Part shown: piece by piece, positions 1 through 31,309 of the stretch
How positions within the stretch are numbered: position 1 is the stretch's first letter
How the letters are laid out: each line of letters starts with the position of its first letter
IMG/VR virus record: IMGVR_UViG_3300037264_003938
Span: 1-31,309 of that record
Length of the DNA: 31,309 bases
Source of the DNA: a virus
Strand: one strand, 5' to 3'
Made by a program: the position numbers and the translations under genes
The notes under the pieces: model-generated
The model's input: only the letters and a program-made list of their open reading frames with translations
What the model was told of the DNA's origin: nothing
Databases searched by the model: none

Positions 1-145
1 GAGCCCTGTCGAGAGCCCAAGAGATTGCACCGTGAAGTATACTCGCAGACTTCGCCACAACCGCTGCGGGGTGCTCTGCGTTGAGCGCGTCACGAAGTCC
101 TCTCACGACCTCGTTCATTCGGTCGCGTACAGCAGGGTCACTCAT
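1..145 (-). CDS. Hypothetical protein, N-terminal 48 residues, cut by window edge
   Basis: The frame opens with ATG at 143-145 and stays open to the window edge. It gives an N-terminus starting MSDPAVRDRMNEVVRGLRDA, which looks like an amphipathic helix rich in R, E and D followed by alanine-rich sequence. No family is recognised. It lies 14 bp downstream of the WYL-like gene and has the same strand and spacing style, so it is probably the next gene of the same unit. No strong Shine-Dalgarno is visible before the ATG, and the start is chosen only because it is the first ATG after the previous stop. The rest of the gene lies outside the window. Confidence 0.55.
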   Translation of the reverse strand, partial: MSDPAVRDRMNEVVRGLRDALNAEHPAAVVAKSASILHGAISWALDRA

Positions 146-159
146 CGAAAGGGGCTCTG

Positions 160-420
160 TCACGGCATCCTCCGGTTCACAATCATGCAGACCAGCATCG
201 AAGCCCATGCTTCGGGTTCGCCTGAAGATTCTTCTGGGCGAATCTCTACCATGTCTGCGAGCGCGAAGTCCCTTCTCTCAGAGCTTCTCGCTGGGTCAAG
301 CGCCGAGAGGAACCACTGCGGGATCGAGTACCACTCCGTTACGCCGTACCAAACGAACTGCGGACGAACGGTTCGCTCCGACACCTCGCCGCGGTGGTTG
401 CAGTAACGGAACGAAATCAC
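160..420 (-). CDS. Small WYL-like protein (86 aa)
   Basis: The gene starts with GTG at 418-420 inside a GTGA overlap with the stop of the upstream membrane-protein gene, which implies translational coupling. The N-terminal half reads like the compact domain 'FRYCNHRGEVSERTV', then 'WYGVTEWYSIPQWFLSALD', then 'RRDFALADMVEI'. From memory, this pattern (Y-N-RGE, then GxTEW-PQWLL-A-D, then FAL-DI) is found in small phage and bacterial proteins related to WYL domains, which bind nucleic acid or small ligands. No DNA-binding domain is attached, so it is only the sensor-like module. The role in the phage is unknown. The family recognition is by motif only. Confidence 0.7.
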   Translation of the reverse strand: MISFRYCNHRGEVSERTVRPQFVWYGVTEWYSIPQWFLSALDPARSSERRDFALADMVEIRPEESSGEPEAWASMLVCMIVNRRMP

Positions 421-953
421 AGAGCGCCACCATCCACACGCTGAGAGCAGAAGGCTACCCCTGCTTCGTCAACGCGGCACGTTCGCCCCTGTCGTGAGCA
501 GGGCTCGTCACCTACGGGAGTCCAGCGCGGAGGAGTCGTCGCCCCACAGGTAAAGGGCTGATCGTTCCGGCACGTCTGCGCGCCGGGGTGTCCGCACTGC
601 TCTCGCTCCCACTCGCAGCCGCAGAGCGCGAGCATCAGGAGTAACCCCGTTACCACGGGAGGAATCGTCGCGTCTTTGTGCAATGCGGGTGGTAGCTGTG
701 ACGCGCGGATCACTTCCGCCTTCGGCTGTCCGAGCACGACCTGAAACTTCCCGGCCATGTACGCATCACGCACGGCAGGCATAAGCGCGACGAGCATCCT
801 CACGAACCCTACCGCGCGTGGAAACCTCTGCTCTAGCTCCGTTCGTCGCTCTGTCGGAAGCGACTGCCAGAGGTACACGAGAAGCACCCCGCAGCCAGAG
901 AGAAACTGAAGCCAATGCGTGTTGATCCACGCGAGCGTTTCGGTAAAGCTCAT
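417..953 (-). CDS. Holin-like membrane segment joined to Cys-rich lipoprotein-like domain
   Basis: I start this gene at ATG 951-953 (MSFTETLAW), because a TACACT box sits 7 nt upstream and there is no Shine-Dalgarno. The 178-aa product has a hydrophobic segment around residues 12-32 (WLQFLSGCGVLLVYLWQSL) and a charged amphipathic middle. A second hydrophobic stretch at about 98-112 ends in a lipobox-like LALCGC. The last 65 residues hold nine further cysteines with little hydrophobic sequence. The first part resembles a small phage holin or membrane anchor. The second part resembles a secreted lipoprotein (Rz1-like outer spanin or host-type Cys-rich lipoprotein). Position after the fibre genes fits a lysis role, but no endolysin is next to it. 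An internal start just before the lipobox could yield a separate lipoprotein. The function is inferred. Confidence 0.55.
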   Translation of the reverse strand: MSFTETLAWINTHWLQFLSGCGVLLVYLWQSLPTERRTELEQRFPRAVGFVRMLVALMPAVRDAYMAGKFQVVLGQPKAEVIRASQLPPALHKDATIPPVVTGLLLMLALCGCEWEREQCGHPGAQTCRNDQPFTCGATTPPRWTPVGDEPCSRQGRTCRVDEAGVAFCSQRVDGGAL

Positions 954-960
954 AAGCGAA

Positions 961-966
961 AGTGTA
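961..966 (-). promoter_or_regulatory. TANNNT box 7 nt before start (leaderless-type promoter)
   Basis: On the minus strand this reads TACACT, then TTCGCTT, then ATG of the membrane-protein gene at 953. The gene has no Shine-Dalgarno. The spacing would place transcription initiation at or next to the start codon. Confidence 0.45.
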
Positions 967-993
967 CGTGTGCCCGCGAGGGAAAGCGAACGG

Positions 994-1404
994 CTAGAGC
1001 GTCGGGCCAAACGACGGAGCGAAGAACCACTCCGAAAGCGGGAGAACGCTGTCCTTCACAGCTCCGCGGAGCAGAAAGACCTCGTACTGACACGCTCCCT
1101 CGAACGCGACAGTTTGCTCCGAAGCGGAGATGAGGAACTGAGCCTCACCCGCTTCAGCGCCCGGTGGGAGCGTCGCCGTCTTGCGGATCGAAGCCCACCC
1201 TCGCTCGGTCTGTCGGGAGATCGCGAGGAGCAGCGAGGTACCCGCCGGAGTCAGGTCCAGAGGGGCTCCAGAGGCGTCCAAAGCTCTGACTCTAACCGTC
1301 ACGTCGGTTCCGCGACTAACGCGCACAGAACGGCGCGTGTCGCGAGGAACACCCTCCCCTCGACGGTTCCCGCTTTCGAGCACTACGGTCAGGTCTACGA
1401 CCAC
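994..1404 (-). CDS. Ig-like/BppU-type virion protein (136 aa)
   Basis: The GTG at 1402-1404 is taken as the start. A GAGGA Shine-Dalgarno lies about 8 nt upstream and the previous stop is only 2 bp away, although the frame is open further upstream. The product is beta-rich: 'VRVSRGTDVTVRVRALDASG' then 'PLDLTPAGTSLLLAI'. This is the usual signature of the N-terminal domain of baseplate upper proteins and other Ig-like tail appendage modules ('G-t-v-v-a-G-p-DLtga'). The remainder is beta-strand-like and ends with a WFF hydrophobic patch. It is likely a small structural protein of the tail tip or fibre attachment. It belongs to the run of small virion genes after the fibres. The family assignment is moderate and the exact role is unknown. 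Confidence 0.65.
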   Translation of the reverse strand: MVVDLTVVLESGNRRGEGVPRDTRRSVRVSRGTDVTVRVRALDASGAPLDLTPAGTSLLLAISRQTERGWASIRKTATLPPGAEAGEAQFLISASEQTVAFEGACQYEVFLLRGAVKDSVLPLSEWFFAPSFGPTL

Positions 1405-1406
1405 GG

Positions 1407-1679
1407 CTAACGGTCCTCGAACACGGCTTGAACGTCCGCCGAGCCCGCAGCCGCGAGCTTGAACCACACTTTCGTGTAGCGGCGATTGAACTGCTGCGCC
1501 GCCGAAGGCTTCCCAGCGACAAGACGAGCAGCATCCGTCACCCCGTCAAACGACACAATCACTGTTGCCGCTGCGTCCTCGTTGAAGAGCGCAACGCTTC
1601 CCTCAAAGCCGTTTACAATTTGAGGGTTTGTTGGGTACGCGGTGACTGTAACGGTTGTTGTATATGATTTGACCGACAT
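1407..1679 (-). CDS. Small beta-rich virion protein (90 aa)
   Basis: The start is ATG 1677-1679 (MSVKSYTTTVTV), which is preceded by GAGAGG at a good Shine-Dalgarno distance. The longer frame would begin inside the upstream gene. The protein is short, Thr/Val-rich and alternates polar and hydrophobic residues throughout, with no helices, membrane segments or cysteines. 'NGFEGSVALFNEDAAATVIVSFDG' looks like a beta hairpin of a jelly-roll or Ig-type fold. It lies 10 bp after the previous stop and 2 bp before the next start, so it is translated as part of the small-virion-protein cluster. I do not recognise the family. A decoration or fibre-accessory protein is a reasonable inference from context. 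Confidence 0.65.
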   Translation of the reverse strand: MSVKSYTTTVTVTAYPTNPQIVNGFEGSVALFNEDAAATVIVSFDGVTDAARLVAGKPSAAQQFNRRYTKVWFKLAAAGSADVQAVFEDR

Positions 1680-1689
1680 TGTGCCTCTC

Positions 1690-2115
1690 TCAAGAAACGC
1701 GGAAGAGAACAATTCTAACATTGCGCGTAGAAACCGTGTTTACACCCGCCACGCTACGAAACTTTACGTCAAGCGTGTGCGTTCCTGCTCCGAGCGTTTC
1801 TTTCCACATCGCGAAGAACGCGCCCTGAAGATTCGCCACGGGAACGAGGAGCGTTTGTGCCGCGCGCTCGGTGGAATCCACACGCGCTTGGAGCTCTGCC
1901 GCTGTGCTCACGATGGCTGACGAAACTTCAGCCATAACAACAATGAGGTAGTCACCAGCGGGAAGTGAAGCGGTGGTGTGAGTGAGCGTTGTTTGAAACG
2001 TGGACGAAGCAGTGGAGTCACCAGCGTCATCGCTCGCATACTCCATAAACGCGCCGAAGGTGAGCAGCGTTTGCACACCGCCGATAGCCCCCGACATGAA
2101 CCCGCTCGTGCTCAT
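1690..2115 (-). CDS. Hypothetical beta-sandwich virion protein (141 aa)
   Basis: The ATG at 2113-2115 gives MSTSGFMSGAIGG. No Shine-Dalgarno precedes it, but TGTGGTAGCGT ends 6 nt before the ATG. The N-terminus is Gly/Ser-rich and may be a flexible anchor. After residue 35 the sequence is a series of strands ('TLTHTTASLPAGDYLIVVMAEV', 'GTHTLDVKFRSVAG', 'VRIVLFRVS'). This resembles the TNF- or C1q-like head domains often found at the ends of tail fibres ('aGtY-i-v-ae-v'), where trimers bind receptors or cap fibres. That is pattern resemblance only. Its place directly after other fibre-associated genes supports a virion role. Confidence 0.65.
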   Translation of the reverse strand: MSTSGFMSGAIGGVQTLLTFGAFMEYASDDAGDSTASSTFQTTLTHTTASLPAGDYLIVVMAEVSSAIVSTAAELQARVDSTERAAQTLLVPVANLQGAFFAMWKETLGAGTHTLDVKFRSVAGVNTVSTRNVRIVLFRVS

Positions 2116-2121
2116 AGCGCA

Positions 2122-2132
2122 ACGCTACCACA
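2122..2132 (-). promoter_or_regulatory. TGTGGTAGCGT box (leaderless-type promoter)
   Basis: On the minus strand TGTGGTAGCGT is followed by 6 nt and then ATG of the 141-aa gene. The same core occurs before four other units in this window (near 2505, 3918, 22960 and 29622). Confidence 0.55.
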
Positions 2133-2138
2133 GACGCG

Positions 2139-2498
2139 CTAGCTCTTGCGCTTGAAGCAGCTTTCTCCCAGCGCACACTCCCACTGAGCGCTTTCAGTGG
2201 GAGAAATCCCAACGCTCTTCGCCGCCTCACCGAGCGTCGCGAGAAAACCAGCTTCGATCTTCTCTGCGTCAGCGGTGATCTTCGCTTCGGTTTCGAGCGC
2301 GTCTTCGTACGCCTTCTTCGCGTGTATCGCGAGGATGTGAGCGACGCCGAGGTCCGCGCGACGAGACACCATCGCAGCGTGCGCTTCGGAAATATCTTTC
2401 ACTTGCTCTGGTGTGATCTTGCGAACGTCGGTCGGAGCGGTGTGTGGTTTTGCTGGAGGAACGAGAGCGACAGGAGAAGTCTTCGTTGGCTTTGCCAT
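2139..2498 (-). CDS. Hypothetical helical protein (119 aa)
   Basis: The start is ATG 2496-2498 (MAKPTKTSP). There is no Shine-Dalgarno, but TGTGGTAGTGC lies 6 nt upstream. The first 25 residues are basic, Pro/Thr-rich and probably disordered. Residues 28-95 are strongly helical ('ITPEQVKDISEAHAAMVSRRADL', 'AIHAKKAYEDALETEAKITAD') and could form a coiled coil or helical hairpin. The C-terminus has two cysteines (ECALGESCF). No family is recognised. Its position after the second fibre protein suggests a small fibre-assembly chaperone or accessory protein, which is inference from order only. Confidence 0.65.
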   Translation of the reverse strand: MAKPTKTSPVALVPPAKPHTAPTDVRKITPEQVKDISEAHAAMVSRRADLGVAHILAIHAKKAYEDALETEAKITADAEKIEAGFLATLGEAAKSVGISPTESAQWECALGESCFKRKS

Positions 2499-2504
2499 CC
2501 ACGA

Positions 2505-2515
2505 GCACTACCACA
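2505..2515 (-). promoter_or_regulatory. TGTGGTAGTGC box (leaderless-type promoter)
   Basis: The minus strand reads TGTGGTAGTGC, 6 nt, ATG. The last base of the hexamer is C instead of T, so this is the weakest member of the TGTGGTA group, but its position relative to the start is the same. Confidence 0.4.
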
Positions 2516-2538
2516 GCGCGCGGAGATGTGCAGCACAC

Positions 2539-3642
2539 TCAGAGGATGAGTGCTTCGGTGACTTGTACGACCACACGCACCGCGCCCGTACCGCCGCGCG
2601 AGATGATGCCCACCTTGATCCGCGTCGCACCGATGGTGGTTGGAGCAGTCATGGTGAGAAATCCGAAGTCCGTCTCAGAGAGGTAGGCATACTGGCCTAC
2701 GTCCGCTACTGCGGGAAGTGCGTCCCAGAGTGCGTCGGGCACATCAACCTGTCCCGCAATCACGACGGAAACAGCGGAGCCGTCACCCGCTGCTGCGGCG
2801 AGCGCGATTCCGAGAATGCGCCCGATGTGTGGTGCTCCACCAGCGTCAGCCACGCCAAGGTAGACCTTCGGAACGCCTGCTGCGTTCTGCATTGCGACAG
2901 GCGAACCAGCAGTGATCGCTTCTCCCGCCGTACCGTTGAACAGCGTTGGCGTAGCTAGGCCATTCGTCACGTCGAGCGAGACGAAGTAGCCCACGTCGAA
3001 GCGAAGCGCGGAGGTGCCGAGGTCGCTCGAAGCGTTGGTGAGCGGGATGATGTCAGTACCCGTCGCGATGCGCGAGGTGAACGTCACCGTATCAGTCGTC
3101 GCGTTGCCGAACGTGACGTTTCCCTGGAACGTGGCGTCGGCTTGGAACGTCGAGATTCCAACGATGGTTTCAGTCCCATCGACCTGAAAGTTGCCCTGGA
3201 CATGCGTGAGCTGCGTTGCCCGCCCGAGGAATAGCGTGGTGGTGTTCGCACCGTTACCGATAGCGAGCGTTCCGCTCGTGTTTCGGTTGATGTCACCGTC
3301 CGTGAGAATGTCGCCCGTGACGAGTGCGTCATTGTTCACGGTGAGCGCGGTTCCCGCTCCCGTAAATGTCGTCACGCCGGAAACCGTCACCGCACCGGGG
3401 CCGATGGTGGCAGCACCCGTTGTCGTCTTGAAAAGACCGCTTCCGTTGCTGAAGTCCGCTGCTCCCGTACCCGCCACCATGTTGATGGTTTTGTTCGTAG
3501 CGAGCGTGACGTTCGTTCCTGCGGGGGTGACGGTGAGATCGCCCGAAGCCGTCTTGATCCCTGCTCCAACGAGCAGTGAATCGGCGGTGGGAATCTGCGC
3601 GAGCCCGCCCGTCGTTACTACCAGTGCTCTGTAATCAGCCAT
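2539..3642 (-). CDS. Tail fibre protein with repeated beta structure and C-terminal beta-barrel domain (367 aa)
   Basis: The ATG at 3640-3642 has AGGAG about 10 nt upstream. Residues 20-215 are rich in T, G, N, V and A in short periodic strands ('ASGDLTVTPAGTNVTLATNKTINM', 'NTSGTLAIGNGANTTTLFLG', 'LTNASSDLGTSALRFDVGYF'). This is typical of phage fibre shafts that fold as interleaved triple-beta structures. 'SDLGTSALRFDVGYF' matches the 'LGs-s-RW--vy' motif seen near the end of such shafts. From about residue 235 a separate domain follows ('EAITAGSPVAMQNAAGVPKVYLG', 'DVGQYAYLSETDFGFLT', 'VGIISRGGTGAVRVVVQ'). It resembles the repeated barrel domain in the large spike protein next door. Probable role: receptor-binding or fibre component of the tail. 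Confidence 0.8.
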   Translation of the reverse strand: MADYRALVVTTGGLAQIPTADSLLVGAGIKTASGDLTVTPAGTNVTLATNKTINMVAGTGAADFSNGSGLFKTTTGAATIGPGAVTVSGVTTFTGAGTALTVNNDALVTGDILTDGDINRNTSGTLAIGNGANTTTLFLGRATQLTHVQGNFQVDGTETIVGISTFQADATFQGNVTFGNATTDTVTFTSRIATGTDIIPLTNASSDLGTSALRFDVGYFVSLDVTNGLATPTLFNGTAGEAITAGSPVAMQNAAGVPKVYLGVADAGGAPHIGRILGIALAAAAGDGSAVSVVIAGQVDVPDALWDALPAVADVGQYAYLSETDFGFLTMTAPTTIGATRIKVGIISRGGTGAVRVVVQVTEALIL

Positions 3643-3668
3643 CGTCGTTCAACTCCTGTTTGTGCCTC

Positions 3669-3683
3669 GCTCCAACGCGGAGC
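3669..3683 (-). other. Short hairpin between two fibre-region genes
   Basis: The minus strand can fold GCTCC-GCGTT-GGAGC, a 5-bp stem directly after the stop codon of the 75-aa gene. No U-run follows, so it is not a clear terminator. It could mark mRNA processing or be chance. Confidence 0.3.
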
Positions 3684-3910
3684 TAAACGATTTCCTCGTA
3701 GTGGTACGTCTCGGTTCGCATCGAGCGAACCGCTCGCTCGTCGGTGATTTCATACCCGATGTCCGCGCCGATCACGAACTCTGTCGCGGGGCTGATGGGT
3801 GTGAGCGTTTGGATCGTGCCGTTTTTCAACGGCACCTTGATCGCAGTGCATGGACCGGGTGTAGCGACCACACCGAACGAAGGCTCACCGAGGTACTTGA
3901 ATCGCGCCAT
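3683..3910 (-). CDS. Small virion-associated protein (75 aa)
   Basis: The ATG at 3908-3910 has a TGTGGTAACGT box ending 7 nt upstream. The protein starts MARFKYLGEPSFGVV and continues 'IKVPLKNGTIQTLTP', 'FVIGADIGYEITDERAVRSMR', 'YHYEEIV'. I have the impression of a recurrent small phage protein type carrying 'G-DIGYdITDERSvR-M', encoded among structural genes, whose role is not known to me. There are no cysteines or membrane segments. It sits between the two fibre proteins and probably has its own transcript start. Confidence 0.7.
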   Translation of the reverse strand: MARFKYLGEPSFGVVATPGPCTAIKVPLKNGTIQTLTPISPATEFVIGADIGYEITDERAVRSMRTETYHYEEIV

Positions 3911-3917
3911 GCGAGGA

Positions 3918-3928
3918 ACGTTACCACA
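3918..3928 (-). promoter_or_regulatory. TGTGGTAACGT box (leaderless-type promoter)
   Basis: The minus strand reads TGTGGTAACGT, then TCCTCGC, then ATG. It is one of the best matches to the recurrent motif in this phage. Confidence 0.55.
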
Positions 3929-3934
3929 AACTTT

Positions 3935-6442
3935 TCAGAGTTGAACCGGCTCGATAGCAGGACAGAGCAGAAGCTCGGTTGTGCTGATCGCTCGTGCGAG
4001 CACTTGGCGAATGTTACCCACCGTGCTCGGAGCGGTTGACGTAATCGCCCCTGCCGTCGTCGCGAGGTAGTAGAGCGCCCCTGTCGTGAGCCCAACGAAT
4101 CCTGTCACCTTGCCTTGGTGTCGAACTGTTGCTACGGGACCGACAATCGCGCGAACAATTCCGATGCACGGTTTCGTTCCGTCGGTAGCATCGGCTTTGT
4201 CCACAGTGTTCGCAGCGGAGAGGTACACAGCATCGCCCACCACCACGCCCACCGCAAACGAGTAGTCAGTGTCTACGCCCTGCGCGGAAGTCGATGGCGG
4301 CGCGGCTCCTGCGATTCGTGAGTAAACCTGCCAGTCCGTCTCCCCGTTTCGTACCGCGAGAAGGATTGATTCGTAGGGAGCGACTGCGAGAGCACTTGCA
4401 GAACCGTTGATTGTGTCAGCACCGTCTGGTGCGAGAGAATGCGTCGTCGCGGCGGAACGATTAATTACCCACAACAACGCGCCGCTCGTTCTCCCCGAAG
4501 CGGGAGGAAGCGTCGCTGCGAATGCAACGCCAGAAAACAACCGAGCAAGCGTTGTCATCTGGTTGATCGCGCCTACCGCAGTGAGTGATTGCTCAAAAGG
4601 TTCCGCCGCGTCAGAAACTCCAGCAACAACGATAGGACTCTGAACAAGAAACTTCATTGCCGCTGTTGGTACGAAGTCTCGAAGTCCACGGCGGTACTTC
4701 CCAATAGTCGCGGTCTTCGTTCCGCCCGAGCCATCGTGCTCGATCATGTAAGTGGAAGGTACTCCCTGAAGCGCGACAAACACGCGGTCATCCACACGAC
4801 ACTTCGCCGTGTCAGCAAGGCGAATCGGTGCGAGTCCGTTGGAACGAAGAACAGAGCGCTCGCCAGAGACAGTGTACGAAGAACCTGTCTTCACATAGGC
4901 GTAGCCCGCTGTTTCAACGTCGGTAAGCCACACCGAAGTGTTGTCCGTAACGTCCAGCCACTTCGCAGAAGCGATAATACCCGCCGTTCCGCCCTGCATG
5001 AAGAGTGACGCACCACCAGGGCTCGGCGCAGCGGATACGTTTGCTGCTGTCACATGACAATCATAGGCATAGATATTTCCCGCCTTGATGTCGAGAAGAT
5101 CGACTTGGCAGTCCTTCAACTCCCACGTCACTTCGTCCGCTGCATTGATCCCGTCACCCAGAAACACCGTACCGTTAACCTGAATACCGCGAAGGATTCC
5201 TACCGGGTCTGTTTGGTTTGTTGCGTTGAGCGTAACGTTTCCACTGATAATTGGACCTTTGAAAAAGGACGTTCGTTGATACGTCGTGCTCAACCCAATC
5301 AGAATCACGCCCTGCGGAACCGTGATGTTTCCAGCATGTGTTCCAGGGAGTAGGAACGCGGTGCGCGGATTGGTGAAGGTCGCACCGTCCGCCACCATCG
5401 CATTGAGCATCGTCTGAAGGTTCGTGTAAGGCGGATTCACCCCACCAGGACCAGAGCCAACAGGCCCCCAAATGTAGGGAACTAGTGTTGTTCCTAGTGG
5501 AACAACCCAATTCGGTGTGATCCCGTCCGAAGTGAGAACTCGCCCCGCTGCACCGATGGGAACGCTCTTGATGACACCGCCTGCTGCGACGTAGAGCACA
5601 TCTCCTGTACCAAGCGCTGCGATGGCACTCGGAAGCAGTTTCGGTGTCCCGAAGAACATCACCGACGCAGTAGTAGGGGAAGGCTTGGCGATAACGTTTC
5701 CAACCCACCTCACACGCGAACCAGGCGTAGCGCTCAGTGTTCCGGCATCGTCAGCGTAAAGTTTGTTTCCGACCGAAAAGGCACCAGTGATCGCTATTTC
5801 TGGAATCAACCCAAAGATGCGAACCCGCGCGAGTTCTCCTGGGAGAACCGATCCGCCAGTAGCGACACTTCCTAATACGATTCCGTATTGATCCTGTCCT
5901 TCTGCTGGTGTTGAAATGCTTGAACCGCACGCGAGTATTACCTCTTGACCGGGTAATCCAATCTTTAGTCCATCTAGTGTAATTATCTGTACGAGCGTTC
6001 CAGGCAATACTGGTATCGGCGGACCAATATTTACAAGAGTTGTGATAACACCAGAATCCGCGCGTTCGGTATCAAGTGCTTGAAGATTCCTATTCGCGTC
6101 TACTGCCCAGCCTGTAGCAAGGCTCGCTTCGAGCGTTTCCCCAGCAGCGGGAACGCGAAGGTTCGTCTTCATTTGACGAACGGCGGCAACAACGCGGTTC
6201 GTGAGCGTGCCGTTCACCACGAGCTGAACGAGGTACGTCCCTTCCTTCTTCGGCGTAAACGTGACCGAAGGGCCAGAAGCGGCGGAAAGTGCGTCAACCG
6301 GTCCCTCTGGCTGCGAAAGGATGGACCAAGCGTAGGTTGTCTCCCCGCCTACGTTGTTGTTGTCGAGCGTGACAAGCGTGTTGATAGGGAGGTTCGCGTT
6401 GCTCCCAACGACCGCGTTGATTCTGATTTGCGCTTGAGGCAT
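3935..6442 (-). CDS. Large tail fibre/spike protein with PKD-like start, beta-helix centre and two barrel domains (835 aa)
   Basis: The start is ATG 6440-6442, with GGGAG 9-10 nt upstream. Residues 1-95 form a PKD/Ig-like domain ('LVTLDNNNVGGETTYAWSI', 'SVTFTPKKEGTYLVQLVV'). Residues about 130-265 form a barrel domain ('ELARVRIFGLIPEIAI', 'SVGNKLYADDAGTLS', 'VRWVGNVI'). Residues about 320-600 look like a right-handed beta-helix: an opening 'NPPYTNLQTMLNAMVADGATF' and 'AFLLPGTHAGNITVPQGVILIG', then repeated short strands. This is the layout of pectate-lyase-like spike enzymes or fibres. The last 95 residues repeat the barrel theme ('VGDAVYLSAAN', 'TTGALYYLATTAGAITST', 'LLCPAIEPVQL'). It is probably a tail spike that binds or degrades surface polysaccharide. 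I cannot identify catalytic residues. Confidence 0.8.
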   Translation of the reverse strand: MPQAQIRINAVVGSNANLPINTLVTLDNNNVGGETTYAWSILSQPEGPVDALSAASGPSVTFTPKKEGTYLVQLVVNGTLTNRVVAAVRQMKTNLRVPAAGETLEASLATGWAVDANRNLQALDTERADSGVITTLVNIGPPIPVLPGTLVQIITLDGLKIGLPGQEVILACGSSISTPAEGQDQYGIVLGSVATGGSVLPGELARVRIFGLIPEIAITGAFSVGNKLYADDAGTLSATPGSRVRWVGNVIAKPSPTTASVMFFGTPKLLPSAIAALGTGDVLYVAAGGVIKSVPIGAAGRVLTSDGITPNWVVPLGTTLVPYIWGPVGSGPGGVNPPYTNLQTMLNAMVADGATFTNPRTAFLLPGTHAGNITVPQGVILIGLSTTYQRTSFFKGPIISGNVTLNATNQTDPVGILRGIQVNGTVFLGDGINAADEVTWELKDCQVDLLDIKAGNIYAYDCHVTAANVSAAPSPGGASLFMQGGTAGIIASAKWLDVTDNTSVWLTDVETAGYAYVKTGSSYTVSGERSVLRSNGLAPIRLADTAKCRVDDRVFVALQGVPSTYMIEHDGSGGTKTATIGKYRRGLRDFVPTAAMKFLVQSPIVVAGVSDAAEPFEQSLTAVGAINQMTTLARLFSGVAFAATLPPASGRTSGALLWVINRSAATTHSLAPDGADTINGSASALAVAPYESILLAVRNGETDWQVYSRIAGAAPPSTSAQGVDTDYSFAVGVVVGDAVYLSAANTVDKADATDGTKPCIGIVRAIVGPVATVRHQGKVTGFVGLTTGALYYLATTAGAITSTAPSTVGNIRQVLARAISTTELLLCPAIEPVQL

Positions 6443-6466
6443 CGCTCGTTGCTCCCGTGCTCTTCG

Positions 6467-7615
6467 CTAGTACGAAAGCGTGATGTTGAACGCTACTTGT
6501 GCCGGAGCCGTTGGGGCGATTGGCCCTGCTCCCGCGAGCTTCTGAACACGCCCCTCGATCTTCGCTACGACCATTCCCTCTGCAAACGTCTGGACTGGGT
6601 TTGTTTGTGCAGCCGCGGCAATCGCAGTTACCTCCGCAAGCGTCAGCGTGTACGGAGCCGTAAGCACTTCGACCTTCGCGATGTAGTGCTCCGTTGTATT
6701 CCCATCATTTTGAACCTGCATAAGCGCGTTGACTTGCGAGAGGTTCGTACCGGGCGCGACGTAGATTGTGAACGCTCCTGGCGACGCGAGCGTCTGCACC
6801 ACCGCTGCGCGAATCCCAGGTGAACCGCGGAGAGAAACGAGCTGTGCTGCGACCGCTGCGCTGTTGTTGATGAGCGCGCGTCCTTCACACTTCACAAGCC
6901 CTTGCGGTCCAAGCAAGCTGCGCGTGTCACGGATGCGGTCGAACCCAAGCGCCGTTGCTGTGGCGGGAACGTAAACCTCCGCAATCTTGGTGTACCCTGC
7001 CGTGAGCGTCGCTGCGACAGGAACCGCTGCGGGTGTGCCTGTCTTGTAATTGATCTTCGCGAGCGAAGGACTGCCGTTGACTGAGCTTCTTCCGTTCTGA
7101 AGAAACGACATGATTTTGGCAACCATCGTCGCGACAAACGATCCGGTACCTGTGTCCAGAATATCGCGCGAAGTAAGCGACTCGAAGTGACGGTCATAGG
7201 TCACTTCCACAATGTCGATGCGCGGATTCACGGGGTCCGCAGCGGGCACGTTGAGCGTTTCGAGGTTCGAGAGCGCGCAGGGCTTGTAGATTTCTTGGTC
7301 GTTCAAGTTCCCGATGGGTCCGTAGCCTGCGTCGAGGTTGACCGGCACATCACCGGAACCATCGAGAAACCCAACGCCAGCGCGCACCGTGAGCTGAAGT
7401 GAAGGAATCGCCGTAGGCTCAACCATGAAGCTGTCCGCGAGAAAGCCCGCTGCAGTAATGAGCGAGTACGCAGCGTCACCCACTCGCTTCCCGAAGCGCA
7501 TGCGCTCCATCGCTCGGAGCGTTCGGTACAGTTGTGTCTGTGCTTGGTTCAGGTCCGTGGAGAGAGGTCGCTCCAATCGGTTCAGAATCGTTTGCTCAAA
7601 AATCGAGTTCGCCAC
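6467..7615 (-). CDS. Baseplate- or fibre-associated virion protein (382 aa)
   Basis: The GTG at 7613-7615 is preceded by GAGG at good spacing and lies 18 bp after the previous stop. The N-terminus ('FEQTILNRLERPLSTDLNQAQTQLYRTLRAMERMRF') is helical. The middle shows 'GVGFLDGSGDVPVNLD', 'NPRIDIVEVTYDRHFES' and 'KIAEVYVPATATALGFDRIRDTRSLLG'. The 'NPRIDIVEV' plus 'W-kIAe-vPagat---I-D-R' style is typical of large phage virion proteins that link the baseplate to fibres. Its place between the baseplate wedge genes and the spike gene fits a fibre-adaptor role. I do not know a precise family name, so the product is given by context and architecture. Confidence 0.7.
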   Translation of the reverse strand: MANSIFEQTILNRLERPLSTDLNQAQTQLYRTLRAMERMRFGKRVGDAAYSLITAAGFLADSFMVEPTAIPSLQLTVRAGVGFLDGSGDVPVNLDAGYGPIGNLNDQEIYKPCALSNLETLNVPAADPVNPRIDIVEVTYDRHFESLTSRDILDTGTGSFVATMVAKIMSFLQNGRSSVNGSPSLAKINYKTGTPAAVPVAATLTAGYTKIAEVYVPATATALGFDRIRDTRSLLGPQGLVKCEGRALINNSAAVAAQLVSLRGSPGIRAAVVQTLASPGAFTIYVAPGTNLSQVNALMQVQNDGNTTEHYIAKVEVLTAPYTLTLAEVTAIAAAAQTNPVQTFAEGMVVAKIEGRVQKLAGAGPIAPTAPAQVAFNITLSY

Positions 7616-7633
7616 GGTTGCCTCGCGTCCCCA

Positions 7634-8836
7634 TCAAGTACCACGAAGAAGCAGCTCCGCGTAGACTCCCGCAGCGCGCACCTCGTCCAAAAGCTGTCCC
7701 AGGCGCGACCACAGGCTGTTCTGGTCAATATCCGTCCCGTCGTACGCGCCCTGAACAATCAAGCCAAGGTCAGCCGTCGCGGGAACATCAAACGCCGCTT
7801 GCGCCCGTCGCCCTGTGATCGTTCCCACACTGATGGTGTGATCTAGCGGAGTCACCGCCGTGTCGTCGTATGCCATCCCGAGGTCAAGCAGCGTCGGGAG
7901 TCGCGGAACGATGACGTAGAACGCTCCTCGCGCGTCGAGCGTATCGAGGTAGCGCCCCGCAATAAACGTCACAGGCCAATCCGTTTCATCGCGCTCGTCG
8001 TCGTACGCAAACAGGTTTGTGTTGAACGGAGCAGAGGGAAGCACTGCTTGAAACGTCGGCGTCCCCGCGTTCGCAGAGGGAGCGTCCCAACACTCTTGCC
8101 ACTGGTGAAGGAACGTCTCGTCAAAGCGCCAATCCGCCGCGGTGAGTCCGTACGGAGCGAGAAACGCCTGAACTTGCCGACGAATCGCTGCGGGTGAAAC
8201 GGTATCGGGCAGCATGCGGATTCGTTGTCGGTACGCAGCGTCAGGCTCCCCTCTATGGCGCGGAAGTCCTCGATCACGCCCGTGCTCATCGAGCAAGCCA
8301 AAGACTCCGCCCGAGGTGTCTAGGATTTGCCGCGGAACGATGGATAGGTCCGAGTACACCGGGTCTTCATCGAGGAACTCCGCAACGTCAATCTCGCCAG
8401 GGATCACCGTTCCGTCCGCAGTCGTGAACTGCCCTCGAACGTTGAACTGATCGCTCGGAACCTCCGCGGCGATGGGAACGCTCAGAACCTCCGTGTCGAG
8501 CGCCCCAAACACAGCATCCACAAGCGTCAGGAAGACCCTTCCAGCGCGCGAAGTACGAAGCCTTGACCCTGCGTGTACCGTGACCGCTCCAGCCGCAGCC
8601 GTCGGGCGCACAAGGTCGATAAAACCGATGGCCGTAGAGCCCGCGTGCGACGTCAGAATGAACAGCTCTTCGTCTGTGCGTCGTACCGACGTGGAAGCTC
8701 TCGCTCCTACCGCCGCGAACGCTTGAAGCACCTCGTAGCCCGGTCCTGGGCTCTGAAGCGGTACGAGCCAATGCGGTGGAAACAAGCGCTCGTACAGGCG
8801 CAAGAAGTACGCTTGATTGAGAGCCGTCGTAGTCAT
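7634..8836 (-). CDS. Second baseplate J-like wedge protein (400 aa)
   Basis: The ATG overlaps the stop of the gpJ-like gene (ATGA). The order of elements parallels gpJ: an N-terminal helical part; then 'HAGSRLRTSRAGRVFLTLVDAVF', like the 'IPAGTRLRSQDGIEFVT' segment of gpJ; a beta-rich middle; and 'EPDAAYRQRIRMLPDTVSPAAIRRQVQAFL', comparable to the 'ETDESLRDRARRFF' motif. The C-terminal 150 residues differ and include Trp-rich stretches ('WQECWDAPS', 'DWPVTFIAGRYLD'). In P2 and Mu this genome position holds gpI or gp48. The sequence suggests a J-family wedge subunit acting with gpJ around the hub. The J-like reading is by eye. Confidence 0.72.
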   Translation of the reverse strand: MTTTALNQAYFLRLYERLFPPHWLVPLQSPGPGYEVLQAFAAVGARASTSVRRTDEELFILTSHAGSTAIGFIDLVRPTAAAGAVTVHAGSRLRTSRAGRVFLTLVDAVFGALDTEVLSVPIAAEVPSDQFNVRGQFTTADGTVIPGEIDVAEFLDEDPVYSDLSIVPRQILDTSGGVFGLLDEHGRDRGLPRHRGEPDAAYRQRIRMLPDTVSPAAIRRQVQAFLAPYGLTAADWRFDETFLHQWQECWDAPSANAGTPTFQAVLPSAPFNTNLFAYDDERDETDWPVTFIAGRYLDTLDARGAFYVIVPRLPTLLDLGMAYDDTAVTPLDHTISVGTITGRRAQAAFDVPATADLGLIVQGAYDGTDIDQNSLWSRLGQLLDEVRAAGVYAELLLRGT

Positions 8837-10038
8837 GGCCCGAGCACGTCTGGATTTGTACTATTTTGAATAGGCCGGTCAGGCTGAAGTGAAAGCGCAG
8901 TCACGAGCGGGAGCGTCGAGCGGATTACTTCGAGTGTGCGCGGCGTTACCGGCCCCACGGGTGAAACAATCTCACCGCCCGTGATGAGGAGCCCTGGCAC
9001 CGCGCGCAATTTGTTGATCGCGTCCACGGGGCTCCACGTCGCTCCGGGCGGAAGAGCGTTTGTGTATCCGACGATAGCCGCGCGAGCTTCGAGCGCCACC
9101 GTGTCAGGATCAAAGCCCGTCATAAACCCGAGCGAGAGCTGAACGGGAAGCAACGACACAACCGCCACGCGCACGAACACGCGAATACCTGCTGCGCGCA
9201 CGTCCTCAAGCGCGGCTTCGACGGTCGCCGCGAGCACCTGTGATTGTGTTGCGTACGTGGGCGGAGTCGGTGTGAGCGACGCGAGCCGGTCTGTGTAGCT
9301 ATCCGCAACGAAGAGTTGTGTGCTCCGCGCAACACTTCCGTTGCCTTCAATGTCCTCGAAAATTGAAGCGGAGGTCACGCCGAGAACACCAAGCGCTGCT
9401 GCGAGAATTGCCCCCAGCGTTCCCCTTCGAGCACTCGTAAAGAACCTTCGCGCTCTGTCGCGCAAGGATTCATCTGTTTCCGCGTCACTCGCTCCAGCGG
9501 TTGCGAGCGGGTTGTTGACTGCGAGGTCGCTCACCGAGCCTGCGATTGCATCCACAATCGACGTAATGGTGTTCGCCTTCGCTTGCTGAGAAATCCCGCC
9601 AAGAGAAGAGCGCACAGCCACAGTCACAGGCCCCACCGAGAGCGCAGGGTACGTCGCTGAAACAGTCGTGACAAACTCGATTCCATCCTGTGAGCGGAGC
9701 CGTGTTCCCGCTGGAATGCTGAACGCGCCCGGAGCAGGCGTAGCGCTCGTGAACTGTACCGAGCCCACAGCAGGAGCAGCCGCTTTTCGGATGAGCCCGT
9801 AGCGGTCGAATACATACGTATCGAGCGCTTGCCCTTCAGCGCTGTCAAGGAACGACGCAGCGGTAAGCTCCGCAACCTGACCCGATACTTCGTCCGCAGT
9901 CGCAGCAGCCGCGGCAACAAGAATATTTGCGTCGGTACCGTCACGTTGAACAATCTCTGCGGAGATGGCTGCGTTGCGAACGAGAATTTCGTTGCGCGCA
10001 AGCGTAAAGTAGTCACGAAACGTGGGTACATCCGGCAT
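8833..10038 (-). CDS. Baseplate assembly protein J-like (401 aa)
   Basis: The start is ATG 10036-10038, with GAGGT about 6 nt upstream. It shows the usual gpJ pattern: a helical N-terminus ('FTLARNEILVRNAAISAEIVQRDGTDANIL'), 'SAEGQALDTYVFDRYGLIRKAAAPAVGSVQF', 'IPAGTRLRSQDGIEFVTT', 'VTVAVRSSLGGISQQAKANTI', 'DAETDESLRDRARRFFTSARRGTLGAI', then late strands. In P2 gpJ and Mu gp47 this protein forms the baseplate wedge. Its length of about 400 residues is typical. Its neighbours are a gp25-like protein upstream and a J-like protein downstream, as expected for a contractile-tail baseplate operon. Confidence 0.9.
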   Translation of the reverse strand: MPDVPTFRDYFTLARNEILVRNAAISAEIVQRDGTDANILVAAAAATADEVSGQVAELTAASFLDSAEGQALDTYVFDRYGLIRKAAAPAVGSVQFTSATPAPGAFSIPAGTRLRSQDGIEFVTTVSATYPALSVGPVTVAVRSSLGGISQQAKANTITSIVDAIAGSVSDLAVNNPLATAGASDAETDESLRDRARRFFTSARRGTLGAILAAALGVLGVTSASIFEDIEGNGSVARSTQLFVADSYTDRLASLTPTPPTYATQSQVLAATVEAALEDVRAAGIRVFVRVAVVSLLPVQLSLGFMTGFDPDTVALEARAAIVGYTNALPPGATWSPVDAINKLRAVPGLLITGGEIVSPVGPVTPRTLEVIRSTLPLVTALSLQPDRPIQNSTNPDVLGP

Positions 10039-10045
10039 CGTAACC

Positions 10046-10873
10046 TCACGTTCCCACGAGGGGAATCGAAGTGGAAGCGTCTATGTCCGTCGCTTGCCCG
10101 TCAATCACAGCCTTCGCAAACACGGCTACTTCGAGCGTTCCCTGCGCTGGCGTAAACCGCAGGGAAACCCGCACAGAAACTACGTCAGGCTCTAGGAGAA
10201 TCTGACGCTCAATTTCAGCGCGGAGCTTTGTAAGGTCCGCCGCTGGCAACGGTTCCTTGACGCGGAGCCCTACCCCGTACTCCGGTAAGTGAAAGAACTC
10301 TCCCGGCGACGTGATGAGCCTGCGAACGATCAGCTTTCGCAGGAGTTCTTTCCCGCCAATCGTCGCGTAGTCACCCGCTGCGGTGATTTGAAGCGTTCCA
10401 CCAAGCGGATTGAATGGCGTGGGTGCGTTCGCGTAATCGCGCGTTCGCGGAGCCACTGGAGCTACAGCGTTCGCGGAAGAAAGCCCGAGGAAGTCCGCGT
10501 AGTCAGGCGAACCGATCAACGCACCAAGAACGCTCTTGAGCGTCGCCGCGGTCACTCGATGCGTAACCGATACAGGCCCAAAGTCTTCGAGCACTGTCAC
10601 ATCGAACGAGAGTGGGTCTGCCGTAGGGTCGATCAAAAGCACCGTGAAAAAGGCTGCTGTGTCGAGCCGCTGAACGGTCCACGTTGCGGGATTGAGAATA
10701 TCGTTCGGGATAGCGATACCCGCTTGCTGCGGAAGCGCGGAGAGAACGACGCGAACCGTGCGCGTGTTCAGCGCTGCGGCGCTTACGACGAACAGCGACG
10801 AGAGCGAGAGCGCTGTAGAACCCCACGCTCCGGGCGTCCACGAACTGCCCCATCCCGGCGTTGGAAAGCTCAT
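10046..10873 (-). CDS. Baseplate wedge protein, gp25/gpW-like (275 aa)
   Basis: The ATG at 10871-10873 overlaps the previous stop (ATGA). The C-terminal half contains the gp25-like lysozyme-fold signature: 'GDYATIGGKELLRKLIVRRLITSPGEFFHLPEYGVGL', then 'KLRAEIERQILLEPDVVSVRVSL'. This is the short wedge protein (T4 gp25, P2 gpW, Mu gp46). At 275 residues it is about twice the size of those proteins, because residues 1-140 form an extra domain ('VSAAALNTRTVRVVLSALPQ', 'DPLSFDVTVLEDFGPVSVTHRV') with a beta-rich look. The added domain is unrecognised and may make extra contacts to the hub or to the J pair. Confidence 0.85.
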   Translation of the reverse strand: MSFPTPGWGSSWTPGAWGSTALSLSSLFVVSAAALNTRTVRVVLSALPQQAGIAIPNDILNPATWTVQRLDTAAFFTVLLIDPTADPLSFDVTVLEDFGPVSVTHRVTAATLKSVLGALIGSPDYADFLGLSSANAVAPVAPRTRDYANAPTPFNPLGGTLQITAAGDYATIGGKELLRKLIVRRLITSPGEFFHLPEYGVGLRVKEPLPAADLTKLRAEIERQILLEPDVVSVRVSLRFTPAQGTLEVAVFAKAVIDGQATDIDASTSIPLVGT

Positions 10874-11559
10874 CCTTCGACCTTCACTTTCGTAGACGCG
10901 GTACGGATTTTCCCGATGAGATGTGTTCCAATATCCGTGAAGATTGGGGGGACCGTTACGTCGTCAATCTGCTGCCACGCATCGCTCTGCGTGAGCCGCC
11001 ACCACGTAATGTCCTTGTCACCGTTGCGCTCGGTGATCCAGTAACCGAGGTCTACCTCATCGTTCAAGCGCGCAGCCCCGCGCGTCGCGTTATCCGCTCC
11101 GAGAAGGATTAAACCTGTTCCTTCCGCTACAACCTCGATGTTCTCGTTGTTGCTGCGAATGATAAGCTTGCGCCCGGTCTTCGTTCGCAAGGCGACGTTA
11201 CTCGAAGCTTCCTCTCCGCTTCCTGCTTCCGTAGGCGGAGGGTCCGCAGCGCTCCACAAGCGCGACACGACAATCCCACCCTCGTTCGGATCACCCGAAG
11301 GGAACACAACGAGCACTTCGTCATCCGTTTCGAGCGGAGCGTAGAAGCCGAAACCACCCCCGGCGTAGGGAGCGGAAAAGCGCACCGTTTCCTCGTCGCC
11401 AAAGGGGGCAAGGGCCACGTCCACAAAAATTCCGTTGCGAGGGTCAAAGCGAACGCTCTCCACGTACGCAAGAGCCGCCCACACGCGAGTGTCAGCCCCA
11501 GGACCAGCAATCGCTTCCCGCAGCCTTCCAACGTCAACCGTAGTGCGAACTCTACTCAC
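10870..11559 (-). CDS. Baseplate spike protein, gpV/gp45-like with OB-fold (229 aa)
   Basis: The GTG start overlaps the hub gene stop (GTGA). Residues about 42-100 show an OB-fold: 'RNGIFVDVALAPFGDEETVRFSAPYAGGGFGFYAPLETDDEVLVVFPSGDPN', 'GGIVVSRLW' (motifs listed separately from the whole). This pattern of 'P-G-g-f--P-e-gdeVlv-F--Gd-----vv--l' marks P2 gpV, Mu gp45 and the T4 gp5 N-domain. The C-terminal part ('LRTKTGRKLIIRSNNENIEVV', then alternating strands) is a short beta-helical needle. The trimer forms the membrane-piercing tip below the tube. No lysozyme domain and no clear iron-binding HxH tip motif is seen. Confidence 0.88.
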   Translation of the reverse strand: MSRVRTTVDVGRLREAIAGPGADTRVWAALAYVESVRFDPRNGIFVDVALAPFGDEETVRFSAPYAGGGFGFYAPLETDDEVLVVFPSGDPNEGGIVVSRLWSAADPPPTEAGSGEEASSNVALRTKTGRKLIIRSNNENIEVVAEGTGLILLGADNATRGAARLNDEVDLGYWITERNGDKDITWWRLTQSDAWQQIDDVTVPPIFTDIGTHLIGKIRTASTKVKVEG

Positions 11560-13319
11560 GGCGAGGGAGTCCTTCGCGGAGCGCGAGCCGCAGGCTGAGT
11601 GTTCACGGGCGGAGTCACACCGCGGCTCGCCTCGACGTAATTAATGAAGTCAAACTCGACGCCGTACCCATTCCCACGCCAGGAGAACTTCACGTTGGTC
11701 ACGTAGAAAAAGCGCGGGAGTTGAGCCGCCCCGCCGCGGTTCGTAATCGCGATCACGCGCGCAAGGCCAGGGGTGATTCCTCGGTCAGCAATCGCTTGAA
11801 TTTCCTGCTCCAGCGAACGACGCGCGTGATCCGTTAGCTCCCCTACCTGCGGAGCCGTTGTGCTTAGAGGGCGCGTCTCGGTGACAATTTCGATAGCGTC
11901 GCCGGGACGAAGGCGGAGTAGGTCAGGGTCCGCGTTATCACCGCCGAGCGATGCGAGGTCGCGCGTCTCGACAGAACCGCCCATCTCACCGCGTACGATT
12001 TCCTCGAAGATTGCACGAGCCACTTCACGCAGTTTGGTCAAGTCGCGTACGCCAGAAACTACCACACGCGCAACGTTCTCCTCGCTCTGTTGCCCTGACG
12101 GCGCGACACGGCTTCTGCGCGCGCGAGTATTCACACGCGGTGGAGTCTGCTGTTGCTCCGCTTCTGGTGGGTGCTTCACGCGCAGGATTCTGTCGAGCCC
12201 TCGCGAAGTGCTGTCCGTATCGACGGAAACAACCTCTACGACTTGCGCCGCTTGCCCGCCAAACTTGCGGTGAAACGAAAGCGAAGCGATGTTTCTCCCA
12301 TAGGCCATCCGGCGCACGAACAACTCTTCCCCGGAACCGTTTGGCGTGCCGGGGAGCAAACGCGGTCTACCCCCAGCGAATGGTGTAGGAATCCCTGGAC
12401 CACCACGCCTTCGGTCCTGGTCATAGAGCCCTCGAAGCGGACGGATGCGAAGCACTTGGCCCTGAAAATACGGCACGGACCCTGTGAGAAAACACATGCG
12501 AACGATCAAGTCCCAGAACTTGACCTGTGTGCTGTTACCCTGCGGAGCCTGCATCATCCGTCGCCCGCGCTGACCACGCGGATTCGACTGCCGTACCTGC
12601 GTGAGAGCTTCCGTCGTTCCGATGGTGGGGAACGTTCCGTTGGGCCACTCCGTTGCGTCAGCCTCTACGAGAATCCTGCTTCCGAACGGATGACGCGCAA
12701 GGATTTGGCGCACAACGTCAACGATGTTCTGCGTGAGGTCTAGCGCAGTAATCGTCTTTGGTGTGAGCGGAGAGTCGAGGAGCAGCGCGCGAAGGTCGCG
12801 CCCCGAAATCTTCACCGTGCTGCTCTTGTCGTCGTGGTCTACGCGCCACTCATCAATTACGCCGATCATCGAAATCACGCTGGTGCTCGGCGTGAGCTGC
12901 GAGCGCAAAAGCTCCCCGAACTGCGCGCGGCGAAGGATCATCCCCTCCGCGAAGTCCGCTGCGGCGACGGTGTTCATGTAGACCACGACACCAGCAGCGC
13001 GGAGCGTGCGTGGGTCAATCGGGAGGTCTTGATAGCTCAATGTGAGCGAGAACTTCCCCGCGTCACGATAACCGGGAAACTCGATGGAAGCCTCGCGCGG
13101 AACGATACCCTGAGCGTACGAAAGCCGGTCAAGGCTGCTCACATCAAAGAACGCGGGAAGCTCCGTTGCGCGAAGGTTCTGCGTCGTGCGCGGCGCGGCG
13201 TTGAGCTGATCGTTCGACATGAGCGCCGGAAGGTCTGACTCCGCAACGAACGCCTCGTCAAAGCGAAGTCTCAAGTCCACGAGCATAGACGGGTAGTAAA
13301 CGTCGCGCGGTTCTGTCAC
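11556..13319 (-). CDS. Baseplate hub, phage late control gpD-like (587 aa)
   Basis: I start at GTG 13317-13319 (VTEPRDVYYPSMLVDL), which makes a GTGA overlap with the LysM gene. The longer frame would run into that gene. Features of the gpD/gp27-like hub are visible: strands 'RRAQFGELLRSQL' and 'ISMIGVIDEWRVDHDDKSSTVKISGRDLRALLLDSPL', and 'LDLTQNIVDVVRQILARHPFG'. Later come 'SLSFHRKFGG' and 'VARVVVSGVRDLTKLREVARAIFEEIVRGEMGG', with a last strand 'RFFYVTNVKFSWRGNGYGVEFDFINYVEA'. The hub trimer links tube and spike. At 587 residues it is larger than P2 gpD or Mu gp44. Pro/Arg-rich loops around 290-360 and 420-440 may be insertions. Confidence 0.82.
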   Translation of the reverse strand: MTEPRDVYYPSMLVDLRLRFDEAFVAESDLPALMSNDQLNAAPRTTQNLRATELPAFFDVSSLDRLSYAQGIVPREASIEFPGYRDAGKFSLTLSYQDLPIDPRTLRAAGVVVYMNTVAAADFAEGMILRRAQFGELLRSQLTPSTSVISMIGVIDEWRVDHDDKSSTVKISGRDLRALLLDSPLTPKTITALDLTQNIVDVVRQILARHPFGSRILVEADATEWPNGTFPTIGTTEALTQVRQSNPRGQRGRRMMQAPQGNSTQVKFWDLIVRMCFLTGSVPYFQGQVLRIRPLRGLYDQDRRRGGPGIPTPFAGGRPRLLPGTPNGSGEELFVRRMAYGRNIASLSFHRKFGGQAAQVVEVVSVDTDSTSRGLDRILRVKHPPEAEQQQTPPRVNTRARRSRVAPSGQQSEENVARVVVSGVRDLTKLREVARAIFEEIVRGEMGGSVETRDLASLGGDNADPDLLRLRPGDAIEIVTETRPLSTTAPQVGELTDHARRSLEQEIQAIADRGITPGLARVIAITNRGGAAQLPRFFYVTNVKFSWRGNGYGVEFDFINYVEASRGVTPPVNTQPAARAPRRTPSP

Positions 13320-14467
13320 GAGCGATTCCCCTGAGCTTGTGACGCTTGAATCAACCGCGGAATAACCACAAGCTGCCCTATCGCAAGCTCCGGCACAGCG
13401 AAGCGATTGAACACGAGAATGCGACGCCACTCGTCGGGCGTGCCGTAGTAGAAGCGTGACACGTCGCGAAGGTCATCACCTTGCTTTGCCGTCCATGTTC
13501 CCAGGATTGTTCCCTGAATCTGTTGCTGCGCGATCCACCTCTGAGCCGCAGCCGTGCGTTGCGTCACCCTGACCTGGCGCTCGATGCGCGACACCTTCAC
13601 GACTGAGAGAAGCCTCACCCCTGCGGAAACGGTTGAAGGCCCAGAAGGAGCGAACACAAGCGTTTCTGGAGCGCGAGCGCCAAGCGTCACTACGGCAAGA
13701 GCGCAGGCATCGACCACGCCTGTTGCTACGGCGATTTGACGGCGCGAAGCGTCCTCGGGTGAGGTAGAGCCTGAAGCAACGACCTCCGCGGCTTCTGAAG
13801 CCGCCACAGCAGCGAAGGAAAGGGCTTGAGCAATCCCATCGAGTACCGTCGCTACGCCCAGAGCGGAAGGGAACGGAAGCACGACCTCTTCCGCTACCTC
13901 GTCCGCTTGAGAGACGATCCTTTGCGCGAACGACGAAGTGTCCTGCGCGACGACGTACACGCCCGCGGGAGGAGCCTCGTCCTGACGGAGCCACTCGAAC
14001 GAGAGCTTCCACCGGCAGTCGTGTTCGTTCTCCCACGATTGAGAAAATCTCGTAATAAAGCCCACTCGTCGCTGCGTGGCCCATGTCACTTCGACGGGTT
14101 GCCCCTGACGGCGCATCGTATCGACACGGCGCGTGAGTTCCTCAACGGATGTGACAGGAAGACCGTCGTACTCCGCGGGAGCAGCCACGCCGGAGGAAGC
14201 GAGCGTGACGCCTTCCACACTCGTTTGTTCGTCACCGATAAAGCGGTCTTTCCAGAAGCCCTCGATTTCACAGTCACCCTCGTCCGCGCCGAACACTTGC
14301 CCCGTTGCCTGCGGGTTTCCTGGGTAGTGGGTGATTTCTACCCGCTGCTTTCCTTCGAGCGTAAAGGGGCGGTACGGGAGAGCGCGCCCAAGGAGCTGAA
14401 CGCGGTGACGCCCACCGGACAGCTCGCGAATCGTGAAAGCGGACGCTCGGTCAAGGGAGACAGGCAC
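13316..14467 (-). CDS. LysM-domain baseplate/tail protein, Mu gp43-position (383 aa)
   Basis: The GTG at 14465-14467 has no Shine-Dalgarno but TAGACT ends 6 nt upstream. Residues 1-150 are beta-rich ('VQLLGRALPYRPFTLEGKQRVEITHYPG', 'VEVTWATQRRVGFITRFSQSWEN') and resemble the region of Mu gp43-type tail/DNA-circularisation proteins that precede the hub. The C-terminal 55 residues are a LysM-like module: 'WTAKQGDDLRDVSRFYYGTPDEWRRILVFNRF', 'LAIGQLVVIP'. In contractile tails a LysM protein (T4 gp53 type) joins baseplate wedges and may touch peptidoglycan. It heads the baseplate operon of overlapping genes. Confidence 0.8.
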   Translation of the reverse strand: MPVSLDRASAFTIRELSGGRHRVQLLGRALPYRPFTLEGKQRVEITHYPGNPQATGQVFGADEGDCEIEGFWKDRFIGDEQTSVEGVTLASSGVAAPAEYDGLPVTSVEELTRRVDTMRRQGQPVEVTWATQRRVGFITRFSQSWENEHDCRWKLSFEWLRQDEAPPAGVYVVAQDTSSFAQRIVSQADEVAEEVVLPFPSALGVATVLDGIAQALSFAAVAASEAAEVVASGSTSPEDASRRQIAVATGVVDACALAVVTLGARAPETLVFAPSGPSTVSAGVRLLSVVKVSRIERQVRVTQRTAAAQRWIAQQQIQGTILGTWTAKQGDDLRDVSRFYYGTPDEWRRILVFNRFAVPELAIGQLVVIPRLIQASQAQGNRS

Positions 14468-14473
14468 AGCGGG

Positions 14474-14479
14474 AGTCTA
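14474..14479 (-). promoter_or_regulatory. TAGACT box 6 nt before start (leaderless-type promoter)
   Basis: The minus strand reads TAGACT, CCCGCT, GTG. The same hexamer and nearly the same spacer (TTCCCGC versus TCCCGCT) occur before the tape-measure gene. It would drive the long baseplate operon. Confidence 0.5.
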
Positions 14480-14498
14480 GCGGAACAAGAGCACTTCG

Positions 14499-16511
14499 TC
14501 AGCGAACTGCGAACAGAGGTGAGAATGCGCTCTGTGTACGGCGTTCCCCGAGCTGTGAAATGTCGTCCGCGAACCCTACAGCGATTCGGTCAGGGTCAAA
14601 CCCTTGCGCGAACTCCTGGGTAATGTCGAACCGCGAGCCACGGAAGTCGTAGTAATTGCCCGCGCGACTGCGCGCCGCAGGAGCAGCCGGGGAAGCTGCT
14701 CTCGCAGCTACGGAAGCAGCCGTCGCCGCTGCTGTTTGCGCAGCGAGCGCGGTAGCTCCAGGCACAGCGGCGGAGGTCGTTGCTGGCGTCCCTCGCGCTG
14801 CGAGCCCTGTGTTGCTTCGGATCATCTCGTCGAGTTGACTCAGCGGGCCATCGAGCCCGCTCGCGAGCCGCCCAATTACAAGACGAATCCCGCGAAGAAA
14901 CTGCCCTATTCCATAGAGTACAAGACCAAATGCTCGACCTAGTGGCTCTACTGCAACGCGCAAAAGAAGCTCAAACGCTGTTCCGAGAAGGCGAGAAATC
15001 GGAAGCATGAACTCCATTAGCACGCTGATGTAACCAAAGATCCCTTCTGTCACACTGCGAAGCCCTGGCGCAATCGCATTGAAAAGCCCCGTCACTGTCT
15101 GAATAACTGGCGTAAGAACAGGACCAATCACGTTCATCAGTCCCTCGAACACAGCCATCACACCAGGAAGAATCCCCGCAGCGAGGTTCCCAAGAACATT
15201 GCTGATCGAAGAGAAAAGCCCTGCTAACGGCTCAATGAACTGTGTGAGCGACCCGAACGCCGCGCTGGTGTTCTCTACGAACATCCGTACCGCATCCGTG
15301 TGGGACATGAACGCGACCGCTGTAGCTCCGATCACCGCGCCGATGGGCCCTAGCGCAGCCGCGCCGAGAGCGGTTCCCGCAGCCATCGCTCCACCGCGGC
15401 GTTGATCTGACGCATCGTTCTCTGCCCCACCACCGTAGATGCGCCCCATCACTCCACCCGCCGTGCGCCCTACGGCCATCAAGCCTTCGAGCGCAGGACT
15501 GTTCGCAATGTCATCGAGTACGTCCGCCACACGCTGAAACCCTCCCGTAAGCGCCGCAATCACAGGGTCCACGTAACCCGAAGCTGTGTCACCAAACGTG
15601 CGGAGAGAACTGGAACTGTTCTGGAGGTAGCGATCTACGGCTTGAAGCGAGGTCTTCATGCGCTCGAACATCGGCGCGGAAGCCGTCATTGCGATAGACC
15701 GAAGCGACGACTTGATGGAGCCTGTAATCGCGTCGAACGTTCCTCCGGCTTCTTCGAGCATCGGGCCAAGGCTCGCCATGCCTGCGTTAAGAATGCGAAC
15801 CCGCTCCGGGCTCGACATGCGGTTGAACGCTTCCGCCGTGAGGTTCGCTTGCCCTCGCACAAGGCGGAGATAGGGCAACATTCGCTGGAATGTGAGCACG
15901 TCAGCCCCGGCGTGCCCGCCGAGCACTTGCTGTAAATCCCTCCCGATTTGCTCCGCGTCCACGCCCATCGTTCGCCCGATAGCGGCGAAGCGGTTCGAGA
16001 AGTTGGTCATCTCGGTCAGCGAGCCGCCCACGGCTTGATTGATCGAAGCAAATCCCGCTGTGAAAACCGTAACGTACTCCTCTGCTTCGCCAGGGAGCGT
16101 CGCGGCTGCGCGGTTGATTTGCTCCAGTGTTTGCGCTGCGATTTGCGCGCCCTGAGCCATGTTCCCAGCTTGACCAAACGCGACGAGCATTCCCGAGAGG
16201 CGCAGGCGCGTACCCTCTGCGGAGGACTGCATCGTTGCCATACTCGTCGTCGCAGCGATCACCCCCGCACCGAGCACAGCAAGCCCACCACCCGCGACCG
16301 AAAGAGCGGAAGATGTAATGCTACCGAGAACGTTCGCCGCGCTCGTTCCTGCTCCTCGAAGCATCCCCAGCGCTCCGCTCGCGCGGGTCACAGGAGCGTT
16401 CATTTGATGAAGGGAACTAGAAGCGCGCGTCGCTGCGGAAGCGATCCGATTCAGCGTCGCCGTACCGCTGTCTTTGACGACAAAATCGTGTTGAACCTTC
16501 TGGTCAGCCAT
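14499..16511 (-). CDS. Tail tape measure protein (670 aa)
   Basis: The ATG at 16509-16511 has TAGACT ending 6 nt upstream. The N-terminus is long and helical ('FVVKDSGTATLNRIASAATRASSSLHQMN'), followed by a hydrophobic Gly/Ala segment around residues 60-95. A middle segment 'EEYVTVFTAGFASINQAVGGSLTEMTNFSNRFAAIGRTMGVD' is typical of tape measures. Two or three further hydrophobic stretches lie at 375-405 and 425-560. The C-terminus is Ala/Ser-rich. Tape measures fill the tail tube, set its length and insert into the membrane on infection. Going by the rule of roughly 1.5 angstrom per residue, this length would give a tail near 100 nm, which is an inference. It directly follows the two chaperone frames, as expected. 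Confidence 0.92.
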   Translation of the reverse strand: MADQKVQHDFVVKDSGTATLNRIASAATRASSSLHQMNAPVTRASGALGMLRGAGTSAANVLGSITSSALSVAGGGLAVLGAGVIAATTSMATMQSSAEGTRLRLSGMLVAFGQAGNMAQGAQIAAQTLEQINRAAATLPGEAEEYVTVFTAGFASINQAVGGSLTEMTNFSNRFAAIGRTMGVDAEQIGRDLQQVLGGHAGADVLTFQRMLPYLRLVRGQANLTAEAFNRMSSPERVRILNAGMASLGPMLEEAGGTFDAITGSIKSSLRSIAMTASAPMFERMKTSLQAVDRYLQNSSSSLRTFGDTASGYVDPVIAALTGGFQRVADVLDDIANSPALEGLMAVGRTAGGVMGRIYGGGAENDASDQRRGGAMAAGTALGAAALGPIGAVIGATAVAFMSHTDAVRMFVENTSAAFGSLTQFIEPLAGLFSSISNVLGNLAAGILPGVMAVFEGLMNVIGPVLTPVIQTVTGLFNAIAPGLRSVTEGIFGYISVLMEFMLPISRLLGTAFELLLRVAVEPLGRAFGLVLYGIGQFLRGIRLVIGRLASGLDGPLSQLDEMIRSNTGLAARGTPATTSAAVPGATALAAQTAAATAASVAARAASPAAPAARSRAGNYYDFRGSRFDITQEFAQGFDPDRIAVGFADDISQLGERRTQSAFSPLFAVR

Positions 16512-16528
16512 GCGGGAAGTCTACCCGC
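16512..16528 (-). promoter_or_regulatory. TAGACT promoter box inside a small hairpin at the tape-measure start
   Basis: The minus strand reads GCGGG-TAGACTT-CCCGC and then ATG. The TAGACT box (16518-16523) sits in the loop of a perfect 5-bp inverted repeat that abuts the start codon. A local transcript would begin at the ATG and lack the hairpin, while a read-through transcript would carry it. Confidence 0.45.
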
Positions 16529-16742
16529 CACCAGAAGCTACAGACTCGCTCATGGAGTCTTTTTCTTGTTGAAGAATCTCTGTGAGAGCGTCCGCGAACC
16601 GCGTCAGGTCACGAATCGTGAGCCGCTTCAGTTCGCCAATCGGTTGATGCCCGTAGCGCCCACAGAACGCTAGCGTTCGCCAGAGCCCGTCCAAAAAGGG
16701 TTCACGCGCGGCCATCGCCACAGCGAACCCTCCCAGCGTCAT
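16521..16742 (-). CDS. Second tail-assembly chaperone frame (73 aa)
   Basis: The ATG at 16740-16742 overlaps the stop of the preceding 121-aa gene (ATGA), and the stop lies 9 bp before the tape-measure ATG. The product (MTLGGFAVAMAAREPFLDGLW) is helical and ends in a long charged helix (RLTIRDLTRFADALTEILQQEKDS). Two short frames between the tube and the tape measure are the hallmark of tail assembly chaperones in Mu, P2 and lambda, where the second is often made as a frameshift extension. Here the frame is also open far upstream (to about 16934), so a frameshift product is possible. I saw no classical slippery heptamer, and simple re-initiation at ATGA is enough. Confidence 0.75.
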   Translation of the reverse strand: MTLGGFAVAMAAREPFLDGLWRTLAFCGRYGHQPIGELKRLTIRDLTRFADALTEILQQEKDSMSESVASGGG

Positions 16743-17104
16743 GCCGTAATGGCGTGGCTCTTGAGAAAATCCTTGACGATTTCCTCCGCTGGATTGTGAA
16801 CGTCCGAGTACGCGGAGAGGATTAACTGGCGAACCTTCGGCGCGACGCGATTCCAGAACTTGTCCAGCGATCCGTCGTGTTGATAGAGCTGCTTCCCATC
16901 GACAGCCCACACCGATTGCTTCGCAAGCTCCCACGCGAGCCTGACCTGTGACGTGCCCGCGCGAGAAGCCGCCATTAGCTCCTCGTTCGCGGTGAGTTCC
17001 ACTATCGTGACGTTCTTGAACTCACAGAATTTCGCGGGAAACGTGTACACATGCTGCACACGCTCCTCACTCCCCACCCCTGCCAATTCGTCCTTGCCGC
17101 TCAT
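16739..17104 (-). CDS. Tail assembly chaperone-like protein (121 aa)
   Basis: The start is ATG 17102-17104 (MSGKDELAG), supported by GGAGG about 5 nt upstream. The longer frame would begin with a TTG that overlaps this Shine-Dalgarno. The protein is helical and charged, with 'VYTFPAKFCEFKNVTIVELTANEELMAASRAG' and 'QVRLAWELAKQSVWAVDGKQLYQHDGSLDKFWNRVAPKVRQLILSAY' in pieces typical of chaperone families that contact the tape measure ('l-rA-e--r-al---dG'). It lies between the tube and tape-measure genes. The role is to bind the tape measure and help polymerise the tube. Assignment rests on position, size and composition. Confidence 0.78.
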   Translation of the reverse strand: MSGKDELAGVGSEERVQHVYTFPAKFCEFKNVTIVELTANEELMAASRAGTSQVRLAWELAKQSVWAVDGKQLYQHDGSLDKFWNRVAPKVRQLILSAYSDVHNPAEEIVKDFLKSHAITA

Positions 17105-17136
17105 ACTTTCCTCCAAACGGTCGCGTAGCTACGCGA

Positions 17137-17565
17137 CTAGATCACGGTAAAGTCTTCGGCTGCGAAGTCGAGCTTCACCGGAACAAACTCAGCGCGTCCT
17201 CCCGCGGTGATTGGCACCGGGCCGAAGAATGCATTTGCAATCACAATCATGACACGCGAACCGTCAGGCATATTTAGCGACGCTTTGATCGTGACGGTGA
17301 AGCCAGCAACACGACGACGCGAGCGGTTCACAAGCGTTCGCACGAGGTCAAGAATGGCCCGGTTCTCGACGTGCATTTCCATGTTGCCTTTGATGCCGTG
17401 GTACACCTCGTCGTATTGATCCGTCGTTTGCCCAAGGTAGCCTTCCTTGAGCAATTCCAGGTCTACCTCTGCCTCGAAGCTTTTGATCGTCGTAATGCTC
17501 GTCTGCGGAACTGAACCCGCGGTGATGAGCACTTCAACCTCTTGGCCTTTCAAACGTGTAGCCAT
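17137..17565 (-). CDS. Tail tube protein (142 aa)
   Basis: The ATG at 17563-17565 follows an AAGGG-rich leader (AAGGGACAAAGGG) that gives a good Shine-Dalgarno. The protein begins MATRLKGQEVEVLITAGSVP and has the strand pattern of contractile-tail tube proteins: 'TTIKSFEAEVDLELLKEGYLGQ', 'VYHGIKGNMEMHVEN', 'FTVTIKASLNMPDGSRVMIVI' and a final strand 'FVPVKLDFAAEDFTVI'. 'F-aevd-elle-gYLGe-t---d-i--G--g-me-H-e' is a common motif of these tubes. Length and position right after the sheath gene agree. It forms the inner hexameric tube through which DNA passes. Confidence 0.88.
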   Translation of the reverse strand: MATRLKGQEVEVLITAGSVPQTSITTIKSFEAEVDLELLKEGYLGQTTDQYDEVYHGIKGNMEMHVENRAILDLVRTLVNRSRRRVAGFTVTIKASLNMPDGSRVMIVIANAFFGPVPITAGGRAEFVPVKLDFAAEDFTVI

Positions 17566-17585
17566 TGCCCTTTGTCCCTTCTGTG

Positions 17586-17600
17586 TTGCTCAAAGAGCAA
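17586..17600 (-). other. Hairpin between sheath stop and tube start
   Basis: The minus strand folds TTGCTC-TTT-GAGCAA, a perfect 6-bp stem directly after the sheath stop. No U-run follows. It may be an RNA-stability or processing element that lets tube and sheath be made in different amounts, or a weak attenuator. Confidence 0.4.
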
Positions 17601-17602
17601 GC

Positions 17603-19585
17603 CTACGCCGCGAGCGGGAGGATGTTCACACCCTCGCCCACTTCAGCCTGAAGAACGATGAAGTCCGCCGTAGCGAGTGTGCGAACACGGATGATGACCA
17701 CAAAGATTCCCTGCGCTTCGAGCGTCGGTGTGTTCCCGCTCACCGGGTCAACCTGGTAGTCAGAAATGCGCTGCGCCGCGGGGTTGTTTGCCGCGAGAAG
17801 CCCAGAGAGGAAAGCGTCACATTCCGCGACGATTCCATCCCTGAGCTGAAGCGTGAGCGGGAGCTTCGAGAACTGCACAAGGCGCTGCGCGATGGAGTCC
17901 TCGATGAAGTCCGCCATGCGACGGCGGTTGATGTTCTTCTGCCCCGCGATGAGTGACGTCGTGATCCCGCTCTGAAACATCGGCCCAATCGTAGGGTCGA
18001 TCTTCGGAGCGCAGATTCCACGCTGGCGGAACGCCGTGTACACGCCCTGGTCAGGAGGAGTGACCCCACGCTGAAACCCGAGCACCGGTGCCATGACAGA
18101 AGGCACTGGGGGAGCGCCCTGCGCCGGGTTTCGCTCCGGAGGGAGGTTCGACATGATCGACGCGAGCCACCCGTCAGAGGTCGTGTCGAGCGTTCCGTCC
18201 GTCACGGTGCTCCCGTCCGCCCCAGCGAGGTTGAAGCCCACGGCTTCGGGCACACTCACGCGCAGACCAGGCCAGTCGTAGATCACACGCTCGTCGCGAT
18301 TCCCGCCCACGCCAGGGTCCGTATCCGCTTGGACGGCGGTGTTCGAGAGCGTAGTCAGCTCGGGGCTGATGCACGCCATGCGCCCTACGCCGTTCTCCGA
18401 CTGCGTGAGAACGTGCGTCCGTAGCTTCGTGCGAATCGTAGAAGACTTCCGCGCTGCCCACAGAATCGACACGTCTCGCTGCGGAAGACTGTCACCGAGG
18501 AGCGAGTCGATAGCGTCCTGGTAGAGCGCGTCAAGCGAAGCGCTATTTACAGCGTTCGGCGCTTGAATCGCTGCGGTGTACGTGAGCGCGCCCGTAGGGT
18601 GCGTGCGAAACTTCAGGTCCGAGAGTGGATCCCACGTTGTCGCCGTTGCCGCTGCGGGAACAACCGTCGGACTGACCGTCGTTGCAGCCGCAATCGTCGC
18701 GTCCAAGGGGCGCGCAGGAAGCCGGTAGCCAGCAACAGCGGAGAGAATGTTCCCTGCTGCTCCCGAGTCGTACGTGCGTTGGAGGTGAAGCCGGAAGGGA
18801 AGGGCTGCGCCCGTGGTCCAATCGAAGCTCGATCCGTCGCGCTTCTGAACCGTGATTTGCGTATCCGCTCCCACGAGTGTGACCGCTGTGATCCGGTACG
18901 TGTCCGCGTTCGCTCCGAGCGCTCCTACACCACCGATCACGCCGAGCACGAAAGCGTCACCCACAGAGATGAGCGAAACGTAGTCCACACCAACAAGCAG
19001 CGCGGTTTGTGTGACGGCTGCTCCCGCTGCGGTCACGGACGCGACGATTCCGCGCGCGTAGTCCACGTCGCCCGAGAACGAGTGGCGCGCTCCGAGCCGT
19101 ATCCGGTTCGCTCCGCTCCTGAACTCTCGCCCAGCAACAACAGTCGCCGCCTGCATCGGTACAACAGGGTTCGGGTCCGTCGCGGTGCGGCACGTCGGTA
19201 GCGTGCGCCATACGCGCGTTCCGCGGTCGGAGCACAGGTTCACGGGCACGAGCACGAGCGCGGAAAACTTCTTCGAGCGCAATTCCACAAAGCCGTTGCC
19301 GCAGTCACCGCCGAACTCCCCAAGGGTGGGGTCGAAACTTCCAACCTTGTTGAGCATGTCCTGCGTCGTGAAGACTTGGACCGGCTGGTGTTTCGTCGCG
19401 ATTTCCCCAGAGCTGTTCGCGAGAACAGCGTAGGTCATGTCCGCGAACTCACCAATGAGCGCCGTTTTCCCGGTGCTCACGCCCTGAATCGAACCGGGCG
19501 GAGGCAGGTCTACGATCACTACGCCTTCGAGCGCGGTAATGACCTCGGTGCCCGGAAAGAACTGATACCTGCGAATGTCGCTCAC
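17603..19585 (-). CDS. Tail sheath protein (660 aa)
   Basis: The GTG at 19583-19585 has GGAGG 4 nt upstream. The N-terminus carries the sheath motif: 'FFPGTEVITALEGVVIVDLPPPGSIQGVSTGKTALIG', then 'EFADM', 'QVFTTQDMLNKVGSFD'. The middle includes 'RYDWP'-type strand sequence ('ERVIYDWPGLRV', 'VMAPVLGF'). The C-terminal domain has 'INRRRMADFIEDSIAQRLVQFSKLPL', 'ECDAFLSGLLA', 'GIFVVIIRVRTLATADFIVLQAEVGEGV', the part conserved among sheaths. Sheath subunits form the contractile outer cylinder. At 660 residues it is larger than P2 FI (396) or Mu L (495), which suggests an inserted surface domain, probably the beta-rich part around residues 150-320. Confidence 0.92.
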   Translation of the reverse strand: MSDIRRYQFFPGTEVITALEGVVIVDLPPPGSIQGVSTGKTALIGEFADMTYAVLANSSGEIATKHQPVQVFTTQDMLNKVGSFDPTLGEFGGDCGNGFVELRSKKFSALVLVPVNLCSDRGTRVWRTLPTCRTATDPNPVVPMQAATVVAGREFRSGANRIRLGARHSFSGDVDYARGIVASVTAAGAAVTQTALLVGVDYVSLISVGDAFVLGVIGGVGALGANADTYRITAVTLVGADTQITVQKRDGSSFDWTTGAALPFRLHLQRTYDSGAAGNILSAVAGYRLPARPLDATIAAATTVSPTVVPAAATATTWDPLSDLKFRTHPTGALTYTAAIQAPNAVNSASLDALYQDAIDSLLGDSLPQRDVSILWAARKSSTIRTKLRTHVLTQSENGVGRMACISPELTTLSNTAVQADTDPGVGGNRDERVIYDWPGLRVSVPEAVGFNLAGADGSTVTDGTLDTTSDGWLASIMSNLPPERNPAQGAPPVPSVMAPVLGFQRGVTPPDQGVYTAFRQRGICAPKIDPTIGPMFQSGITTSLIAGQKNINRRRMADFIEDSIAQRLVQFSKLPLTLQLRDGIVAECDAFLSGLLAANNPAAQRISDYQVDPVSGNTPTLEAQGIFVVIIRVRTLATADFIVLQAEVGEGVNILPLAA

Positions 19586-19587
19586 GG

Positions 19588-19611
19588 AGCCTCCACTTTG
19601 CTCTGGAGGCT
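19588..19611 (-). promoter_or_regulatory. Hairpin that covers the sheath Shine-Dalgarno
   Basis: The minus strand folds AGCCTCCA-(8 nt)-TGGAGGCT, a perfect 8-bp stem. The GGAGG ribosome site of the sheath gene lies in the 3' arm, so translation would be blocked when the whole hairpin is transcribed. The outer arm overlaps a TAGCCT box (19607-19612). Confidence 0.5.
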
Positions 19612-19612
19612 A
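19607..19612 (-). promoter_or_regulatory. TAGCCT promoter-like box upstream of the sheath
   Basis: The minus strand reads TGTAGCCT, an extended -10-like box. A start about 7 nt downstream would give a short leader that keeps the Shine-Dalgarno but loses the 5' arm of the hairpin. Confidence 0.35.
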
Positions 19613-19644
19613 CACCGAGAAGGCTCCGCCCACAAAGGCTGAAG

Positions 19645-20295
19645 CTATTCTACAGCGGTTCGCTGCTTTGCTCGAATCTGAGCAAAGCTCCGTGGGCGTG
19701 TCAGAGGAACCCGCGCGGTAAACAGCCAGACATGGACGCGATGAAGGGTGCTCGCAGCGTCCGCGTCATCCTCATAGCTGTCCTGAACCGGCTCATACTC
19801 CGCGTGACGCCCGAAATAGAACGGAAGCATGATGCGGAGCCCGTACATCCAATCGTTCGGGTGCGCGAGCGCCCCTTCGAGCAGCGCCGCAAACCCCGTG
19901 CGTGCTTCCGGGTCAGACGTTCGGATTTCCAGTCGGAGCGTCGTGACGTACTCCGCGGATTCCATGACCCACTCACCTTCTCGTGTGCGGACAGGCTTTA
20001 CACGTGGCGTGGTGCTCGGGTCATCGAGCGTTCCGCGGTCGTCGGCGCGCACCACGGCGGAGGGGTAGAGTGCGTCGTCGTCAGGACGAGCCCACCACTC
20101 ACTCGCGAAGTTCAAGCGAAGCTCTTTCCCGGCAGGACCACTCACCGGGAACAGTGACTTGACGTAATCGAGAAGCCCACGCGCAAGAGCGTCCCTTGCC
20201 CCACACTCGCTGAACGACGTGACCACTTCTCGCTCTTCCGGGTCTGTGATGAGCACAGCGGTTGAGTCGTAGAAAGGTTCTTGAGCCGTCGTCAC
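19645..20295 (-). CDS. Tail terminator/completion-like protein (216 aa)
   Basis: The GTG start overlaps the upstream stop (GTGA). The protein is acidic and mixed alpha/beta: 'FSECGARDALARGLLDYVKSLFP', 'SAVVRADDRGTLDD', 'EYVTTLRLEIRTSDPEARTGFAALLEGALAHPN', 'MLPFYFGRHAEYEPVQDSYEDD', 'RVHVWLFTARVPLTR'. The late section (a strand pair, a helix over 'R-gf-alle', then a long 'y---v-v-l-a-vpl' strand) fits the terminator fold found in lambda gpU and Mu gp37-position proteins that cap the tail. Its place between the gp10/gpG-like gene and the sheath is the normal place for the terminator. Homology is not proven. Confidence 0.7.
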   Translation of the reverse strand: MTTAQEPFYDSTAVLITDPEEREVVTSFSECGARDALARGLLDYVKSLFPVSGPAGKELRLNFASEWWARPDDDALYPSAVVRADDRGTLDDPSTTPRVKPVRTREGEWVMESAEYVTTLRLEIRTSDPEARTGFAALLEGALAHPNDWMYGLRIMLPFYFGRHAEYEPVQDSYEDDADAASTLHRVHVWLFTARVPLTRPRSFAQIRAKQRTAVE

Positions 20296-20792
20296 AGCGA
20301 ACCGATCAAGAGCTTGCTCGCCTCGGCGGAAAGCTCCTCCACGAACATGGCACGCAACCTCGGGAGCGCTCCCGCTAAAATCCCGCGCCCCTTGAGCCCT
20401 CGACGCGCGATTGCGCGGGCGATCACGAAAGCATCCGGCGCGTCACCGCCGATGCGGCGAGCAGCCCACCGGCCTAGTGTTCCAATCGGCGGCATCGCAG
20501 CTCCGGCGCGGCGACCATGCTCCACGATTGCCGCGTAGGGAGCGTCATTCAGAACGCGAACACCATCCGAGATAGCTCTGCTCTTCCACGAACGGAGGAA
20601 GCGCCCGGTATCGACAGCGCCACCCTCGCCAACGCCCGAGGGGTTGGCCGGGGCTGCGGCGCGCGTTCGAGCTTGAAGCTCCGTGAGCGCTCGCGCAGCC
20701 CCGGCCATAAGCCCCTTCTTCAGCGCTTTCGGCGCTGCTGCTGCTATACGCCGAGTCTGCTCCGCGAACTGCTCTGGTGTAATCGTTCTCAA
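20292..20792 (-). CDS. HK97 gp10/Mu gpG-like neck or tail-completion protein (166 aa)
   Basis: The start is TTG at 20790-20792 in a TTGA overlap with the upstream stop. No better start is available in the frame. The family motif is clear: a helical N-terminus ('FAEQTRRIAAAAPKALKKGLMAGAARALTELQARTR'), then 'GAVDTGRFLRSWKSRAI' and 'NDAPYAAIVEHGRRAGAAMPP'. This is the 'vdTG-Lr-sw---------v-n--pYa--vE-G-r' signature of HK97 gp10 and Mu gpG virion morphogenesis proteins. They act at the head-tail joint or tail completion. The C-terminal 50 residues are Ala/Arg-rich helix ('AFVIARAIARRGLKGRGIL'). Confidence 0.82.
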   Translation of the reverse strand: MRTITPEQFAEQTRRIAAAAPKALKKGLMAGAARALTELQARTRAAAPANPSGVGEGGAVDTGRFLRSWKSRAISDGVRVLNDAPYAAIVEHGRRAGAAMPPIGTLGRWAARRIGGDAPDAFVIARAIARRGLKGRGILAGALPRLRAMFVEELSAEASKLLIGSL

Positions 20793-21394
20793 CTCATCAC
20801 CTCGCCCTTTCTTCCTCGATCACCAGGAGCAGCGCGCACAAGTCCCACGGTCCAACACACTTTTGTAGGGGCGTAGCTCGGAGCCGCTGCGAGCGTAAAC
20901 CTTCGCCGGATCGCTTCGCGCCCATCGTCACGCTGAAACTGTACCTCGTAGAAGCTGCTTTCGTGCGGCTGAAGCGGCGTGCCGTCGCTGTTCTTTCCGC
21001 GGAGGAAGTCTTCTGTGAACCTTCCGCTGATTTCTGTGATCGCAATACGTCCCGCTTCTTCGAGTCCCGCAGGGGTCGTAATCGCGTTGAGCGTTTCGAG
21101 GTTGAGTACCTTCGGCGTGGGAAGAAGAGGAAACACGTCGGTGACTTCCTCGGTCCCGAAGCCGCGACGCCCTCCCGCCCAGCGCACGCGCACAAGACGT
21201 ACCTCGTAGAGCCTCGTTCCAAGCTGCGTGTAAAGGTCGCGCGCGCAGTCCGCGGCAGAGACGAGCTGACGTGCAAGCGTTTGAGAGGCTTCCAAGCCGT
21301 CAAGGCTCGTGAAGTCACACATTCCGTTGCCGCGCGCTCCGGCAATCGCGCACATCGGAGGGCCGTGACAATCCTTCGCTCCACAGCCGCACAT
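20789..21394 (-). CDS. Head-tail connector region protein with Cys-rich N-terminus (201 aa)
   Basis: The ATG at 21392-21394 is 5 bp after the upstream stop, with a GGTGAG ribosome site. The first 25 residues hold five cysteines and a histidine (MCGCGAKDCHGPPMC ... GMC), which could bind metal. After it come 'LVSAADCARDLYTQLGTRLYEVRLVRVRWAGGRRGFGTEEV', 'VFPLLPTPKVLNLETLNAITTPAGLEEAGRIAITEISGRFTEDFLRG' and a strand-rich end. From memory the segment 'LYtqlG-rlyeV-lVr-rW-GG-RG-G-eEV' occurs in uncharacterised phage proteins next to connector genes. It is probably an adaptor or stopper of the neck. The exact role is unknown. Confidence 0.7.
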   Translation of the reverse strand: MCGCGAKDCHGPPMCAIAGARGNGMCDFTSLDGLEASQTLARQLVSAADCARDLYTQLGTRLYEVRLVRVRWAGGRRGFGTEEVTDVFPLLPTPKVLNLETLNAITTPAGLEEAGRIAITEISGRFTEDFLRGKNSDGTPLQPHESSFYEVQFQRDDGREAIRRRFTLAAAPSYAPTKVCWTVGLVRAAPGDRGRKGEVMS

Positions 21395-21398
21395 CGCG

Positions 21399-21815
21399 CT
21401 AGCTCACCACGGGGATAGAGCCGGTTCGCATCGCCTTGTTGAAGCGCGTCGAGTAGGCGTAGAACGGCACACCAAGAAGGTCTGCGAGCCTTCCTGCCCA
21501 ACGGAAATACTCGTTCTCCAACAGGTCAATGGACGTGTTCTCCTTATTGCTCTTCCGAAGCTCCAACTCACCGATCTTCTGAACAGCGAGGTAGCTCTGA
21601 TGCGCGACCATTTGGCACTCGATGCGGTCAAGCACTGTAACGAGGCTGAGAACCTTCTCCACGCTCTCTTCGAGAAGGTTCGACATGGCATCTTCTACAA
21701 GGAAAAGCGTTTGCTGTGGTCGCGCCACGCCGAAGTTGATCGCCGCCGCTGGGGCAACGTTCATGTACCCGAGGTGGTACTTGATCTTTTGCTTCTGTCC
21801 CGCGTCGAGCGGCAT
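21399..21815 (-). CDS. Head-tail adaptor-like helical protein (138 aa)
   Basis: The ATG at 21813-21815 has GGAGG about 7 nt upstream. The product is mainly helical: 'DAGQKQKIKYHLGYMN', 'LEESVEKVLSLVTVLDRIECQMVAHQSYLAVQKIGELELRKS', 'ENEYFRWAGRLADLLGVPFYAYSTRFNK'. Small helical proteins in this position, between the head genes and the terminator, are usually adaptors (gp6- or gp15-like) that dock to the portal. Sequence alone does not prove that. No cysteine cluster or membrane segment is present. It starts a run of five closely spaced genes leading to the terminator-like protein. Confidence 0.7.
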   Translation of the reverse strand: MPLDAGQKQKIKYHLGYMNVAPAAAINFGVARPQQTLFLVEDAMSNLLEESVEKVLSLVTVLDRIECQMVAHQSYLAVQKIGELELRKSNKENTSIDLLENEYFRWAGRLADLLGVPFYAYSTRFNKAMRTGSIPVVS

Positions 21816-21856
21816 CGCGAACCTCCGTCAACGGTCAGTGTACTGGCGCGCTCGCG

Positions 21857-22270
21857 CTACTGGTAGGGATCGAAGTACGGCGAAGGAAGTTCGCGCAGAG
21901 GCTCCAAGAGCTTTTCGTGGGTTTTCAGGAACTCCCCCAGCGACGAAGCACCGCCGTAGCCCGCGGGGTCGATCACTTGCCCTTGCCGGAACATCGTGAA
22001 GTTCCCTCGAAGAGCAGCCTTGAAATCCTTTCGGACCTTCCACCCCACAGGAACGAACGAAGGCTCGGGCGGTGGTTCCGCTTCTGAAGGCTTTGCTGTG
22101 GAAGCCTGGGAAGGTGCTTGTGGGGGCTGAGAAGGGGCTTGCTCGGCGCGCTTCGCGGGAGGCGTAGGCTGACGCTTCCTCGCGCCCCTGGCGGGCTGCT
22201 GGGGCGGTTGCCCCGAAGCTTCCTCGCCTTCGTACTCTTTCAACGCGGCGAGCGGATCACTGTGATTCAT
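21857..22270 (-). CDS. Hypothetical protein with disordered Pro/Gln/Ala N-terminal half (137 aa)
   Basis: The ATG at 22268-22270 has TACAGT ending 6 nt upstream and no Shine-Dalgarno. Residues 15-72 are low-complexity (P, Q, A, K, E), certainly disordered. Residues 73-137 form a compact domain ('FVPVGWKVRKDFKAALRGNFTMFRQGQVIDPAGYGGASSLGEFLKTHEKLLEPL'), with a strand-like start 'GW-V-kdf-a---gn-t-fr-GqVidp'. This small domain looks like the short beta modules of phage head-closure or tail-knob proteins, but I cannot name it. It is the first protein gene after the structured RNA region and starts the connector gene group. Confidence 0.68.
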   Translation of the reverse strand: MNHSDPLAALKEYEGEEASGQPPQQPARGARKRQPTPPAKRAEQAPSQPPQAPSQASTAKPSEAEPPPEPSFVPVGWKVRKDFKAALRGNFTMFRQGQVIDPAGYGGASSLGEFLKTHEKLLEPLRELPSPYFDPYQ

Positions 22271-22276
22271 CCCCGG

Positions 22277-22282
22277 ACTGTA
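22277..22282 (-). promoter_or_regulatory. TACAGT box 6 nt before start (leaderless-type promoter)
   Basis: The minus strand reads TACAGT, CCGGGG, ATG. It lies just after the end of the hairpin-rich RNA region, so it could restart transcription for the connector and tail genes. Confidence 0.5.
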
Positions 22283-22292
22283 GCGCTAGACG

Positions 22293-22334
22293 CGACAAAG
22301 ACGAAGGCCCCCGAGTTTCCCCCAGAGCCCTTCG
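22293..22334 (-). terminator. Possible weak terminator at the end of the RNA locus
   Basis: The minus strand has CGAAGG at 22334-22329 paired with CCTTCG at 22307-22302, a perfect 6-bp stem with a 21-nt G-rich loop, followed by TCTTTGTCG. The U-tract is broken and the loop is large, so termination is only plausible. Confidence 0.3.
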
Positions 22335-22362
22335 CGCGCTGGCGTTCCGCTTCAGCGCTAAA

Positions 22363-22403
22363 CAAGCAGAGCAGTGCTCAACGCCTTACGGTATCACTGC
22401 TTG
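22363..22403 (-). ncRNA. Stem-loop CAAGCAG/CTGCTTG in the RNA locus
   Basis: CAAGCAG at 22403-22397 can pair with CTGCTTG at 22369-22363 (7 bp). GCAGTG/CACTGC is an alternative 6-bp pairing of the same arms, so the element could switch between two forms. TTTAG follows, so it may also be an attenuator. Confidence 0.35.
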
Positions 22404-22415
22404 AGAAGAGACGAG

Positions 22416-22483
22416 GCTGCGTCTCGGTATCGCACCGAGCTTCACGGGGGTCATCCCGCGGGGCGCTTGCCCTCCATCACAGC
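22416..22483 (-). tRNA. tRNA-like cloverleaf with minimal D arm (possible anticodon GAC)
   Basis: On the minus strand the element has an acceptor GCTGTGA/ACGCAGC (six of seven pairs, one wobble) and a D-arm replaced by GGGC-AAGC-GCCC. The anticodon stem is GCGGG/CCCGT (one wobble) with a 6-nt loop ATGACC. The T-arm is perfect, CTCGG-TGCGATA-CCGAG. The T loop starts TGC, as in the nearby tRNA-Met, instead of TTC. If U33 is the T of the loop, the anticodon is GAC (Val). The short anticodon loop and D arm make normal decoding doubtful. It may be a tRNA mimic or a decayed tRNA. Confidence 0.35.
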
Positions 22484-22802
22484 AGAGACGGACACCGTAG
22501 ACACACAGGGAACGCACAGGCGTTTTACGTCTGCCAGAGCGACGAGGTGTTCCCGAGGTCGGCGGGTGAGCCGTCAGGGTGCGACGCGGTTCCAACGCAA
22601 CGAATGCGTGGGTTTGCGACGCGGGTGCAGCAACGAGTGCTGCGGAGTCTCGTCCCGTGGCAAGACCGAGCCGTAAGCTGGTCGGAGACGAGCGGAATGC
22701 TGTGCTCTCGAAGCCAATCGAAGCACGGAATCGAACGAGTCGAATCGCATTCTCTTGGGGGTGAAGCTCCCGAAAGAGCTTCGTCGATGCCGAAGCATCG
22801 GG

Positions 22803-22873
22803 CGCGCTGGATGGAATTGCACCACCGGCCTGAAGGTTATGAGCCTTCCGAGCTGCTACTGCTCCACAGCGTA
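22803..22873 (-). tRNA. tRNA-Met (CAT), degenerate
   Basis: The minus strand folds into a cloverleaf. The D-stem is GAGC/GCTC with loop AGTAGCA. The anticodon stem GAAGG/CCTTC is perfect with loop CTCATAA, anticodon CAT. The variable region is AGGCC. The T-stem GGTGG/CCATC has one wobble and loop TGCAATT. The acceptor TACGCTG/CAGCGCG has five Watson-Crick pairs, one wobble and one A-C mismatch. The D loop lacks the usual GG, the T loop has TGC instead of TTC, and CCA is not encoded. It is either a divergent phage tRNA or a tRNA-like domain of the larger RNA around it. Confidence 0.6.
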
Positions 22874-22959
22874 AAAGTGTCGTGACGTCGCAGCGGCGTT
22901 CGCCTCGGACTGGGGGGGTGAGACCTCGGAGAAGGAAATGCGACGCCACGACGGGAGGA

Positions 22960-22970
22960 AACCTACCACA
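22960..22970 (-). promoter_or_regulatory. TGTGGTAGGTT promoter-like box upstream of the RNA locus
   Basis: The minus strand carries TGTGGTAGGTT, the same core found just upstream of four protein genes. Here no start codon follows at 6-7 nt, and the sequence leads into the tRNA-Met and hairpin array. This supports transcription of the array as an RNA gene. Confidence 0.5.
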
Positions 22971-23008
22971 ACCAGCGGAGAAGGCTCAAGTCAGCGAACG
23001 CCACAAGG

Positions 23009-23752
23009 TCACACAGCAAGCTTTCCGGCTTCGTCATCGCTCGCCCCCTTCCACCCCTTCACATCCTCGCCCCACCACGTCAGGCCCCAGCGCGTGTCGA
23101 GGTCGTACGTCGGCATCCCGCGGAAGAGCACACCAGGATTTCCGCCGAGCTTCAGGATGCGCCGGATCACCTCGCGCACAGGAAGATCATAGAGGTCTTC
23201 GGCAACAGCAACGTCGCGCTCGTCACACGCGAGCACAAGCACTTCACGGCTTGAAAGCTCTTTGTCTGCGTAGCGCTCCCGCTGGTGTTTTGCCTCAAAG
23301 CCCAAGCGGAGAAGCTTCTCGGTGTAGAGCGTCGCTTCGATTTCGCAGTAACGCCCCGTACCGCTATCGCAGGAGCGGTGACTATCACCGATGCTCTTGA
23401 ACAAAAGCCACTGCGAGCGCTCCTCTGGAAAGGAAAGAAGCTCTTTTCGTGCGAGCCTTCGTCGCTCCGCGCGCCAATGCTTCTCCTCTTCGAGCATGCT
23501 CCCCACCCAGTTCTCGTAGGGCTTGGCGTACTCTTCTCGGATCGCTTTCACTGCCTCCGCGGTTACGGCGTCGAACGCTTTGTCAAAGCTCTTTCCATGA
23601 TAGCCGCGAATGCGCGCAAGCTCGAAGACAGCCGCTTGGTAGGCGTCGTTCGCAGCCTTGTACCGCGCTGGCTGTTCGCTCGCGTGTTGCTCTTTCACGC
23701 GCTTGTAGTGCTCGAACGCGCGCTGCCACGAAGGAGCGGAAGGAAAGCTCAT
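23009..23752 (-). CDS. Hypothetical protein (247 aa)
   Basis: I start at ATG 23750-23752 (MSFPSAPSW), which overlaps the dCTP deaminase stop (ATGA). The longer frame would lie inside that gene. Residues 1-125 are helical and highly charged ('RAFEHYKRVKEQHASEQPARYKAANDAYQAAVF', 'EEEKHWRAERRRLARKELL'), with coiled-coil potential. Residues 130-190 contain 'FKSIGDSHRSCDSGTGRYCEIEATLYTEKLLRLGFEA', with two cysteines. The C-terminal part has beta strands and 'DTRWGLTWWGEDVKGW', which is Trp-rich. I do not recognise the family. Coupling to the deaminase suggests a nucleotide or host-takeover function and not a virion role, but that is inference. Confidence 0.65.
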   Translation of the reverse strand: MSFPSAPSWQRAFEHYKRVKEQHASEQPARYKAANDAYQAAVFELARIRGYHGKSFDKAFDAVTAEAVKAIREEYAKPYENWVGSMLEEEKHWRAERRRLARKELLSFPEERSQWLLFKSIGDSHRSCDSGTGRYCEIEATLYTEKLLRLGFEAKHQRERYADKELSSREVLVLACDERDVAVAEDLYDLPVREVIRRILKLGGNPGVLFRGMPTYDLDTRWGLTWWGEDVKGWKGASDDEAGKLAV

Positions 23753-24330
23753 CGCTTCTTCTCGTCGCGCGAGCCCTCTGCTCCCTGTTGCCCCTGGTAC
23801 TTCGAGCCAAGCTCCTCGGAGCCGTACATGCGCGTAGGAATGCCTGTGAGTTCGTGCAGAGTGAGCTGACAAATCCGCGCGCCGTATTCGAGCAGCACAG
23901 GCTCGGGCGAGAGGTTGAACAGTTCCAGAACAATCTGACCCGTAAAGCCCGGATCAATCCACCCCGCTTGTTCGATGCAGAGCCCCTTGCGCGCCCACGT
24001 CGAGCGCCCTTCGACGCGCCCCACAAGGTCGTGCGGAATCGTCACCGTTTCGAGCGTGTGAGCGAGCGCGAACATCCCGCGGTAGAGCTTGTAATAAAAG
24101 CCTTTCTCACGCGGAAGAAGTACAAGAGAAGACTTCGGATTACCAACTTCACCTTCCCGCACGTTGAGTGTCTCACCAAGGCGGAGGTCGATTGAGCAGG
24201 GCTGAATCTGAACGTCGTCCGGTGCCGGGTCGATGATGAGACTTCGCCGGTCAAGCTCAATTTTGCCGCCAGGAAGTTCGTTGGCGCGCCAGTGAAGCCG
24301 CGCGCGGAGGGCTGTGTCGTGCAGGATCAT
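23749..24330 (-). CDS. dcd: dCTP deaminase, possibly bifunctional DCD:DUT type (193 aa)
   Basis: This enzyme of the dUTPase superfamily converts dCTP to dUTP, or directly to dUMP in the bifunctional form, and so feeds dTTP synthesis. Visible motifs: 'IQPCSIDLRLGE' (strand near residues 41-52), 'GRVEGRSTWARKGL' with the Ser and Arg of the active site, 'AGWIDPGFTGQIVLELFN' with the catalytic Glu in LEL, and 'GARICQLTLHEL'. The C-terminal lid is 'YGSEELGSKYQGQQGA'. The 'AG-IDPGF-G-I-LEL-N' and 'SKYQGQ' pieces match the Mycobacterium-type DCD:DUT better than E. coli Dcd ('TAHRIDPGWSG'). Length is as in Dcd. It sits with the HNH gene in an accessory block between capsid and connector genes. Confidence 0.9.
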   Translation of the reverse strand: MILHDTALRARLHWRANELPGGKIELDRRSLIIDPAPDDVQIQPCSIDLRLGETLNVREGEVGNPKSSLVLLPREKGFYYKLYRGMFALAHTLETVTIPHDLVGRVEGRSTWARKGLCIEQAGWIDPGFTGQIVLELFNLSPEPVLLEYGARICQLTLHELTGIPTRMYGSEELGSKYQGQQGAEGSRDEKKR

Positions 24331-24345
24331 GCGCGGGAAGGGGCC

Positions 24346-25077
24346 CTAGACCGCGACGAGCGCGCGGACGCGAAGCGCTAGAAGGTCAAGCCCGCGCCGA
24401 GTGCAGAACGCTTCCGGCGACGAGCGCCCCTTGGCGGAGTTGCAGGAACGGCACGAGGGAACGACGTTCCCCGGCGCGTGATCTCCACCGTCAGAGAGCG
24501 GAGTGACGTGCTCCAGGGCGAGCGCCACATCACTTCGAGAACAGTACGCGCAAGCGTTACCAAACGCCTGAAGAACAGCGCTCCAGTGCTTCGCATTGAA
24601 CGTCGGGTGTATACCTGAGAACGTTGCACGGCGGAGCCGCTCGCGCGCTGCGTGCTCCTCTTTCCACTCCTCTTTCGAGTGATACGCGCGTTGGTTTTCT
24701 CTCACTCGATGATCTTTTGCGTACAACCCAGCAGCCTTTTCCCGCAATTCTTCACGATGGGTTTCGCGATACTTCGCCCCATATTCGCGCATCTTTTCCG
24801 GGTGTTCCTTTGCCCACGCGGAAGCAAGTTGTTGCTGTTTTGCCTTACGCTCCGGGCGCTGCGCCTGCTTCTTATCCGCGGCTGCTTTACGCTCCGGGTT
24901 CGCCTTCTGCCACGCAACTGCGCGCTCTTTCGTGCAGAGCTTGCAGTAGTAGCCTAAGCGAGAAGTACCCGAGCGCTTGACAACGTAGAAGTCCGAAGCG
25001 GGCTTCTCGCTGGTGCAGCCGGGGCAGGTTTTAGAGGGGGGAAGATCGAAAGGCAGGTCTTTGGTAGAAGTTTCCAT
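24346..25077 (-). CDS. HNH endonuclease with N-terminal zinc ribbon and charged repeat region (243 aa)
   Basis: The start is ATG 25075-25077 (METSTKDLPFD). A TAGGCT box lies 8 nt upstream and the longer frame begins inside it. Residues 16-45 hold two CxxC pairs ('CPGCTSEKPASDFYVVKRSG', 'YYCKLCTKE'), a zinc ribbon. Residues 50-135 are basic helical repeats of the 'NPERKAA-kk-qrpErkak' and 'HPEKMREYGAKYRETHREELREKA' type, common in phage HNH homing enzymes. The nuclease is at the C-terminus: 'CAYCSRSDVALALEHVTPLSDGG', 'NVVPSCRSCNSAKG', a McrA-like HNH with a zinc CxxC ... CxxC. It is a free-standing nuclease just after the major capsid gene, probably mobile. No intron or intein is seen. Confidence 0.88.
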   Translation of the reverse strand: METSTKDLPFDLPPSKTCPGCTSEKPASDFYVVKRSGTSRLGYYCKLCTKERAVAWQKANPERKAAADKKQAQRPERKAKQQQLASAWAKEHPEKMREYGAKYRETHREELREKAAGLYAKDHRVRENQRAYHSKEEWKEEHAARERLRRATFSGIHPTFNAKHWSAVLQAFGNACAYCSRSDVALALEHVTPLSDGGDHAPGNVVPSCRSCNSAKGRSSPEAFCTRRGLDLLALRVRALVAV

Positions 25078-25085
25078 CAGCGATG

Positions 25086-25091
25086 AGCCTA
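25086..25091 (-). promoter_or_regulatory. TAGGCT box 8 nt before the HNH gene
   Basis: The minus strand reads TAGGCT, 8 nt, ATG. The spacing is 1-3 nt longer than in the other leaderless-type starts, so this one is less certain. Confidence 0.3.
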
Positions 25092-25109
25092 GCACTCATC
25101 GCCAGAAAG

Positions 25110-26513
25110 TCACTCCCCGCCATGCTCGATACACAAGAATCGCTTGTACCGTGCTGCGTCACCAGTCGTAACGTCCGTGCGAGTCGGCCAGTCACCGATG
25201 AACTTCCAGGTGCTCGACACCTTGTCGCCTAGACGGTTCTGCGGCGCTCGGATGTAGACCTGAACGCGGTCGGTGTTCACTTCCACGCCGTTGTTGGTGA
25301 TGCGTGGCTCCGCGATCTTGCCCTGAACACCGGCGTCCGTGAGGAGCGCATCGAGTTCGAGGTAGTACTCGAAGATTCCGCCCTGTCCGTAGAAGATCGG
25401 GCGGTGAATCGTGACACCCGCGGGGTTGGTCAGCTCGCCGGGGAACGGGTCTGCGGGCGAATACCCTGCCGGATTTCCTCCCGTGTTAATGACCGTCTCT
25501 GGCAAAGGCACTTCGTTGTTGCGGAAGAACACCGTACCGAGGAGCGCTCCAATCGCGAAGTCCTGGTACATGTACGAGTCAGGCATCGCCGTGAGAAGGC
25601 GCTGAAACTCCGCGCTCTCGAAAATCTGCGCTTCGCTCGACGGGTCGAAGTGACAGTGAAAGCGCCGGTCGGGCATCGCCGGGACGTTCGAGCGGCGGAA
25701 GCGCGCGAGCGCTCCGCGAAGCTCGGTGAGTGTGAGCAGGTTCGTGTTCGTCACGTCATCGACGCGCAGGCCACCACCCACGCGAATGATCTTCGCGCGG
25801 TCATCGGAGAGCACGTAGTCGCGCGCGCTCATCGCGGTAGCGAGCCCAGCGCCCAGCGTCAGCGTTCCCGGTCCCGTCGTGTCTCCCGCCGTATCAGGCG
25901 TGAACCCCACCACGGTATTCGCGTCACCGAGGGGGCCAAGACGGATCTTGAGCGGATTGCTCACCGTCACCGTGTCGAACATCACGGGCGAGCCCGCAGG
26001 AAGGTCAGGACGGCGAGCCGTCGTGAAGCCCTGAAGGCGCGCCACGCGAATGGTCGTAGCCGCAAGCAAAGCGCTCGCAGTCACGACCGTGTGCCCACCG
26101 AGCCCCGCGCGATACATCGCATTGCGGACCAAGCGGTTCATCTTCTGCGCCGCTTGAAGCCCAAGCTTCTGCATGTTCTCCATGAAGAGGTTCGCGAGCG
26201 CGACGACGGACGTACACATGTCCGAGTCAATCGTGTCCGCGTACTTCTGCACGGTCGCTGACCATTGCTCCGCTTCGTACACCTGGGGGATGGGGTCGTT
26301 TCCCGGACGAAGCGGTCGAAGGTCCACGGGGAGCAGTCCCGTAGCCGACTGCACAATCGTGTCACCGAGGTTGCCCGGAAACACGATTGGCGAAACCGCC
26401 ATGCGGAAGAGCATGTTCGGGAAAAGCGCGTCGTGAAACGCCCGGTCCAAGAGCCTGTCTTGAACGAGTGCCCGCGCCGTCGGCGTCTCGGTGATGATTG
26501 AGAAATCGTACAT
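25110..26513 (-). CDS. Major capsid protein (467 aa)
   Basis: The start is ATG 26511-26513, with GAG/GGAG 7-11 nt upstream. It begins MYDFSIITETPTARALVQD and has the marks of an HK97-fold shell protein: 'PIVFPGNLGDTIVQSATGLL' (extended arm/P-loop region), a long spine helix region 'TSVVALANLFMENMQKLGLQAAQKMNRLVRNAMYRAG', and 'LTLTELRGALARFRRSNVPAMPDRRFHCHFDP' followed by 'FESAEFQRLL'. The late part is typical A-domain sequence ('TIHRPIFYGQGGIFEYYLE', 'VQVYIRAPQNRLGD', 'WKFIGDWPTRTDV'). It follows the scaffold gene directly, as in many phages. No delta-domain or protease site is evident, which fits a separate scaffold. Confidence 0.88.
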   Translation of the reverse strand: MYDFSIITETPTARALVQDRLLDRAFHDALFPNMLFRMAVSPIVFPGNLGDTIVQSATGLLPVDLRPLRPGNDPIPQVYEAEQWSATVQKYADTIDSDMCTSVVALANLFMENMQKLGLQAAQKMNRLVRNAMYRAGLGGHTVVTASALLAATTIRVARLQGFTTARRPDLPAGSPVMFDTVTVSNPLKIRLGPLGDANTVVGFTPDTAGDTTGPGTLTLGAGLATAMSARDYVLSDDRAKIIRVGGGLRVDDVTNTNLLTLTELRGALARFRRSNVPAMPDRRFHCHFDPSSEAQIFESAEFQRLLTAMPDSYMYQDFAIGALLGTVFFRNNEVPLPETVINTGGNPAGYSPADPFPGELTNPAGVTIHRPIFYGQGGIFEYYLELDALLTDAGVQGKIAEPRITNNGVEVNTDRVQVYIRAPQNRLGDKVSSTWKFIGDWPTRTDVTTGDAARYKRFLCIEHGGE

Positions 26514-26553
26514 GGTCTAACTCACTCCGTGTGCTGTAAGGCTCTTCTTACTG

Positions 26554-26564
26554 ATTGATACCAC
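26554..26564 (-). promoter_or_regulatory. Promoter-like GTGGTATCAAT upstream of the major capsid gene
   Basis: The minus strand has GTGGTATCAAT about 40 nt before the capsid ATG, in the 103-bp gap after the scaffold gene. It shares GTGGTA with the other boxes. Unlike the leaderless group, it would leave a leader that contains the GGAG site. Confidence 0.35.
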
Positions 26565-26616
26565 TGAGCGAGCCATGTGCGAAGCCTTCCCCAAAAAGAT
26601 GTTGGAGGAACTGCGC

Positions 26617-27504
26617 TCAGTTCTTTCCGCTCAGTTGAATGTTGTTCGGGTTTAGCCCCAGCTCTTGCATGCGTTTCTGCACTTCGGCTGGCTTGGCTTT
26701 CGTCGCGTCGAATTTGCCCACGTCCGCCTGACGTTGCGTGACGGTCGCGGGCGAGGGAGGGGAAGGCGCGCTACCTCCGGCGCTACCACTGCTTGCAGTC
26801 ACGCCCGTTGTCGCCGCCACAGATGGCTTCGGCGGAGGTGCTGCCGGGACTGCGGGAGTAGCCGTGTTCGCAAAGAGGTACGGGCGCTCGGCACGCAAGC
26901 CCTCAAAGAACGCGCGCTCATCGAAGCTCGTGGTCTGCTCCTCAGAAAGTCCCGAGAGATGACGGTCGAACAACGTGAGCGCGAAGTCCGTGTCAGTGAT
27001 CCCCACGCGCATCGCTGCTTCGCGGAGCTTCATCTCCACTTCCTTCGCTTCGAGTTGTTCCCGCAGCGCCTTGGCTTCGCGACGGGTTTCGAGCCAGTTC
27101 TGGCGAAACTGCTCCGCCTTGCGGCTGGACTTCGAGGACTTCCCACCCGGAGCTTCCGCCGCTGGGGGTACTTCCTCCGTCGAAGCTGCTGGCTTACCTG
27201 CTGGCTTTGCTGAAGCCGCAGGAGCGGCCTTCTTTGCGTTCTTCGCCACGGAAGCCCTCATCGCTTCGACGGAAGCGAAGCCAAGCTCTTTTGCAAGCTT
27301 TTCCTGCGCGCGTCGCCCTTGGTCGTCGAGCCGCTTCTTGAGCTGATCCGACGTCATCACCACAGACGCTCCGGCCTTCGCTTGTGCAGGCGGAGTCGCG
27401 TTCTGTGCTGGTTGCGTCGTTGTCGCCGCGGGTTGTCCGTTTGTCGGGTCCGTCGGCGGAGTCGTGCTGGGTGCTTGTTCGTTGTTCTGATTCTCGATGG
27501 TCAC
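26617..27504 (-). CDS. Capsid scaffolding protein (295 aa)
   Basis: The GTG at 27502-27504 has AAGGAG 8 nt upstream. The architecture is that of phage scaffolds. Residues 1-45 are disordered Thr/Pro/Gln-rich. Residues 48-75 form a helix ('SDQLKKRLDDQGRRAQEKLAKELGF'). Residues about 80-130 are an Ala/Pro/Lys linker. A central coiled coil lies at about 130-170 ('KAEQFRQNWLETRREAKALREQLEAKEVEMKLREAAMRVGI'), leading into 'DTDFALTLFDRHLSGLSEEQ'. The end is a Pro/Ala/Ser linker and a short basic helix ('KPAEVQKRMQELGLNP'), which usually binds the capsid protein. It lies directly before the major capsid gene. Scaffolds are normally expelled or cleaved during head maturation. No protease gene is seen. 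Confidence 0.85.
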   Translation of the reverse strand: MTIENQNNEQAPSTTPPTDPTNGQPAATTTQPAQNATPPAQAKAGASVVMTSDQLKKRLDDQGRRAQEKLAKELGFASVEAMRASVAKNAKKAAPAASAKPAGKPAASTEEVPPAAEAPGGKSSKSSRKAEQFRQNWLETRREAKALREQLEAKEVEMKLREAAMRVGITDTDFALTLFDRHLSGLSEEQTTSFDERAFFEGLRAERPYLFANTATPAVPAAPPPKPSVAATTGVTASSGSAGGSAPSPPSPATVTQRQADVGKFDATKAKPAEVQKRMQELGLNPNNIQLSGKN

Positions 27505-27658
27505 GGTGGTGCTCCTTTGCTGTTGGCGTGCTTGGTCCTCGTCTGGGTATCCGACAATGTTCCGCCGTCGTTCGCGTTGAACGACAAGGTTCCGTCAGTC
27601 CGTCCGTGGCTTTGAGCACACCTCCGTGATGGTTTCGTAAAACGCTTCGAGCTGCGAA

Positions 27659-28045
27659 TCAGCCCGGAGCAACAGTGAACTTGGTCGTGAGGTCGGTCGC
27701 AGGCTTCTTGATGTAGCGCACGATCACGCGCGTCACAGTGCCCTCGAACGTGATCGTTGTTCCAGCCGCGGAGAGGGACGCTACAGTCGCGGAAGGCGTC
27801 GCGGCGGAATCGCTCACAGAGCGAACGCCCGTCGCAGCGGTTCCAGCCGTCACGACACGGCACGACGAAATGAGCATCGCTCCACCAGGAAGGGTGATGC
27901 TCGCTGCGGCGGTAATCGTTCCGGTGTCGTACTCGCCCACGTCGAGCATCGCGCCCAGGTCCACGAGACGAAGTGCGTCGGGGATGGTGTTCGCTTCCGA
28001 GCGCGTTAGGGCTTTCTTCAGCGTGTCGGCAGAGGTGACGGTCAT
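27659..28045 (-). CDS. Small beta-rich head protein (128 aa)
   Basis: The ATG at 28043-28045 has AGGAG about 9 nt upstream. After a short helical start ('SADTLKKALTRSEANTIPDALRLVDLGAML'), the sequence is a series of strands ('ITAAASITLPGGAMLISSCRVVTAG', 'TTITFEGTVTRVIVRYIKKP'), much as in phage head-decoration or fibre-base proteins. No cysteine motif or membrane segment is seen, and there is a single C in 'SSCRVV'. It lies directly before the scaffold gene. Decoration of the capsid is a fair guess, but the family is not recognised. Confidence 0.65.
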   Translation of the reverse strand: MTVTSADTLKKALTRSEANTIPDALRLVDLGAMLDVGEYDTGTITAAASITLPGGAMLISSCRVVTAGTAATGVRSVSDSAATPSATVASLSAAGTTITFEGTVTRVIVRYIKKPATDLTTKFTVAPG

Positions 28046-28073
28046 TGCAAAAGCTCCTGAGAAGGTGATTTGT

Positions 28074-28457
28074 TCACGTCGCTCGTTGCGCGAGGTAAAC
28101 GGTTACAGTCGTGAGCGTACCTGGAACGCGCGTAAGGTCCAAGGCTGTGAAGGGTACAGAACGAGAAAGCACAAGCAAAAGAGGATCAGCAGGCAACGCT
28201 TGCGTCACTCCGTCCGCCGAAGTCACCCTCACACGAACCTTTCCCCCAGAAGCGCGCACGAACACGACCGCAGCGGATACAAGCGTGTCGAAAGGAATCG
28301 ACAGCGGAGCGTCCGAGGAGAGTGTGAGCCTGAGTGTCTTAGAGTCGTCCACGAGCATCGCTTCGAGGAGCGAGGCAAGCACCGTGGGATCGCCTGAACC
28401 TGCGCTTGCGGGCTCAGAGGAAAGGGACGCTTCGAGGGTGAAGGTATCGGTCGCCAC
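28074..28457 (-). CDS. Small beta-rich protein of the head region (127 aa)
   Basis: The GTG at 28455-28457 is the first start after the previous stop (12 bp). Neither a good Shine-Dalgarno nor a TANNNT box is visible, so the start is less sure. The protein is Thr/Ser/Leu/Val-rich in short strands: 'DTFTLEASLSSEPASAGSGD', 'LLEAMLVDDSKTLRLTLSSDAPLSIPFDTLVSAAVVFVRA', 'VRVRVTSADGVTQALPADPLLLVLSRSVPFTALDLTRVPG', 'TVTVYLAQRAT'. It looks like a small beta-sandwich, a shape common for virion decoration or fibre-base proteins. No known family is recognised. Confidence 0.62.
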   Translation of the reverse strand: MATDTFTLEASLSSEPASAGSGDPTVLASLLEAMLVDDSKTLRLTLSSDAPLSIPFDTLVSAAVVFVRASGGKVRVRVTSADGVTQALPADPLLLVLSRSVPFTALDLTRVPGTLTTVTVYLAQRAT

Positions 28458-28469
28458 GGAGGGATCGAA

Positions 28470-28679
28470 TCAGCGCTGTCCGCTTGCGGTGCCCTTGATT
28501 TCGTAGGGCATCTTCACGTTCTGCATGGGGAGCATCGGGAGCCGCGCCGACGTAAACGGCGCTCCTTCGAGCCCGCATTGGTAGCTGCCGCACGAAGCAT
28601 CAACCGCAGGTTGCGACGATTGATGAGCGCGCCCCATGCCGATGGAGTCCGCGAGCTTTTGAAGAGAGTCGTACGCCAT
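28470..28679 (-). CDS. Small protein with PYEIK tail, third of three (69 aa)
   Basis: The ATG at 28677-28679 lies 35 bp after the previous stop and a weak AAGCGG site precedes it. The protein has a short helical start ('YDSLQKLADSIGMGRA'), two cysteines (SCGSYQCG), a Met/Pro-rich segment ('RLPMLPMQNVKMP') and then PYEIK followed by GTASGQR. The motif PYE[IV]K near the C-terminus is shared with the two genes just upstream, although the rest of the three proteins differs. The family is unknown. The shared tail may be a binding or sorting peptide. Confidence 0.6.
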   Translation of the reverse strand: MAYDSLQKLADSIGMGRAHQSSQPAVDASCGSYQCGLEGAPFTSARLPMLPMQNVKMPYEIKGTASGQR

Positions 28680-28714
28680 GACCGCTTACTTTCTGCGCTC
28701 GCCTTCGAGCGCGG

Positions 28715-28912
28715 TTACTTGACTTCGTAGGGCTTCTTCGCGGGCATCGCGGGCGGAGTCGAACCGATTGGCTCGGGGCTCACACCAGTGTACTCCCCGC
28801 TCACAACGCCCTCGGGAACACCTTTCACCGCGTCGTACGGCGTCGCTGGCTTGATGAGGTTCTTCGAGGACTCCAGAGCAATTTCTCGAAGCCGTCCGTG
28901 TTCGGTCGCCAT
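28715..28912 (-). CDS. Small protein with PYEVK tail, second of three (65-66 aa)
   Basis: The start is the ATG overlapping the previous stop (TGATG), giving MATEHGRLREIALESSKNL. The longer frame lies in the upstream gene. The N-terminal 20 residues form a helix, and the rest is Pro/Gly/Val-rich with little secondary structure ('GVPEGVVSGEYTGVSPEPIG'), ending in PAKKPYEVK exactly at the C-terminus. The ending matches its neighbours. The low-complexity middle and tiny size suggest a minor virion or assembly protein. The family is unknown. Confidence 0.6.
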   Translation of the reverse strand: MATEHGRLREIALESSKNLIKPATPYDAVKGVPEGVVSGEYTGVSPEPIGSTPPAMPAKKPYEVK

Positions 28913-29112
28913 CACTTGCCTCCCTTGATTTCGTAGGGTTTCCCTGGCGCGTCGCGGTAGCGAGGCTCCGGTAGAGGCTCCCACGGAATACTGCTCGCGA
29001 GCGTCTCGCGCGCACCAGCGTTCTGCGGCTGCGCGAACGGAAACGCTGTCTCGCCGTAGTTCTTGCCCAGCGTCGCAGAGGGAGGCATCGGGTCAGGGAG
29101 CGCTTTCGCCAT
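28912..29112 (-). CDS. Small protein with PYEIK tail, first of three (66 aa)
   Basis: The ATG at 29110-29112 has TACCGT ending 6 nt upstream and no Shine-Dalgarno. The product (MAKALPDPMPPSATLGKNYG) is Pro-rich throughout, probably extended and disordered, and ends in 'APGKPYEIKGGK'. Its stop overlaps the next start, so the first two of the three PYE[IV]K genes are translationally coupled. No cysteines, helix or membrane segment is seen. The family is unknown. It may be a capsid-bound peptide, since it lies between the head-morphogenesis and decoration-like genes. Confidence 0.6.
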   Translation of the reverse strand: MAKALPDPMPPSATLGKNYGETAFPFAQPQNAGARETLASSIPWEPLPEPRYRDAPGKPYEIKGGK

Positions 29113-29118
29113 GCGAGA

Positions 29119-29124
29119 ACGGTA
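29119..29124 (-). promoter_or_regulatory. TACCGT box 6 nt before start (leaderless-type promoter)
   Basis: The minus strand reads TACCGT, TCTCGC, ATG. The TGTGG part of the fuller motif is absent here. Confidence 0.45.
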
Positions 29125-29158
29125 GCAGCGTTACAGGAGCAAGCGCAAGGCTCCACCA

Positions 29159-29614
29159 CTACGAGTGAGCAAGGTGATAGAGCAGTCCTGCAACGCGGTC
29201 GTGGTCCACGTCACTGTCGTCGCCACCCGTGGCCTGGTCGATCAGCCCTTCGATTTCCACAAACCCGAAGTCCTCAAGCTCTCCGAGCATCGCCTTCACG
29301 GGCTCGGGAAGCTCCTCGCGCAGCGCGGAAAGCTCCTCGCGCTCTACGTCGCTCATCTCAACCTCTTCCGAGAGGTCGCCCGCGTAGCTGTCAGCCACCA
29401 TTTCGATGGCTTCCATATGCTCTTTGAGCGTCTCGACAAGAGAGCCATCGCCGTTACTCTCGTGCGAAGACTCGTTCTCAGGCTTCTCTTGCTGTGGCTG
29501 TGAGCCCTTCGCTGGCGGAGGTGACGCCCCTGGTACAGGGGCTTTGCGCGCTTGCCCCTTCTGCGCCGCGCGAGCAGAAGCGTAGGACTTGAGAGCGTTC
29601 GGAGGAATTGGCAT
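29159..29614 (-). CDS. Acidic hypothetical protein of the head module (151 aa)
   Basis: I start at ATG 29612-29614 (MPIPPNALKSYASARAAQKG), because TGTGGTAGCGT ends 7 nt upstream. The longer frame would overlap the upstream gene. Residues 1-50 are basic and Pro/Gln-rich. From about residue 55 the protein is strongly acidic and helical ('VETLKEHMEAIEMVADSYAGDLSEEVEMSDVEREELSALREELPEPVKAMLGELEDFG'), ending with 'DDSDVDHDRVAGLLYHLAHS'. A basic head and acidic helical body recall scaffold-like or chaperone proteins that bind head components. The family is not recognised. It lies just after the F-like head protein. Confidence 0.66.
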   Translation of the reverse strand: MPIPPNALKSYASARAAQKGQARKAPVPGASPPPAKGSQPQQEKPENESSHESNGDGSLVETLKEHMEAIEMVADSYAGDLSEEVEMSDVEREELSALREELPEPVKAMLGELEDFGFVEIEGLIDQATGGDDSDVDHDRVAGLLYHLAHS

Positions 29615-29621
29615 AGGGCGA

Positions 29622-29632
29622 ACGCTACCACA
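29622..29632 (-). promoter_or_regulatory. TGTGGTAGCGT box (leaderless-type promoter)
   Basis: The minus strand reads TGTGGTAGCGT, then TCGCCCT, then ATG. The 11-base core is identical to the box at 2122-2132, more than 27 kb away. Confidence 0.55.
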
Positions 29633-29637
29633 GCTTT

Positions 29638-30573
29638 TTACGAAAGCGCGACACGCTCCCCGTTCCGAAGCTCCCACCCCGGAATCCCCCACCGCGGCAT
29701 CCACGGAGAGAGAACAGCCCTATCATTTGGTCGATTGGGCGGGTGTGTGTAGCGCTTCCCCCACAGGACTGCGCTCACGTTCTCGCTCTCTGGCATCGTG
29801 AATATACCTCCGCTCTCAACCTGCCCGTGGAGCGCGATGGAGTCTGCGGCAACACGGTTATCGAGCGGGGCCCCGGTTATGTCGCTGACGTGTTCGCTCC
29901 ACCGAGAGCGAAGCCCTTCGACCTCGCGGGAAGCCTCACGGTTCGCCGCTGCGTGCGTAGCGTTGAAAGCGTACGCAACCTCAGTGCGCGCGATCCGTTC
30001 CGCTTGCCACCACATCGTGTGCGTTACGTCTTGGACCGCTTCGATGGCTTCGTCCGTCGAGCCCCCCGTTGCGAGAACAGTCCCGAGCTTCTTCCCTACC
30101 TCCGTGACGACAGCGGAGCCGTAGCGCGCCACAGAAGCCTCGTGCATGCGCAGGAGCGTTGGTCTGAGCGGGTCCGTGATCCCGCGCAGGAGCGCTACCT
30201 CATCGAGCGGAAGAGCAATCTCCGCTCCAGTGTAGAGAGAGGAGAGCCGCGCCACGTCGGAGACAAGAGCACGCACCGCTGCGGTCTGAGCCACGCGCGA
30301 CACCCCCGCGAGAGCCCCAGCGACAGGCGGACCCATGCGGAGCATCGCGTCGCGCACCTGGATCAAAAGCACGCGGAGCTGGTGCGCCGTAAAGCTCTGT
30401 CCTCGCCCCGCCGCGCGAAGCTTCTGGAGCTTCTTCTCCAGCTCCCGCAGCGCTTCGTCATACATCAACCGCGCTTCGTTCGACGCGGACACGGAGAGAC
30501 GAAGCATCCGAGCGCGATGCTCCTCTACAACCTCGTCGTACGCGGAGAGCTTCTTTTGTTTTCGAGGGGCCAC
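29638..30573 (-). CDS. Head morphogenesis protein, Mu F / SPP1 gp7-like (311 aa)
   Basis: The GTG at 30571-30573 has TACGCT ending 5 nt upstream. Residues 5-130 are helical and charged ('LRELEKKLQKLRAAGRGQSFTAHQLRVLLIQVRDAMLRMG'). The family core is in the C-terminal half: 'TMWWQAERIARTEVAYAFNATHAAANREASREV' (the 'a--IaRTE---a-n-a' motif), then 'WSEHVSDITGAPLDNRVAADSIALHGQV', where the usual 'C--C--l-g' Cys pair is replaced by T and A residues. These minor head proteins act with the portal to assemble the capsid or stay inside as ejected proteins. The portal gene should lie upstream, outside the window. Confidence 0.85.
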   Translation of the reverse strand: MAPRKQKKLSAYDEVVEEHRARMLRLSVSASNEARLMYDEALRELEKKLQKLRAAGRGQSFTAHQLRVLLIQVRDAMLRMGPPVAGALAGVSRVAQTAAVRALVSDVARLSSLYTGAEIALPLDEVALLRGITDPLRPTLLRMHEASVARYGSAVVTEVGKKLGTVLATGGSTDEAIEAVQDVTHTMWWQAERIARTEVAYAFNATHAAANREASREVEGLRSRWSEHVSDITGAPLDNRVAADSIALHGQVESGGIFTMPESENVSAVLWGKRYTHPPNRPNDRAVLSPWMPRWGIPGWELRNGERVALS

Positions 30574-30578
30574 AGCGA

Positions 30579-30584
30579 AGCGTA
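30579..30584 (-). promoter_or_regulatory. TACGCT box 5 nt before start (leaderless-type promoter)
   Basis: The minus strand reads TACGCT, TCGCT, GTG of the head morphogenesis gene. The gap is the shortest of the set. Confidence 0.4.
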
Positions 30585-30591
30585 CCGAAGC

Positions 30592-30972
30592 CTACACGGA
30601 AGTGACAACTTCCCACGCCGCAACGACGCGCACGTTCAGCTTGTTCGTCGTCGTGTTGTAGATCACGAGCCCCGCAGGCGGAGTGGTAAGCGCGTCACGC
30701 TGGGTTGTCGTCATGCGCGGAGGCATCGCGCCCGAGAACCCCGCCACAGCCACGTTGGCGAGCAAGAGCGCGTCGCCCTGGTAAAGCGTGCTGTACTGTC
30801 CCGTGTCCGTGGTCTGCGCGACGAGCAGCCCCGTAGAGCCAGCGAGCAGGGCGCTTACCTGAGCGACGGTGAGCGCGACAATGATCCGCTGTCCGCCCTG
30901 AAGTACCCCGCGGAAGGGATAAGGAAGCGCACAGGGTTCGACGGAGGGGTTGTGAATTTCTGTAGCAGCCAC
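30592..30972 (-). CDS. Small virion protein with tail-fibre-type C-terminal motif (126 aa)
   Basis: The GTG at 30970-30972 has AAGGAG about 8 nt upstream. Residues 1-75 are beta-rich ('QGGQRIIVALTVAQVSALLAGSTGLLVAQT'). The last 45 residues read 'PPRMTTTQRDALTTPPAGLVIYNTTTNKLNVRV' then 'AWEVVTS'. This matches the motif 'PrMTt-QR-al--p--Gl-vYnt-t--l----g--W', commonly found in phage fibre and virion proteins. Normally it sits near fibre genes, but here it is directly before the F-like head gene. It may be a head fibre or decoration protein. The motif recognition is good, the role is inferred. Confidence 0.75.
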   Translation of the reverse strand: MAATEIHNPSVEPCALPYPFRGVLQGGQRIIVALTVAQVSALLAGSTGLLVAQTTDTGQYSTLYQGDALLLANVAVAGFSGAMPPRMTTTQRDALTTPPAGLVIYNTTTNKLNVRVVAAWEVVTSV

Positions 30973-31102
30973 GGTAAAGCTCCTTTGCTCCCCGGACGTT
31001 GCGGGAAAGCGCCGAGCACGAGGCTACTTCGACTTGCCCGCTCCGTCACGCTTCCCTTTGCGGCTCTTGAACCACACCAGAGTTTTCGACGTATTATTTC
31101 TG

Positions 31103-31309
31103 TCACCCAGCGATTTCGTTACGCCACAAAACCTCGTGTGAAACGACCCGACTATACGCAGCTTTTGCCGCCATGAACGTTTCAAACGGAAGCCAGTCAG
31201 CTCCCGCAACTTCGCACACCATGACCTGCCCACGGCGCGTTTGACACCATGTTCCGAGATTGGCAAATTCGTCCGGCTGCATCTTGTAAACGTAGTGCTT
31301 CCCCGCCTT
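31103..31309 (-). CDS. C-terminal 68 residues of an unknown protein, cut by window edge
   Basis: From the window edge one minus-strand frame is open to TGA at 31103-31105 and has clear protein character: 'KHYVYKMQPDEFANLGTWC', then 'QTRRGQVMVCEVAGADWLPF', ending 'SRVVSHEVLWRNEIAG'. The block 'WC-trrGQV-VCE--GAdWLPF' feels like a conserved phage family, and I have a weak memory of such C-termini in phage proteins linked to DNA modification, but I cannot name it. The start lies outside the window. It is followed by 130 bp before the next gene. Confidence 0.6.
   Translation of the reverse strand, partial: KAGKHYVYKMQPDEFANLGTWCQTRRGQVMVCEVAGADWLPFETFMAAKAAYSRVVSHEVLWRNEIAG

Follow-up and report, generated by a model that had tools for sequence, protein, structure and literature searches.

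The question raised by this locus is whether a stretch without a convincing ORF, lying among the structural genes of an uncultured phage, encodes a large structured RNA and, if so, of which family. The locus is located in IMGVR_UViG_3300037264_003938, a 31-kb virus contig carrying minus-strand genes with head and tail functions; the entire stretch of 31,309 nucleotides was analysed and is called the window below. The first-pass annotation had described an array of stems with a tRNA-Met and a second cloverleaf, and had proposed a member or distant relative of the phage RNAs GOLLD and ROOL, or a new class. The layout around the locus is as follows.

14499-16511, minus strand: tape measure gene
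17603-19585, minus strand: tail sheath gene
21857-22270, minus strand: downstream protein gene (137 aa), homologues of which come after the RNA element in relatives (tblastn, L113 and L128)
22275-22970, minus strand: non-coding RNA locus, within some 740 nt that show no codon signal in any of the frames, flanked by genes 21857-22270 and 23009-23752
22800-22873, minus strand: tRNA-Met (CAT), initiator-like, with the unusual T-loop TGCAATT (ARAGORN; Rfam tRNA model, 44.8 bits)
22964-22970, minus strand: TGTGGTA box upstream of the tRNA-RNA unit, a putative promoter or regulatory element
23009-25095, minus strand: three genes between the major capsid protein (MCP) gene and the RNA, outside the RNA (unknown protein, dCTP deaminase-like, HNH-like)
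23009-23752, minus strand: gene forming part of this insertion, along with 23749-24330 and 24346-25095
23749-24330 and 24346-25095, minus strand: dCTP deaminase-like and HNH-like genes, HNH being read from sequence alone
25110-26513, minus strand: MCP gene (phrog_1357), the syntenic anchor

The gene order MCP, RNA, homologue of 21857-22270 is kept in the window, with three genes added after the MCP gene; this insertion is not found at the same place in most relatives. A candidate reading frame of the locus, ORF 22386-22949 (187 aa), has a codon log-odds of 0.001, compared with 0.02-0.30 in the genes of this phage, and overlaps a tRNA gene encoded on its own strand, which bears out the view that no convincing ORF is present. 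A conserved protein frame across the region was looked for as well, and none was found. A DNA similarity search of phage records with the locus matched nothing except the tRNA, and the proteins of 23009-23752 and 21857-22270 retrieved no relatives as peptide-scan queries.

The tRNA-Met was recovered by both ARAGORN and Rfam. The second cloverleaf was not, as an Rfam cmscan of the window with permissive filters returned no further tRNA at E ≤ 5, and relaxed ARAGORN runs gave noise. The locus thus holds one tRNA, and not the two or more of a pure tRNA array. The TGTGGTA sequence described upstream of the locus is present (22970-22964). Across the whole window it occurs six times on the minus strand (2126-2132, 2509-2515, 3922-3928, 12060-12066, which lies within a gene, 22964-22970, and 29626-29632) and never on the plus strand. 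The copies at 2509-2515 and 2126-2132 stand 10-12 nt ahead of gene ATG codons, and the boxes may serve this phage as a promoter or in regulation.

The stems named in the first-pass annotation exist, including the C(UUCG)G hairpin (22800-22785), the 8-bp stem 22692-22685/22656-22649, and the two 6-bp hairpins (22643-22627 and 22439-22423). Their number does not exceed chance: short perfect hairpins, for example, count 3 against 1.1 expected, and 8% of dinucleotide shuffles equal that. The folding energy of the locus gave z-scores of -2.41 (521 nt), -2.64 (726 nt, 20 shuffles only), and -3.3 (family comparison run), while values of -3 to -7 are seen for some 300-nt tiles elsewhere in the window, which is mostly coding. 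With a chance-like hairpin count and a moderate z-score, the case for a structured RNA from the window sequence by itself is modest and only suggestive; comparison makes it firm. A match to CRISPR-DR33 at 22374-22410, a single hairpin scoring 28 bits against a cut-off of 39, was judged to be due to chance. As a separate observation, the strongest folding signals of the window are found at 16501-16800 (minus strand, z -7.0) and 26101-26400 (plus strand, z -5.5). The former lies in and beside the poorly supported ORF 16521-16934, a neighbour of the tape measure gene.

Queries of IMG/VR with the MCP and sheath proteins yielded over a hundred relatives, with the MCP relatives being the best 80 of more than 200. 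In one of these, L114, a non-coding gap of 610 nt extends from the MCP gene to the homologue of 21857-22270; a tRNA-Met comes first, followed by a hairpin array, and the gap folds with a z-score of -5.7. In the 75 relatives in which the distance from MCP to the following gene could be measured, it is 300-670 nt in 47, 207-288 nt in 7, and ≤150 nt in 21. The 47 long gaps show a mean z-score of -4.35, with 32 of them below -3, compared with -0.49 and -1.42 for coding sequence of the same length from the downstream gene and from MCP, respectively. Cultured phages whose MCPs are distantly related were also inspected: Kromp (31%) has 58 nt after MCP, phiKX1 (27%) has no gap, and motif A, described below, occurs in neither. 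In tblastn searches with the window sheath protein, the sheath genes of L043 and L048 were split by interruptions of roughly 1.3 kb, for which inserted domains, inteins or introns are possible.

All-against-all comparison of the divergent elements revealed repeated 30-nt matches, many with 87-100% identity, which correspond to one hairpin. This hairpin, motif A, runs from a variable outer stem through GCAAACCC, an inner stem-loop and NGGAACCGC to the partner strand of the outer stem; its internal-loop bases are invariant. Among 40 distinct sequences, single positions of the outer stem show as many as six standard pair types, with 81% of cells paired. Both sides had changed in 125 cells (both helices), compared with 44.5 after shuffling, and the covariation score is 0.550, compared with 0.130 for shuffled alignments and at most 0.143 for slid controls. 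Since the inner stem alone served as the filter for these sequences, the 100% pairing of the inner helix is partly a matter of choice; the outer helix is unselected. A motif A model built without the window scored 39.2 bits (E 3.5e-8) at 22577-22626 in the window, where the runner-up in 31 kb reached 12.5 bits.

The distribution of motif A ties it to the capsid gene. A sequence-only pattern was scanned over all viral contigs of IMG/VR, giving counts that are lower bounds: at least 38 matches outside the window have an inner stem of ≥4 bp, and 38 of the 38 listed are located just downstream of the MCP gene of this clade. The other listed matches are mostly stemless, and their number is about what chance would give. 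Over 1 Mb of sequence from relatives, cmsearch gave 18 matches, every one inside the MCP-downstream interval, with none in the 21 short-gap relatives. No whole contig contains more than one copy. Motif A is absent, by the models used, from 18 long-gap relatives, some of which may therefore hold something else.

Further structure was found beyond motif A. The 3' domain of 27 members contains an H-type pseudoknot of the form CCC-UA-CGGYC-GGG-(2-6 nt)-GRCCG. An automatic finder of H-type pseudoknots gave mixed results, so the set used here (A3) was anchored by eye on CCC..GGG; this biases the percentage paired towards the structure, and the double changes are more telling. These occur at seven of the eight pairs, 39 in all compared with 9.5 after shuffling, and the score is 0.554 compared with 0.152. 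The pseudoknot model (R2) found no credible match in the window, and other members likewise lack the pseudoknot or have a different form (motif B types). From the sequences compared, the pseudoknot is frequent in the family but does not define it. In five closer relatives, a full-length consensus comprises 115 pairs, 35 of which show a compensatory double change; its last part is a long, closed domain with multiple branches, after which CUUUU follows. Compensatory changes in related phages, on which the original proposal depended, are hence found in motif A, in the pseudoknot, and in this five-member subgroup. Upstream of motif A, a helix-hairpin-GCCA arrangement (motif C) is found in 18 of 36 elements, compared with a shuffled mean of 7.5 and a maximum of 15 in 60 runs; its helix in the window has 8 bp. 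The whole upstream half could not be aligned across the family with MAFFT, its lengths being too variable.

Judged by these comparisons, motif A of the window is firm and its motif C is tentative. The parts of the window RNA, in 5' to 3' order, are listed below.

22879-22952, minus strand: 14-bp stem 22952-22939/22892-22879 around about 46 nt, directly 5' of the tRNA (single-sequence MFE and centroid)
22785-22800, minus strand: CGAUGC-UUCG-GCAUCG hairpin (sequence)
22763-22782, minus strand: GAAGCUC/GAGCUUC hairpin
22695-22752, minus strand: branched element closed by GAAUGC/GCAUUC, with two inner hairpins (single-sequence MFE and centroid)
22649-22692, minus strand: tentative motif C candidate, an 8-bp helix around a hairpin, with GCCA before the 3' arm
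22627-22643, minus strand: GCAGCA-CUCGU-UGCUGC hairpin in the interval between motifs C and A; many relatives have a similarly placed hairpin
22577-22626, minus strand: motif A, with outer stem, GCAAACCC, inner stem-loop, UGGAACCGC, and outer stem (alignment, covariation, covariance model)
22508-22554, minus strand: weak candidate 3' arm identified by eye, GGGAAC (22554-22549) with GUUCCC (22513-22508)
22275-22507, minus strand: 3' region with more hairpins (e.g., 22439-22423 and 22403-22363), reaching gene 21857-22270 (single-sequence folding)

The 14-bp stem had been overlooked in the first-pass annotation. The candidate 3' arm encloses CGUC..GACGUAAAAC, reminiscent of motif B in L014 and L114, which hints weakly at a possible pseudoknot. 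No homology was found for the 3' region 22275-22507, which is extra compared with most relatives and would belong either to the RNA proper or to its linker.

The tRNA next to the window RNA is found in few members of the family. Among 82 element sequences, which are partly non-independent, only those of the window and L114 have a tRNA-Met on their 5' side, and L216 has one in a relaxed form; the tRNA is thus no fixed component of the RNA family. The tRNA is a companion of some members and stands outside the family definition. In 18 other IMG/VR contigs (L057-L074), tRNA-Met genes have the same anticodon-loop and T-loop pattern, some of them in large tRNA clusters; these contigs have nothing in common with the RNA element beyond the tRNA. 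The initiator-like tRNA-Met genes of the window, L057-L074, L114 (2567-2641), and L216 form a phage family of their own, with the non-canonical T-loops TGCAATT, TGCAAGT, and TGCGACT, which lack the usual TTC.

The large phage RNAs GOLLD and ROOL often occur near tRNAs, and both were recently shown to form RNA-only nanocages (Nature 2025, PMC12286853). The GOLLD cage is a 14-mer and the ROOL cage an octamer; GOLLD env-38 sits downstream of a Met-tRNA, the GOLLD linker can carry tRNAs, and ROOL env-120 has a length of 659 nt (PMC12286853). The new family resembles GOLLD in being a large, multi-domain, pseudoknotted phage RNA that can be accompanied by a Met-tRNA. It differs in size (about 350-650 nt, compared with often more than 800 nt for GOLLD) and in its place at the capsid gene, whereas GOLLD is found in tRNA islands. 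With ROOL it shares a similar size, phage encoding, and a pseudoknot, but it has a fixed locus beside MCP, and a tRNA stands next to few members only. The models of neither RNA match: in an Rfam 15 cmscan of the window, which included GOLLD and ROOL, only the tRNA was credible at E ≤ 5, and for L114 and ten other members relaxed filters gave no meaningful match and none to GOLLD or ROOL, whether at the gathering score or up to E 2-5. In Vibrio phage ICP1, a very abundant unclassified transcript of roughly 800 nt is likewise large and ORF-less (PMC7567579), but it adjoins the lysis cluster and has no tRNA. Motif A is absent from the ICP1 stretch at 75-115 kb, which includes a 1-kb gap. The pRNA of phi29-type phages is a phage RNA linked to head functions; it is much smaller than the new RNA, with no shared motif recognised. 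A capsid-adjacent RNA such as the one described here is undescribed in the open papers searched, the coverage of which is incomplete. Since the kind is like GOLLD and ROOL while Rfam matches none of it and these papers are silent, the comparisons identify a new family within a known kind, the large ornate RNAs of phages; it is absent from Rfam and is carried by dozens of uncultured phages behind their capsid gene. Of the original alternatives, membership in GOLLD or ROOL found no support, and the new class is the one that the results bear out.

That a real family of large structured RNAs is present is very probable. At the family level, the elements are hundreds of nucleotides long, non-coding, and covarying in a complex fold with a pseudoknot, as in ornate RNAs; in the window only motif A is firm. 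Decay of a tRNA array or gene, leaving no function besides the tRNA-Met, would fit the one good tRNA, the low coding signal, and the chance-like hairpin count of the window. It is extremely improbable, because compensatory changes and invariant bases are seen across phages that have diverged widely, the window included, and because no further tRNA was found. Hardly more credible is a GOLLD or ROOL so divergent that the Rfam models would miss it: size, phage location, and Met-tRNA company are alike, but Rfam is silent on the window, L114, and ten more members even with relaxed filters. A tree of 84 MCP proteins informs the history of the RNA. Carriers of motif A are scattered over it and include the deep branch L038, and the short-gap state requires seven changes, at least five of them forced by well-supported branches (the bootstrap is not fully settled). 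On the simplest reading, the RNA would be old in the clade and several times lost. Such repeated loss suggests a helpful accessory rather than an essential component; in the passage of PMC7567579 that cites Harris and Breaker, GOLLD is described as non-essential in one prophage.

The reading that is, on balance, favoured combines the family with a mechanism: a vertically inherited RNA downstream of MCP in uncultured contractile-tailed phages, acting late and in trans in the manner of GOLLD and ROOL. Its gene position and the TGTGGTA box suggest that it would be transcribed late, along with the head and tail genes. In the window, RNA and initiator-like tRNA would probably share one transcript starting from the box at 22970. 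The RNA would then be cut free from the mRNA and, by analogy with GOLLD and ROOL, act in trans as a compact fold, possibly a self-assembling particle. The main rival, which is somewhat unlikely, gives the RNA a role in cis within the late mRNA: as a long structured spacer, it would protect or process the 3' end of the strongly expressed capsid mRNA and tune the downstream genes. In all members found, the RNA comes after MCP on the same strand and the downstream gene follows at once; this fixed position is compatible with a cis role, as are T-runs of 4-7, resembling partial terminators, within 45 nt before the downstream gene in 19 of 47 elements. Against this, the window has three genes, and L115 an HNH gene, between MCP and the RNA, which is thus not tied to the MCP stop codon. 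A multi-domain fold of 350-600 nt with invariant loop bases and a pseudoknot also goes far beyond the needs of a spacer, for which 26-150 nt suffices in many relatives. An assembly or packaging RNA, binding prohead, portal or motor like pRNA or being packaged in virions, would account for the strict MCP synteny and the late operon position. It is nevertheless quite improbable, as the RNA was repeatedly lost where capsid and tail genes stay and known pRNA is far smaller. It is also unlikely, if slightly less so, that the family is a new and independent class of self-assembling RNA particle, whose place beside MCP would reflect a direct role in virion formation or the holding of initiator tRNA for late translation.

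The signature motif of the family, its link to the capsid gene, and its repeated loss together provide a natural presence/absence experiment, in a genomic context that GOLLD and ROOL lack. The family also indicates that uncultured phages contain further large structured RNAs outside Rfam.
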